This document shows, in pieces, positions 1 to 64,000 of a stretch of DNA of 64,000 bases. The stretch spans positions 62,001 through 126,000 of the forward strand of contig JAJXWO010000002.1 in assembly GCA_021781535.1 (NCBI GenBank), written 5' to 3'. The notes under the pieces are model-generated. The model worked only from the letters and a program-made list of their open reading frames with translations, had not been told where the DNA came from and did not search any database. This DNA comes from Deltaproteobacteria bacterium (GTDB lineage: Bacteria; Desulfobacterota; Desulfuromonadia; Geobacterales; Pseudopelobacteraceae). How positions within the stretch are numbered: the first letter of the stretch is position 1; the number at the start of each line of letters is the position of its first letter. Made by a program: the position numbers and the translations under genes.

Positions 1-819
1 TTCGGGTGCCACCTTGAACGTGTCGTAGAAGCTGTGGTTGGCGGTGAGAATTTTCAGGTCGGCATCCAGCACCACCAGGGGTTTGCGCACGGTTTCCACG
101 ATGTTCTCGGCATATTCCCGGGCCTCCTGGATTTCCAAACCCAACTGTCTGGCAACAGTGCCATCTGTGATCGAGGAAAGGATAAGACCTTCCCTGTTTT
201 CAATATCGCACACCGCGACGCTCTGGAATTGGCCACAGATAATGGCGCCATCTGTGGCTGTAAGTATGATCTCACATTTCTGAATCCCCTCATGCTCCGC
301 CACGGCTGCGAGGTGATCGGAAAAAACAGACCTCCCGTCGGGATCGGCAATAAAAGCGCGGAACGGTTTATTCAGCAATAGCCGTCTGTCTGTGCCCAGC
401 AGTAGCGCGCCGGTAAGATTAACCTTCAGTATCACGCCGGCCGCATCAAACGTAAAATAGCCCACGGGGGCGAAGTCATAGAGTTCGGAATACGTATTTC
501 TCGACAGCTCAAGCTCCTCCTGAATCCGCACCAGCTCTTCGTTCTGCATCTCCAGCTCGACCTGCTGGTTCTCAAGTTCCTCCTGGGCCCGGCGCAGCTC
601 TGTGTTTTGTACCTCCATCTCAATCTGGTAGACCTCAAGTTCATGGACGAGTCTCTGCGTCACTTCCTTGGTTCGGGGTTGAGACGATTCTGCCGATTTT
701 GACTGTAATAGTTCTTCCGCCTGGTGGCGTAATTGAGTGGCTGATTTTAGCAGGGTTGTCTCGGTGCCGATTTTCATGCAGAACTCTTCTCTTGTAGCGG
801 ATTTGGTGAAAAAACCCAT
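1..819 (-). CDS. PAS-domain sensor protein/histidine kinase, N-terminal part (runs off left edge)
   Basis: Open minus-strand frame from ATG at 819 (MGFFTKSATREEFCMKIGTETTLLKSATQLRHQAEELL...ELYDFAPVGYFTFDAAGVILKVNLTGALLLG...) with coiled coil then PAS-like segments; not in ORF track because truncated by window edge. Confidence 0.75.
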   Translation of the reverse strand, partial: MGFFTKSATREEFCMKIGTETTLLKSATQLRHQAEELLQSKSAESSQPRTKEVTQRLVHELEVYQIEMEVQNTELRRAQEELENQQVELEMQNEELVRIQEELELSRNTYSELYDFAPVGYFTFDAAGVILKVNLTGALLLGTDRRLLLNKPFRAFIADPDGRSVFSDHLAAVAEHEGIQKCEIILTATDGAIICGQFQSVAVCDIENREGLILSSITDGTVARQLGLEIQEAREYAENIVETVRKPLVVLDADLKILTANHSFYDTFKVAPE

Positions 820-840
820 CAGCACTCCTGTGCCGATGGG

Positions 841-3477
841 TTACTGTTTCATGTCAAGCAGGCCTTTCAGTCTCGATATTTCGTCGTGCAGTTCCGTGTC
901 TGATTTTTTGAATGCGGTGATGTCGGCAAACGTAATGACAACGCCACCGATGACGTCCTCAATCGTGCGGTACGGCATGATGCGCACCGAATACCAGTGG
1001 CCATTGGTGGCAGCGATCTGCTTTTCCGAAAAGACCAGTGTCCGCACAACCTCCTGTGCAACTTCAGCCAAATCCGGATACAGCAGGTCGGTCACGATTT
1101 CGGAAAGCGGCCGTCCCACATCACCCTGGCGCAACTTGAACAGTTTGTCCGCCCCGCTGGTGAAACGCCGGATATGGAGATCGTTGTCGAGGAACACGGT
1201 GACGATTTCCGTGCTGTTGAGCAGGTTCCTCATGTCGTTGTTCGCCCGTGACAGTTCGTCCATTTTGGACTGCTGCTCGGCATTCACCGTCTGCAACTCT
1301 TCGTTGAGAGACTGCATCTCTTCACGGGAGGTGGTCAGCTCCTCGTTGGTGGACTGCAGTTCTTCGTTGGTGGACTGCAGTTCTTCATTCGTGGATTTGA
1401 GCTCTTCCTGCGAAGATTGCATCTCCTCGCGGGTCGTTTGGAGTTCTTCGCGATTTTGCCGGAGTTCCTGCTCCAGTTCAAGACACTTGGTGTTGCCGGA
1501 TAACGGGTTTTTGGTGCGCCCCTTAAGCTCCTGTTCCGGAGGAGCTGCGACATCGGTAAAGACGATCAATACCATTCCCCGCATTGTTTCCGGCTCGTCA
1601 ATCGGTTTGAGCGTTATATTAACCATCTGGGTCCCACCGTTGATGCCGATCTTGAGGCCTTTGACGGTGACGGTCTCTTTGTGCCGGATCGCCTTCTGGA
1701 AGGCACTTCCCAGGTCGAAACGGAGTTCTTCACGGGCCATGGAGAAAATACTCCAGTTGGCCTTTCCGGCCGCCGGTTCAAGATATTTGCCGGTTCGCCC
1801 GTTGATGTAGAGGATATCTCCCCTGTCGTTGACCAGCACGGCCGGCGGGGAGAAGTGCAGCAGCAGCTGGTCGGCGAGCGACTGGAGATTGATTTCAGGT
1901 TTCATCATCAGTAATTCCTTGGCGCCTCCCGACATGGCGGGGATAAACGTGGGGGGAAATGCTATCGGTTCATGCGGAGTCAAGGTTTCGCGCCGCCGGA
2001 ACAGCCTCGACTTTACGTTGAGCGGCGCGTAGAGAGAGGTGAAGGAGCCGACCGCCTCTGCGCTTCCGAGAAACAGGATACCGCCGGGGCTCAGGCTGTA
2101 ATGGAACAGCGGCATCAGCTTTTTCTGCAGCTCCGGAGTCAGATAGATCAGGAGGTTGCGGCAGAGGAGAATATCCAGCTTGGTGAACGGGGGATCCATG
2201 ATGACGTTCTGCGTGGCGAAGGTAACCATTTCCCGGATTTCTTTGCCGACCCGGTAGTGGTCATCTTCCTTGATAAAGAACCGCCGCAGCCGCTCGGGGG
2301 ACACGTCCGCGGCGATGTTGGCCGGATAGACGCCCAGGCGGGCCCTGACTATTGCATCCCCGTCCAGGTCAGTAGCAAAAATCTGCAGCGAAAAACTTTC
2401 TTTGGGGCGTATCTGTTCCAGCGTCTCCTTGAAGGCGATAGCCAGTGAATACGCCTCTTCGCCGGTTGAGCAGCCGGCCGACCAGGCCCGCAGAATCCCG
2501 CCGCCCGGCCGTTTTTCCAGTAGCGCCGGAACGGCCTCTTTTTGCAAGTGCTCCCACGCCTCCGGGTCGCGGAAAAAACTGGTCACCCCGATGAGAAGTT
2601 CCTTGAAGAGGAGTTCAACCTCTTGGGGGTTCTCCTGAAGATAGCGGACATAGGAGACGATCCTGTCGATCTGGTGGATGCTCATGCGCCGTTCGATCCG
2701 GCGATATATGGTATTTTTCTTGTACAGCGAGAAGTCCTGGCCGGTTCGGGCCCGCAGCAGGATCAGTACCTTTTCCAGGGCGCTTTGGTCTTTCTCTTCC
2801 AGGGCCAGGTCGGTTGCGGAGATGCTGCGTGCGTGGCGGAGAAAACCGATGATTTTTTCGGGGAGCTGTTCCGCCGGGGCTGTGAGGTCGACCAGTCCCG
2901 TATCGATGGCGCTCCTCGGCATGCTGTCGAACTTGGCCGATGCAGGCTCCTGTGCCAGTACCACTCCCGCTTTTTCCTTGATGGCCTTGAGACCTAACGT
3001 GCCGTCCGAGCCCATGCCGGAGAGGATGACGCCGATGCTGAACTCTTTGCGATCCTCGGCCAGTGAGCGCAGGAAAAAATCGATCGGCAAGCGCAGGCCA
3101 CGGGGGGCCACAGGATCGAACAGGTGCAGCACGCCGTGCAAAATGGACATGTCCCTGTTGGGCGGAATCACATAGACGCAGTCCGGTTTGACCTTCATCC
3201 GGTCCTTGACCTGGAAAACCATCATCCCGGTGACGCGCTGAAGGAGTTCGGGCATGATCCCCTTGTGGTTCGGGTCCAGATGCTGGATGATGACAAAGGC
3301 GAGCCCGCACTTTTCGGGCACATGCCGCAGGAACTGCTCCAGAGCTTCCAAACCGCCGGCGGAGGCGCCGATGCCGACAATGGGGAAGGGGGGGGCTGTT
3401 TGCAGCAGAGTGGTCTTGTTCTGCACCACTTTTGCAGTAACGGGAGCGTCATTCGCCGGTATAATTTGCTTTTTCAT
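841..3477 (-). CDS. CheB/CheR fusion (methylesterase-methyltransferase) with coiled coil and C-terminal PAS
   Basis: 878 aa: 'PIVGIGASAGGLEALEQFL' CheB motif, 'GVILSGMGSDG', CheR 'FFRDPEAWEHL...WSAGCSTGEEAYSLAI...LLCRNLLIYL', Glu-rich heptads, PAS. Confidence 0.93.
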   Translation of the reverse strand: MKKQIIPANDAPVTAKVVQNKTTLLQTAPPFPIVGIGASAGGLEALEQFLRHVPEKCGLAFVIIQHLDPNHKGIMPELLQRVTGMMVFQVKDRMKVKPDCVYVIPPNRDMSILHGVLHLFDPVAPRGLRLPIDFFLRSLAEDRKEFSIGVILSGMGSDGTLGLKAIKEKAGVVLAQEPASAKFDSMPRSAIDTGLVDLTAPAEQLPEKIIGFLRHARSISATDLALEEKDQSALEKVLILLRARTGQDFSLYKKNTIYRRIERRMSIHQIDRIVSYVRYLQENPQEVELLFKELLIGVTSFFRDPEAWEHLQKEAVPALLEKRPGGGILRAWSAGCSTGEEAYSLAIAFKETLEQIRPKESFSLQIFATDLDGDAIVRARLGVYPANIAADVSPERLRRFFIKEDDHYRVGKEIREMVTFATQNVIMDPPFTKLDILLCRNLLIYLTPELQKKLMPLFHYSLSPGGILFLGSAEAVGSFTSLYAPLNVKSRLFRRRETLTPHEPIAFPPTFIPAMSGGAKELLMMKPEINLQSLADQLLLHFSPPAVLVNDRGDILYINGRTGKYLEPAAGKANWSIFSMAREELRFDLGSAFQKAIRHKETVTVKGLKIGINGGTQMVNITLKPIDEPETMRGMVLIVFTDVAAPPEQELKGRTKNPLSGNTKCLELEQELRQNREELQTTREEMQSSQEELKSTNEELQSTNEELQSTNEELTTSREEMQSLNEELQTVNAEQQSKMDELSRANNDMRNLLNSTEIVTVFLDNDLHIRRFTSGADKLFKLRQGDVGRPLSEIVTDLLYPDLAEVAQEVVRTLVFSEKQIAATNGHWYSVRIMPYRTIEDVIGGVVITFADITAFKKSDTELHDEISRLKGLLDMKQ

Positions 3478-4072
3478 GATTGTTAATCATATCAGCATTT
3501 AGCATGAATGTACTAACGGTATTCCTGGCAACCCGTCAAAAGTAACAGGCGGCCAGATTTGGTGGGTGTTACAGCTCTCCGAAAGTATGCCGGAATGGCA
3601 CCGTGTTGCATAATAAAAACAGACGCATAGCAGATTCATACCCATCAAAGCGCCCCTCAATATGTGGAGGTTCTGTCATATGCTGAGGTTGTAAAAGCCA
3701 TTTCTTATAATCCTGCGATCGCTTCAGCCAACTCAACATGCTGTTATTGAAAGTTTAATTCAATTTTATGACGCTGGTCCCGCTGTTGGCGGGCTATTTG
3801 CCTAACAAGTCCCATGATCCTGGTCATCCCGCCCCAAAGCTCGTCGTATCACTTTCGGGAGGTGGATAGAGCGTAACGACACACTGGTGGTGTTTTATAA
3901 CGGCATAAAAGGAGGGAAGTGTATGCGCGGCAGATGCCAGGTAATCGGTAATTATGAAGATACGTATTCGTAAGGCAAGAGGAAAACAGATTCTATTAGA
4001 GAAGTGGCAGGCATTTTGTTTGTCATAAATTTAGCTGGAGAGATTTGAACAGTCCCTAAGGAGGGGACAACT

Positions 4073-5806
4073 ATGAACAAAAAGTGCACAGCATATTCAA
4101 AGATGTGGTTTCTTGCCTTACTCCTCATCACTTTCGTGGCCGGGTGTGCAAGCAATGCACAAGAAATTCCGGTGATTCCGGACACCGTTGCACCGACAGT
4201 CAGTTTCACCGCCCCGGCCAATGGAGCGGTGGCAGTGGCAACCAACAGGAAGGTCTCTGTCGCTTTTAGTGAGGCAATGAACCCCTCGACAATCACAAAA
4301 GACACCTTCCTTGTAACAGACTCTAGCGGAGTCAGCGTGCCAGGAACGGTTTCCCCCTTCGGCACAACGGCGGTATTTACCCCTTCAAGTAATCTTGCGG
4401 TCAACACCCTCTATACGGTTACGGTTTCAAACGGGGTTGAAGACCTGGCAGGAAATACGATGCTTACGGACTATGTCTTCACCTTTACAACAGCGGCAGT
4501 CACAGACAGTACAAGGCCGACGGTAATTGACACTGTTAACGCCGACAACGCTGTCAATGTCGCTACCAACACCAAGGTCGGAGCAACGTTCAGCGAAGTA
4601 ATGGATCCCCTGACAATCACATCGACTACGTTTAAACTTACTCAGGGCGTTAACAATGTTGCAGGTGTTGTAACCTATTCCGGTACTAATGCAGTTTTTA
4701 CTCCATCAAACACACTTGCCGCTGGAACTAAGTATACTGCGACAATAACCACGGGTGCCAAAGATCTGGCCGGCAATGCACTGTTAAGCAACTACGTTTG
4801 GAGCTGGACCACCGCTGCAGCCGCAGACACCACAAGGCCCACCGTGAACCTGGTAAATCCTGCTAACCAGGCTACAAATGTTGTGATAAGCAGCGCTGTC
4901 AACGCAACGTTCAGTGAGGCGATGGATCCTTTAACAATCAGCACAGAAACTTTTACGTTGAAAAATGGCGTAAGTCCGGTTGCTGGAACGGTTGAATATG
5001 TTGCACTGTCCAAGATTGCGACCTTTAAACCAACAACAAATCTTGCAACCGGCACATTATATACTGCCACAATTACAACTGTTGCTTCGGATCTGGCTGG
5101 CAATACACTGGCAGTTGATTATGTGTGGAGCTTTACTACAGATAACGTTGTTGTGCCGCCACCAGTCGCATTGATTAACCTCGGTTCAGTTTCCAGCTTT
5201 GGGATTATGGCAACCTCAGCGATCACGAATACCGGTGCCGCCACCATGGTAAACGGGGACGTTTCGCTTGATCCAGGCACTTCCAACGGTCTGCTGCCGG
5301 TACAGGTGAACGGTACGATACACATTAATGACACCGTGTCTGCACAGGCACGAATCGATCTGCTGGCTGCCTATAATTCAGCTAAAGCGCTGGCTCCAGG
5401 TGTAACAGTTCCTGCTGGTATGGATCTTGGAGCATTTCCTAACGGAGGTCTTCCTGGAGTCCTTCCCCCCGGCACCTATACTTCCGGCAGTACAATGTTG
5501 GTTTCGACACCTCTGACTCTTGACGGAAAGGGCAATCCAAATGCCAGTTGGGTCTTTCAGATAGGTTCATCACTAACTACGACAAATAGTGTTTCACTGA
5601 CTAACGGTGCTCAGGCAAAGAACGTGTACTGGGTTCCAACTGCAAGTGCGACTGTTGGAGTCGGAACAATTTTTAACGGAAACATCATAGCAGGTGTAAG
5701 TGCAACTGGTCAGACCGGAGCCGTGATTAACGGTAGAATTTTGGCCGGTGCAACCAGTCCTGGTACGATTGCTTTGGACACAAATACAGTTAACGTGCCC
5801 CAGTAA
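4073..5806 (+). CDS. Lipoprotein with three SbsA-type Ig-like (Big_5) repeats and C-terminal DUF3494 (ice-binding-like) domain
   Basis: Lipobox FVAGC; three repeats 'PTV..T.P.ngavaVatn.kVsatFSEaMdp.Titt.TFtl'; C-term 'LGSVSSFGIMATSAITNTGAATMVNGDVSLDPGT...WVFQIGSSLTT...AKNVYWVPTASATVGVGTIFNGNIIA...INGRILA' typical of DUF3494. Confidence 0.85.
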   Translation: MNKKCTAYSKMWFLALLLITFVAGCASNAQEIPVIPDTVAPTVSFTAPANGAVAVATNRKVSVAFSEAMNPSTITKDTFLVTDSSGVSVPGTVSPFGTTAVFTPSSNLAVNTLYTVTVSNGVEDLAGNTMLTDYVFTFTTAAVTDSTRPTVIDTVNADNAVNVATNTKVGATFSEVMDPLTITSTTFKLTQGVNNVAGVVTYSGTNAVFTPSNTLAAGTKYTATITTGAKDLAGNALLSNYVWSWTTAAAADTTRPTVNLVNPANQATNVVISSAVNATFSEAMDPLTISTETFTLKNGVSPVAGTVEYVALSKIATFKPTTNLATGTLYTATITTVASDLAGNTLAVDYVWSFTTDNVVVPPPVALINLGSVSSFGIMATSAITNTGAATMVNGDVSLDPGTSNGLLPVQVNGTIHINDTVSAQARIDLLAAYNSAKALAPGVTVPAGMDLGAFPNGGLPGVLPPGTYTSGSTMLVSTPLTLDGKGNPNASWVFQIGSSLTTTNSVSLTNGAQAKNVYWVPTASATVGVGTIFNGNIIAGVSATGQTGAVINGRILAGATSPGTIALDTNTVNVPQ

Positions 5807-5824
5807 TGCACATATAAAACGCAC

Positions 5825-5857
5825 GATATCCCCGCAGTACCATACTGCGGGGATATC
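5825..5857. terminator. 15-bp perfect inverted repeat with 3-nt loop between two CDSs (terminator or processing hairpin, no U-tract)
   Basis: GATATCCCCGCAGTA-CCA-TACTGCGGGGATATC. Confidence 0.5.
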
Positions 5858-5907
5858 CCCTGAAAAAACTTAACTGATTAAAACCTATATATAGAGGAGG
5901 CATTAAA

Positions 5908-7515
5908 ATGAAAAAAATATTGAAGGGTACATTGACAAGTTTACTGCTTGTCTCCCTCGCGACCCCCGGATTTGCCGAGAACCGGAAAGGGGCAGCCACT
6001 TTGTCGCCATTCGTCGGCGGCTATGTGCTGGACAAAGATCAGCACGAGGAGAGCCGCCCGATTTTCGGTCTGCGCGCCGGCTACAATTTTACCCAAAACA
6101 TCGGGGCGGAAGCCATGTTCGGTTACAGCCTTACCGAAACGAAGCTGGGGTACGGGTCCAAGGAGACCGACATGTATCGCTACGGGGTAGACCTGCTGTA
6201 CCATTTCATGCCGGACAGTAACCTCGTGCCGTTCATTGCCGTTGGCGGCGGCGGTACCAACTTCAATACACCGAATACTCCCAGTGCCAAGAGCCACTAC
6301 GCTGGCCTGGTCGATTATGGTGGCGGGGTCAAATATTCGGTTACTCCCGACATAGCCCTCCGGGGTGATGTGCGGCACGTAATTCTTGTACATGACCTGG
6401 GCGACAATAATTTTGAATACTCGGCCGGCCTGACCTTCCAGTTCGGTGGGGAGAGGAAAGCGGTAGCGGCATTAGTAGAACCCGCTGAGTCCGTAGGACC
6501 AGCCGATATCACTGCACCGACAGTCACTTTTACGTCCCCTGTTAATGGAGACACCGCAGTGCCTCTCAACCAGAAAGTCAACGTCGCCTTCAGCGAGAAA
6601 ATGAACACAGCAACGTTTACCGGATCGACTTTTACCTTGAAGCAGGGAACAACTCAAGTTTCAGGTAAACTGACATCCACTGACTCAACCGTAACTTTTA
6701 TCCCGGCACACGATTTAAAAAAAGGCAAGGATTATACCGCCACTGTTACAACAGGAACCAAGGATCTGGCAGGCAATGGCCTGGCAAACAACTACCAGTG
6801 GGGATTCACCACCGGTCTGGTGGCAGACACCACACCACCGACGGTGACGTTCACATCTCCTGTTAATGGTGCCCCGGCTGCTCCTGTCAGCCAGAATGTC
6901 AGCGCTGCCTTCAGTGAGCCGATGGATTCGGCAACGATCACCACAGCAACATTTACTCTAAAGCAGGGAAAAACGCCCGTTGCAGGCAGGGTGACATCCT
7001 CTGCTTCAAACGCAATTTTTACGCCGGCAAGAAATCTCGAAAAAGGCAAGGTTTATACCGCCACGGTTACCACCGGAGCCAGAGACCTGGCAGGCAATGC
7101 GCTGAAACACGCCTATGTGTGGAACTTTACAGCGTTTGCGGAGCCGAGGGTCATCGGGTGCCTGACTACGCTCGGTAATTCGCATTTTGAATTCAATAGT
7201 GTGGAGATTAGCCGGGATGGCAAGACAGTACTTGACAATAATGCCTTAATTCTGAAAAACGACCCCAAAATGATGATCCGTATTGCAGGGTATACTTCCG
7301 CTGCCGGTTCAGATGCGTATAACCAGAAGCTGAGTGAAAGAAGAGCGCAGGCGGTCAAGGATTACCTTGTTAAAAACGGCGGCATCGATGCAGACAGAAT
7401 CAGCACAATCGGCTACGGTGAGAAGAACCCCGCACAGCATGAAGCAAATTCTTCTGACAAATTGTCAGCGGCAGCTCTCGCCAACATGAGAGTGGTTGTC
7501 GAGATCGTCGAATAG
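5908..7515 (+). CDS. OmpA-family protein: N-terminal beta-barrel, two Big_5 Ig-like repeats, C-terminal OmpA peptidoglycan-binding domain
   Basis: Signal peptide; 'FVGGYVLDKDQHEESRPIFGLRAGYNFT' barrel; Ig-like repeats; 'IRIAGYTSAAGSDAYNQKLSERRAQAVKDYLVKNGGIDADRISTIGYGEKNP'. Confidence 0.88.
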   Translation: MKKILKGTLTSLLLVSLATPGFAENRKGAATLSPFVGGYVLDKDQHEESRPIFGLRAGYNFTQNIGAEAMFGYSLTETKLGYGSKETDMYRYGVDLLYHFMPDSNLVPFIAVGGGGTNFNTPNTPSAKSHYAGLVDYGGGVKYSVTPDIALRGDVRHVILVHDLGDNNFEYSAGLTFQFGGERKAVAALVEPAESVGPADITAPTVTFTSPVNGDTAVPLNQKVNVAFSEKMNTATFTGSTFTLKQGTTQVSGKLTSTDSTVTFIPAHDLKKGKDYTATVTTGTKDLAGNGLANNYQWGFTTGLVADTTPPTVTFTSPVNGAPAAPVSQNVSAAFSEPMDSATITTATFTLKQGKTPVAGRVTSSASNAIFTPARNLEKGKVYTATVTTGARDLAGNALKHAYVWNFTAFAEPRVIGCLTTLGNSHFEFNSVEISRDGKTVLDNNALILKNDPKMMIRIAGYTSAAGSDAYNQKLSERRAQAVKDYLVKNGGIDADRISTIGYGEKNPAQHEANSSDKLSAAALANMRVVVEIVE

Positions 7516-7611
7516 GACTACTGGCCGAACACGGTAACGATAGGCAGAAGGCGCACCGATGGCACTGCAGGTTTGGATGCGTGGGGAAGTGTGCCGCAGT
7601 AGGGAATAAGA

Positions 7612-7657
7612 CCAAGAAGCCCGCAGTCAGTAAAGTTTGTGGGCTTCTTGATTTTTA
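7612..7657 (+). terminator. Rho-independent terminator
   Basis: AAGAAGCCCGCA...TGTGGGCTTCTT followed by GATTTTT. Confidence 0.7.
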
Positions 7658-7948
7658 AAGATGTCCAGGCAAAGTCCGTTGATACAGGGTGTGAGTGAGT
7701 TAACGAAATAAAAAAAATGCGGAGAACTTGTAATTTACTCATAGCACGTTACAATTGTTGCAGGTTTGTTAATGTAAATGGCTAAATTGCCACGGAATGT
7801 ATTTTGATGAAATCTAAAAAGGAGGGGGGGATACATCCGAATAACTATCGAAAGCAAATTGACCTCAGGTAGATGGTCGCACCAATCAGGAGAAGTCATG
7901 CAGTTGTTGTAATTATTTTTATGCCACTATGGAAAAGGAGAAGGACAC

Positions 7949-9322
7949 ATGATTAAGAAAAAAATCGCACTGCTCGTCGCCACGTCGCTGCTGGTTATCG
8001 CCTCCGTTGCCTCTGCTGCCAACAAGGCAGGGACAGTCTCGGTTACGCCGGTTGTCGGTGGATACCTGTTCGACGGCAAACAGCATCTGGATGCAAATGT
8101 GATGTACGGGGCAAGAGTTGGCTACAATTTCACCGATGCACTCGGCATTGAAGCGCTCTTTGATTATTCGCATAACAATGAATCAACACTCGGTCCGAAG
8201 CCGGGTATTTCCATGTACCGTTATGGTGGAGAATTGCTGTACCATTTTATTCCCGACAGCAGATTAGTTCCTTATATTGCCGCTGGTTATGCCGCCGTGA
8301 ATTTTGACGGCAATAATGATGGCATCTCCGACAAGGGGTATAAAAGGACGCGTGGTGCCTTTGATTATGGTGTGGGCGCCAAATTGTTCCTGACCGAAAA
8401 CATTGCCTTGAGGGGGGATGTCCGCCATATTATTTACAAATATGACCGGACCTATAGTAATTTTGAATCTACCGTCGGGGTCTATTTTGCATTCGGCGGT
8501 GCCGAGGCGGCTGTTAAGCCGGTTGAGCCTGTCACTGAGCCCGTCGCCGAGCCTGCACCGGTCGCCAAGCCGGTTGAGCCTCCTATGGATTCTGACAATG
8601 ACGGCGTGATCGATACACTTGACAAGTGCCCGGGCACCCCTGCCGGTGTTGCCGTTGGTGCCGATGGTTGCCCCCTTGATACAGACGGTGACGGTGTTGC
8701 TGATTATCTCGACAAATGTCCCGGCACCCCGGCTGGTGTTGCCGTTGGAACGGATGGCTGCCCACTTGATTCCGACAATGACAGTGTCCCCGATTATCTC
8801 GATAAATGCCCCGGTACACCTGCCGGCGTGAAAGTTGACATAAATGGCTGCCCGCTTGACACCGATGGCGACGGCGTACCCGATTATCTCGATAAATGCC
8901 CCGGCACTCCCGCTGGTGAAAAGGTTAACACGGATGGCTGTCACAAGGTTGCGGCAGAAGCTGCGAAGAAATTCTGCAGCAAGCCGGTTGTGTTGAAAAT
9001 TAATTTTGACACCAACAAGGCTGTTGTTAAACCTCAGTACTATGACGAACTGAAAACCGTTGGCGATTTCCTCACCTATTTCCCTAAGGCCAAGGGCGAA
9101 ATATCGGGTTACACCGACAGCAGCGGTTCCAAGGCAATAAACAAGCCCCTTTCTCAGGATCGTGCTGACAGCGTCAAGATGTTCATCGTTGATACCTTCG
9201 GCATAGATGCCGCTCGTATTGACAGCAAAGGTTATGGCTCCGCAAAACCGGTGGCCAGCAACAAGACCAAGGCCGGCAGAGCTAAAAATCGTCGTATTGA
9301 GGCAAATTTCACCTGCGAGTAG
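7949..9322 (+). CDS. OmpA/OprF-like porin with thrombospondin type-3-like Ca-binding repeats
   Basis: Barrel domain, four 'DxDxDGVxDYLDKCPGTPAGVxVxxxGCPL' repeats, OmpA C-terminal domain. Confidence 0.9.
   Translation: MIKKKIALLVATSLLVIASVASAANKAGTVSVTPVVGGYLFDGKQHLDANVMYGARVGYNFTDALGIEALFDYSHNNESTLGPKPGISMYRYGGELLYHFIPDSRLVPYIAAGYAAVNFDGNNDGISDKGYKRTRGAFDYGVGAKLFLTENIALRGDVRHIIYKYDRTYSNFESTVGVYFAFGGAEAAVKPVEPVTEPVAEPAPVAKPVEPPMDSDNDGVIDTLDKCPGTPAGVAVGADGCPLDTDGDGVADYLDKCPGTPAGVAVGTDGCPLDSDNDSVPDYLDKCPGTPAGVKVDINGCPLDTDGDGVPDYLDKCPGTPAGEKVNTDGCHKVAAEAAKKFCSKPVVLKINFDTNKAVVKPQYYDELKTVGDFLTYFPKAKGEISGYTDSSGSKAINKPLSQDRADSVKMFIVDTFGIDAARIDSKGYGSAKPVASNKTKAGRAKNRRIEANFTCE
8587..8943 (+). repeat. 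Coding tandem repeats (4 x TSP3-like)
   Basis: Repeated DxDNDGVxDxLDKCPGTPAGV units. Confidence 0.85.
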
Positions 9323-9356
9323 TATAAAATATCATACGTAAAGCAGGCAGTCACAC

Positions 9357-9390
9357 CAACGCCCTTCCGGAATATTCCGGGAGGGCGTTG
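9357..9390 (+). terminator. Terminator-like hairpin after OmpA gene
   Basis: CAACGCCCT-TCCGGAATATTCCGGG-AGGGCGTTG. Confidence 0.6.
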
Positions 9391-9680
9391 TCGCGTGTAT
9401 GCTTTTCTTTGCTCTTTATGCCCGACGGTCTCGTGTTGATCGGCAAGCGTCTCACAACAAATACGCCATAAGTCGCAGAACATTCGTTTTCTTGTGAACC
9501 ACCATATCTGATGGTTGTGTTAAATGCGGCGGCAGTCCGTTACGGTTTCCTCTCGTGCATCTGTAGCTTGCGCTTCTTATTGCCCTTTATAATCAACATG
9601 TTATACCTACCGGAATATGCAGGCATGCCCTTGGCATGAATGATGTAATACTCCTACCGTATCCATGAACGGCAGGGCAT

Positions 9681-9696
9681 TGGCACAGACTGCGCA
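9681..9696 (+). promoter_or_regulatory. Possible sigma54-type promoter
   Basis: TGGCACAGACTGCGCA keeps GG-N10-GC spacing, upstream of 9770 gene; weak -12. Confidence 0.3.
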
Positions 9697-9769
9697 TTGG
9701 ATCAAAGTACCGTTATTAAACCGTAGGAAAATCTAAACGAAAAATCAACCAGACAAGGAGAATCAAACA

Positions 9770-10363
9770 ATGAAAAAACTTATCGTGGTAGCATGCCTCG
9801 CAACAACAGTATCCATGACCGCAGGAACGGCAATGGCGGACAGCATCAAGGGAAGAGTCGGCGTGACCGGCAAAATCGGCTTCGTGATCCCGGCAGATAA
9901 CGAGACTACTCTTTATAACAACAAGACCGATGCCGGTTTTATCGGTGGCGGCGGCTTTATCTACGGCATTGATGATCACTTCGCGGCAGAGCTTGATATA
10001 ACGCGGTCCTCTTTCGGTTCCGAGACCGGTGATTTCGGTGTTACCAACGTTTCACTCGGCGGTCAGTACCGTTTCGCGCTTACCCAGCACCAATTGGTCC
10101 CGTATGTCGGGGCCGGGCTGGACATCCTTGTCAGTGACTATGATCCAAATGATGGACAAAGCCGCAACGTAGACACGACGGTCGGAGCGCACGGAAGTGC
10201 CGGCGTCGATTACTTCCTGCAAAGAAATCTGGCCCTGACCGCAGAGGCAAAGCTGGTTGTAGCCCCCGACACCAGCATAACCGACCGGTCCGGCGCCCAC
10301 AGAGGCAATTTTGATCCGACGAGCTTTTCCAGTACTGCCGGTATCCGTTTTTTCTTTAACTAG
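9770..10363 (+). CDS. Outer-membrane beta-barrel protein (OmpW/OmpA-like)
   Basis: Signal peptide, 'FIGGGGFIYGIDDHFAAELDITRSSF', 'LVPYVGAGLDILV', C-terminal Phe-rich strand 'GIRFFFN'. Confidence 0.8.
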   Translation: MKKLIVVACLATTVSMTAGTAMADSIKGRVGVTGKIGFVIPADNETTLYNNKTDAGFIGGGGFIYGIDDHFAAELDITRSSFGSETGDFGVTNVSLGGQYRFALTQHQLVPYVGAGLDILVSDYDPNDGQSRNVDTTVGAHGSAGVDYFLQRNLALTAEAKLVVAPDTSITDRSGAHRGNFDPTSFSSTAGIRFFFN

Positions 10364-10403
10364 TCCTCCCAGGAGGGCTTAGCTTCATATTGTGCCACCT
10401 AAC

Positions 10404-10452
10404 CGAACACTACGGTGGGATAGCCGTATCAGGCTGTCCCACTGTTTGTTCG
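10404..10452. repeat. Long imperfect inverted repeat in intergenic region
   Basis: CGAACActaCGGTGGGATAGCC-GTATCA-GGCTGTCCCACTGtTTGTTCG. Confidence 0.6.
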
Positions 10453-10697
10453 CATGGCGTGCCGATGCGGATGTTGCAACAAGAGTGCTCATCTGGGCTT
10501 TGTGCGTGCGTCTCCCTTGCCGTTCATGCCTATCGCAGTAATGTTGGATGTTCCTCTTGTTTGTGACCCGCCATATGTGACGACTTCGCCACATGTGGCG
10601 GCCACCAGTAATGTTTTCATTTTTGGCCCGACGAGGCATCTTTGAATATGTTCTGCGTAATCAGCATGTTATCCAGGCGTAATTCGCAATTGTTTCT

Positions 10698-10713
10698 TGG
10701 CACGCTAGTTGTA
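10698..10713 (+). promoter_or_regulatory. Sigma54-like promoter
   Basis: TGGCACGCTAGTTGTA versus consensus TGGCACGNNNNTTGCW (one mismatch, at the C of -12 GC). Confidence 0.5.
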
Positions 10714-10724
10714 TTATTTGGTTT

Positions 10725-10785
10725 ACTAACACGAACAAGTGTTACCTCCATGTAATTGCCGGGCGGTTCGCCGCCCGGTCTTTTT
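10725..10785 (+). ncRNA. Candidate small RNA (two hairpins, CCUCC linker, intrinsic terminator)
   Basis: TAACAC-GAACAA-GTGTTA hairpin, single-stranded CCTCCATGTAATT, then CCGGGCGG-TTCG-CCGCCCGG-TCTTTTT; no ORF. Confidence 0.5.
10759..10785 (+). terminator. Strong intrinsic terminator
   Basis: CCGGGCGGTTCGCCGCCCGGTCTTTTT. Confidence 0.85.
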
Positions 10786-10919
10786 ATCACCGAAGCTATG
10801 GAGGCGTGCCATGCTGATGGACGTCGCCGTCATAATAGCCTGTCGCATTGAGACGACCAGGCCGGAAAGAATATTTTCCCGTCAAACAAGTATCTACCAG
10901 TTAAAATAAAGGAGCCGTA

Positions 10920-11309
10920 ATGCCTACAAAGCCCATTCTTCCCCCGCTGTCCCCTGTAAACGGAATACATACGATAACGAAGTTGTTTTCTTCCGGAAAA
11001 GCGCAGAGAATAACTTTCAGTGCACTGATACTGGTCGCTGCCGTCATAACCGTAAACCTCAATGATGCCAATGCCGGGTTTCCCCTTCCGCCCGGCCTTC
11101 CCGCCCCTCCCGGTGTGAGTGTCAATATTAATGGGTATCTGCCGCCACCACCAGGGGTCCATGTCCGGATCGACTCAGGCCGTCCGTACTATATGGAAAG
11201 AGATCGCCGCGTGTATATGGAAAGGGAGCGGCCCAACAAGCACTACAAAAAATACAAGAAATACAAGCATCACAAGGACCATGGTCGCAAGAATGGACAT
11301 TACAAGTAA
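10920..11309 (+). CDS. Small exported basic protein, paralogue of the next CDS
   Basis: Hydrophobic segment then 'AGFPLPPGLPAPPGVSVNINGYLPPPPGVHVRIDSGRPYYMERDRRVYMERE' and Lys/His tail. Confidence 0.65.
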   Translation: MPTKPILPPLSPVNGIHTITKLFSSGKAQRITFSALILVAAVITVNLNDANAGFPLPPGLPAPPGVSVNINGYLPPPPGVHVRIDSGRPYYMERDRRVYMERERPNKHYKKYKKYKHHKDHGRKNGHYK

Positions 11310-11353
11310 CAAAGCCGCGACTATAAAATTATCCAATTGAACAAGGAGCTGTA

Positions 11354-11677
11354 ATGCATAAAAAAATAGTTATTTCTCTGCTGATACTGGCAGCTGTCAC
11401 CATAACGTTTGGTCTTAATGAGGCCAATGCCGGTTTTCCTTTTCTGCCGGGTCTTCCTGCCCCTCCCGGTGTGAGTGTCAATATTGATGGTTACCTGCCG
11501 GCACCGCCAGGGGTCAATGTCCGAATCGATTCAGGCCGCCCGTACTATGTGGAAAGAGATCGACGCGTGTATATGAGGGAAAGACCCCGGTACTATAAAA
11601 AAAGACATCATAGAGACCACGACCGTGGTCGCGGACACGGATACGGACATGACAGGCGTGGCAGACACGACGATTAG
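11354..11677 (+). CDS. Small exported basic protein (tandem paralogue)
   Basis: Signal peptide MHKKIVISLLILAAVTITFGLNEANAGFP; same PPGV..RIDSGRPYYVERDRRVY core. Confidence 0.75.
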   Translation: MHKKIVISLLILAAVTITFGLNEANAGFPFLPGLPAPPGVSVNIDGYLPAPPGVNVRIDSGRPYYVERDRRVYMRERPRYYKKRHHRDHDRGRGHGYGHDRRGRHDD

Positions 11678-11841
11678 TGCGTTGGAAACTGTTTTCCGCG
11701 GTTTAGGGCGGAGAACAGTTTCGTTAACAGACTGATCCCGCATGTCAGAGTCGCACGTTAGAATTGTTCTTTGCAGTTTTTGAGTTACAATAAATTGAGA
11801 TGTCTAACCTGAAGGCTTCAATTCCATCGTTGGAGGATAAA

Positions 11842-12852
11842 ATGCAAAAAATTCGCTACGGACTGATTGTGTTGTCGATGCTGTTGTGTCTGGTGACTTC
11901 TGCTGCAGCCGACGTGAATATCGGTATCGGGTTTCCCTCCGTGAGCATCGGGATTAACCTGCCGCTATTCCCGCAGCTTGTCCCGGTTCCGGGCTATCCG
12001 GTCTACTACGCGCCGCGGGTAGATGCCAATTATTTCTTTTACGACGGCATGTACTGGGTATACCAGGACAATAATTGGTACGCGAGTTCATGGTATAATG
12101 GCCCGTGGAGTTTTGTGGACCCAGAGGTCGTGCCGCTGTTTATCCTGCGTGTCCCGGTGCGTTACTACCGGCAGCCTCCCGTCTACTTTCGCGGATGGCA
12201 GCCGAATGCACCGCCCCGCTGGGGTCAGCATTGGGGGCACCAATGGGAACAGCGTCGCGGCGGATGGGACCGGTGGAACCGTAGGTCCATTCCGTCGAGA
12301 GCCCCGCTGCCTGTCTACCAGCGGAAGTATACAGGAAACCGCTATCCTCGTGCAGTGGAACAACAGCATGAACTGCGGAGCAAGAATTACCGTTACCAAC
12401 CGCATAACCCGATAGTGCGCCAGCAGTTTAAGCAGCAGGCCGGACCAAAAGGGCCAGCACCTGCAGAGCGGAGGAGGCAGGAAGCACCGCCGGCGAGAAA
12501 TCAAAGGCCGCAGGAGCTTCAACGTTCAATGCCGCACCAGCAGGGTGCTCCAGCAGGATCTCATACGCAGCCGCCGCAACGAGGTGGTGAGCGCGTGCAA
12601 CAATCCGCCCCGGTCTACGCGCCTCCTCAGCAGCGAGGCCCGGCACCTCAAGTCCGGAAGCAGCAGCCGCCGGCTGCACAGCAGCAACGACCGCAGCGAC
12701 CACCCGCTGCTGCGCAGCATGGGCAGCAGGCGCCAAGGGCGCAAGGACAGGAACAAAGACCGCAGGGCCGGGGAGGGGCGCAGGAGCCTGGCCGAGGCCG
12801 CGGGCAGGAGCAGAACAAGGATGAAGAACGAGGCCGGGGCCGCAATAATTAA
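11842..12852 (+). CDS. Exported Tyr/Trp-rich protein with long Gln/Pro/Arg-rich low-complexity tail
   Basis: Signal peptide MQKIRYGLIVLSMLLCLVTSAAA; 'ANYFFYDGMYWVYQDNNWYASSWYNGPW'; QQ/PP/R-rich C-terminus. ORF track start is 11800; ATG at 11842 gives a better signal peptide. Confidence 0.7.
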   Translation: MQKIRYGLIVLSMLLCLVTSAAADVNIGIGFPSVSIGINLPLFPQLVPVPGYPVYYAPRVDANYFFYDGMYWVYQDNNWYASSWYNGPWSFVDPEVVPLFILRVPVRYYRQPPVYFRGWQPNAPPRWGQHWGHQWEQRRGGWDRWNRRSIPSRAPLPVYQRKYTGNRYPRAVEQQHELRSKNYRYQPHNPIVRQQFKQQAGPKGPAPAERRRQEAPPARNQRPQELQRSMPHQQGAPAGSHTQPPQRGGERVQQSAPVYAPPQQRGPAPQVRKQQPPAAQQQRPQRPPAAAQHGQQAPRAQGQEQRPQGRGGAQEPGRGRGQEQNKDEERGRGRNN

Positions 12853-12944
12853 CCGGAATGGTTCATTGATGTAACTCCAATAATTACGTGTGTGGACGAC
12901 AGATGATTTCTACCAAAAAACGAGGAAAACATCTCTAACATACT

Positions 12945-12988
12945 AAAAAACTCGTCATTGCCGCGCAGGTCGGCATGACGAGTTTTTT
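12945..12988. terminator. Bidirectional intrinsic terminator
   Basis: AAAAAACTCGTCATTGCCG...CGGCATGACGAGTTTTTT. Confidence 0.85.
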
Positions 12989-13090
12989 ATATGCAATTAT
13001 GCTATTCGACATGCGCTTGTGTAATGGTAGACTATAGACAATACCATGCCAGTTCCCGTCTGACAGAAGCATAAATCGTAGGAGTATTCA

Positions 13091-15565
13091 ATGCAGACAT
13101 TGATGGATCTTTTCGGTACGTTTGAAGCGCTGGGCGATAAAACCGCTTTTGTGGACCGCACCGGTGTGCGACGAATCGTGGTTTCCTATCGGCAATTCCA
13201 CGATAGTGCTCTGAAGATGGCAAACCTCCTGGCGGAAAGCGGCGTGGAAGCGGGGGACAGGGTGCTGATCTGGGGGCCCAACTCTTCCTGGTGGGGGGTA
13301 GCCTATTGGGGAATAATCATCCGCGGTGCAGTCGCCGTTCCGGTTGACTTTATGTCCGATCTGGCACGTGCGGAATCCATCCGCACTCTCACGAAAGCCA
13401 AAGTTGTCCTGCAGAGCCGCTTCAAACCTGAGCGGATGACCGGAGCGGTTTCGATGCTGCTGGAAGACCTTCCGTACCTGCTCGAAGATATTCAGTCGAT
13501 CAGCGGGCTTGCATCCCCCGCGCCGGAAGATACTGCGCAGCTTATCTATACTTCCGGAACAACCGGAAATCCGAAAGGGGTCATTCTTACCCACAAAAAT
13601 CTGGTTGCCAATATAACCCAGATAAACCGGCAGGTCCCGATCATTACCCCCGAGTTCAGTTTTCTCTCCCTGCTCCCGTTGTCCCACATGTTCGAACAGA
13701 TGGGCGGTTTCTTTACGCCGCTGTACCGTGGTGCGGCGGTCGTGTATCTGCGCACTCTCAAGCCCTCTGCGATCATGGACGCGCTGAGTGAGGAGGATAT
13801 CTACGTCATCATGTCTGTTCCCCGCCTCATGCAATTGCTTAAAACGACCATCGAGCGGGAGTTGGATGATAAACACCTCTCCGGCCTGTTCCGGTGGATG
13901 TTGCAGCTCGCGAACAGGCTCCCGAAAGAGATGCGCCGGATACTCTTTTTCCCGGTGCAGAACAAGTTCGGCCGCAATTTTGCCCTCTTTGTCTCGGGAG
14001 GCGCCCCCCTGGATCCGGAGGTTTTTAATTTCTGGGGTGACATGGGTTTCACCGTTCTGGAAGGGTATGGACTCACCGAAACATCGCCGGTGCTCTGCGT
14101 CAACACCATGGAACGCCAGGTGGCAGGTTCGGTCGGACCACCTCTGCCGGGAATTGAGATAAAGATCGAGGGGAAGGAAGTTCTGGCGCGCGGGGACAAT
14201 GTCTTTCCCGGTTACTACGAGAACGAACAGGCAAGCCGCGATGCCTTTACGGGCGACGGCTGGTTCCGTACCGGCGATCTCGGGGAGATTGGCCCGGACG
14301 GCTGGCTCGTCATCAAGGGGCGGGAGAAAGAGCTGATTGTCACCGGTTCGGGTGTCAACGTCTATCCCGACGAACTGGAGGCGGTGCTGAACAAGATTGC
14401 CGGAGTAAAAGAGTCGTGCGTCATCGGCCTCGAAAAGGGTGGGGGGGAAGAGGTACATGCCGTGCTGCTCCTGGATGAAAGCGGCACCGCCCCTGAAGAG
14501 ATCATCAGTCATGCAAACAGCCATCTGGACACGATGCAACAGATTACCGGTTATACCGTGTGGAAGGAAGCGGAATTTCCCAAGACTACAACACTCAAGA
14601 TCAAAAAGTTTGCGGTAAAAGAGGAGGTTAAAAAGGGACCGGAGGAGGGTGAAACAGCCATCAGTCGGGACAGCCTGCTCAACCTGCTCGCCAAGGTGAC
14701 CGGTGTCAGCGTCGCACAGATTCGCGATGAATCGCTGCTTGTGGCCGATCTGGGCCTTACTTCGATTGACCGGGTCGAACTGGTCAGTTTTCTGGAACAG
14801 GAATACCGCCTCGATATCGAGGACTCACAGATCGGTACTCAGACGCGCGTCTCGGACCTGCGTCAGATTATCGCGAAACGGGAAAAATTGGCCAGGCACG
14901 ACCATTTCCGTTTCTGGACCAATGCCCGTTTTTTCAGGGGACTGCGAATGGTCTGGGACGCCGTATTTCACGGTCCATTGTTCCGAAGCTTCACCACACT
15001 CGAAGTGAGAGGTGTTGAACATTTAAAAAAACTGGATGGGCCGGTTTTTTTCGTGGCCAACCATTTAAGCTATCTGGACCAGCCCGCTATCATGTTTGCG
15101 CTCCCGCCAAAGATCCGCGCCATAACCGCCACCGCTGCCTGGGAAGAATTCTTCTTCGGAGAGTACCATGGGATCGATCGGATTTTGAGGCGTTTAAGCT
15201 ACGAGTACAGCACCGTGCTGTTCAATCTCTTTCCTTTGCCGCAGTCGCGAGGATTCAGCGGTTCACTGAGATTTATGGGGCGACTCGCCGATGCCGGCAT
15301 AAATATCATGATCTTCCCTGAAGGGGGGCATTCCAGAGATGGCAACATGCAACCTTTCCAGTTGGGGTTGGGAATCATGGTCAAGGAGTTGGGCCTCCCG
15401 GTCGTGCCGGTAAAAGTCAGCGGAACAGACTACGTACTTCCGCATGAGGCACACATTCCGACACGGGGCACGGTTACGGTCACTTTCGGGGAACCGTTGC
15501 ATTTTCGCTTCGAGGAACCGGTAGAGATAGTGGAACAGACGCGCACGGCGATAGAAAAGCTCTGA
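13091..15565 (+). CDS. Acyl-CoA/ACP synthetase - acyl carrier protein - PlsC acyltransferase fusion
   Basis: AMP-binding 'LIYTSGTTGNPKGVILTHKN', 'GYGLTETSP', 'GWFRTGDLG'; ACP 'DLGLTSIDRVELVSFLE'; acyltransferase 'NHLSYLDQP' and 'FPEGGHSRDG'. Confidence 0.9.
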   Translation: MQTLMDLFGTFEALGDKTAFVDRTGVRRIVVSYRQFHDSALKMANLLAESGVEAGDRVLIWGPNSSWWGVAYWGIIIRGAVAVPVDFMSDLARAESIRTLTKAKVVLQSRFKPERMTGAVSMLLEDLPYLLEDIQSISGLASPAPEDTAQLIYTSGTTGNPKGVILTHKNLVANITQINRQVPIITPEFSFLSLLPLSHMFEQMGGFFTPLYRGAAVVYLRTLKPSAIMDALSEEDIYVIMSVPRLMQLLKTTIERELDDKHLSGLFRWMLQLANRLPKEMRRILFFPVQNKFGRNFALFVSGGAPLDPEVFNFWGDMGFTVLEGYGLTETSPVLCVNTMERQVAGSVGPPLPGIEIKIEGKEVLARGDNVFPGYYENEQASRDAFTGDGWFRTGDLGEIGPDGWLVIKGREKELIVTGSGVNVYPDELEAVLNKIAGVKESCVIGLEKGGGEEVHAVLLLDESGTAPEEIISHANSHLDTMQQITGYTVWKEAEFPKTTTLKIKKFAVKEEVKKGPEEGETAISRDSLLNLLAKVTGVSVAQIRDESLLVADLGLTSIDRVELVSFLEQEYRLDIEDSQIGTQTRVSDLRQIIAKREKLARHDHFRFWTNARFFRGLRMVWDAVFHGPLFRSFTTLEVRGVEHLKKLDGPVFFVANHLSYLDQPAIMFALPPKIRAITATAAWEEFFFGEYHGIDRILRRLSYEYSTVLFNLFPLPQSRGFSGSLRFMGRLADAGINIMIFPEGGHSRDGNMQPFQLGLGIMVKELGLPVVPVKVSGTDYVLPHEAHIPTRGTVTVTFGEPLHFRFEEPVEIVEQTRTAIEKL

Positions 15566-15617
15566 ACCCTCATTGGTACATAATTGACCGGAAATATATT
15601 GAAAAAGGAGGCTCATC

Positions 15618-16004
15618 ATGTCGTATTGTTTTAGTAAAAAGGTGGCTTTAGGTTTCGATGAAGCAATCGTGAAGGTAACGGAAGAGCTGAAGAAGGAAGG
15701 GTTCGGGATTCTCACGGAAATTGATGTCACCGCCACCTTGAAAAAGAAATTAAATGTCGATTTTCGAAACTATAGAATACTTGGCGCCTGCAACCCCCCT
15801 TTTGCCTACAAGGCATTGCAGGCAGAGCCCCGCATAGGCATCATGCTGCCCTGCAACGTCATAGTTCAGGAGCTTGATGATGGGAAAGTCGAGGTGGCTG
15901 CCGTAGACCCGCTTGCCTCGATGCAGGCGATACAAAACAAAGAACTGCAGGGCATTGCCGAAGAAATCCAGTTGAAATTAAAAAAGGTGATTGAGCAATT
16001 GTAA
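15618..16004 (+). CDS. DUF302 family protein
   Basis: 'VTEELKKEGFGILTEIDVTATLKKKLNVDFRNYRILGACNPPFAYKALQAEPRIGIMLPCNVIV'. Confidence 0.9.
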   Translation: MSYCFSKKVALGFDEAIVKVTEELKKEGFGILTEIDVTATLKKKLNVDFRNYRILGACNPPFAYKALQAEPRIGIMLPCNVIVQELDDGKVEVAAVDPLASMQAIQNKELQGIAEEIQLKLKKVIEQL

Positions 16005-16071
16005 AAACGACCGCAGCAAATTTTCTATTTGAGGAACTCATGAAAAACATCAAACTTGCAGGTTGCTGCAC

Positions 16072-17313
16072 ATGAATACCGGGTCGATCTCAATTTCCTA
16101 CCGCCGTTATGCCTTGGGGCTTCTTCTTGCGGTGAACCTGCTTAACTACATTGACCGGCAGGTGCTGTTCGCGGTGTTTCCGCTGATCAAGATCGATCTG
16201 CGCCTCTCCGATACGGCGCTGGGGTTTCTCGGGAGTGCTTTCATGCTCAGCTATCTGCTCATCGCCCCTCTCTTCGGCTGGCTGGGCGACCGCTGGAGCC
16301 GGACCAAGCTCGCTTCCGGAGGCCTCGTTGTCTGGAGCATGGCCACGGCCCTGGCCGGTTTTGCTCCCGGATACAGAACTCTGCTGGCCGCCCGTGCCAC
16401 CGTCGGGGTAGGTGAGGCAAGTTTCGGCACGGTGTCGCCCGGTCTCATCTCCGATTACTTTCCGAAGGAGCATCGCGGCCGGATCCTTGCCTGGTTCTAT
16501 GTTGCCATTCCGGTTGGTAGTGCGCTCGGATATCTCCTCGGCGGGGTGCTGGGGCAGATGTACGGCTGGCATGCTGCTTTTCTGCTGGTCGGAGTTCCGG
16601 GACTGCTGCTGGCTATTCCGATCGCGCTGTTGCGCACTCCTCCTCGCGGTGGCGATGACGTGGTGCCGCGGGGCACAAAAGAAGCGGCTTCTGCCGGATA
16701 TGCAGCCCTGTTCAGAAACCGTTCGTTCGTCTGCAATACCCTCGCGATGGCGGCGATGACTTTTGCAATCGGGGGGCTCGCCCAATGGCTCCCCTCTTTC
16801 CTGAACCGCGTCCATTCTCTCGATGTCGCACAGGCGAATACCCTTTTCGGCGCGACCACGGTGCTGGCGGGGATATTGGGTACCCTGGCCGGAGGCTGGC
16901 TTGGCGACCGCTGGCAAAAAAAGAACGGCAAAGGATACCTGCTGGTCTCCGGATGGGGATTTTTGATCGGTACTCCTTTCGCCGTTTGGGCCATACTTGC
17001 CCCCGGGCTTGCCGGCTGTATAGCTGCAATTTTTATTGCTGAATTTTTTCTTTTTCTCAACACCGGACCGCTCAACACTGTCATAATTAACGTCACCAAT
17101 CCGGCTGTGCGCGCCATGGCATTTGCTGTCAATATCTTTTTTATCCATGCCCTGGGCGATGCAATCTCTCCATCCATCCTTGGCTGGCTGTCCGACCAGT
17201 GGGGTCTGCGCAGTGCCCTTCTGATCACTCCGGGTGTCATGGCGTTGGCCGGTCTATTATGTTTCATCTGCGGCAGGTTCGTGGTACAGGATATGGCTCA
17301 CGTGGAGGGATGA
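16072..17313 (+). CDS. MFS transporter (spinster-like)
   Basis: 12-TM pattern; 'NYIDRQVLFAVFPLIK', 'GWLGDRWSRTK'; ATG at 16072 or 16063. Confidence 0.88.
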   Translation: MNTGSISISYRRYALGLLLAVNLLNYIDRQVLFAVFPLIKIDLRLSDTALGFLGSAFMLSYLLIAPLFGWLGDRWSRTKLASGGLVVWSMATALAGFAPGYRTLLAARATVGVGEASFGTVSPGLISDYFPKEHRGRILAWFYVAIPVGSALGYLLGGVLGQMYGWHAAFLLVGVPGLLLAIPIALLRTPPRGGDDVVPRGTKEAASAGYAALFRNRSFVCNTLAMAAMTFAIGGLAQWLPSFLNRVHSLDVAQANTLFGATTVLAGILGTLAGGWLGDRWQKKNGKGYLLVSGWGFLIGTPFAVWAILAPGLAGCIAAIFIAEFFLFLNTGPLNTVIINVTNPAVRAMAFAVNIFFIHALGDAISPSILGWLSDQWGLRSALLITPGVMALAGLLCFICGRFVVQDMAHVEG

Positions 17314-17365
17314 TGACCGCTGGATCGGTTCATAAAAATAACCACCACATTCAAGGAGTCCTGTT

Positions 17366-17635
17366 ATGAAATGTTTACACCTGCTTATCTGTTCCCTTAC
17401 CCTTTTTCTTCTCTGCTCATGCACCTTTTTCGGAGCCAGGCCGGCAGCCCCGGCCCCGGTAGTGCATGCCCCCACACCGCTGGTCGTACCGGTCGGTAAA
17501 AACTGGCAGGTAATCGAGGAAGCGCCGAAACTAAGTGACGGGACGCGTCTGCCCTTTCAGACGGAACAGTCCGTACAGCCAGCGGGAGCACGGCCTGTTT
17601 CGCCTACTAATCGCACGCTTGAAACGCCGCACTGA
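17366..17635 (+). CDS. Small lipoprotein
   Basis: MKCLHLLICSLTLFLLCSC lipobox; 89 aa; RBS AAGGAG upstream. Confidence 0.65.
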   Translation: MKCLHLLICSLTLFLLCSCTFFGARPAAPAPVVHAPTPLVVPVGKNWQVIEEAPKLSDGTRLPFQTEQSVQPAGARPVSPTNRTLETPH

Positions 17636-17764
17636 CCGGCTGTCATCTGTTTGCTGAAGATGCATGATAAATCATCGTAACGCTCTGATTGCAGGAAGTC
17701 CGGGTCTTATGGAAGAGGCAAAATTGATCTTAGGTTACATATTGAGTTAGAAGGAGGAATCATC

Positions 17765-19039
17765 ATGATGTACCTGAAATTGCTGCTCATGGCCTGTCTC
17801 GTCATGCTGCCCCTGTCAGGCCATGCGGCAGATGGCGGCTACGGCTACCCGATCCCGGGATCGTATGAAGCCACCATCCTTGGGACTCCGGCAGCCCTCA
17901 TGCCCGCATTTCCCGAAGGGATGCGCACCCGGCAACTGGTGCTCGATGTTATCCCGGACCGGAAGAAACCGCCGATCTTCTTTTATGACGAGGGGCTGCG
18001 CTGCACGTTTGCTTACCAGGAGAAGAAGGCGCCGCTGGTCTTTCTGATCGCCGGAGCGGGCAGCAGTGACCGTGCCCCCAAGCTTATGACCATGATGAAG
18101 GCTTTTTATCAAGCCGGCTTCCATGTAATTACCTTGCCGTCGCCGTCCCATGCCAATTTTATCATCTCAGCCTCCCAAAGCCGTGTTCCCGGCGACCTGA
18201 CCGAGGACGCGGCTGATCTGTACCGTGCCATGGAGATCGCCTGGAAGCAGGTGGCGGGTGACGTTGAAGTTTCTTCTTTCAATCTGTGCGGGTACAGTCT
18301 GGGAGCTACCCAGGCAGCCTTTGTCGCGAAGCTGGATGATGAACGGCGGGTATTCAACTTCCGCAAGGTACTCATGATCAATCCTTCGGTAAGTCTCTAC
18401 AGCTCGGTGACAAAGATCGAGGATCTTTTGACCAAGATCCCTGGAGGGCCCGAGAAGCAGGGCGTTTTTTTTAACAGAATGTTGTCCAAGTTCACCCAGT
18501 TTTATCGCTATGGCAACTTCGTCTCCATCAATGATGATTTTCTCTATGCGGTCTACGCGGAGCATCTCTTTACCCACGAGGAAACCGGCGGACTGATCGG
18601 GCTTACCTATCGCATTAATCTGGCCGGGATGATATTTACCTCTGACGTGATGACCAACAGCGGCTACGTCGTTCCTAAAAACCGAGTGCTGAGCCCCACG
18701 GATTCCACGTACGATTATTTTCTGGTTTCCACGCACTTGAGCTTTATCGATTATTTCAACGAGTATTTGTACCCGTACTTCCAAAAACAGCGTCCCGGGC
18801 TTACCAAACAGGCGTACATCGAATCATTGAGTCTCAGGAGTATTGAGGGGTATCTGAAATCGTCCGGCAAGTTCGGCGTGATGACCAACGAGAACGACTT
18901 TATTCTGTCCAAGCAGGAACTTGACTACCTGCGGTATCTCTTTGGCGAGCGTACCAAGATCTACCCGCGTGGCGGCCATCTTGGTAACCTCGAATATAAA
19001 GACAACCTGATATATATGGTAGATTTCTTTAAATTGTAA
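17765..19039 (+). CDS. Exported alpha/beta-hydrolase-like protein
   Basis: Signal peptide; 'PLVFLIAGAGSSDRAPKL', 'FNLCGYSLGATQAAFVA' nucleophile elbow (GYSLG). Confidence 0.7.
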   Translation: MMYLKLLLMACLVMLPLSGHAADGGYGYPIPGSYEATILGTPAALMPAFPEGMRTRQLVLDVIPDRKKPPIFFYDEGLRCTFAYQEKKAPLVFLIAGAGSSDRAPKLMTMMKAFYQAGFHVITLPSPSHANFIISASQSRVPGDLTEDAADLYRAMEIAWKQVAGDVEVSSFNLCGYSLGATQAAFVAKLDDERRVFNFRKVLMINPSVSLYSSVTKIEDLLTKIPGGPEKQGVFFNRMLSKFTQFYRYGNFVSINDDFLYAVYAEHLFTHEETGGLIGLTYRINLAGMIFTSDVMTNSGYVVPKNRVLSPTDSTYDYFLVSTHLSFIDYFNEYLYPYFQKQRPGLTKQAYIESLSLRSIEGYLKSSGKFGVMTNENDFILSKQELDYLRYLFGERTKIYPRGGHLGNLEYKDNLIYMVDFFKL

Positions 19040-19052
19040 GGAGGGCGCTACG

Positions 19053-19871
19053 ATGACTGTTACCAGATATTCTGCTGGACTGACACTGACAAACAGAATT
19101 ATTTCTAACGCACTGCCAACGATCGCGTTGATGCTGTCGTTGTCTCTTACCGGATGTGCTGCGAGCAGGGTGAATACCCAGGAAGAAGTGCCCCCGATGC
19201 ATTCTATAAGCGAGTACCGGGATCAGCGTTTTGCCGATGTGGCGGATCCCTGGGAACGGTTTAACCGGAATATGTATGATTTCAACTTCTACTTTGATAA
19301 ATACCTCTTTCTCCCCGTGGTAAGCGGTTACGAGTTCATCACTCCCACTTTCCTCCAGAACCGCATCTCCGGTGTCTACAATAACCTCGGGGAAATCAAA
19401 AATCTTACCAACAGTCTGTTCCAGCTAAAAGGTACCGAGTCTGTGACGACACTCGGCCGTTTCGTGACGAACAGCACAGTGGGCCTTGGCGGCATGTTTG
19501 ATCCGGCTACCAGTTTCGGGCTGAAACGGCATCCTGAGGATTTCGGCAAAACCCTTGGCTATTGGGGAGTTGGCTCCGGAGCATATCTGGTGCTGCCGAT
19601 CTTTGGCCCATCGTCCGTGCGCGACACGGGTGGTCTCGCCGTAGACACCGGCATCACATACGGGATATATACTGCCATAGACCCGTTTAAAAGCACCGGC
19701 AACAGCTTCGCCATAAGCTCTGGGATTACGGCTCTGGAGTTCATCGATGCGCGGCATCAGCAGAGTTTTCGCTATTATGAGAGCGGCTATCCATTCGAAT
19801 ACTACATGGTTCGCTTTTTTTACCATGAGAAGCGCGAAATTGAGTCCCGCAAACCTCTTCCGGTAAAGTGA
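19053..19871 (+). CDS. mlaA: MlaA/VacJ family phospholipid-transport lipoprotein
   Basis: Lipobox LTGC; 'DPWERFNRNMYDFNFYFDKYLFLPV...NNLGEIKNLTNSLFQLK...TLGYWGVGSGAYLVLPIFGPSSVRDTGGLAVD'. Confidence 0.92.
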   Translation: MTVTRYSAGLTLTNRIISNALPTIALMLSLSLTGCAASRVNTQEEVPPMHSISEYRDQRFADVADPWERFNRNMYDFNFYFDKYLFLPVVSGYEFITPTFLQNRISGVYNNLGEIKNLTNSLFQLKGTESVTTLGRFVTNSTVGLGGMFDPATSFGLKRHPEDFGKTLGYWGVGSGAYLVLPIFGPSSVRDTGGLAVDTGITYGIYTAIDPFKSTGNSFAISSGITALEFIDARHQQSFRYYESGYPFEYYMVRFFYHEKREIESRKPLPVK

Positions 19872-19986
19872 CGGCACCCGACATGTCTGCTGAAACTATT
19901 TTTTTGGCGCCGAGGGGGTGACGCATTATTTTTTAGGATTAGTGCGTATTATAGTTGACGATTTGTTATTATGCTCTATTATTTAA

Positions 19987-21054
<1,068 letters not shown>

Positions 21055-21072
21055 TAGCAGATTGAAATGTAT

Positions 21073-21106
21073 AAAAAAGAGGGGGAATTTTCCCCCTCTT
21101 TTTTTG
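21073..21106 (+). terminator. Intrinsic terminator after gap
   Basis: AAAAAAGAGGGGGAATTTTCCCCCTCTTTTTTT. Confidence 0.88.
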
Positions 21107-21142
21107 CAACATATACTAGTCTTAAAAATCAGGAGGTGAACT

Positions 21143-22339
21143 GTGTCAATTCGTTATATTGATGAAATCAAGGACCTGAAGGGGAAAAAAGTTTTCATTC
21201 GTGTCGACTTTAACGTGCCCCAGGATGACAAGGGAGCTATTACCGAGGATACTCGAATCGTCGGAGCGGTGCCAACAATAAAATACGTTCTGGAACAGGG
21301 CGCCAAAGTCATTCTGGCCTCTCATCTCGGTCGCCCCAAGGGGGAGAAAAAAGCCAAATACAGTATGGCTCCTGCCACGGCACGTCTATCTGAGCTGCTT
21401 GGCAAACCGGTGAAGCAGGCGCCTGACTGTTTTGGCCCGGATGTGGATACGCTGGTAAATGCCATGAAACCGGGTGAGGCGGTTATGCTTGAAAATGTCC
21501 GTTTTTATCCCGGTGAGGAAAAGAATGATCCTGACTTTGCCGCAAAACTCGCCAATGGCTGCGAAATTTATGTCAATGACGCATTTGCCGTGTCGCATCG
21601 TGCCCATGCTTCGGTTGAGGCTATTACCAGGCATATACCGGTTATAGCAGCGGGCTTTCTGATGAGAAATGAAATGACATTTTTTGACAAAGCCATGCAG
21701 AATCCGGTCAGGCCACTGGTCGCAATATTGGGCGGTGCCAAGGTGTCAGGTAAGCTGGAGGTGCTTGAAACGCTTATCAACAAGGTTGACAAAGTCGTCA
21801 TCGGCGGTGGCATGGCCTTCACCTTTCTTAAGGCCATGGGATACAATGTCGGCAAATCGCTGGTAGAGGACGAATTGATTCCGACTGCGCGTACCATTAT
21901 GGAAACTGCTCGTTCCAAAGGGGTCATGTTTTATCTGCCGGTGGATTGTGTTGTCGCCAACGCCTTCGAAGCGACGGCAACCAACTTTATCACCACGGCC
22001 CAGGAAATTCCCGCAGGTTGGATGGCTCTTGATATCGGACCGGCGACGACAACCTTATTTGCGGAAACATTGCGTGATGCTAAAACCGTCATCTGGAACG
22101 GCCCGATGGGCGTTTTTGAAATGGATGCTTTCTGCCGGGGAACATTTGCAATGGCGGAGGCCGTTGCAAATTGCTTTGCCACAACCATTATCGGCGGGGG
22201 TGATACGGATTCTGCCGTGCGCAAGGCCGGGGTGGAAAACCGGGTCAGCTACATTTCGACCGGCGGCGGGGCCTTTCTGGAGCTGTTGGAAGGGAAAACC
22301 CTGCCTGGTGTCAACGCACTTGAAGTTACTGCCAAATAA
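21143..22339 (+). CDS. pgk: Phosphoglycerate kinase
   Basis: '[26 protein letters not shown]', 'ASHLGRPKG', '[11 protein letters not shown]'. Confidence 0.97.
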
Positions 22340-22352
22340 AAAGGGGAATCTG

Positions 22353-23102
22353 ATGCGAAAACCGGTTATTGCTGGGAACTGGAAGCTCTTTAAAACGATC
22401 GGCGAATCTGTTGCTCTCGTACAGGAGCTTACACCGCTTGTGGCGAAAAATAAGGATATAGAAATCATTGTTGCGCCGGTCTTCACGGCGTTGAGCCGGG
22501 TCTGTGACGCAATAGAAGGTTCAAATATCAAGCTGGCAGCTCAGGATTGCTATTGGGAAGAAGAGGGGGCTTTTACCGGAGAAGTCGCTCCGAAATTACT
22601 GAAAGATGCCGGTTGCAGCCACGTCATAATTGGACATTCCGAGCGTCGTCAGTATTTTGGCGAGACCGACCTGACCGTTAACAAGAAAGCCAAGGCTGCC
22701 ATCGCTGCCGGGCTAAACGTTATCGTGTGTGTAGGGGAATCGCTGGCGGAACGGGAATCAGAACAAACTTTTTCGGTCATTGAAACACAGATCCAAGGTA
22801 GTTTGTCGGGACTTGCAGCGGAAGCCTTTACCCATGTCGTCATCGCATACGAGCCGGTGTGGGCTATCGGGACCGGTAAGACCGCAAGTGACGCCCAGGC
22901 TCAAGAGGTACACGGCTTTATCCGCCGCTTGATTGCCCGACTGTATAGTCAGTCCGTGGCTGATGCCGTTCGCATTCTCTACGGAGGCAGTGTAAAGCCG
23001 GATAACGTCAAAGGATTAATGGCTCAGCCCGACATAGATGGAGCGCTTGTAGGCGGAGCGAGCCTTAAGGCCGAATCTTTTGCAGCTATAGCCAACTTTT
23101 AA
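22353..23102 (+). CDS. tpiA: Triosephosphate isomerase
   Basis: MRKPVIAGNWKLFKT; 'VIIGHSERRQYFGETD'; 'VIAYEPVWAIGTGKTAS'; ORF-track start at 21948 overlaps pgk out of frame and is rejected. Confidence 0.97.
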   Translation: MRKPVIAGNWKLFKTIGESVALVQELTPLVAKNKDIEIIVAPVFTALSRVCDAIEGSNIKLAAQDCYWEEEGAFTGEVAPKLLKDAGCSHVIIGHSERRQYFGETDLTVNKKAKAAIAAGLNVIVCVGESLAERESEQTFSVIETQIQGSLSGLAAEAFTHVVIAYEPVWAIGTGKTASDAQAQEVHGFIRRLIARLYSQSVADAVRILYGGSVKPDNVKGLMAQPDIDGALVGGASLKAESFAAIANF

Positions 23103-23217
23103 CACTTGATGTCCGTCAGGTCATATATTGCTTTTATGTGACGTCATTTAGAACTTTACAGCACGTAACTGGCTGTGTTATAAATCTTCTCTTTAAAATA
23201 TTGCTAGGGGATCTGGT

Positions 23218-23589
23218 ATGATAATTGCTTTTACAATTTTGCACGTAATCGTTAGCCTGTTTTTGATTGCTGTAGTATTGCTGCAATCCGGAAAAGGCGC
23301 TGAAATGGGGGCTTCATTCGGCAGTAGCGGAAGCCAGTCTGTTTTTGGGGCAGGAGGCGGAACTACTTTTTTGAGTAAATTGACTACCAGCGCAGCGGTT
23401 ATCTTTATGCTGACATCGTTAACTCTGGCATACCTTTCCGGGCAACCGTCATCTTCTTCCATGATGTCGGGCAAAGGGAATACTGCTCCAGTTCAAGCAC
23501 CTGCTGCAGTGCCAACTCCCCAGAAGGGCGTTGCTCCGGCTCCTGCTGCTCCTGCAATTCAACCTGCAGCACCGGCACCGAAAAAATAA
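23218..23589 (+). CDS. secG: Protein translocase subunit SecG
   Basis: 'LHVIVSLFLIAVVLLQSGKGAEMGASFGSSGSQSVFGAGGGTTFLSKLT'; Pro/Ala-rich tail. Confidence 0.93.
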   Translation: MIIAFTILHVIVSLFLIAVVLLQSGKGAEMGASFGSSGSQSVFGAGGGTTFLSKLTTSAAVIFMLTSLTLAYLSGQPSSSSMMSGKGNTAPVQAPAAVPTPQKGVAPAPAAPAIQPAAPAPKK

Positions 23590-23632
23590 TTTGATTATCT
23601 GAACACAGTATGATAAATAGAAAAGCTCAAAT

Positions 23633-23719
23633 GCCGAAGTGGTGGAACTGGTAGACACACCATCTTGAGGGGGTGGCGGGCAACAGCCCATGCGAGTTCG
23701 AGTCTCGCCTTCGGCACCA
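23633..23719 (+). tRNA. tRNA-Leu(GAG)
   Basis: GCCGAAG acceptor, D-arm, anticodon stem CCATC-TTGAGGG-GGTGG, variable arm, GTTCGAGTC, encoded CCA. Confidence 0.93.
23703..23719 (+). repeat. att site (left; inside tRNA-Leu 3' end)
   Basis: TCTCGCCTTCGGCACCA, identical to 32150-32166. Confidence 0.88.
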
Positions 23720-23783
23720 GTTGATTCAAATAAGCTAACGATTTAAACTAGTTAGCCGGGTTGTTAAAGTCGCTTTTCAAGTT

Positions 23784-23802
23784 ACGTACAAATTACGTAC
23801 AT
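23784..23802 (+). repeat. Subterminal 19-bp direct repeat, left copy (putative recombinase/excisionase arm site)
   Basis: ACGTACAAATTACGTACAT, identical to 32043-32061; immediately upstream of int. Confidence 0.75.
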
Positions 23803-23818
23803 GAAAGGCGATTTTTTT

Positions 23819-25303
23819 ATGCTCCCAACCTACCTACAGACTACTTCCACCGGATTCTTCTTCAGAATGTATGTTCCCAAGTCACTTCAGCCAATTCTTA
23901 AAAAAACAGAACTCAAACGAGCAATAAGAACCACGAATCGAGCAGTTGCAGAGCGTCAAGCAATCATATATGCTGGCAAGGCGTTAGAGCTTTTCGACAG
24001 TTTGAAGGAGCCGGAATTGACGGATGTCTTATTTTCAACGATAAAAATCGCAAGCCTCAAGCGTTACCCGGACGGCACCGTTGAGATGACTGGACTTGAA
24101 ACTGATCCCAACCACCCTGAAGCAGAAGAAAAAGCATTCAACAACATCATGGAGAAATTTCAATGTGTGCCGGTTGGTGACCCAACAGTTGCAGCAGCAA
24201 CTCCACTTACAGCAGTGCCAGCTATGAGACTATCAGAAGCAGTTAACCTGTTTATTACAGCACGATCAAAAAAAGCGGCGAAGCGAAATACCCTATTTGA
24301 CGAAAAAGCGGCCCGTGTTCCGTTTAAGCTGTTGACCGAATATCTCGGCGAAGATAAGTACATCAGAGAGATAACGCTTGCTGATGCTGAGTTATTCCAG
24401 GAGAAACTACGATTTTTTCCAAGAGTCAGAACAACAAATGCTCGGCTCGGTCTCACGTTTAACCAGCTTATCAGCCTCAAAGAAACTGACACCATCAGTG
24501 AGAATACTCAAGGTCAGCACATCGGAAAATTGTCGGGTTTGTGGAACTGGTTGAATGAAAGCAAAACTCTCTCGCTCACAAACCCGTTTTACGGCCTAGC
24601 TGACAAAAAGATAATGCACCGAGAGTCGCCGATACGAAAGCGTCAGGCGTTTGATGCCACTGATTTGCAAAAGATCTTTGCTCATGGCATCTGGACAGAT
24701 TGCCAGTATAAGTCGAACTGGGAATATTTCCTGGCTCCATTGCTTCTGTACACCGGTGCGCGAGTCAACGAAATTGTGCAGCTTGAGAAAAAAGATATTT
24801 TGACGGTCGACGGTATCCTTTGTATCTCAATCAATGACCTGCCAACGAAAGATGAACCGGATATCGTCTGGGAAGCAGCACCAAAACGGGTTAAAAACTC
24901 ATCGTCACGGCGAGAAATACCGGTACACAGTGCACTTATTAATCTCGGTTTTCTTGATTTTGTAGAAACTATAAAATCCGGTCGGCTGTTTCCAGACATC
25001 AAGCCGATTGTCGGCAAACTAGCGAAGACGCCATGCAGACGATTCAATGAAGACATTCTTGTCGAAGTTGGCGTAAAGATCCAACATCGCAAGACTTTCT
25101 ATTCATTCAGGCATACAACCATGAACACTTTGAAACAGTTAAGAGTCAATCTGGAAGAACGCGGCCAGCTTGCCGGTCATACACAGTCAAAGATTACCAG
25201 TACCTATGGTGATGAATACAGCATAAGTGACATGCAGATACTAGTCGAGCGTCTAAATTTCAGCGCATCAATGCCAGGTGTCAAACCATGGACTCAGGGT
25301 TAA
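23819..25303 (+). CDS. Tyrosine recombinase / phage-type integrase
   Basis: 'LLLYTGARVNEIVQL' (Arg I), 'FRHTTMNTLKQ', 'GQLAGHTQSKITSTYGDEY' (catalytic Tyr); N-terminal 'TGFFFRMYVPKSLQPIL' arm-binding domain. ATG at 23801 or 23819. Confidence 0.93.
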   Translation: MLPTYLQTTSTGFFFRMYVPKSLQPILKKTELKRAIRTTNRAVAERQAIIYAGKALELFDSLKEPELTDVLFSTIKIASLKRYPDGTVEMTGLETDPNHPEAEEKAFNNIMEKFQCVPVGDPTVAAATPLTAVPAMRLSEAVNLFITARSKKAAKRNTLFDEKAARVPFKLLTEYLGEDKYIREITLADAELFQEKLRFFPRVRTTNARLGLTFNQLISLKETDTISENTQGQHIGKLSGLWNWLNESKTLSLTNPFYGLADKKIMHRESPIRKRQAFDATDLQKIFAHGIWTDCQYKSNWEYFLAPLLLYTGARVNEIVQLEKKDILTVDGILCISINDLPTKDEPDIVWEAAPKRVKNSSSRREIPVHSALINLGFLDFVETIKSGRLFPDIKPIVGKLAKTPCRRFNEDILVEVGVKIQHRKTFYSFRHTTMNTLKQLRVNLEERGQLAGHTQSKITSTYGDEYSISDMQILVERLNFSASMPGVKPWTQG

Positions 25304-25342
25304 TCTCAGGATTCACAAGAACCATCGCGACATAGGATACAA

Positions 25343-26869
25343 TCATAACTTCTTAGGTGACGTCTTAGCAGGTACCTGTGTAGCTCGTGCTGAATCAAGC
25401 TGCTCTGGTGTCGTGAGATTGTATGGATTCGGCATACTTTCTGGTGCCGGGGAAGTAACCGGCGGCACAGTAAAAGGCGAGACCGGTTTTTGAACTGCGT
25501 AGAATTTCTTCACATATTCAAGATCAAGCATCGGTTTCTGAGCCGGTTTTACAACCGGGACGGCTACTGGTTCCGGTGCGGTAATAACCGGTTGCTGTTC
25601 AGCCTCAACTTCTCGCAGCTCCTGTCTCGTAGCAAGAAACTCAGTTAACGGCACATACCGAGCATCAGTACCTTTCAGAAACTCAGCTTTCTTCTCAAGA
25701 GAAGCGTGATAGTTACTGACAGCCTCAAAATCTTCATAATCACCATAGACTTGACGTAATTCGGCATTCTTTGCAGATGCCATCAGTCTTTTAGTCTCTG
25801 CCCCAGCAGACTTGTTATCATCATACCGTACCTGAGCCACAAACTGACGCAGTGCCTCTTTAGCTAACGGATTTTGCTCTAGTTTTATTGCTTTTCCAGC
25901 GGCCATATCAGCATGCGACAGCGTCTTGCTCCAGTAACTGACGCGAGCGTTTACCTGTTTATTATAAACGGTTCGTTTTGGACGGTTCGGATCAAGTTTC
26001 TTAGTCGGATCACCAAATACAGTTCCAGTAGCTTTCAGAACCGCCTCATCAACCGACTTCCGCAACTGACCGATACCACCAATATCTAAAATTTCATGCT
26101 CTTTATTCCAAGCACCTAATTCTTTATTCCAGGTGCGATCACAGACCCAACCTTGTAAATGCGGCTCCTTATAGATTTTTTCACCATACTTATCAAGCAT
26201 CAGCACACCAGTAGCCTTATCACGGGCAGGTTTGCCGCGATGAAACGTCAAGACCAGCGGCATATTTTTCGGAAAGCAATCTCTGACAGCAATCACTGCG
26301 GCTTTGATTTTCTCAACGGCATCGGGATCGTCAAGCAGCGATTTATCAAGTTGATGCTGGAAAATCTTGCCGGAAGTGAGACCCGTAGTATTCTCATATT
26401 TTTGCGTCAGCATCAATTCATGCACCAAATTTTGAGCGTGTGAATGTGCCTCATTGCGGCGAATACGACGACTTGGACCGGTGTCATTTACGAATTCTTC
26501 ACGAGCAAGAATCAACTTTTGCTTCGTTCTTTGTTGATAAAATTTGTCTTGTTTAGCCGGTAAATTGGCGTCTCTCTCCGGGAAAATACGAGTTTTCCAT
26601 TCTTCCAGGGACTTCGGAGATATCTTGGCAAATTCAGCTTTTTGATCACTACGCAGCTGTAAGATTGCGGCCTCAAATTGCGGATCATTCATAATTTCGG
26701 TCGTACAAATTAACCCAGTTTCTTGCGGCCTGAACAAATACGAAATCCAATTTGAAGCGACAGCACGTTTCCTTGTGGCCTCATTCGGGGAGTTCTTGCC
26801 AGCCGGTGAAGGTGTCGAATAAGTCATAACTTCCATGATATTGCCTCCATGTTCTTGCGCGTCGTACAC
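25343..26869 (-). CDS. Element-encoded protein with HUQ-type motif (putative HUH-superfamily Rep/relaxase-like)
   Basis: 508 aa; 'MPLVLTFHRGK...KIYKEPHLQGWVCDRTWNK' resembles motifs I/II of HUH (HUQ) endonucleases, downstream 'SYWSK' YxxK; Pro-rich tail. Alternative start MEVMTYSTP. Confidence 0.55.
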   Translation of the reverse strand: MYDAQEHGGNIMEVMTYSTPSPAGKNSPNEATRKRAVASNWISYLFRPQETGLICTTEIMNDPQFEAAILQLRSDQKAEFAKISPKSLEEWKTRIFPERDANLPAKQDKFYQQRTKQKLILAREEFVNDTGPSRRIRRNEAHSHAQNLVHELMLTQKYENTTGLTSGKIFQHQLDKSLLDDPDAVEKIKAAVIAVRDCFPKNMPLVLTFHRGKPARDKATGVLMLDKYGEKIYKEPHLQGWVCDRTWNKELGAWNKEHEILDIGGIGQLRKSVDEAVLKATGTVFGDPTKKLDPNRPKRTVYNKQVNARVSYWSKTLSHADMAAGKAIKLEQNPLAKEALRQFVAQVRYDDNKSAGAETKRLMASAKNAELRQVYGDYEDFEAVSNYHASLEKKAEFLKGTDARYVPLTEFLATRQELREVEAEQQPVITAPEPVAVPVVKPAQKPMLDLEYVKKFYAVQKPVSPFTVPPVTSPAPESMPNPYNLTTPEQLDSARATQVPAKTSPKKL

Positions 26870-26934
26870 CCGCTCGAATACTCATAGAAAATAAGCAGTC
26901 AATCCCATATCACTCTTCTTAGTGTGTGTTTTGT

Positions 26935-27145
26935 GCGTCGTGAAAGTGAATCGTCTGCAAAATTTCCCGTCAAGTTCCATAATATTAAAGTATCCGTGAA
27001 AGTCGTCGAGAGTCGTGAAATCTAAAAATAATTTCTGGCGCCTCTACCTAGGTATATCCGCAGGCGAATATACCTAGTGCTTGGAGGCAAAGTCATAAAA
27101 GCAAAATGCATAAGCAGAACCTGGTCCTCGTGAATTAACGTGAAA
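26935..27145. repeat. Cluster of five CGTGAA repeats (iteron-like) in intergenic region
   Basis: CGTGAA at 26939, 26995, 27014, 27129, 27139, all in the same orientation. Confidence 0.55.
27040..27088. repeat. Nested inverted repeat
   Basis: GCCTC...CTAGGTATAT-ccgcaggcga-ATATACCTAG...GAGGC. Confidence 0.75.
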
Positions 27146-27187
27146 CAAAATGCATCTACGGTTACCGGGACCTTTTAGACCTTCGGC

Positions 27188-27215
27188 CTCACCGGGCGTT
27201 TAAATGCCCGGTGAG
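27188..27215. terminator. 10-bp perfect stem-loop just downstream of the 27230-27979 gene
   Basis: CTCACCGGGC-GTTTAAAT-GCCCGGTGAG; no U-tract, so terminator function uncertain. Confidence 0.5.
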
Positions 27216-27229
27216 AATCAGCCCCGTGG

Positions 27230-27979
27230 TCACTTTATTACGGCATCTTTCAACGCAAGTTTCATCGATTTGGAGTTTGCAACGTCATCTGTAGTAAGAT
27301 CCCCGGCGACGTCTTTCGGTGTCAAAATCTCTTGTTTCCAAAGCTGATACGACATCGGTAGCATCATGGCCCGGAATTCGGGGAGCGGCACAGTTGAGAA
27401 AACTTGATGTGTTGACATGGCGTACATAATTGAAAAACTTGTCATCGGTTCCACTTGAAAAGCGGCTGATGCCTCAGCCATCGTTGGCGTATAAGACGGA
27501 GTTTTCAGACGTCGAAGAAGTATCTCTTCTGGAAAAAATCGGACACGTTCAACCGGAACAAAAAGCTTATGGAAAGCTTGAAATTCTTCCATCGATGCCA
27601 CAAATATTTCGATCCGAACTTTCTTATAAGCATACTGGAAATAATCAGCGACATGATCCACGGTTCGTTCATTAAAAGCGTTGGTCGGATCGGCATCCGG
27701 TCGGTTAAGAATCTCAGAAACCAACACAGCGGCGAATTCTTTAGAGACATCTTGTTCAGCAATCAAAGCACTTGAAATCAATGGTAGAGCAGCAGAAATT
27801 AGAAATCCCGGTCTCTCGGCATCATGTGTCTTATCAAACTGATAACCAATCTTGGCCAGCTCTGCTCGGCTCAGATAATCGGATAGAATAAGCGGCGGTA
27901 AGCCACCAGTATTGACGTTAGTTGCTTCAACTTGGGTTCTAACGTCTTTCGTCGGGTCAATCATGGTCGTTAACAGCAT
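27230..27979 (-). CDS. Hypothetical element protein (249 aa)
   Basis: Long ORF on same strand as neighbours, coding-like composition; no recognised family. Confidence 0.65.
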   Translation of the reverse strand: MLLTTMIDPTKDVRTQVEATNVNTGGLPPLILSDYLSRAELAKIGYQFDKTHDAERPGFLISAALPLISSALIAEQDVSKEFAAVLVSEILNRPDADPTNAFNERTVDHVADYFQYAYKKVRIEIFVASMEEFQAFHKLFVPVERVRFFPEEILLRRLKTPSYTPTMAEASAAFQVEPMTSFSIMYAMSTHQVFSTVPLPEFRAMMLPMSYQLWKQEILTPKDVAGDLTTDDVANSKSMKLALKDAVIK

Positions 27980-28090
27980 GGTAGTCTCCTAGTCGTTTGA
28001 TTTTCAGCACAGCCACAAAAAGAGTAGTCCGAGGCTTGAGTCTTGGTACTCTGTGACGTTGTCATATTCCGTCTCCTTGTCTTTATAAGT

Positions 28091-28342
28091 TCACATCCCG
28101 ATCCGTAAAAACATCTGGTCGATTTCATCAGCGTCAACATCCATCTTCGGAAGCAACTGCTCATAAACCCGACGCAAATCATCAAGCCGGTCATTCAGCA
28201 ACTCAGTACAAAGCTGTGTCTCACGCTTTGCAGCAGCAGCAGACAACCGACTCACAAACTCAAGATTCTCTTTAGAAACAAAGGCTCGAAACGACCCAAC
28301 ACCTCGATCCCCTACAGCCAAGCCACCATAATTCCCGCGCAT
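28091..28342 (-). CDS. Hypothetical small element protein (83 aa)
   Basis: Strong RBS (GGAGGctttATG) and amphipathic helical composition; in operon-like position. Confidence 0.6.
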   Translation of the reverse strand: MRGNYGGLAVGDRGVGSFRAFVSKENLEFVSRLSAAAAKRETQLCTELLNDRLDDLRRVYEQLLPKMDVDADEIDQMFLRIGM

Positions 28343-28742
28343 AAAGCCTCCGTGAAGTGAACTGTCCTGATAGATATCTATACGTGAGAGTCCAATAAAC
28401 GTTCACTTCGTTGGCGAAAATTCCATATCTCGAAAACGATGCCCACTGACGTGGGCAGACATACACAATCGACGCGTCGGCCAGGTCTTCAATCTTCTCA
28501 TACCACGATGCGTGGCACGTCGCGGCGGTGTGCTTGGTCGAGACGATCAGACACAAACTCTCTTCTAGTGGCGGTTCTGAGAATCAGTTTGTAAGTGATG
28601 AAATGATGGTATGGCGTTGCTGGTGGCGTGATCAGTAAGAAGTGTGTTGTCAGTAACCGGGACGGCAACCTTCAAAACAAGCTGCCCTGAAGTTCGCAGA
28701 TTTTAATTGTTTTTAAAAGCTGTTCTAATATATACATAATAA

Positions 28743-28901
28743 ATGCTTCGGTTATTTCTGCAGATGTTTATGGGTATTTGCCTACTTTCCGGTTGTGCGG
28801 AAAAATATGTACTGGTACCAGTAACTCATCCGCTACCAGCAGAGTCGCCAGGTATATTTGAAGCTTTCGGATTGCCAAGCTCAGGGACAGTTTTGAAATG
28901 A
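28743..28901 (+). CDS. Small lipoprotein (52 aa), possibly spanin/lysis-lipoprotein-like
   Basis: MLRLFLQMFMGICLLSGCAEKYVLVPVTHPLPAESPGIFEAFGLPSSGTVLK*; LSG-C lipobox; below ORF-track length cutoff. Confidence 0.5.
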   Translation: MLRLFLQMFMGICLLSGCAEKYVLVPVTHPLPAESPGIFEAFGLPSSGTVLK

Positions 28902-29497
28902 TCTCGTTAACAAAACAACTCCATTGTAAAAAGACGAAACATTATATAACTCTTTATCGAAGGTTATGGGGAGGTTTAGAGGGGTAAGGTTTAAAAATGG
29001 ATCGACTGACTCCGGGGCTCAAGTATCCGGGACTCCGGTTCTAGTCTCTACATAAATGTGTCGAAGGATTCCGGTATCGTCTGGGAGCAAGAAGCTTGAA
29101 TATTGGTTACTGATCGTCTTGCTCCGCTGTACCTTCGCGAGAGCGTTGGAACAACGATCTTGTGCGGCAGCTTCCATACGGTATTACAAAAAACAAACCA
29201 AGAAAACACCAGCCCGTGCACCCCGTGGTTCATACCACCATATCACTAAGTCCAAATCCTCGGCCCACCTCCAAGGAGAGCGTACGTGCTTGCTTAGTAC
29301 GATCTTCTTGACGTGATATGTGGGATGAATCACACTACCACGCCAAAAAAGATTCATCACACAAACACCAATACAAACATACAATCACCAGAATCATCCC
29401 AGTACGTCTCAAATCACTTCATGTATATGCTACTATCAATAATTTCTTCCGCAAGCCCCTATGGTCTCATACACTAACACCTGCACCCTCGCGCGGC

Positions 29498-29510
29498 GCG
29501 GCTTCGCCGC
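29498..29510. other. GC-rich hairpin immediately 3' of primase-like gene
   Basis: GCGGC-TTC-GCCGC. Confidence 0.4.
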
Positions 29511-29521
29511 TTCGTTGACAA

Positions 29522-30943
29522 TCACATGCAACGGTTGGTTAAGAAGTGCCCTGCTGACGATTTTGACACACCATTCTGAGTCAGCAACTGGTATATCTCT
29601 TTTCGTCCAACTTCCTCAATGCACTCATCAGGGCTCAGCGCCTGCCCAAATCCGTCCGTCAGGGTCGCGGCATTAGTAAACCTTACATTAGATAGCGTTA
29701 CATTCAGCTGGATCACTTTTGAGAATTCGTTAGCAAGGTAATGCTGGTCACGGCAAAGAATTCCGGTTTCTTCAAAATATTGTAAAAATTTCAAATACGT
29801 CTTATCTGAACACCATTCTATTAATTTGCCGCTATGAACATTCAGCCGCTGCTTCTTGTGGGCATTGAAATATGAAAGCAACCGGCAGAAGAACTTAAAT
29901 CGTGGAATATTGCCGCCGCATACTTTTGCAGCAGTGGCAATATCATCCTTGGTCAACCAGCCGTAATAATTATTGTGTGTTGTGGCTGGATACTGGCCGT
30001 AATCTTCAAACGTACTCCAAATGTAACCAACTAATGCTTCATGTTCACGGCGTACCTGCTGCTCCGTTCGATAATCACCGCGATTTATTGCATCAGCATC
30101 TTTACTAAAACCATTTGTCTGGTTACGAACCCAGTTCATCAATTCATCTGTTGCCTGCTCTGGAGTCAAATTCAGCCGCCATAGCCAATGTGCAACTTTA
30201 CGTTGCGAATGGTATCTGGTTTCCGATGATGCCTGCAAACCGTACATATATAAATCTGCACCCTCCTTCATGGCCCCCTTCGTCGGCATCGGCAATGTAC
30301 CTGTTGATAATTTCCCAGCTAGCCTGGCTGCATGTCGAGTTGCAGTTGCAAAGGACTTCAGATCTAATGGCTGCAAATTGTTAAAGACTTCCAGTTTATC
30401 TTCAAGCGTAGTTAATTGATTACCAACAAACCGGCAGGACGGATGAAACGGTGCGCGAATAACACGATTATCCTGCGGATAAAGATCAATTTCAGTCAGG
30501 TTTTTCATTATCCTCATCGATGCCGATAACTGCTTGACCTGCGGCCCAAGAATATCATGTAACAACCGGACAGTTGCTGGCTTACCATCATACTCAGGTT
30601 TGAACAGTAAGTGATACGACCCCGGTGATGTTTCATACACCATTGAATCGAGATTGCCGCCAATATGAAAATTATTACGGATGCCATCCAGCAGTAAGCT
30701 GGAGTTCAGATCATCTACATCAAGAACACCATATCCAGGATACCACTTCGATAGAGTCCCCAGCATACTTTCACCATGCAGGTGTGCTTGTATATCATCA
30801 TCACAAATCGGCGTATCAACAGTTCGCCAATCAGTATCTTTAACGCCATGTCTCGGAGTGCGCTGGATAAATATATTAGCGTAGGAATTTAAATCTTCGT
30901 AGAAGAATCTCTCACTGCGACTTTCGATTATATCTTGAATCAT
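29522..30943 (-). CDS. Putative archaeo-eukaryotic-type primase (AEP superfamily) replication protein
   Basis: 473 aa with ordered triad: 'GYGVLDVDDL' (DxD), 'ETSPGSYHLLFKP' (sxH), 'LTEIDLYPQDNRVIRAPFHPSC' (hD); C-terminal helical region. Confidence 0.65.
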   Translation of the reverse strand: MIQDIIESRSERFFYEDLNSYANIFIQRTPRHGVKDTDWRTVDTPICDDDIQAHLHGESMLGTLSKWYPGYGVLDVDDLNSSLLLDGIRNNFHIGGNLDSMVYETSPGSYHLLFKPEYDGKPATVRLLHDILGPQVKQLSASMRIMKNLTEIDLYPQDNRVIRAPFHPSCRFVGNQLTTLEDKLEVFNNLQPLDLKSFATATRHAARLAGKLSTGTLPMPTKGAMKEGADLYMYGLQASSETRYHSQRKVAHWLWRLNLTPEQATDELMNWVRNQTNGFSKDADAINRGDYRTEQQVRREHEALVGYIWSTFEDYGQYPATTHNNYYGWLTKDDIATAAKVCGGNIPRFKFFCRLLSYFNAHKKQRLNVHSGKLIEWCSDKTYLKFLQYFEETGILCRDQHYLANEFSKVIQLNVTLSNVRFTNAATLTDGFGQALSPDECIEEVGRKEIYQLLTQNGVSKSSAGHFLTNRCM

Positions 30944-31126
30944 GGCACGGCTCCAGAATAGTCGTGTAAGGATGTACCGAGGACGTGGCTACCAACCATG
31001 TCCTTGGCCTTTTTTGCAGCTCTGAATAGAAAGTATCCGCGAAACTCCACTTGAAGACGAAAAATAATGCAACAACGGCCGGATCAGTAAAGACCCGGCC
31101 GTTATCGTCAACGCCAGCAACAGACC

Positions 31127-31513
31127 TTACATCCGTTTCTCAGCTGGCTTAGCATTGCGCTGCGTTGCAATCGGCCGGACAGCGACACCCTTAAATGGCG
31201 GGTTGCCGAGCAAGCCTTTACCATCGCGCAGATCTTCTTGAAGATCATCTGAAACAACTGTGACCTCAATAAGATCACCTTCTGTAACGTCATCACCCAG
31301 CAGCGGAGTCAAAGTCGAAACCGCAGTTTTAGTCAGTAAAATACCCCGTAACGGTCTGTAGCCTTTCGCAGACTTGGCACCCTGCTCACCAACCGCCTCA
31401 ACGGCAATGTACACAGTCCCTATGGATGACGGATCTTTAATCTTACGCAAAAAACCGTCAATAAGCGCAAACCCAGACTGCAACTCTTGCTTCTCTTCTT
31501 CAACTTTACTCAT
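31127..31513 (-). CDS. Hypothetical element protein (128 aa; possible OB-fold/ssDNA-binding-like)
   Basis: Beta-rich 'IGTVYIAVEAVGEQ...YRPLRGILLTKTAVSTLTPLLGDDVTEGDLIEVTVVSDD'; RBS GGGGAGGAAAcgaatcATG. Confidence 0.55.
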   Translation of the reverse strand: MSKVEEEKQELQSGFALIDGFLRKIKDPSSIGTVYIAVEAVGEQGAKSAKGYRPLRGILLTKTAVSTLTPLLGDDVTEGDLIEVTVVSDDLQEDLRDGKGLLGNPPFKGVAVRPIATQRNAKPAEKRM

Positions 31514-32042
31514 GATTCGTTTCCTCCCCGAAGTTAGTATTAATTCTGACCTGGTCTAGCTTTGTGCTAGGCTGTTACTAATGGGGGCGGAATTGCCCGA
31601 GGCCACATGGCGTCTTGCGTGAACAGATTGTTTTTTTAGGTTCCGGGTCATCACCACCTCTCGTCCTGAATTTTACATCTGTTTTCATAGTGCAATGCAG
31701 AGGCCAAGTTTCAGTTCTTGTAAGCCAAGTATCTGTTTTTAAAAAATATTTGCATAAGTAAAAAATATTTTATTTTTCGAGATTCAAAACGGGTGTTTTG
31801 CGGAGAATTGCGTTGGCATGACTTTTGGCAGGTGTAAATATTTGTCATAACGAGCTGACAATTTACGGCAGTTAACTTCTGGCGGTAATAGCGATTGTCT
31901 GGAGAAAACAGCAGTGACTTCTTGTTGTTATATTCATAGTTCAGACAAAACCAGCAGTTTTCTTCAGTCCCTGCGTATCCACAAAAACCGCTCTGGTATA
32001 TATTTTCACTGTCTTTTAAGATTAGAATTGGATAGGATGATC

Positions 32043-32061
32043 ACGTACAAATTACGTACAT
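32043..32061 (+). repeat. Subterminal 19-bp direct repeat, right copy
   Basis: ACGTACAAATTACGTACAT, followed by a third ACGTAC at 32065-32070. Confidence 0.75.
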
Positions 32062-32149
32062 AAAACGTACAAGATCAAGTGCGGAAGCGTATTTGAAAAG
32101 CGTAACAATAACAGCATATTGAGTCAGTGCATAAGCCCTGGGTACCAAT

Positions 32150-32166
32150 TCTCGCCTTCGGCACCA
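32150..32166 (+). repeat. att site (right)
   Basis: TCTCGCCTTCGGCACCA, identical to 23703-23719. Confidence 0.88.
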
Positions 32167-32202
32167 ACCAGAATAAATCAATGGCAAGCATGTTGAAATC
32201 AT

Positions 32203-32250
32203 AAAAGCCCGTTTTTCACAGTTTATGACTGTTGATAAAATGGGCTTTTT
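32203..32250. terminator. Hairpin terminator, probably the original tRNA-Leu terminator displaced by the element
   Basis: AAAAGCCC-g-TTTT...AAAA-t-GGGCTTTTT. Confidence 0.7.
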
Positions 32251-32322
32251 CACGCCTGAACACTCGTCAGTATATATTCTCGACTTTCATTGTTTGCCTC
32301 TTTTCATCACAAACCTGGAGCT

Positions 32323-33246
32323 CTATCGATGCTCTTCTCTGCGTCCCATTTTCCGCTTTTCACCACGAAAGCTAGGACGGTAGAATCGCCCGTCATAGTG
32401 TGCTCTGTCGTGCTCATATCGTTTGAACTCAATTTCCCGATAATGCCGGATAGCATCAATTCGATGCCTGAGTAGAACCGGTGGAAAATGTCTCCTGGTA
32501 GCACGCACCCACGGTCCGTTGTAATACAGTCCACGATACCAGCTTCCGCCGTAAAAGTAGAAATAGTCAACCCCGGTATAAACCAGGTCATAAGGGGTTC
32601 CGACCGCAACGTACAGATTGAGCGCGGGCGAGTAGATGAACTGAGGCGTTTCGCCGCCATAGAGCTCTATTGGCGGTGGTGGATAATCCGTTGTCTCTGG
32701 CGATGCCTCTGGTGGTGGAGGCTCTGACGGCAAAGCATATGCTTGATCCATAACAGGTGGCGGCGGTACTGCATGTACTGGCTGGGGAGGTGGGGCTGCA
32801 ATACGCCGGCGATATCCGGGTACCTGATTCCCGTAAGAGTACATGCACTGGACATAAGCATTGTCGTATCTGCGCTGAGCCTCACTTCCATAGTCCCTGC
32901 CCGCGTCGGAGCCTGCTGCTGATCCGATCAGAAGCCCGCTTGCGGCACCAATGAGGGCTCCGGTTCCGGCGTTGCCTGATGCTGAACCTATAACCGCGCC
33001 CAGCCCTGTTCCTATTGCAGTGCCCGCGATTGCTCCGGTAGCAACATTATTGTCATAGTTCTCTTGAACAGAACCACCACTTTGTCGTTCCGCCCACTGT
33101 CTGCAGCTTGCGACTTCACCCCGGAATGCCTCATACGACTTGCCTTGTGCCGGCAGCACATTTACGCTTGGTCCCATTGGAAGAGTTGCACAGCCACTTA
33201 ACAGTAAAAGCAAAAGAGCCGGTACGAGTTTTTGTCTAAATCCCAT
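32323..33246 (-). CDS. Glycine-zipper lipoprotein with WYRGLYYNGPW C-terminal motif
   Basis: LLSGC lipobox; 'GAIAGTAIGTGLGAVIGSASGNAGTGALIGAASGLLIGSAAG'; 'FYFYGGSWYRGLYYNGPWVRA'. Confidence 0.82.
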   Translation of the reverse strand: MGFRQKLVPALLLLLLSGCATLPMGPSVNVLPAQGKSYEAFRGEVASCRQWAERQSGGSVQENYDNNVATGAIAGTAIGTGLGAVIGSASGNAGTGALIGAASGLLIGSAAGSDAGRDYGSEAQRRYDNAYVQCMYSYGNQVPGYRRRIAAPPPQPVHAVPPPPVMDQAYALPSEPPPPEASPETTDYPPPPIELYGGETPQFIYSPALNLYVAVGTPYDLVYTGVDYFYFYGGSWYRGLYYNGPWVRATRRHFPPVLLRHRIDAIRHYREIEFKRYEHDRAHYDGRFYRPSFRGEKRKMGRREEHR

Positions 33247-33369
33247 CGTCTTGTTACCCCTTTTTTATTGTCCCCAAAGTTTTGATGCAGAGCCAGTTGT
33301 GATGAAACCACCCTATGGCGGAAAACAGCACGTGACCCAGGAATCCTCAGAAGTGCGATGAAAGTCAGC

Positions 33370-33879
33370 TCAGAATCCGGCCTTATCCCATTTTCGCTGT
33401 TTTTCAGGAGCCAGCAGGCGCAGATCTTTTGCCTTCGCCTGCTGTTCAGGCGTAAGAACCGCATGAATCTGGTTTTGTACCTTGAGCCTTGATACCATCA
33501 ATTCTGTCCGGACGGTCTCATCGCTTGCGATCAAGGATCGTATTGCCGATTCATCAAACGGGTCCGCATGAGACATCTTGTTAATTTTTTTTCGATCGGC
33601 TACAAGCGTGTGCCGTAAAGAAGCGTTTTTCTGCCGGGCAGCCGTAACTATGGCTTTTATCTGTGCTCGTTGCGCATCGGTGAGACCGAGTAATTCTACC
33701 ATGGCGGCATGTTTTTTTTCACGGTAATTTTTGAATCCGTTGCCGTGCTGATGAGTGGGCATGGTGGTTGTCGCTTCTCCCGTGCTTGACCCGATTTGTG
33801 TGTTGTCAGCAAGCGCAAGTGATGCAGCAATTGCCGTTACTACTGCTGTAAGAGTCAGAATAAGAAACTTTCTTTTCAT
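33370..33879 (-). CDS. Spy/CpxP family periplasmic protein
   Basis: Signal peptide; 'LLGLTDAQRAQIKAIVTAARQ', 'VLTPEQQAKAKDLR' LTxxQ motifs. Confidence 0.85.
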   Translation of the reverse strand: MKRKFLILTLTAVVTAIAASLALADNTQIGSSTGEATTTMPTHQHGNGFKNYREKKHAAMVELLGLTDAQRAQIKAIVTAARQKNASLRHTLVADRKKINKMSHADPFDESAIRSLIASDETVRTELMVSRLKVQNQIHAVLTPEQQAKAKDLRLLAPEKQRKWDKAGF

Positions 33880-34162
33880 GGTAGTTCTCCTTTGCTCGGT
33901 TTATATGCCGGGAATAGCCGACATCGGTTTCGGTTTATGTTGCAATGACCTCCTGCACCTTCTGTTGCATCCCCCCTTGAGATCATCATTGTTTGAGTAA
34001 CTGTTTTCTGAAACCACTGTATGCCAACAATGTGCAGTGAATATGGAGAGAATGTGAATTTTTTCCCATCCCCCGGAATCATACTTTCTATTTTTGTGAA
34101 ACCTGATTACGATGCAAGTAACTGATGCTGACGATTAACTACGGTACATGAGATTTTAAGCG

Positions 34163-35602
34163 ATGAAATTAAATGTGACACACAGGGTTTTTTTGGCGAT
34201 TCTCGCTGCCAATGCAATCATCGTCCTCTGCATGTTCCTGATAATGCAGTTGAGTGTTGATCGCAGTTTTCTCAAGTATGTCAACCAACTGGAGCAAAAC
34301 CGGATGGACCGCTTGGCCATGAAGCTTGGACGGGCATATGATACGTGGGGGAGCTGGGAATATCTTCAGAAAGCGCCAGACGCAATTTCCGGGCTAATCA
34401 GTGAAACGTACGCAGAAGATCCCTCAAGGGGGCAATATCCGCCTCCAGTCAATAATTCCAGGCGGGAGCTTGCCCGTGTACCTGAGCCATTGGCACATCG
34501 ACGGTATTATCGTTTGGAAAGGCGGCTTGTTGTGCTGGACGCCAAACGAAACACGATCTTTGGCATCAGTAATCCTGCCGAAATTGAAATTTTCAAACCG
34601 ATCCGTGGCAAAGGAGTCGTGGTGGGATATCTGGGGCTGCTGCCCAGCAAATTTCTCTCGGATATTCATCAGCTCAAATTCGTCAAGGAACAGAAATCTG
34701 TTTTTGCACTTGTAGCATTGGTTATGCTGCTTGTCGCGGTTGCGATATCGTTGCCACTGGCACGACGTTTGGTTCGCCCACTCAAAAAACTGGCTGCTGC
34801 AACCAGCGACCTTTCATCAGGGCGCTATGATATTCGGGTCCCCGTTGATTCTGATGATGAGCTTGGCCATCTTTCACGAGATTTTAATGCACTGGCGTTG
34901 AGCCTCGACAAAAACGAGCACGCCAGGCGGCAGTTCGTGGCCGACATTTCACATGAATTGCGGACCCCGCTGGCAATTTTGGGGGGTGAGATAGAGGCCA
35001 TCCAGGATGGGATACAGGAGCTGTCGTACGAATCGATCGGCTCGCTTCAGGTTGAAGTTTTCCGTCTTAACAGGCTGGTTGACGATCTGTATCAATTGGC
35101 AATTTCTGATGTAGGAGCACTCGCATACCGGAAAGGCGATGTGAACCTGACCGATATCCTGCGCGAAGCAATAGACCGCGCTCGGCCGAAAGTGTCGGAA
35201 AGGCCTCTGACACTCAATGTCCTTTTGCCACAAGGCCCTGTTTTTGTTTTTGCCGATGCCGAACGATTGGCGCAACTCTTTGACAATCTCCTGGACAATT
35301 CCCGGAAATACACTGATCCCGGTGGTACGCTCGACATATCGCTCGAAGCGGCACATGGCGGAGTGACGGTTGATATCAAGGATAGCGGGCCGGGTGTCAC
35401 GGAAGAGGAGCGCATAAGGCTCTTCGATCGTCTCTACCGGGTGGAGGGTTCACGCAACAGGTCATCCGGCGGCGCCGGTCTTGGACTTGCCATCTGTCGC
35501 AATATCGTCGAGGCCCATGAAGGGGCGATAGAAGCGTTTCAATCGCCGCTCGGGGGGATCTGGATGCAAATTACACTGCCACAATCTGAAGGTTACCAAT
35601 GA
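34163..35602 (+). CDS. HAMP sensor histidine kinase (BaeS-like)
   Basis: Two TM segments, HAMP 'RPLKKLAAATSDLSSGRYDIRVPV', H-box 'FVADISHELRTPLAIL', G-box 'GGAGLGLAIC'. Confidence 0.93.
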   Translation: MKLNVTHRVFLAILAANAIIVLCMFLIMQLSVDRSFLKYVNQLEQNRMDRLAMKLGRAYDTWGSWEYLQKAPDAISGLISETYAEDPSRGQYPPPVNNSRRELARVPEPLAHRRYYRLERRLVVLDAKRNTIFGISNPAEIEIFKPIRGKGVVVGYLGLLPSKFLSDIHQLKFVKEQKSVFALVALVMLLVAVAISLPLARRLVRPLKKLAAATSDLSSGRYDIRVPVDSDDELGHLSRDFNALALSLDKNEHARRQFVADISHELRTPLAILGGEIEAIQDGIQELSYESIGSLQVEVFRLNRLVDDLYQLAISDVGALAYRKGDVNLTDILREAIDRARPKVSERPLTLNVLLPQGPVFVFADAERLAQLFDNLLDNSRKYTDPGGTLDISLEAAHGGVTVDIKDSGPGVTEEERIRLFDRLYRVEGSRNRSSGGAGLGLAICRNIVEAHEGAIEAFQSPLGGIWMQITLPQSEGYQ

Positions 35603-36276
35603 TTGACACCATACTCGTCGTTGAAGACGAACCCAAGCTGGCGCGACTCCTGAGCAATTACTTGCGTCAGGCGGGATATGATTTACACTGTGTGGAGAAC
35701 GGCCTTGACGTCCTGCCGATGGTTCGTGAGAGAATGCCGTCCTTGATTCTTCTCGACTTGATGCTGCCGGGGAAAAACGGCATGGATATCTGCAAGGAGA
35801 TCCGTTCGTTTTCAACCGTGCCAATCATCATGGTTACCGCCCGCATTGAGGAAATTGACCGGCTTCTTGGTCTTGAACTTGGAGCGGATGATTTCATCTG
35901 CAAACCATTCAGCCCGAGGGAGGTCGTTGCCCGCGTCAGGGCCGTGTTACGGAGAAGCAGTAATCAACATCTGTCTGGCGTGGTTCCCCTGCTTCTTTTG
36001 GATGAAGAACGTTTTCAGGCAACGCTCCATGGCCGTGACCTTGAGCTCACCGTTATCGAATTCCAACTGCTGAGCTTTCTTTCCGCCAATCCTGGACGCA
36101 TATACAATCGCAACCAGCTCATGGATCGCATTTACCCTGACCAACGTGTTGTCAGCGATCGCACAATCGATAGCCATATCAAGAACCTGCGCAAGAAAAT
36201 TTACGGAGCATCGCCGGAAACCGAACTTATTCAATCCGTCTATGGTGTCGGATATAAATTTGATGCCACCCAGTAA
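35599..36276 (+). CDS. OmpR-family response regulator (BaeR-like)
   Basis: 'ILVVEDEPKLARLL', 'LILLDLMLPGKNGMD', winged-helix 'DRTIDSHIKNLRKKI'; overlaps kinase by 4 nt. Confidence 0.94.
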   Translation: MIDTILVVEDEPKLARLLSNYLRQAGYDLHCVENGLDVLPMVRERMPSLILLDLMLPGKNGMDICKEIRSFSTVPIIMVTARIEEIDRLLGLELGADDFICKPFSPREVVARVRAVLRRSSNQHLSGVVPLLLLDEERFQATLHGRDLELTVIEFQLLSFLSANPGRIYNRNQLMDRIYPDQRVVSDRTIDSHIKNLRKKIYGASPETELIQSVYGVGYKFDATQ

Positions 36277-36309
36277 AAAATTATCGAGAGCGCACCGAGG
36301 ATAGCACGC

Positions 36310-37581
36310 ATGCAAGAGACTGTTACCGAAACTATTACATCAAACCACCATCCGGTAAAGCGGCCGTTTTTCTCTCGCGGGTGGTTCTGGGCCATTCTGA
36401 TCTGTCTCGTTGCGGTTGGTGGTTTTGCCTTCTGGAAAACCGGGCATTCCGTGCCGGCATCCGCATCTGGCAGGTCCGGCAAAAAAAGGCCGGCTCTCCC
36501 CACGCCGGTATTTGTTGCACACGTCCGAAAGGGCGATATAAATCTTTATCTGACCGGACTCGGGTCTGTAACGCCTCTGAACAATGTAACGGTACGGAGC
36601 CGAGTTGACGGTCAACTCATGGCGGTTCATTTTCGTGAGGGACAAAATGTTGCCAAGGGGAGTCTGCTGGCGGTCATCGACCCGCGGCCGTTTCAGGTCC
36701 AATTGACACAGGCTGAGGGGCAGATGGCCCGTGACCGGGAGCAGTTGAACAATGCCCGCCTGGATTTGGAACGCTACCGCACCCTCTGGAAACAGGATTC
36801 GATTCCCCGGCAGCAGTTGGATACCCAGGAAGCCCTGGTCCGGCAGAATGAAGGCGCCGTCAAGATTGACCAAGGACAGATTGACGGCGCTAAACTGCAG
36901 CTCACCTACAGTCGCATTACGGCTCCCATTAGTGGCCGTGCCGGCTTGCGCCTTGTGGACCCGGGGAATATGGTGCATGCAACTGATGCGGGGGGGCTGC
37001 TGACAATCACCCAGGTACAACCGGTTGCAGTAGTGTTCCCGCTTCCCGAAGACAGTCTGCCCCAGGTTCTGCACAGGATGAAAGGAGGCCGGCTTGCCGT
37101 CGACGCCTTTGACCGCGAGATGAAACAGAATCTTGCTGCCGGAACACTGGTCACCGTCGATAACCAGATCGACCCCTCCACCGGCACGGTGAAGCTAAAG
37201 GCGGTCTTTGTCAACCGGAACAACGAACTCTTTCCCAACCAGTTCGTCAATGCCAGGCTCCTTCTGGATGTGAAAAAAGACGTCCTTATTGTACCATCCG
37301 CTGCCATCCAGAGGTCTCCACAGGGTGCCTTTGTCTTCGTGGTGAAACCGGATCGAACGGTGGCCATGCGGCCGGTCAAAACCGGTATTACCCAGGGGGC
37401 GGAAACGTCCATAGTTGAAGGGCTCGAGTCCGGAGAACAGGTCGTTGTGGATGGAGCGGAACGCCTCAGGGATGGCAGCAAGGTGGAGGCAAAGGAACGG
37501 GAACAGACCGGCAAGGCGGGAGGCAAAGGAGCGAGCCCGGACGGTAAACCGGGCAAACAGCCGCACGGGCGCCCTCAATGA
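36310..37581 (+). CDS. RND efflux periplasmic adaptor (MdtA-like)
   Basis: '[56 protein letters not shown]'. Confidence 0.93.
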
Positions 37582-40500
37582 ATTTCTCGCGTATCTTTAT
37601 TCTGCGGCCGGTTGCCACCACGTTACTGATGATCGCCATCATCTTGGCCGGTGCCGTAGCCTATAAGCAGTTGGCGGTTTCCGCCCTGCCGCAGGTTGAT
37701 TATCCGACCATTCAGGTGCGCACCTTTTATCCCGGCGCCAGTTCCGACGTCATGGCCTCTTCAGTAACGGCACCATTGGAACGCCAGTTCGGACAGATGC
37801 CGGGTTTGACCCAGATGACCTCTGCCAGCTCGCACGGCAGTTCGGTGATTACGCTGCAATTTGCTCTCGAACTGCCGCTTGATGTTGCGGAACAGCAGGT
37901 TCAGGCTGCCATCAATGCCGGCTTCAATTTCCTCCCCAAAGATCTGCCCAATCCGCCGGTCTACAGCAAGGTCAACCCCGCCGATACACCGATTCTGACC
38001 CTGGCCCTCTCCTCGGATTCGCTTCCTCTGCCGAAAGTCGAAGACTTGGCCGATACCCGGTTTGCCCAGAAGATATCGCAGCTCCCTGGTGTCGGTTTGG
38101 TCAGCATCAGTGGTGGACAGCGCCCGGCGGTGCGGATTCATGCCAATCCGACCGCCCTGGCGTCCTACGGACTAACCCTTGAAGACCTGCGCGCCGCACT
38201 TGTCGCAGCCAACGTGAATCAGGCCAAGGGGAGTTTTGACGGGCCCAGACAGTCATATATTATCGGCGCCAATGACCAGCTCTTTACCAGCGAGCAGTAC
38301 CGCTCCCTGGTAATCGCCTACAAAAACGGCGCTCCGGTCCTGCTCAAGGATATTGCGGACGCCATTGACGATACGGAAAATGTGAACCAGGCTGCCTGGA
38401 TGAATTCTACTCCGGCGGTTATTGTTAACATCCAGCGCCAGCCGGGAGCCAACGTTATTGAGGTGGTGAACCGGGTAAAGAAACTTCTCCCCCAGTTACA
38501 GGCAGCACTCCCCGCGTCGGTGATGGTGACCCCCCTGACCGACCGGACGGTCACCATCAGGGAATCGGTGAAGGATGTTCAGTTCGAACTGCTTTTGTCT
38601 GTGGCCCTGGTCGTGCTGGTCATTTTCCTGTTTCTGCGCAACCTGCCGGCTACCGCCATTCCCAGCGTAGCGGTGCCGTTATCGCTCGTGGGCACTTTCG
38701 GTGTCATGTATCTGCTTGATTACAGCCTGAACAATCTTACGTTGATGGCCCTGACCATCTCCACCGGATTTGTGGTGGACGATGCCATTGTCATGATCGA
38801 AAATATTTCCCGCTATGTGGAGGAGGGGGAAACACCGCTGGAGGCGGCCCTCAAAGGAGCCAAGCAGATCGGCTTCACCATACTGTCGCTGACGGTATCG
38901 CTGATCGCGGTACTGATCCCGCTGCTCTTTATGGGGGATGTGGTCGGGCGGCTGTTTCGTGAATTTGCCGTCACTCTTGGAATAACCATCCTTATCTCGG
39001 CGCTCGTCTCGCTTACCCTGACTCCGATGATGTGCGCCCGTATCCTGAAACATGTGCCCGATGAGCGCCAGGGACGCTTTTACCACGCCACGGGACAGTT
39101 CTTCGAGCGTATGATTGCCTCCTACGGTCGTTCGCTTCAGTGGGTGCTGCGGCACCAGACCGCCACCCTGTTCGTGGCGGTGGGAACCTTGTTGCTGACC
39201 GTATTGCTGTATGTGATTATCCCGAAAGGCTTCTTTCCGGTTCAGGATACCGGAGCAATTCAGGGCATTTCGGAGGCATCACAGGCGATCTCGTTTCCGG
39301 CCATGGCCGAGCGGCAACAGGCACTTGCCACGGTGATTCTCGAAGATCCTGCGGTGGAAAGTCTCTCTTCATTTATCGGTGTTGATGGCACCAATACGAC
39401 GCTGAACAGCGGCAGGATACAGATCAACCTGAAACCATTGAGCATGCGGGACGCCACTGCCACTGACGTTATCCGCCGTCTGCAGCCGAAGCTGGCCCAG
39501 GTTGAAGGGATCACCCTCTTCATGCAATCGGTACAGGATCTTACCGTTGATGCCAGGGTGAGCCACACCCAATACCAGTTTACGCTGGAGACTCCCAATT
39601 CTGATGAGCTCACAACATGGGCGCCGCGTGTTGTGGAAGGAATGCAGCAACTGGATGAATTACGGGATGTGAGCAGCGATCAGCAGGATCAGGGATTACG
39701 GGTGATGATGAATATGGATCGCGCAACTGCCGCCAGGTTTGGCGTCACTCCGCAGAATATCGACGATGCCCTCTATGATGCTTTTGGCCAGCGCCAGGTC
39801 TCGACCATCTTTACCGAACTGAACCAGTATCGGGTGATTCTGACGGTCAAGCCTCAGTTCCGGCAGGATCCCGGCGGCCTGCAAGCGCTCTATGTCCGCT
39901 CCACCGGCGGCGGTCAGGTGCCGCTCTCAGCCATCGCTTCAGCAACTGAGACGAAAGGGCCGCTGGTTATCAACCGCCAGGGACAGTTTCCCGCAGTAAC
40001 CACCTCATTCAATCTGGCTCCTGGTGTATCCCTGGGGCCGGCAGTGGACGCAATCGAATCCGCTATCCGGCGGTTGGGGCTTCCTGCCAGTATCAAGGGG
40101 AGTTTCCAGGGAACCGCACAGGCGTTCAAGGCTTCCCTCTCCAATGAACCTATTTTGATTCTGGCTGCCCTGATCACGGTCTATATCGTGCTTGGCGTGC
40201 TCTACGAAAGCTACATCCACCCGCTCACCATTCTCTCCACACTGCCGTCTGCCGGCGTCGGAGCGGTACTCTCCCTGATGTTATTCCGTCAGGATCTCAC
40301 GGTCATTGCCATTATCGGCATTATCCTTCTGATCGGTATCGTCAAGAAGAACGGTATCATGATGGTCGATTTTGCCCTTGATGCGGAACGTGTCGAAGGC
40401 AAGTCTCCTCAGGAGGCCATTTATCAGGCGTGTCTGCTCCGTTTCAGGCCGATCATGATGACCACCATGGCGGCGCTGTTGGGCGCACTTCCTCTGGCCA

Positions 40501-40655
40501 TGGGGACCGGCGTAGGCTCTGAACTCCGCAGGCCTCTTGGTATATCCATCATCGGCGGACTGGTGATCAGCCAGATTCTGACCCTCTATACCACCCCGGT
40601 TATCTACCTGGCGTTTGACCGGATGGCGCGACGACTGCGGCATCGGCGTAACTGA
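37578..40655 (+). CDS. RND multidrug efflux transporter (MdtB-like)
   Basis: 1025 aa; '[16 protein letters not shown]', '[16 protein letters not shown]', '[19 protein letters not shown]'. Confidence 0.95.
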
Positions 40656-40726
40656 AATGTGGAAGGTATATTATTGCCATGGTGAACGTATAATAATTTT
40701 CAGCTGAAAGTGAGGCAACCCGCGCG

Positions 40727-41080
40727 GTGAGACATGATCCCGATAGTAACCATACGGATTCAAAACTGTTTTTTGAAGAGGATATAAGCGTTCACATTTT
40801 CACTGTCTCGGCGGCGATGGTCGGCGTCTGTATGACGGTCATCGGATTAATTCGAGTGATGATCACGATCAAGAAGGTTGACGCTCTGGCTGATGATCTC
40901 CTTGGAATAGATGCAGTGCTGTTTCTCGCGTCGTGTCTCCTGTCATATTGGGCGATGCGAACGCGAAAGTATTGCCGGATGCATCGAATCGAGCGTGCTG
41001 CCGATGGTGTGTTTATTCTGGCTTTAATACTGATGGTTGCGATCTGTCTGTTCGTTGTCTATGCAATTGATATCTTATGA
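40727..41080 (+). CDS. Small integral membrane protein between the two RND pump genes
   Basis: 117 aa, GTG/ATG region start, three hydrophobic segments. Confidence 0.7.
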   Translation: MRHDPDSNHTDSKLFFEEDISVHIFTVSAAMVGVCMTVIGLIRVMITIKKVDALADDLLGIDAVLFLASCLLSYWAMRTRKYCRMHRIERAADGVFILALILMVAICLFVVYAIDIL

Positions 41081-41187
41081 TGCGCACTATTGCGCAAGCA
41101 CGTCGTAATGGATCTGCAATGGTTAACTCTCCGCTTACATGGCGACCCCGTGCTGAAGGCAGGCATGAAAGTGATTAAGAAACCGCA

Positions 41188-44100
41188 ATGAACGTTTCTG
41201 CCACCTTCATACGCCGTCCGGTGGCCACCACGTTACTGACTCTGGGACTCGTGCTGGCCGGTGTATTTGCATTCCGGCTCCTGCCGGTATCGCCGCTTCC
41301 CCAGGTTGACTTCCCGACCATCTCGGTTTCCGCCTCACTGCCCGGCGCCGACCCTCAGACCATGTCCACCTCGGTAGCCGCGCCCCTGGAGCGACAGTTC
41401 GGCCGGATAGCCGGTGTGGCCGAGATGACATCTGTCAGCAATCGCGGCAATACCAGCATTACCATTCAATTTGATATGGACCGGGATATCAACGGCGCGG
41501 CGCGGGATGTTCAGGCGGCCATCAATGCTGCCCGGAGTTACCTGCCGGCAAATCTCCCGAGCAATCCGTCCTATCGCAAGGTCAACCCGGCGGATGCGCC
41601 GATCATGATTCTGTCGCTTACCTCGGACAGTGTCAGCAAGCCCAGGATGTACGATGCCGCCTCGTCGATTCTTGCGCAAAAGTTGTCACAGGTAAAAGGT
41701 GTCGGCCAGGTATTCGTCGGCGGTGGGGCACTGCCGGCGGTCCGGGCGGAACTGAATCCACTGGCTCTTAACAAGTATGGCATCAGCTTGGCTCAGGTCC
41801 GCGGCGTCCTGGCAGGCACCAATGTCAATCGCCCCAAGGGGATGCTTTCCAATGACACCACCGCGTGGGAAATCCACGCCAATGACCAACTGAAGAAAGC
41901 GGCCGACTATCGGGACCTGGTGGTCAGCTACCGTTCCGGGGCAGCGGTACGACTGACCGATGTTGCCGACGTGGAAGATTCGGTGGAAGACCTGCGGGTC
42001 AGCGGCTTTGTTAACGGCATGCCGGCGGTAATGGTGATTATTTTCCGGCAACCGGGCGTCAATATCATCGATACCGTTGACAGTATCCGCGCCATGCTGT
42101 CGCAAATGGCGGCCTCTCTGCCGGGAGGCGTCAAGCTCTCCGTCGTGCTTGACCGGACCCCCCCCATTCGTGGTTCCCTCCATGACGTAGAAGTCTCACT
42201 GCTCTTGTCCGGAATGCTGGTGATTCTTGTCGTATTCTTCTTTCTCCGCAATATCCGGGCGACCGTGATACCTGCCGTGGCGGTCGCCTCATCCATCATC
42301 GGAACGTTTGCAGTCATGTACCTGTTCGGATACTCCCTGGATAATCTCTCCCTGATGGCCCTGACTATTGCAACCGGTTTCGTGGTCGATGACGCCATCG
42401 TCGTGCTGGAAAACGTTATCCGTTATCGTGAGATGGGGCAGTCCCCGCTTCAGGCGGCTCTTTCCGGCAGCAGGGAAATTGCCTTCACGGTACTCTCGAT
42501 GAGCGCTTCGCTGGTGGCCGTCTTCCTCCCCATTCTTCTCATGGGGGGCATGGTAGGGCGTCTGTTTAGGGAATTCGCCGTGACCCTGTCCGCTGCGATT
42601 ATCGTCTCTCTGGTCATATCGCTCACGACGACCCCGATGATGTGCGCCACCATCCTCAGGGATGACGGATCGAAGCCCCACGGCAGGTTCTACCGGGTCA
42701 GCGGACGAATATTCGACTGGATGCACGGCCATTACGAAACCTCGCTGCAGTGGGCATTGAGGCATACCCGGGTCATGCTAGGACTGACAGTGGCAACAGT
42801 CGTGGCGAGCATCTCCCTGTTTGTCATTGTTCCCAAGGGGTTTTTCCCGGAACAGGATACCGGCAGAATCGCCGGGAGTATCCAGGCTGCCCAGGACATC
42901 TCGTTTCAGGCGATGCGAGCCAAGTTGATCCAGGTTGTGGACATTGTCAAGAAGGACCCGGATGTCGAATATGTGATCGGTTTTACCGGAGGCGGAGGGG
43001 GCTCGACAGTCAACTCGGGGCGCATGTTCATCACGCTCAAGCCGTTCGAAAAGCGGACCGTAACGGCTATGCAGGTTATCGCCCGGTTGCGCAAGAAGCT
43101 GGCCCATATCCCGGGCGCCCCCACCTTTTTACAACCGGTCCAGGATCTGAGGGTCGGTGGTCGGATAAGCAATGCCCTCTACCAGTACACGCTGCAGGGC
43201 GAAAATGTCACCGAACTGAATGCCTGGGGACAGAAAATACTGCAAAAGATGCGCAGCATGCCTGTCCTGGCAGATGTGAACAGTGACCAGCAAAATAGCG
43301 GACTGGAGGCGGACCTGGTTATTGACCGGCCTACGGCCTCACGACTGGGCATAACGCCTCAACAGATTGATGAAGCGCTCTATGACGCCTTTGGCCAGCG
43401 CCAGGTGTCCGTCATCTATACGCCGCTTAACCAGTACCATGTGGTTATGGAGGCGGCTCCCGCTTTCTGGCAGCAGCCGGACACGCTGAAGGAGATCTAT
43501 GTGCTCTCCTCAAAAGGTATCATGGTTCCGCTTTCAGCCTTTACCTCGTACAAAACGAGCGCCGGTTCCCTGGCGGTTAACCACCAGAGCCAGTTTCCCG
43601 CAATAACCACGTCCTTTAATCTTGCTCAGGGAGTCTCGCTGGGGGCGGCTGTCGCTGCTATAGAAAAAGCCACCCGCGAGCTTGGTTTGCCGTCGAGTAT
43701 CAGAGGGAAATTTGCCGGCACTGCCCAGGCTTTCCAGGATTCTCTCAAAACGCAGCCGCTCCTGATTCTGGCTGCGCTGGTGGCGGTGTACATCGTGCTG
43801 GGCATACTCTATGAGAGCTACATCCATCCCCTGACCATACTTTCGACGCTCCCATCAGCCGGCGTGGGAGCTGTGGCCGCCTTGATGGTATTTGGCTCCG
43901 ACCTGAACCTGATCGCCATTATCGGCGTGATTCTGCTGATCGGCATCGTCAAGAAAAACGGCATTCTGATGGTGGACTTTGCTCTTGCGGTTCAGCGAAG
44001 GGAGGGGAAACTGCCGAGAGAGGCAATATACGAGGCATGTCTGCTCCGCTTCCGCCCCATCATGATGACCACTATGGCGGCCCTCTTTGGCGCTCTGCCC

Positions 44101-44307
44101 CTGGCTCTTGGCACCGGAGTTGGTTCTGAACTCAGGCGGCCACTCGGGATTTCCATTGTGGGCGGGCTGATATTCAGCCAGATGTTGACTCTCTATACCA
44201 CCCCGGTGGTGTACCTGTACCTCGACCGTTTCCGGGCGTGGCGCGAAAAGAAACGGCACGGGCATCAGATTGCGAAAGGTCCACGATTGAAACGGGAGGA
44301 CTTGTGA
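41188..44307 (+). CDS. RND multidrug efflux transporter (MdtC-like)
   Basis: 1039 aa paralogue of upstream pump; '[17 protein letters not shown]'. Confidence 0.95.
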   Translation: MNVSATFIRRPVATTLLTLGLVLAGVFAFRLLPVSPLPQVDFPTISVSASLPGADPQTMSTSVAAPLERQFGRIAGVAEMTSVSNRGNTSITIQFDMDRDINGAARDVQAAINAARSYLPANLPSNPSYRKVNPADAPIMILSLTSDSVSKPRMYDAASSILAQKLSQVKGVGQVFVGGGALPAVRAELNPLALNKYGISLAQVRGVLAGTNVNRPKGMLSNDTTAWEIHANDQLKKAADYRDLVVSYRSGAAVRLTDVADVEDSVEDLRVSGFVNGMPAVMVIIFRQPGVNIIDTVDSIRAMLSQMAASLPGGVKLSVVLDRTPPIRGSLHDVEVSLLLSGMLVILVVFFFLRNIRATVIPAVAVASSIIGTFAVMYLFGYSLDNLSLMALTIATGFVVDDAIVVLENVIRYREMGQSPLQAALSGSREIAFTVLSMSASLVAVFLPILLMGGMVGRLFREFAVTLSAAIIVSLVISLTTTPMMCATILRDDGSKPHGRFYRVSGRIFDWMHGHYETSLQWALRHTRVMLGLTVATVVASISLFVIVPKGFFPEQDTGRIAGSIQAAQDISFQAMRAKLIQVVDIVKKDPDVEYVIGFTGGGGGSTVNSGRMFITLKPFEKRTVTAMQVIARLRKKLAHIPGAPTFLQPVQDLRVGGRISNALYQYTLQGENVTELNAWGQKILQKMRSMPVLADVNSDQQNSGLEADLVIDRPTASRLGITPQQIDEALYDAFGQRQVSVIYTPLNQYHVVMEAAPAFWQQPDTLKEIYVLSSKGIMVPLSAFTSYKTSAGSLAVNHQSQFPAITTSFNLAQGVSLGAAVAAIEKATRELGLPSSIRGKFAGTAQAFQDSLKTQPLLILAALVAVYIVLGILYESYIHPLTILSTLPSAGVGAVAALMVFGSDLNLIAIIGVILLIGIVKKNGILMVDFALAVQRREGKLPREAIYEACLLRFRPIMMTTMAALFGALPLALGTGVGSELRRPLGISIVGGLIFSQMLTLYTTPVVYLYLDRFRAWREKKRHGHQIAKGPRLKREDL

Positions 44308-45725
44308 AAATAATCGCTGTAACTATCCGGATTATCTTGTTTTTCTGCTTGTTGTTGCCAGTCGCCTGCACGGTTGGCCCGGACTATGTCAAGCCGACCG
44401 CGGTTGAGACAATGCCGACAGCATACAAGGAGCTTGAAGGGTGGAAGGTGGCGCAGCCCCGGGACGGCACAATGAGCGAACGGTGGTGGGAGTTGTACAA
44501 TGACCCCGAGTTGAATACCCTTGAGGGGCGGGTTGCGATTTCAAACCTCAACATCGCTTCATCCGAGGCCCAATATCGGCAGGCGCGCGCGGTGGTACAT
44601 GCTGCAAAGGCCGGCTATTATCCATCACTCTCGATCGGCGCTTCGGCAACACGATCAAAAAGTTCCGGAAACCTTGGTGTCGTAAGCGGTGCCGGACGTA
44701 CTGTTTCCAATTTTCAACTTCCGCTGGATGCCGCATGGGAACTCGATATTTGGGGCAGGATACGCCGTGGAGTCGAAGCAAGCGAGGCCGGCGCCCAGGC
44801 AAGCGCTGCAGATCTTGCTGCGGCGACCCTGAGTGCCCAGGCGGAATTAGCGAGCGACTATTTTCAGATGAGAATACTGGACAGCCAGAGACAGCTGCTT
44901 GGCGATACCACAGATGTGTACCGTAAATCCCTTGAAGTGGTGAAATATCGTTATGCTGCAGGGGTAGCGGCAAAATCGGATGTGCTCCAGGCCGAGACGC
45001 AGCTCAAAAGCACCGAAGCACAGATGATCGATCTCGGTGTGCAGCGTGCGCAACTGGAACACGCCATCGCTCTGTTACTCGGCAAGGCACCCGCAGTTTT
45101 TTCTCTGCCGCAGGTGTCACGGACGTTCGTTATTCCATTCATCCCGACGGGATTGCCTTCGGAGCTTCTCGAACGTCGCCCCGATATCGCTTCATCCGAG
45201 AGGAGGATGGCAGCGGCTAATGCTCAGATCGGAATTGCCACGTCCGCTTATTTTCCGACCATCAAGCTGTCTGCTGCGGCCGGTTTTGAAGCATCGAGCC
45301 TTGCCTCGTGGTTTTCCTGGCCGAGCCGCTTCTGGTCGGTTGGCCCTGCCGTTTCTGCCGCCCTGTTCGATGGCGGATTGCGCGCGGCCCAGACGGACCA
45401 GGCGAAAGCAGCTTATGACGCTGCGGTGGCATCATACCGTGAGACGGTGTTGACAGGTTTTCAGGAAGTCGAGGACAATCTGGCGGCGCTCCGCGTTCTG
45501 GAAGAAGAATCACTGATCCAGAAGCAGGCGGTACAGGCGGCACAACAGGTCGTACATATTACCGCGAACCAGTACCAGGCCGGAACCGTGGCCTATCTTA
45601 ACGTGCTTGTCGCCCAATCGGTTGCTCTGGAGAATGAACGAACCGCTCTGGGCCTCGTTGGCCGAAGGCTTGCCGCCAGCGTCTTGCTGGTTAAGGCGTT
45701 AGGTGGAGGATGGTTTGCAAAATGA
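44304..45725 (+). CDS. NodT-family outer-membrane efflux lipoprotein
   Basis: GTG start at 44304 (GTGA overlap with pump stop, GGAGGA RBS); 'LPVACTVGPDYVKP', 'LLERRPDIASSERRMAAANAQIGIATSAYFPTI'; ORF-track start 44238 is an extension. Confidence 0.93.
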   Translation: MKIIAVTIRIILFFCLLLPVACTVGPDYVKPTAVETMPTAYKELEGWKVAQPRDGTMSERWWELYNDPELNTLEGRVAISNLNIASSEAQYRQARAVVHAAKAGYYPSLSIGASATRSKSSGNLGVVSGAGRTVSNFQLPLDAAWELDIWGRIRRGVEASEAGAQASAADLAAATLSAQAELASDYFQMRILDSQRQLLGDTTDVYRKSLEVVKYRYAAGVAAKSDVLQAETQLKSTEAQMIDLGVQRAQLEHAIALLLGKAPAVFSLPQVSRTFVIPFIPTGLPSELLERRPDIASSERRMAAANAQIGIATSAYFPTIKLSAAAGFEASSLASWFSWPSRFWSVGPAVSAALFDGGLRAAQTDQAKAAYDAAVASYRETVLTGFQEVEDNLAALRVLEEESLIQKQAVQAAQQVVHITANQYQAGTVAYLNVLVAQSVALENERTALGLVGRRLAASVLLVKALGGGWFAK

Positions 45726-45853
45726 CGGTGACCTGGGTGGGGATAATTGTTTGTGGTGTGGGTGATCTGCGATAGCAGTCTCAAGTGATTATGTGGAGGT
45801 TTGGCACAATATAAAGCCACCCAGTACTTTTTATACTGCGTGGCTGATATTTT

Positions 45854-45930
<77 letters not shown>

Positions 45931-46061
45931 ATAGTTAACGCATTACTGTGTTCTGACTGTACTCTGAGTGCGGAACTATACCGTTACCTGTCATTATTGT
46001 CAAGAGTTGTGGCTGTAAGGGGGGACGCAACTACTGGATATAATAATCAGTTTCATAAAGA

Positions 46062-46138
46062 TGGTACGCCCGGACCGATTCGAACGGCCGACACCCAGGT
46101 TCGAAGCCTGGTGCTCTATCCAGCTGAGCTACGGGCGC
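46062..46138 (-). tRNA. tRNA-Arg(TCG)
   Basis: Reverse strand GCGCCCGTAGCTCAGCTGGATAGAGCACCAGGCTTCGAACCTGGGTGTCGGCCGTTCGAATCGGTCCGGGCGTACCA. Confidence 0.94.
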
Positions 46139-46448
46139 ATACTTTAATCATAATCAGAAAACCATATCATACCTGGTTTGAAAACTAAAATGATTTTCTA
46201 TGACAGACGTTATTTTTACAAATAAGTTGCTGCCTTCACCCGTTCATTTTTGGTATCGCTCGTTAAACAAACTCATATGCTGGGCTGTTTCATTCCATGG
46301 CCACAGATCAATGAGCCGGCGCCATAGAACTATAACTTGCGGCTTGAAGATGAAAAAAATTTACATCAGGAAGGGGTTTATGGTAATAAATATTGGTTTG
46401 CATCGATAAAATTTTTTGAGTGCTGATGCTGGCAGGGAGTCAAGCTGG

Positions 46449-48503
46449 ATGAAAATGCACAAATATTCAATTTCAAATTCTCTTTCCTCGTTAAATACCC
46501 TTGCGGTTGGTGCCGATCCCTTGCCTGTGGAAAAAGTTCCCGGTAAAGTCCATCACCTTCCTCCCACGATCTGGAAAAAAATGGTTGGTGATGCTCAGAG
46601 TCCACTGGATAAGGCTATTGAACGGACCCGGGATCTTTTTTTTCGCATACAGTTGCCCGAAGGCTACTGGTGGGCAGAGCTGGAATCTAACGTAACAATT
46701 ACGTCTGAATATATCATGTTGTTTCATTTTCTTGGCATGGTCGATAGACTTCGCGAACGGAAGATGGCGCATTATATTTTGAGCAAGCAGACGGAGGAGG
46801 GATCCTGGTCGATCTGGTTTGGTGGCCCGGGAGAACTGTCGGCAACGATTGAGGCATATTTTGCATTAAAGTTGGCGGGGTATTCTGCTGGCGACCCTGC
46901 CATGTGCAAGGCCCGTGACTTCATTCTTTCCAAGGGCGGAATACTCAAGGCGCGTGTATTTACAAAAATATTTCTGGCGTTGTTTGGCGAATTTTCCTGG
47001 TTGGGTGTGCCGTCAATGCCTATTGAGCTTATGCTGCTTCCGGAATGGGCATACTTCAATGTGTATGAATTTTCCAGCTGGTCACGTGCGACGATTATTC
47101 CGCTTTCGATTGTGATGTCGGAAAAACCGGTTCGAAAACTGCCTCCACGATCCAGGGTGCAGGAACTTTTTGTACGTCCGCCCCGTGCAACTGATTACAC
47201 ATTTTCCCGCCAAGATGGAATCTTTAGCTGGAAGAATTTTTTTATCGGTGCAGATCACCTGCTGAAAATCTATGAGTCATCTCCCATCCGTCCATTTAAG
47301 AAAAAATCCGTTGCTCTTGCTGAACAGTGGGTTCTGAATCATCAGGAGTCGAGTGGTGATTGGGGTGGGATCCAGCCGGCGATGCTCAACTCAATCCTGG
47401 CTCTGCACTGCCTCGGGTATGCCAATGATCATCCGGCGGTAATAAATGGGCTTGAAGCACTGGCAAACTTCTGTATCGAGGACGAAGAGAGCCTGGTACT
47501 GCAGTCATGCGTTTCGCCTGTATGGGACACTGCGCTGGTACTGGTTGCGATGCAGGAAGCGGGTGTCCCGGCTGATCACCCGGCTCTGGTTAAATCCGCT
47601 CAGTGGCTGTTGGACCGGGAGGTGCGCTTTAAAGGTGACTGGCAGATCAAATCTCCCGATCTTGAACCGGGCGGATGGGCGTTTGAGTTTTTGAATGACT
47701 GGTATCCGGACGTTGATGATTCCGGGTTTGTCATGCTTGCACTGAGGGATACCAAAGTCAGAGATGAAAAGCAGAAGGAACAGGCCATAAAGCGCGGCAT
47801 TACCTGGTGTATCGGAATGCAGAGCGAAAATGGCGGGTGGGGCGCGTTTGATAAAGACAACACAAAACATCTGCTGAACAAGATACCCTTTGCCGACCTG
47901 GAGGCTTTGATAGACCCGCCGACAGCTGATCTTACCGGTCGCATGCTCGAACTTATCGGTACATTCAATTTCCCTGACAGCCATTCGGTCGTTGCCAGGG
48001 CACTTGAATTCATAAAGGCAGAACAAGAGCCTGAAGGGCCGTGGTGGGGGCGTTGGGGGGTCAATTATATTTATGGTACCTGGTCCGTTCTGGGAGGACT
48101 GGCGGCTATTGGCGAAGATATGACTCAGCCGTACATCAAAAAGGCGGTCAATTGGTTCAAGTCCAAGCAGAATCTTGATGGCGGGTGGGGAGAGGTTTGT
48201 GAGTCGTATAATGACCGGTCTCTTATGGGCTGCGGGCCAAGTACTCCGTCGCAAACCGGCTGGGCGCTTCTCTCGCTGTTTTCAGCCGGAGAGGTGCATT
48301 CAAAAGCTGTTACGAGGGGCATTGAGTATCTTGTCGCAACTCAGAATCAGGATGGTTCGTGGGATGAGGATGCTTTCACCGGGACAGGCTTCCCCAAGTT
48401 TTTCATGATTAAATACCATATTTACCGTAATTGCTTTCCCTTGACAGCACTTGGCAGATATCGCCGCCTGTTACTTGAAAGTACACAAAACCCTGCTTCG
48501 TGA
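46449..48503 (+). CDS. shc: Squalene-hopene cyclase
   Basis: 'GEFSWLGVPSMPIELMLLPEW', 'PDVDDSGFVMLAL' (DxDD-type motif), QW repeats 'QNLDGGWGE', 'QNQDGSWDE'. Confidence 0.95.
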   Translation: MKMHKYSISNSLSSLNTLAVGADPLPVEKVPGKVHHLPPTIWKKMVGDAQSPLDKAIERTRDLFFRIQLPEGYWWAELESNVTITSEYIMLFHFLGMVDRLRERKMAHYILSKQTEEGSWSIWFGGPGELSATIEAYFALKLAGYSAGDPAMCKARDFILSKGGILKARVFTKIFLALFGEFSWLGVPSMPIELMLLPEWAYFNVYEFSSWSRATIIPLSIVMSEKPVRKLPPRSRVQELFVRPPRATDYTFSRQDGIFSWKNFFIGADHLLKIYESSPIRPFKKKSVALAEQWVLNHQESSGDWGGIQPAMLNSILALHCLGYANDHPAVINGLEALANFCIEDEESLVLQSCVSPVWDTALVLVAMQEAGVPADHPALVKSAQWLLDREVRFKGDWQIKSPDLEPGGWAFEFLNDWYPDVDDSGFVMLALRDTKVRDEKQKEQAIKRGITWCIGMQSENGGWGAFDKDNTKHLLNKIPFADLEALIDPPTADLTGRMLELIGTFNFPDSHSVVARALEFIKAEQEPEGPWWGRWGVNYIYGTWSVLGGLAAIGEDMTQPYIKKAVNWFKSKQNLDGGWGEVCESYNDRSLMGCGPSTPSQTGWALLSLFSAGEVHSKAVTRGIEYLVATQNQDGSWDEDAFTGTGFPKFFMIKYHIYRNCFPLTALGRYRRLLLESTQNPAS

Positions 48504-48573
48504 TCAGTCTGTCGGCTGCAATCACCAGTGAAAGTCCTGCTAAAATGAAAATGATATTTTCCTTGTTTGTACT

Positions 48574-49563
48574 ATGAAGACATTTGTTACCGGTGCTACC
48601 GGTTTTATCGGTGCCAGTATCGTTCGAGAACTGCTGAAGGATGGCCGGGAAGTGCGGGCTCTGGTGAGACCAGCTTCAAACCGTGCCAATTTGAAAGGGC
48701 TTGATGTAGAGCTTTGGCAGGGAGATCTTCTTGACGCTCCCGGATTAAGCCGCGGGCTTAAAGGGTGTGATGTCCTGTATCATGCCGCTGCTGATTATCG
48801 CCTCTGGACCCGTAACCCAGAGGAAATGTTCCGCACCAATGTGGGGGGTACAACCGCTGTTCTGGAAGCGGCACTGGAAAACAATATCTCACGGGTTGTC
48901 TATACCAGCAGCGTCGGGACGCTGGGAAATACTGGGGATGGCGTGCCCGGAACGGAAGATACGCCCGTATCGCTTGCACATATGGTTGGTCCATACAAGA
49001 AAAGCAAATTTCTCGCCGAACGTGAAGCGGAAAAGTTTATTGCCCGTGGATTGCCATTGGTAATAGTTAACCCTTCGACCCCGGTGGGACCGTGGGACAT
49101 AAAACCTACTCCCACAGGGAAAATAATCGTCGATTTCTTAAAACGGATGATGCCTGCCTATCTCGATACCGGCCTCAATTTGATTGCCGTTGAGGAGTGT
49201 GCCCGCGGGCATATTCTGGCCGAACAAAAAGGGTGTCCCGGCCGAAAATACATACTGGGTAACGCCAATCTTTCCTTGCGTGATATTTTCACGATGCTTC
49301 AGGAAATAACCGGGATTCCTGCTCCAAGAGTCCGACTGCCGTATACTTCGGTGCTCATGGCGGCCTGGCTCAATGAGGGGTTTTCCCGAATAACCGGACG
49401 TGAACCGCTGATTCCGCTGGCGGGAGTCCGGATGGCAGCGCACCATATGTATTTTGACTCGGGAAGGGCGGTTCGGGAACTCGGTCTCCCGCAGACACCT
49501 GTAAAGAACGCTCTGGAAAGAGCGGTGGAATGGTTCCGTATAAACGGCTATGCACAGAAATAG
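48574..49563 (+). CDS. hpnA: Hopanoid-associated sugar epimerase (HpnA), NAD-dependent epimerase family
   Basis: 'MKTFVTGATGFIGASIVREL', 'YHAAADYRLWTRNPEEMFRTNVGGT', 'GPYKKSKFLAE'; adjacent to shc. Confidence 0.93.
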   Translation: MKTFVTGATGFIGASIVRELLKDGREVRALVRPASNRANLKGLDVELWQGDLLDAPGLSRGLKGCDVLYHAAADYRLWTRNPEEMFRTNVGGTTAVLEAALENNISRVVYTSSVGTLGNTGDGVPGTEDTPVSLAHMVGPYKKSKFLAEREAEKFIARGLPLVIVNPSTPVGPWDIKPTPTGKIIVDFLKRMMPAYLDTGLNLIAVEECARGHILAEQKGCPGRKYILGNANLSLRDIFTMLQEITGIPAPRVRLPYTSVLMAAWLNEGFSRITGREPLIPLAGVRMAAHHMYFDSGRAVRELGLPQTPVKNALERAVEWFRINGYAQK

Positions 49564-49576
49564 ATGAGGTGTCACA

Positions 49577-51442
49577 ATGCTTCTTGAATCCATAAACTCT
49601 CCGACCGACCTTAAAAAACTGAAACCGGAACAATTACCGGATCTTGCCGTTGAAATTCGTAAATTTCTACTGGAAACGGTTTCTGCTACCGGTGGTCATC
49701 TCGGTTCGAATCTAGGAACAGTCGAGCTGTCTATTGCGTTGCACTACTGTTTTGACTCCCCGAATGACAAAATAATCTGGGATGTCGGGCATCAGGCATA
49801 TACTCACAAGATTCTTACCGGACGTCGCGACCGCTTTCATACCCAACGCCAGTACAAGGGTATTTCCGGCTTTCCAAAACGGTGTGAGTCAGAGCATGAT
49901 GCATTCGGTGTCGGGCACTCTTCCACCTCCATCTCGGCAGGGCTTGGCATGGCTGTTGCCGACAGTCTCGACGGTAAGCGAAACCACTCGATTGCGGTGA
50001 TCGGAGACGGCTCACTGACCGGCGGGATGGCTTTTGAAGCGCTGAATCAGGCTGGACATCTCAAAAAAAACCTGATTGTCATTCTGAATGACAACGAGAT
50101 GTCAATTTCAAAGAATGTTGGAGCTTTTTCCGCTTTTATTTCCCGTAAGATGACAGGCCGGTACTACCGTGATTTGAAAAAAGAGATTCAGGTATTATTC
50201 AAACATGTTCCTGCTTTTGGTACTGATATCCTCCATTTTGCCCGCCGCGCGGAAAACTCACTGAAGGGGTTTCTCACTCCCGGAGCTCTCTTTGAAGCGC
50301 TTGGTTTTGATTATCTCGGCCCTCTGGACGGTCATGATCTGCCGCAGTTGGTTGAGGTGTTCAAAAATATCAATGAACTTGACGGCCCGCTGTTGGTACA
50401 CATCATGACGACGAAAGGCAAAGGGTACAAGCCTGCCGAAGAGACCCCGGCCAAATATCATGGCGTTGGCGCCTTTGATGTCGCCACCGGTAAAGGGGCC
50501 GCCAAGCCGGCGGTCAAATCCTATACTGATCTGTTCGGCGAAACCCTGGTGCAATTGGCGGCGGAAGATCCAAAAATCATTGCGATAACTGCTGCAATGC
50601 CGGACGGAACAGGGCTCAGTCCGTTTTCGCAACGGTTTCCTGAACGGTTTTTTGATGTCGGCATAGCCGAACAACATGCAATGACGTTTGCGGCAGGCTT
50701 GGCTGCAGATGGCTTCAAGCCGGTAGTTGCAATATATTCAACCTTTGTCCAGCGTGCGTACGATCAGGTTTTTCACGATATCTGTCTGCAAAATTTGCCG
50801 GTAACCATAGCAATGGATCGCGCCGGCCTGGTGGGTGATGACGGCCCGACCCATCACGGAGTGTTCGATCTCTCATACTTGCGGCACCTGCCGGGAATCA
50901 GTGTGATGGCTCCCAAAGATGAGAATGAATTGCGGCATATGCTCAAAACAGCCGTCTATTCCGGTCAACCGATTGCGCTTCGTTACCCGAGAGGGGTAGG
51001 GTATGGCGTCGATCTGGATAGTGACCTTACGTGCCTCAAAATAGGAAAAGGCGAGCAGCTGCATGATGGCACTGACCTGACAATTGTTGCCGTCGGGGCA
51101 ACGGTCTATCCGGCGCTTCAAGCTGCAGATACACTCAATCTGAAGGGGATTTCCGCCGGGGTTATCAATGCCCGTTTTGTGAAGCCGCTTGATGCAGAGC
51201 TTATCCTGGGGGCCGCCCGCCGGACCGGCAGGATTATCACTGTGGAGGAAAATGCGCTGCAGGGCGGATTTGGCAGTGCCGTTCTGGAACTGTTACATGA
51301 CAATAACCTGCAGGATGTGAAGGTGCGGCGCCTTGGTCTTCCCGATCACTATATCGAACAGGGGAATCAGGCCCAGCTGCGCAAGGATGTCGGGATTGAT
51401 GCGGAAGGAATCACCGCAGCTGCTTTAGAATTCATGAAATGA
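49577..51442 (+). CDS. dxs: 1-deoxy-D-xylulose-5-phosphate synthase
   Basis: '[15 protein letters not shown]', '[18 protein letters not shown]', '[23 protein letters not shown]'. Confidence 0.97.
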
Positions 51443-51449
51443 GGATACA

Positions 51450-52175
51450 ATGACAGCTGAAGAAGCACGAAATAAAATCATATTTGCCCTGGATGTTCAT
51501 GGCCTGGACGATATCGACCGTTGGGCCGACACATTGGCGGGTAAAGTGGGAATGTTCAAGGTCGGCAAGGAGCTGTTCACTTCCTGTGGGCCTGCTGCGG
51601 TCAAGGCTGTTCAGCGTCATGGAGGCCAGGTTTTTCTTGATCTTAAATATCATGACATTCCGAATACCGTTGCGAGTGCGATGCTGGAAGCTGCCCGGCT
51701 TGGAGTCGTTCTGGCCAATTTACACGCGCTGGGTGGTGCCGAAATGATGGAAACTTGTGTGGCAGCCGTACACAAGGAGTTTAACGATGCAGAGCGTCCC
51801 CGGCTTCTCGCAGTAACAATTCTGACCTCATCCACTGCTCATACATTGCGGCAGGTGGGAATTGAACATTCAGTTCAGGATATGGTCGTGCGTCTGGCGC
51901 GGCTTGCCAAGGCATCCGGCATGGATGGTGTCGTCGCCTCACCGCTTGAGATTGGTTTGATCAGAGAGGCGTGCGGACCCGATTTCCTGATCGTTACCCC
52001 CGGGGTGCGTCCATCCTTTGCCGCCCTCGATGATCAAAAGCGTATTATGACTCCGACAGAGGCGATTTCAGCCGGAGCTGACTATCTGGTAGTTGGTCGT
52101 CCGATTGCCAAAGCGGCGAATCCCGTTCAAGCGGCAGAATTGATCGCAGCCGAGATCTTGGACGGTGCGGCATGA
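51450..52175 (+). CDS. pyrF: Orotidine-5'-phosphate decarboxylase
   Basis: 'FLDLKYHDIPNTVA', 'VTPGVRPS', 'GADYLVVGRPI'. Confidence 0.96.
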   Translation: MTAEEARNKIIFALDVHGLDDIDRWADTLAGKVGMFKVGKELFTSCGPAAVKAVQRHGGQVFLDLKYHDIPNTVASAMLEAARLGVVLANLHALGGAEMMETCVAAVHKEFNDAERPRLLAVTILTSSTAHTLRQVGIEHSVQDMVVRLARLAKASGMDGVVASPLEIGLIREACGPDFLIVTPGVRPSFAALDDQKRIMTPTEAISAGADYLVVGRPIAKAANPVQAAELIAAEILDGAA

Positions 52176-52909
52176 AAGGTGAACTGATATTTGGTGTCAA
52201 TCCGGTAAAAGAATCTCTCCAGGGAACACGTGGCGCTTTCAACCTGTATGTACAGATCAGCGCGACCGATCATCGGGTTGAAAAGATTATCACGCTGGCA
52301 GAAGAACGGGGCGTCGCGGTACACCGCCGGGACAAAGGTGATCTTACCAGGATGTGTGCATCTTCACACCATCAGGGTATTGCACTTGAAGTAGAACCCT
52401 TCATGTATGCCGATTTTGATGATCTGTTGACTACAATCAGCCAGTCCGGTTCGACCGGCTTTCTTCTGATTCTCGATGCTCTTCAGGACCCTCACAATCT
52501 GGGTGCATTAATTCGTTCGGCCGCATGCGCCGGCGTTAATGGCGTCATTATTCCCAAAGACCGTGCCTGTGGTGTCACTGCCGCCGCGGAAAAAACGTCG
52601 GCTGGCGCTGTAGAAACCGTTCCGGTGGCCATGGTTACCAATATTGCGCAAACGCTTGAGACATTGAAAAAACTCGGCTACTGGGTGTACGGTCTTGATG
52701 GCTCTGCCAGGCAGTCGCTCTATGATACGGATTTTTCAGGGAACATCGCTTTGGTGGTTGGAGGAGAAGGCGAGGGGGTCAGGCCGTTAGTGCGCAAGCA
52801 GTGCGATATTGTGATGTCGATTCCGCAGTACGGTGGGGTAAGTTCTCTGAATGCCTCGGTTGCCGGAGGGATTGCACTGTTTGAAATCGCCAGGAAAGTG
52901 CGGGGCTAG
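52172..52909 (+). CDS. rlmB: 23S rRNA 2'-O-methyltransferase RlmB (SpoU/TrmH family)
   Basis: 'LDALQDPHNLGALIRSAACAG', 'LVVGGEGEGVRPLVRKQCD', 'SLNASVAGGIALFE'. Confidence 0.95.
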   Translation: MKGELIFGVNPVKESLQGTRGAFNLYVQISATDHRVEKIITLAEERGVAVHRRDKGDLTRMCASSHHQGIALEVEPFMYADFDDLLTTISQSGSTGFLLILDALQDPHNLGALIRSAACAGVNGVIIPKDRACGVTAAAEKTSAGAVETVPVAMVTNIAQTLETLKKLGYWVYGLDGSARQSLYDTDFSGNIALVVGGEGEGVRPLVRKQCDIVMSIPQYGGVSSLNASVAGGIALFEIARKVRG

Positions 52910-54081
52910 ATTTTTGTTTCCTTTTCGTCAATGAGCCTGAAATATTCCGAGCGGCACCAGTTCTCGACATCAACCAGCGCCTGGAACGCTTCGCGGTAAT
53001 CGGTCTTACCGATACTGAATACACCATGACCGTAGACAATAACTGACCCGGTTTTTCCGATCACCGGCGGGACATTCTTTGCAATGCCGCCGGCGCCAAT
53101 TTCTCCTGCCACCACAGGAGTGTCCCCCAAAAAACGAACTTTTGAGCAATCTCTCCAGCAGTCTGTAACGCGGCACGACTCTTTTTCAGTGCATACCATG
53201 CTCATGATGACTGCGAAGCGCGGATGGCCGTGCAAAATGGCACGGCAGCCGGTTGCTTCAAAAATGGAGCGATGAGCGACCAGTTCACTGGAGGCGGTTA
53301 TTCCGACCGTTGAGCTGTTTTGAAAGGGGACCGGATCAATATATCCGGGAAGATCATCCAGGCTGGATGCGGTCTGTGATATATAGATCAGGTTTCCGCT
53401 TGAATATGAAATGTTGCCGAAAAATGAATCAACCAGATGCCGTTTGACGGTATATGAGCCGACACGTGCCATCTCTTCCAGGATATCTTTCTTTTCAAAA
53501 AACGGCCCTTCACGGAATTCGAGGCCTTCAGATGAAAGCGGAACAAGCATTTTGTGGCGAAAATGATTAAATGCATCTTCTTCACCCGGCAGTTTGAAGC
53601 CGTCTTCGAGCAGATCTTCAAGATATTTAACATACGTTGAATGGAAGACCGAAGACCAGTTGATATAGGCCTGCTCAATTGTTAATGCTCCGGCAGCAAT
53701 GATCCCGACCCCTTCGACAACAATTCCTTTGCGGTTCCCCAGCAGCCCGGCAATTACCTCCGCCGGAAAAGCGCCGGTCTCACTTTTTCGTACAATTGGA
53801 ATATCATGCAGAAATGTACGGGTTTCGGTGTCTCGCGGGATAATTTCTTGCTCATGGCATGCAGCTCTCTGAATGAGAAGATCGGTAAAGGGGAGAGAAG
53901 GTATGGCTGCAGCAATGGCAAGACAATCGAGGCGGGAAAGTATTGATTCCAACAGCAATGCCAGGCCCGGCTCACCCATTGAAATTATTTCGTCATCCTG
54001 GGCGGCAAAGGCAATCTGCCCGGCGTGTGCTGAACGATCTGAAATCAGTTTGGCAGAGTATTTTTCGATCTGATCGTACAT
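52906..54081 (-). CDS. Class II aldolase/adducin family protein
   Basis: 'GNISYSSGNLIYISQTAS', 'CRAILHGHPRFAVIMS', 'VIVYGHGVFSIG'; ATG at 54081 (MYDQIEKYSAK) preferred to ORF-track 54246. Confidence 0.85.
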   Translation of the reverse strand: MYDQIEKYSAKLISDRSAHAGQIAFAAQDDEIISMGEPGLALLLESILSRLDCLAIAAAIPSLPFTDLLIQRAACHEQEIIPRDTETRTFLHDIPIVRKSETGAFPAEVIAGLLGNRKGIVVEGVGIIAAGALTIEQAYINWSSVFHSTYVKYLEDLLEDGFKLPGEEDAFNHFRHKMLVPLSSEGLEFREGPFFEKKDILEEMARVGSYTVKRHLVDSFFGNISYSSGNLIYISQTASSLDDLPGYIDPVPFQNSSTVGITASSELVAHRSIFEATGCRAILHGHPRFAVIMSMVCTEKESCRVTDCWRDCSKVRFLGDTPVVAGEIGAGGIAKNVPPVIGKTGSVIVYGHGVFSIGKTDYREAFQALVDVENWCRSEYFRLIDEKETKI

Positions 54082-54953
54082 CAGGGAGTCGATGCGGGGA
54101 TATTGGTGAACAGGATCGAGCCGTCTGAAAGGGTTTCTCTCCGGAAATGGGACTCCCGATGGCTGCTGGCGACCAGTGTCGACTTCGGCAATGTCATACC
54201 ACCGTCGGGAAGAAAGGCTTCGGTGACATTTGTTCCATCCTGCCATGCCTCAAAGTGAAGGTGTGGCCCGGTTGATCTTCCGGTCGAACCGGAAAGCGCC
54301 AAGGTGCTTTCGGTAGTCACCGCTTCTCCCTCGATCACCAAAATGCGGCTGTTGTGTGCATACAAGGTAACGATGCCGTTGTCATGTTCGACAATGACGG
54401 TGTTGCCATATCCCGAGCGATTACCGCTGTACACCACCGTGCCGGGGGCAACCGGTCTGACCGGGGTGCCCGCAGGGATTGCTATATCAATGCCGTTGTG
54501 ATGGCGCCATGTTCCATCAATCGGGTCGATCCTCATTCCGACCCGTGAAGTTATCGTCCCACCGACGTGCGGCAGATGAGGTTTAAAGCTGCTTTGCTCC
54601 GCTCCGGGTGGGTGAAACGTTGCGGTAACAGTTTTTTGGACAACTTCATCGAGTGAAATGGTATGAGTTTTTTGCTTCTTTAATGGTCTGTGGTGCTTGG
54701 TTCCGGGTGACGGGCGGTCCTTGATAACAACCGTAGCGCTCTTGTTGCTAGGCGCGTCGGTAAAAGTTTCAACTCCATCAATAGTGACAAAACGATAGAT
54801 ATCTGCTCCTGAAAAAGAGCTGACCAGGCAAAAAATGAAGGTCAGGAGCAGCGTATGCATATAGAAGAATTTGTGCCGAAACGGGTGAGACTCTTTAACA
54901 GAGTATGTCAATTGTGCTTGTTGTTCGGAACATTTTCTGATAGTTAAATTCAT
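54081..54953 (-). CDS. M23 family metallopeptidase with N-terminal DUF4124-like segment
   Basis: 'GADIYRFVTIDGVETFTDAPSN'; 'RVGMRIDPIDGTWRHHNGIDIAIPAGTPVRPVAPGTVVYSG...VIVEHDNGIVTLYAHNS...GRSTGPHLHFE'. Confidence 0.93.
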   Translation of the reverse strand: MNLTIRKCSEQQAQLTYSVKESHPFRHKFFYMHTLLLTFIFCLVSSFSGADIYRFVTIDGVETFTDAPSNKSATVVIKDRPSPGTKHHRPLKKQKTHTISLDEVVQKTVTATFHPPGAEQSSFKPHLPHVGGTITSRVGMRIDPIDGTWRHHNGIDIAIPAGTPVRPVAPGTVVYSGNRSGYGNTVIVEHDNGIVTLYAHNSRILVIEGEAVTTESTLALSGSTGRSTGPHLHFEAWQDGTNVTEAFLPDGGMTLPKSTLVASSHRESHFRRETLSDGSILFTNIPASTP

Positions 54954-55003
54954 TCTTTGCTCATAGCCTATTTAAAAAAATAGTTCAATTCATCATCGTC
55001 GGG

Positions 55004-55726
55004 GTGCCTGGGGTGTTTCCATATTACGACAAAGCCGTGCGGGGAACTGAACGAGAAGATTCGCTGGTTATTCTTCAGTTTTTGCAGGGAATGATCGGGC
55101 AGCAGTTTTCATTTTTAAACTACTACAAAGAAATTCCTGTTTCATACAATGCAACCTTGCTGACTGTTGAAAACGAAATGGCAGAGTTTGAAGTTCATGA
55201 ATATCAAGCCAAAGTTATAAATATAGAGAAAAAAACGCTTATTTATTCACATAATTTGAGCACATTTTCTGAAGATATGATTGGTGAAGCATTTTATGTA
55301 AGTTCCGCAAAAAAACGTGTTATCCTGTGCAATTATGGTTATGCAAAAATACGCTCAGATATGAGGCGGTTCGTGCGGGTACTTCTTGATAATCCGGTAG
55401 AGGCGGAGCTGCTTTTTGAAGGAGATGTTTTAAAGGGCAGTGTAAAAGATATTTCACTTGGAGGGGCCGCCATCAGTACTACGTCTGATGACCTTCTCGT
55501 GCCGGGCCTTGATATTAACATGTTTTTGAAGCTGCCTGACCTTACCGGCAACTCCATGCATGAGGTAGGTATGAGCGCGACAATTGTCAAAATTATTGGT
55601 ACGAACGCTCCATTTACCTGTATAGTGGAGCTTCATGCGGAAAAGCATTCTCAACAGCAAATTGCATACTATATTAACCAGCGTCAAGTTGAGATAATCA
55701 AGGAACTTAAGGATATCAATATTTGA
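55004..55726 (+). CDS. PilZ-domain (c-di-GMP binding) protein
   Basis: 'RRFVRVLLDNPVEAELLFEGDVLKGSVKDISLGGAAIST' PilZ motif (RxxxR...DxSxxG); GTG start. Confidence 0.85.
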   Translation: MPGVFPYYDKAVRGTEREDSLVILQFLQGMIGQQFSFLNYYKEIPVSYNATLLTVENEMAEFEVHEYQAKVINIEKKTLIYSHNLSTFSEDMIGEAFYVSSAKKRVILCNYGYAKIRSDMRRFVRVLLDNPVEAELLFEGDVLKGSVKDISLGGAAISTTSDDLLVPGLDINMFLKLPDLTGNSMHEVGMSATIVKIIGTNAPFTCIVELHAEKHSQQQIAYYINQRQVEIIKELKDINI

Positions 55727-55970
55727 TGATTATTAATCTGTGCGTGCCTATGTTTATGGCAATAATGTTGTGTGTGTGCCTGTTTTTTGTGCAGCTTGGT
55801 GTCTGGCATAATGCTGTGCCAGTGGTAGTTCGTTTCCTAACTGTTTAAATCTACGTTTGTTACGTAACCAGATAAGTAATTGGCAAGGAGCTTGCTTTTG
55901 AGGCAATGGACAGACTTGGGTATCAGTCTCATGAAGCCTGTTTTTCCTTGCTTTCATAAATCTCATGTAA

Positions 55971-56324
<354 letters not shown>

Positions 56325-56354
56325 ATAATTAAAAAATTTCGAAAGGAGCAACAG

Positions 56355-57767
56355 ATGACCCCGAAGCAAGTAGTAGAATTTGCCATTGAAAATGGCGCGA
56401 AGATGGTTGATTTTAAATTTATGGACTTTGTAGGTATCTGGCAGCATTTTTCCGTACCAATGAGTGAGTTCAGTGAGGATACCTTTGAAGAAGGTCAGGG
56501 TTTCGACGGTTCTTCTATTCGTGGATGGCAGCCGATTCACGCCTCTGACATGATCATTGTTCCTGATCCAAAAACTGCTAAAATGGACCCTTTCGTAAAA
56601 ACTCCGACACTTTCACTGATTTGTAATATTTTTGACCCTATTACGAAGGAAGGATATACCCGCGATCCACGTAATATCGCAATTAAGGCGGAAGCGTATC
56701 TCAAATCAACCGGAATAGGTGATACTGCATTCTTTGGTCCTGAAGCAGAATTTTTTATTTTTGACGATGTGCGTTATGATTCCAGCGCGAATCAATCCTT
56801 CTATGCCGTTGATTCCGTTGAGGGTGCCTGGAATACCGGTCGCGAAGAATTCCCTAACCTCGGTTACAAACCACGCCACAAAGAAGGATATTTCCCTGTC
56901 TCACCTACAGATTCACAAAATGATCTGCGTAACGAAATGGTTGAAGAGCTTCAGAATGTTGGCATCCGGGTTGAGTGCCAGCATCATGAAGTCGCTACGG
57001 GTGGTCAGGCAGAAATTGATATGCGTTTCAACTCATTGGTTGATATGGCTGATGATCTGCAGTGGTTTAAATATGTTGTAAAAAATGTGGCGAATCGCAA
57101 TGGCAAAACCGCTACCTTCATGCCTAAGCCACTGTATGGCGATAACGGTTCCGGGATGCACTGCCACCAGTCAATCTGGAAAGATGGACAGAATCTGTTT
57201 GCCGGGGATAAATACGGCGGCCTCTCCCAAATGGCTCTTTGGTACATTGGCGGGATTATCAAGCATGCAAAAGCTCTCTGCGCTTTCACCAACCCGACCA
57301 CCAACTCCTACAAGCGACTGGTCCCGGGCTTTGAAGCGCCGGTTAACATGGCATACTCTGCCCGGAATCGCTCAGCGTCTCTGCGAATTCCGATGTTTTC
57401 GAATAACCCCAAATCCAAGCGGGTCGAATACCGTACACCCGACCCTTCCTGCAACGGGTACCTTGCCTTTGCTGCCATGTTAATGGCTGGTCTGGACGGC
57501 ATCGAAAACAAGATTGATCCCGGCCAACCGCTTGATAAGGATATTTACGGATTGTCACCTGAAGAGTTGAAAGATATTCCATCCGCACCGGGTACTCTTG
57601 AAGAAGCTCTGAAATGCCTCAACGATGACTATGAATTCCTTCTGAAAGGTGATGTCTTTACTCCTGATGTCATCGAAAAGTGGATCGAGTACAAGACCGA
57701 AGCCGAAGTAAATCCTGTTCGCATGCGTCCAGTACCCCTTGAGTTTGAACTGTACTACGACATTTAA
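56355..57767 (+). CDS. glnA: Glutamine synthetase type I
   Basis: '[17 protein letters not shown]', '[20 protein letters not shown]', '[27 protein letters not shown]'. Confidence 0.97.
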
Positions 57768-57794
57768 TTAAAATTTCAGTTACAGACTGCAGCC

Positions 57795-57825
57795 AAAAAA
57801 GGCGGGATCGCTCCCGCCTTTTTTG
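57795..57825 (+). terminator. Intrinsic terminator after glnA
   Basis: AAAAAAGGCGGGATCGCTCCCGCCTTTTTT. Confidence 0.9.
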
Positions 57826-57921
57826 CGCATCTAACTTCCTGAAAATATTAATAAGCCTCTCTAACTAGCTAAACTGCTAATGTTTTTGCTAATGTGAGGA
57901 GGCGAAAAATGGATTGTGTAC
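57798..57921 (+). repeat. ~124-bp inverted repeat, left copy (terminator + integrase leader)
   Basis: 24-bp terminator core and TAGCTAAACTGCTAATGTTTTTGCTAATGT...GGATTGTGTAC found inverted at 59596-59718 with matching spacings. Confidence 0.8.
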
Positions 57922-58093
57922 ACCCCTCACCCGTAGTTGCAGTCCCTCGAACAGCCTCAGACCACATCCGAACAGCAGTTTAACCGATAACGTAAAATAT
58001 TTTTCGCTTTTTTAAAAAGAGTCACGGCAGTGCCTCGAATCAGTTAGAATTTAGTCGCTAAACACAAATTCAACCTGAAAGGAGAACACTGCC

Positions 58094-58183
58094 GTGGATG
58101 ATCGTGTAACCCCATGGTTATTAAAATGGGTATTTTTGCCTCTTTTTGGAGGTGCCCTTTTGATAGCTTTTGGCGGTGTTTAA
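58094..58183 (+). CDS. 29-aa hydrophobic peptide (putative small membrane peptide)
   Basis: GTG start, AGGAG RBS: MDDRVTPWLLKWVFLPLFGGALLIAFGGV*; start codon lies in a 10-bp inverted repeat arm. Confidence 0.45.
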   Translation: MDDRVTPWLLKWVFLPLFGGALLIAFGGV

Positions 58184-58377
58184 ATCAACCAATGGAAATG
58201 CAGTAGAGAGGCGAAAAGACAAGGATACCTACAAGGTAATTACATTCCACCAAACAGAGTAGGTGTCGGTGAAGCGTGTATTTGCGAGAAGAAGGAGAAA
58301 CCTGACGGAACGATAGGTTCATCAACGAGATTTGTCATTGATCTTGAGCACAGGAAATTATCCTGGTGAACAAACCT

Positions 58378-58680
58378 CTATGCAGCCATCAAAAGTGGCT
58401 GTACTTGTTGCACCCTCTGTACCATCGCTTTTTGAGCGGTCTTGAGGTCATAGCTGGTTTGCAAGTTCATCCAGTAGGTAGGTGTCTGACCGAATACTTT
58501 GCCGAAAAGAACAGCCAGCTCTGCCGTAACAGGCCTTGAACCTTTGATAACATGAGATATTCGCATTGGTGAAACGCCAATTGCATGAGCAAAAGCGTTC
58601 TGCGACATGCCAAGCTCATCAAGAATTTCCTTCAGGAAGACCCCTGGATGTATGGGGGGAAGTCCGTTTTTGATAGCCAT
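58378..58680 (-). CDS. higA: HigA-family antitoxin (XRE HTH)
   Basis: 'PPIHPGVFLKEILDELGMSQNAFAHAIGVSPMRISHVIKGSRPVTAELAVLFGKVFGQTPTYWMNLQTSYDL'. Confidence 0.93.
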   Translation of the reverse strand: MAIKNGLPPIHPGVFLKEILDELGMSQNAFAHAIGVSPMRISHVIKGSRPVTAELAVLFGKVFGQTPTYWMNLQTSYDLKTAQKAMVQRVQQVQPLLMAA

Positions 58681-58690
58681 AAAGTTTCTC

Positions 58691-58972
58691 CTAATGGTAA
58701 TCGGTGATTTCGACGTCAGTTGCTTCACCGTTGGCAAACCGAAAGCATATTCGCCACTGGTCATTAATCCTGATACTCCACTGTCCCGCTCTATCACCGG
58801 AAAGAGTTTCCAGGCGGTTTGACGGAGGTATCAGCAAATCCGTTACCTCGCATACATTGTCTAGTTGCGTCAAACGCAAGATCGAACGAGTGATGATTTC
58901 TGGAGGAAGTTTTTTGGACTTCCCCGTCGTAAAGAGTTTTTCAGTTTCTTTGTTCGCGAATGACGAAATCAT
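58691..58972 (-). CDS. higB: HigB-family toxin (RelE/ParE superfamily)
   Basis: 'MISSFANKETEKLFTTGKSKKLP...LETLSGDRAGQWSIRINDQWRICFRFANGEATDVEITDYH'. Confidence 0.93.
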   Translation of the reverse strand: MISSFANKETEKLFTTGKSKKLPPEIITRSILRLTQLDNVCEVTDLLIPPSNRLETLSGDRAGQWSIRINDQWRICFRFANGEATDVEITDYH

Positions 58973-59135
58973 GAACACAATATAAACAATTTGTTTACAC
59001 AGGTCAAGTCCTAAAGAAATAGAGTGTAATGAAGACCGGACTTCCAACTTGCGGCACGACCCGACCGCCCGAAGAACCGGTCGGTTGGGTCAGCCTCATG
59101 ATCGTTAGGTTTACTGGATTACAAGTGAGGTTGTT

Positions 59136-59270
59136 TTGTACCTGATTATTATATTGATACTTATAGCTCTGGCAATCGTGATTGTATTAATTGGATGCCA
59201 CAAGGAATTTGGCGACAATGTCTATGCATCTCAGTTTGTTTTCAAGATGACGAAGAAACTCAAAAGATAA
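59136..59270 (+). CDS. 44-aa putative membrane/lipid-anchored peptide
   Basis: TTG start: LYLIIILILIALAIVIVLIGCHKEFGDNVYASQFVFKMTKKLKR*. Confidence 0.3.
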   Translation: MYLIIILILIALAIVIVLIGCHKEFGDNVYASQFVFKMTKKLKR

Positions 59271-59401
59271 TCAACGATCTTAAGATTGGCCGTGAGCAGT
59301 TGAACAGGCTAACGTTGCGGTCAATAATTTTTATATAGTGGGATGTTCTCCTTTTGTCCTTATGAAAAACAGCTATGGGGGTACACTTTCATCATTATTA
59401 T

Positions 59402-59608
59402 TTATATGTTGTTTCGTATAGTTGTCCTTATTTGCATAAATAGTTGATCGACTGCCAGCAGAAGTTTCCGCGCTTGTGATCTTGCAACCGAGTGATTTTT
59501 GGTCTTTAGAGGTCGCCAAATTTGTTTTTTTCCGACTAGCAGCCTTAAATCAACGGGAACTGATATAACAGCGCAATATACCTTACCCCTACGGCGTACA
59601 CAATCCAC
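59402..59608 (-). pseudogene. Truncated tyrosine-integrase N-terminal fragment
   Basis: MDCVRRRGKVYCAVISVPVDLRLLVGKKQIWRPLKTKNHSVARSQARKLLLAVDQLFMQIR resembles arm-binding N-terminus; no catalytic domain. Confidence 0.6.
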
Positions 59609-59718
59609 TTTTCACCTCTCGACATTAGCAAAAACATTAGCAGTTTTGCTATGCTGAGAGAGTTATTACTATATTCAAGACCTTAGACAGGTATAAAGGC
59701 GGGAGCGATCCCGCCTTT
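59596..59718 (-). repeat. ~124-bp inverted repeat, right copy
   Basis: Exact reverse complement of 24-bp core (59695-59718), 29/30 match (59622-59651), 11/11 match (59596-59606). Confidence 0.8.
59695..59718. terminator. Second copy (inverted) of glnA terminator hairpin
   Basis: AAAGGCGGGAGCGATCCCGCCTTT. Confidence 0.75.
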
Positions 59719-59807
59719 CATGCGTTTTGGGTGGCGCTGTGCAATTGACTTTACTGGCCTACTCTGTTAGAAGAAGTGCAGATTTATTCGATTTTAAAGG
59801 ACTCCTG

Positions 59808-60488
59808 ATGGATAGTTTCTTCCTTAAGCTTTCAGTAATGCTTGTACCCGGTATGCTGGCAATTGTGTGCCACGAAGTATCTCATGGCTATGTCGCTTCA
59901 CGTTTTGGTGATCCGACAGCCAAGATGATGGGCCGTCTGACACTTAACCCTATTAAACATATTGATATCATTGGTACCTTGATGATTTTCTTTATCGGAA
60001 TTGGTTGGGCCAAACCAGTGCCGGTTGTTTTTGGAAATCTCCGTAATCCCAAACGCGACATGATTTGGGTGGCAGCCGCCGGACCAATTACTAATATTGT
60101 CCTGGCGACGGTCTCGGCGTTGCTGCTTCGAGGCCTGATGGTATTTGATACTCCGTCTGCTCCCGGTTCGCCGCTTGCCATGCTGGTGCAACCGGTAATT
60201 CTGATGCTGGCTTTTTCGGTGTATATTAATCTTCTCTTGGCTATCTTCAACATGATACCGGTGCCACCTCTTGACGGGGGGCGCGTGTTGGTAGGATTGC
60301 TGCCGTACAGGCAGGCCGCGGCGTGGTCCCGCATTGAACCGTACGGGATGATAATTATTATCGTGCTGGTGTTTTTTACCGACATATTTTCGTACGTTAT
60401 TTCTCCGGTTCTTGAAATTGGCGTACATCTGCTGGCCGGTCCGCAAAGTGCCCTTGTCCTTGGCGTTACCAGAATGATGATGCATTAA
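59808..60488 (+). CDS. Site-2 protease family (M50) membrane metalloprotease
   Basis: 'MLAIVCHEVSHGYVASRFGDPTAKMMGRLTLNPIKHID' (HExxH), 'NMIPVPPLDGGRVL'; ORF-track start at 59727 is an extension. Confidence 0.93.
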   Translation: MDSFFLKLSVMLVPGMLAIVCHEVSHGYVASRFGDPTAKMMGRLTLNPIKHIDIIGTLMIFFIGIGWAKPVPVVFGNLRNPKRDMIWVAAAGPITNIVLATVSALLLRGLMVFDTPSAPGSPLAMLVQPVILMLAFSVYINLLLAIFNMIPVPPLDGGRVLVGLLPYRQAAAWSRIEPYGMIIIIVLVFFTDIFSYVISPVLEIGVHLLAGPQSALVLGVTRMMMH

Positions 60489-60514
60489 ATCTCCTACTGT
60501 CCGGAGGGGTACCG

Positions 60515-61615
60515 ATGAACGATCCCAGAATTAGTCAATTTGCCGAGATACTGGTGGATTATTCTACCAGGGTGAAGAGGGGTGACGTTGTTCTTATTAA
60601 TGCCGCCGGCATGGAAGCACTGCCGCTGGTTAAGGAACTGTATGTACTCTGCCTTAAGCGGGGTGCCAAGTATGTAGAATACAACTTTTCAGTTCCGGAA
60701 ATTGATCGTTTCTTCTACAATACTGCTTCTAAGCAGCAGCTTGATTATTTCCCGCAACATAAACTGGATTTCTATAAAAGTGTGACGGTCTATATTGGCA
60801 TTTCAGCCGGTAATAATTCAATGGTCATGGCTAATGCGCGCCAGGATGCGGTGGTTTCATATTCAAAGCTTACCAGGCCCTTGGTCGACCAGCGGGTCAA
60901 GCACACCCGCTGGTGCGTGACCCGTTATCCAACTCATGCCGCAGCCCAGGAAGCTTGCATGAGCCTTGATGAATATGAGGATTACCTCTTCTCGGCTTGC
61001 TGTATCGACTGGAAAGCTGAATCAAAAAAGCAGGAGAAACTCAAGAGGCTGGTCGACCGAACAAAAATGGTTCGGATTGTGGCTCCTGATACGGACCTCC
61101 GTTTCAGTATTGATGGTTTGCCCGGCATCAAGTGCGATGGCCGCCTTAATATGCCGGACGGTGAAGTGTTTACCGCCCCGGTTAAATACTCTGTTCAAGG
61201 GCATATCCGCTATAACTGCCCGAGTATTTACCAGGGGAGGGAATATAATGGCGTCCGCTTCGAATTTGCTGACGGCAAAATCATCAAGGCCACTGCTGAA
61301 GGTGATATGGATGCCGCCCTTAACAAAATTCTGGATGCCGATGAAGGAGCCCGCTATATCGGAGAATTCGCGATTGGTGTCAATCCGGGGATCCGCCGGC
61401 CAATGCGTAATATTCTTTTTGATGAAAAGATATTTGGATCAATTCACTTCACTCCCGGACAGGCATACGATGAGTGTGATAATGGCAACCGGTCCTCAGT
61501 ACACTGGGACCTGGTGCGGATCCTTGCCGATGGTGAAATCTGGTTCGATGACGTCCTGATCCAGAAGAATGGTCGCTTTACCCACAAAGAGCTGCTGGAG
61601 CTCAATCCTGCCTGA
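60515..61615 (+). CDS. M29-type (thermophilic metallo-) aminopeptidase
   Basis: 'FAEILVDYSTRVKRGDVVLINAAGMEALPLVKELY', 'GRLNMPDGEVFTAPV', 'GSIHFTPGQAYDECDNGNRSSVHWDLVRI'. Confidence 0.92.
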   Translation: MNDPRISQFAEILVDYSTRVKRGDVVLINAAGMEALPLVKELYVLCLKRGAKYVEYNFSVPEIDRFFYNTASKQQLDYFPQHKLDFYKSVTVYIGISAGNNSMVMANARQDAVVSYSKLTRPLVDQRVKHTRWCVTRYPTHAAAQEACMSLDEYEDYLFSACCIDWKAESKKQEKLKRLVDRTKMVRIVAPDTDLRFSIDGLPGIKCDGRLNMPDGEVFTAPVKYSVQGHIRYNCPSIYQGREYNGVRFEFADGKIIKATAEGDMDAALNKILDADEGARYIGEFAIGVNPGIRRPMRNILFDEKIFGSIHFTPGQAYDECDNGNRSSVHWDLVRILADGEIWFDDVLIQKNGRFTHKELLELNPA

Positions 61616-61631
61616 AGTGAGTACTGAAATT

Positions 61632-62129
61632 ATGACACAGAATCCCGTAATTGAATTTATACATGATGATTTCGAATTTGAAACAATAGACGAGGAGTTG
61701 CTGGTTGACGGTCGCTGCCAACAAATTCTGAAGCAATTCTATCTGTTTCTTCAACAGCAGGGTATGGCGGCTGAACAGGCTTCCGAACTGGCCTTCAGTG
61801 CCGATCTCTATCTGCGGGATTACCTGATTGATTTTGGTCGTCAAAATATTGTCCGCCCCCAGCCGGGGATTATCACTAAATTTGCCGGTTCCTGGTTTAT
61901 CACTCATACCCTGGATCCGGAGTTTGCTGTTTTGGAACGCCACCTGACGGCACTTTCTGAATTGTATCGGTTTATGCACCGCCAGCATCTGATTTCTGTT
62001 GATGAACTCTCATATTTACTTGACGAGGCCGGGCAGCTTGATTTTTACCGCCAGCGGATCGATTCATTTCTGAATCTTACCGGAGATGGGTTTGTGGCGT
62101 GGGATGCAATATGCAAGGCAGCATTGTGA
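61632..62129 (+). CDS. Conserved hypothetical protein (166-codon)
   Basis: ATG at 61632 (MTQNPVIEFIHDDFEFETIDEELL); tight gene spacing; ORF-track start is an extension. Confidence 0.75.
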   Translation: MTQNPVIEFIHDDFEFETIDEELLVDGRCQQILKQFYLFLQQQGMAAEQASELAFSADLYLRDYLIDFGRQNIVRPQPGIITKFAGSWFITHTLDPEFAVLERHLTALSELYRFMHRQHLISVDELSYLLDEAGQLDFYRQRIDSFLNLTGDGFVAWDAICKAAL

Positions 62130-62151
62130 CAACTGATACGGAGTGATAATT

Positions 62152-62553
62152 ATGGCGCAAATGAGTACAAAGCAGATGGTCATCACGATCTACAATCAGA
62201 ATTACCTGAGAAATGATTGGTGTTTTGATTTCGATGGCCAACAGTTTCAGAACTTTCTGACTGACCTGATGGGAGATATGGAACGGTTGGGGGTGATTTT
62301 GTCTGTTGTGCGCAACCGGGACGCAGTTATCACTATTAACAGTTACGCCGATCTGTTGAATGTGGTTAAAATATCTTCTCTGCAAGATGGTCATAGCAAT
62401 CAGTGTGTGGGGCATGTTATTGGGAAAAGCCAGGGGCTGAATATTATGGAAGATATCGGTACAGCTGTCAGACGAGTTGCCTTTGCTCCTGAAACGATTG
62501 CCCCGTCCAGTGAATTCAGAAAAGTTTGCCATAACTGCGGTTGCGGATGTTAG
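62152..62553 (+). CDS. Hypothetical protein with C-terminal Cys cluster (CHNCGCGC)
   Basis: MAQMSTKQMVITIYNQNYLRNDWCFDFDGQQF...SSEFRKVCHNCGCGC*. Confidence 0.7.
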   Translation: MAQMSTKQMVITIYNQNYLRNDWCFDFDGQQFQNFLTDLMGDMERLGVILSVVRNRDAVITINSYADLLNVVKISSLQDGHSNQCVGHVIGKSQGLNIMEDIGTAVRRVAFAPETIAPSSEFRKVCHNCGCGC

Positions 62554-62609
62554 CACGCTGAACTACACAGTAGTTTCTGACGGGAAACACAGAGTATTTT
62601 GATAACGTA

Positions 62610-63557
62610 TTGTCTGGGAATATTAAGGCCGGAATGCAAATGGATAGTAAGTTTGATAAGCTTGACGTGCTGCTTGATAAAATTGAAGCATTGGTCGATC
62701 GCTTGGCGCCTGTTGACGAGCAACCTGTCAGCTTAAGCGACAATCTCGCCTTTCGATGGGAAAAAACAGGAAATACCGGCCGACTGATTGCGGTGACTCA
62801 TCCGCATCTGTTTGACCTTGGTGAACTGGTTGGTATTGATAATATCCGGGATGAGGTTGTCCGCAATACAAGGCAGTTTGTGGAGTTACTTCCTGCCAAT
62901 AATGTCCTGCTCTGGGGAGAACGTGGCTGCGGCAAATCCTCACTGGTCAAAGGGATGTTGAAACTGTTTGCACACCGTGGATTGCGGATCGTGGAACTGA
63001 AACGCTGGGATATCATGGCCCTGCCGCAGATTATCGGGCTGTTGCGTGATGTCCCGCTTCGTTTTATTCTTTTCTGTGACGATCTTTCTTTTGACGAAGG
63101 AGAGGGGGATTTCAGGGCGTTAAAAACATTGCTGGATGGAGATATTGAAGAGCGACCGTCAAATATTCTGATATACGCGACTTCCAATCGTCGGCATCTC
63201 ATGCCGGAACGGATGTCTGCTAATGGCTCTGATTCTGAAATACACCCGGAGGAGGCAGTTGGGGAGAAGCTGGCTTTGTCTGATCGGTTTGGCATTTCCC
63301 TTGGATTTTATGAATTTGACCAAGACGAGTATCTGGCTGTAGTACGTGCGTATGCCGCTTCGAGAAATATTTCCCTTTCGGACGAAAAATTATGCGACAA
63401 AGCTCTGAAATGGGCCGGGCTCGTTGCCCGCAGGAGCGGCCGTTCCGCACGGCAGTTTATTGATGACCTGGAAGGGCGCCTGCTGCTGGAAAGCCAGACA
63501 TGCAATGGTATTCAGAGCGAAGTACACTGTGATTGTTACCCCCCTGTATTGTCATAA
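62610..63557 (+). CDS. DUF815-type AAA ATPase
   Basis: 'LVGIDNIRDEVVRNTRQFVELLPANNVLLWGERGCGKSSLVKGML', 'FILFCDDLSFDEGEGDFRALKTLLDGDIEERPSNILIYATSNRRHLM'. Confidence 0.93.
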   Translation: MSGNIKAGMQMDSKFDKLDVLLDKIEALVDRLAPVDEQPVSLSDNLAFRWEKTGNTGRLIAVTHPHLFDLGELVGIDNIRDEVVRNTRQFVELLPANNVLLWGERGCGKSSLVKGMLKLFAHRGLRIVELKRWDIMALPQIIGLLRDVPLRFILFCDDLSFDEGEGDFRALKTLLDGDIEERPSNILIYATSNRRHLMPERMSANGSDSEIHPEEAVGEKLALSDRFGISLGFYEFDQDEYLAVVRAYAASRNISLSDEKLCDKALKWAGLVARRSGRSARQFIDDLEGRLLLESQTCNGIQSEVHCDCYPPVLS

Positions 63558-63568
63558 GGAGATCCGCA

Positions 63569-64000
63569 ATGTCATCAGCAACTATTCCGGAAACCGTTAG
63601 AAGGTTACTTGCTTCACAACCGATTGAATTGCCGATCTTTCATCCTGTCGCCTTAAAACTTCAGAGGATGCTTTCCAACTATGATTTTACGGTCGATGAA
63701 GTTTCACAGGTTGCAAACGAGGATATGTCGCTGGCCAGCCAGATGCTTAAAATTGCCAACTCTCCTATGTACATGGGGCGCTCCAAGGTTGCAACAATCA
63801 AAGAAGCGGTAATCAGGCTCGGAGCACAGCAGGTTATCAATCTGGTGATTGCGGCTTCTCAGGCATCAGCCCACGCGTCGAACAATCCGGCACTTGACCA
63901 CTACATGAAAGAACTCTGGCTGCACAGCCAGGGATGCGCGCTTGGGGCTCGCTGGCTGGCCCATTCCTGCGGTATGCGTGGGGTGGCCGACGAAACCTAT
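63569..64000 (+). CDS. HDOD-domain protein, partial (runs off right edge)
   Basis: MSSATIPETVRRLLASQPIELPIFHPVALKLQRMLSNYDFTVDEVSQVANEDMSLASQMLKIANSPMYMGRSKVATIKEAVIRLGAQQVINLVI. Confidence 0.88.
   Translation, partial: MSSATIPETVRRLLASQPIELPIFHPVALKLQRMLSNYDFTVDEVSQVANEDMSLASQMLKIANSPMYMGRSKVATIKEAVIRLGAQQVINLVIAASQASAHASNNPALDHYMKELWLHSQGCALGARWLAHSCGMRGVADETY

Follow-up and report, generated by a model that had tools for sequence, protein, structure and literature searches.

Mobilizable elements are thought to be widespread and are detected mainly through known relaxase models. As a kind, integrative mobilizable elements (IMEs) are already known (PMC5704250, PMC11389934), and canonical members of the iMOB type combine an integrase and att sites with their own relaxase and oriT and sometimes a replication gene, with no mating pore or coupling protein. 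In the window, by which we mean the whole 64,000-nucleotide stretch of DNA that was analysed, we found an element with an integrase and att repeats, a probable relaxase that no family model recognises, an oriT located in silico in 9/9 testable loci, and no mating-pore or coupling genes. It differs from canonical iMOB elements in this library-unknown relaxase and in its RepB-like primase module, and so far it is confined to one Geobacteraceae genus. With a probability of about 0.82, we interpret it as a compact IME of the iMOB type, with P508 as relaxase, an oriT at 27036-27077, replication through P473 and helper-dependent transfer.

In IncQ/RSF1010 plasmids (MOBQ MobA-RepB), a MobA-type relaxase and a RepB-type primase likewise share one small replicon. 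In contrast to these plasmids, the window element is integrated in a tRNA gene, its putative relaxase and primase are encoded separately, neither a RepA helicase nor a RepC initiator is recognised among its ORFs, and P508 carries HUQ rather than HUH and has no significant sequence similarity to MobA. What is new is P508, which none of the tested family models covers and which lacks both the sequence similarity and the HUH of MOBQ relaxases, although its oriT is MOBQ-like; the P508 family was not found in a literature search of partial coverage.

Insertion site, ends and gene content

The element resides in a 3.8-Mb draft genome (G000) at a tRNA-Leu(gag) gene with anticodon GAG (23633-23719, plus strand), the 3' end of which forms the attL core (23703-23719, plus strand). 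As an earlier note on this DNA had described, this 17-bp sequence, TCTCGCCTTCGGCACCA, is repeated exactly and in direct orientation as the attR core at 32150-32166, with a spacing of 8447 bp; by our own estimate, ~5e-7 17-mer matches to the 3' end of the tRNA would be expected by chance in 9 kb. Just inside either end we observe an exact 19-bp repeat, ACGTACAAATTACGTACAT (23784-23802 and 32043-32061), which the note had likewise reported and which is a candidate integrase arm site, with an additional half-site directly inside attR. These subterminal repeats were not seen in other elements. In genome G103 (locus L092), the tRNA-Leu is followed directly by DNA resembling the right flank of the window element (77% over 106 bp, E 2e-9), and the 17-bp sequence is present there once. 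We identify this locus as an empty site, the lack of which in related genomes would, according to the note, have counted against its reading. The duplicated tRNA end, the end repeats and the empty site therefore indicate that the element boundaries are real. Separately, in L091 of G088 (7866-8597), the 3' part of tRNA-Leu(gag) is repeated ~650 bp downstream, and thus another element seems to use the same site.

Next to attL lies a tyrosine integrase of 500 aa (23801-25303, plus strand, start possibly 23819), matching PF00589 (E 2.5e-7), DUF6538 (1.2e-9) and phrog_1 (6.3e-27) and sharing 54.5% identity with the integrase that adjoins tRNA-Leu(cag) in L018. The ORFs of 508, 249, 83, 473 and 128 aa are all on the minus strand, so that both the position of the integrase and the divergence of the other main genes from it are as first described. 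None of these five ORFs has a family match above the cut-off in Pfam, NCBIfam or PHROG, and none matches capsid, portal, terminase or type IV secretion families, which the note had also failed to recognise; mating-pore and coupling-protein (T4CP) genes are absent among the element ORFs. No T4CP was found anywhere in G000, and just 7/39 genomes of the genus have one; the helper would therefore be elsewhere in the population, or was missed. Three near-identical AAGTATCCGxGA boxes, possible regulator sites, are also present in non-coding DNA of the element, at window positions 26988, 29021 and 31031.

P508 and its origin of transfer

P508 (25343-26869, minus strand) is very probably a divergent conjugative relaxase, as judged from its modelled fold, its invariant residues and the linkage of a relative to a T4CP gene. 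Upon aligning 10 family members, we find that Y44 (within YLxRxxETG), H210 and H237-x-Q239 are invariant, with the third His of the HUH motif being Q. The AlphaFold model has a mean pLDDT of 63 (medium confidence), with residues 41-250 mostly at 65-92, and its best 24 chains in a Foldseek search of the PDB are all conjugative relaxases (TraI, TrwC), at probabilities of up to 0.99 and E-values of just ~4e-3 to 5e-2. The viral fold library returned no match to the model above a probability of 0.16. These best matches belong to the MOBF relaxases, but the TM-scores are low, and the oriT of the P508 family resembles that of MOBQ instead; the MOBQ relaxase NES (4ht4) ranks 26 among the PDB matches, with a TMt of 0.45. 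Among MOBQ features, an N-terminal Tyr is present (the invariant Y44, for which catalysis is predicted) and the three-His HUH is absent. Membership of MOBQ by profile was rejected, the hhalign score against MOBQ relaxases falling within the shuffled range and no MobA/MobL family being matched.

The relative linked to a T4CP gene is found in L023, where the genes of P508, P249 and a T4CP (PF02534, E 8.9e-45) stand in a row. P249 (27230-27979, minus strand) accompanies P508, being found at 13 loci in 7 genomes, and is a conserved relaxase partner, probably a relaxosome or adaptor protein. Adjoining the three genes of L023, at L023:7607-10639, is a gene for a 1010-aa protein that belongs to no known family and is a candidate for a transfer function in a helper element.

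Between P249 and P508, on the minus strand, we assign 27036-27077 as the oriT of the window element, from sequence comparison. It consists of a 14-bp inverted repeat followed by GTAGA and GGCGCCAGAAATT, with the layout CTAGGTATATTCGC-ct-GCGGATATACCTAG-gtaga-GGCGCCAGAAATT running from 27077 to 27036 and beyond. Upstream of P508 genes in general, an inverted repeat is followed after 4-7 nt by GGYGCCA, and a scan found one copy per locus in 9/9 P508 loci with enough upstream sequence; the arms vary between elements but remain complementary. The motif was derived by eye, and the fair tests are therefore L003, a locus unused in defining it, and the background counts. Within the L003 element there is a single copy, whereas in background DNA (475 kb strand-bases) 0/109 occurrences of the GGYGCCA motif have such an inverted repeat, and in Markov sequence the count is 0. 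The pattern GTWRNGGCGCCAGWA gave 9 matches genome-wide versus 7 in the reversed control; the 3 matches outside known elements were rejected as further oriTs, lacking the inverted repeat and being attributable to chance.

The RSF1010 substrate is a hairpin followed by the nic region GGTAAGTGCG/CCCT (PMC4814116), and in the window element the inverted repeat is followed by GTAGAGGCGCCAG; motif and spacing in the P508 family are similar to those of the MOBQ oriT (inverted repeat then TAAGTGCG/CC). Since nic lies 3' of the hairpin there, the anatomy of the oriT matches that of a relaxase substrate, and the likeness to the RSF1010 nic region suggests that P508 probably cleaves at GCG/CC within GGCGCCA.

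Replication modules and relatives

The earlier note had proposed an AEP-like primase, and P473 (29522-30943, minus strand) is at motif level probably a RepB-like (AEP) primase. Its DVDD and YETSPGSYH motifs, candidates for the acidic motif I and the ETSPxxY motif II of RepB/AEP primases, align with RepB primases, IncQ1 RepB having VETSPKNY, and its hhalign score against them is 24.7, above 60/60 shuffles (maximum 21.2); an IncQ1 relative was used in place of RSF1010. The motifs are thus suggestive of the proposed primase, with no family model agreeing: the RepB_primase model of Pfam matches neither P473 nor its relative in L003, and the structure model of P473, built from a 2-row alignment, has a pLDDT of 36.

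L003, in genome G089, is an 8.4-kb element in tRNA-Phe, with a 21-bp copy of the tRNA-Phe end at either boundary (3089 and 11476). It shares with the window element P473 (43% identity), P128 (31127-31513, minus strand; about 41% identical, order kept), which would be a partner of P473 and possibly a DNA-binding replication protein, and ~560 bp of non-coding DNA adjoining P473 (28935-29510 in the window; 80% DNA identity). This stretch shows higher conservation than the proteins and its indels break the reading frame, which would suit a replication origin or priming site, and we consider it a candidate for either; it is absent from phages, plasmids and the remaining members of the order. A structured RNA in this region was unconvincing, with no Rfam match and z-scores of -0.5 to -2.2. 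L003 carries an oriT of the same kind as the window element and no recognised relaxase, and from its sequence it may be moved in trans by P508-type relaxases. It thereby resembles iOriT elements such as MGIVflInd1 (PMC5704250), which are integrated with a matching oriT, but the relaxase that probably helps it would come from a sibling small element and not from an ICE. Within L003:3089-17114 the 21-bp tRNA-Phe 3' end occurs three times (3089, 11476 and 17094), and the third copy suggests that a further 5.6-kb element, one lacking an integrase, follows the first in tandem.

Upon extending the comparison, we find 10 full-length P508 members, including the window copy, in five genomes of a single genus, on contigs of uncultured Geobacteraceae that come in part from lake metagenomes. 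No P508 relatives were found in the rest of the order or in a 395-genome sample of the phylum, nor in phage, plasmid or viral-contig collections. The P508 copies of G109 lie on different contigs of a draft assembly contaminated at 7%, and are therefore perhaps not all from one organism. The usual order in relatives is an RNA gene, the integrase, and then a convergent 109-125-aa gene, P249 and P508; in the window the positions of P249 and P508 are swapped, and the small helical protein P83 (83 aa; 28091-28342, minus strand) corresponds in position, on a weak alignment, to the 109-125-aa gene that comes after P249. The adjoining RNA genes are tRNA-Leu(cag) in L018, tRNA-Phe in L003 and L088, tRNA-Met in L089 and tmRNA in L017. 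Replication genes vary as well: L018 has a Rep_1 replicase, L015 encodes a RepB_primase-like protein with DUF927, and both the window element and L003 carry P473 and P128.

Several relatives show features of their own. In L016 (1946-4963), a 1005-aa protein near the P508 relaxase has no Pfam match and is a possible DNA polymerase, to judge from an exonuclease-like motif picked out by eye. At L087:6252-8929, the closest P249 homologue (51%) is preceded by a 171-aa ORF without a relaxase domain and a DinB-type polymerase gene, and we class L087 as a decayed element. In L017, the integrase is flanked by two full-length tmRNA genes (2486-2889 and 4761-5155) that encode different tag peptides; one of them seems to be element-borne, and the element adjoins the 3' end of the host tmRNA.

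Mechanism, competing readings and meaning

As we read the element, the integrase recombines it into the 3' end of tRNA-Leu(gag), the tRNA being regenerated as seen in the sequence, and would excise it as a circle. The circle could then be copied by a plasmid-like module comprising the RepB-type primase P473, P128 and the adjacent non-coding origin. For transfer, the fold, invariant residues and oriT suggest that P508 would bind the inverted repeat at 27036-27077, nick in the adjacent GGCGCCA, probably at GCG/CC by analogy with RSF1010, and remain attached via Tyr44; P249 would assist, and the strand would be led through the coupling protein and mating pore of another element.

P508 could instead be a rolling-circle replication initiator (CRESS/HUQ Rep-like). 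The inverted repeat would then serve as its double-strand origin, and the element would be a plasmid that integrates but is not transferred by conjugation. In favour of this reading, CRESS Reps typically carry HUQ, and no T4CP was detected in the host. A paper on Reps discusses HUQ (PMC9973303), and certain IME relaxases also act as replication initiators (PMC5704250). However, the invariant Tyr is N-terminal to HUQ, and a Tyr before the histidines is the relaxase order, from which the Rep order differs (PMC4814116); the conserved motif is 3' of the hairpin, outside its loop, and L018 has a separate Rep_1 replicase. On these three grounds, what the earlier note had called an HUQ Rep/relaxase-like protein is best read as a relaxase. 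The relaxase fold matches, the relative adjoining a T4CP in L023 and the presence of the site without P508 in L003 also count against an initiator, which we regard as improbable. A phage satellite or decayed prophage, with integrase and primase and packaged by a helper phage, would share some of these features, as phage satellites, too, integrate in tRNA genes and carry integrases and primase-like genes. Yet the integrase is the sole match to phage or satellite families, no structural, packaging or phage-derived genes were found, morphogenesis homologues of P473 and P508 among them, and no relatives occur in viral contigs or phage collections. With a relaxase, an oriT and T4CP-linked relatives also speaking against it, the satellite reading was rejected as highly implausible. 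The earlier proposal of an integrative mobilisable or replicating element, with a prophage unlikely, is supported by the relatives, which comprise 10 full copies of the relaxase and 13 loci with P249, and by the relaxase fold, the relaxase-P249-T4CP cluster, the oriT and the empty site. An immobile remnant island would accord with the missing helper T4CP in G000 and with decayed relatives such as L087, which lacks the relaxase domain; against this, no damage is seen in the main ORFs, the two att cores or the inverted repeat of the oriT, and we regard a remnant as improbable.

Beyond the iMOB reading of the window element, the chances appear evenly balanced that P508 is the founder of a new relaxase family, with an active site of two His plus Gln, that serves small integrative elements of one Geobacteraceae genus. 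Such elements would have a common oriT code, swapped replication modules (P473 primase, Rep_1, RepB/DUF927 and a possible DNA polymerase) and oriT-only siblings, such as L003, that exploit as parasites a relaxase encoded by another small element. The P508 family is invisible to known relaxase models and was recognised via gene neighbourhood, fold and oriT. A P508 profile, together with the code of inverted repeat and GGYGCCA, offers a direct handle on such elements in uncultured bacteria, and the sharing of relaxases among small elements via common oriTs becomes testable.
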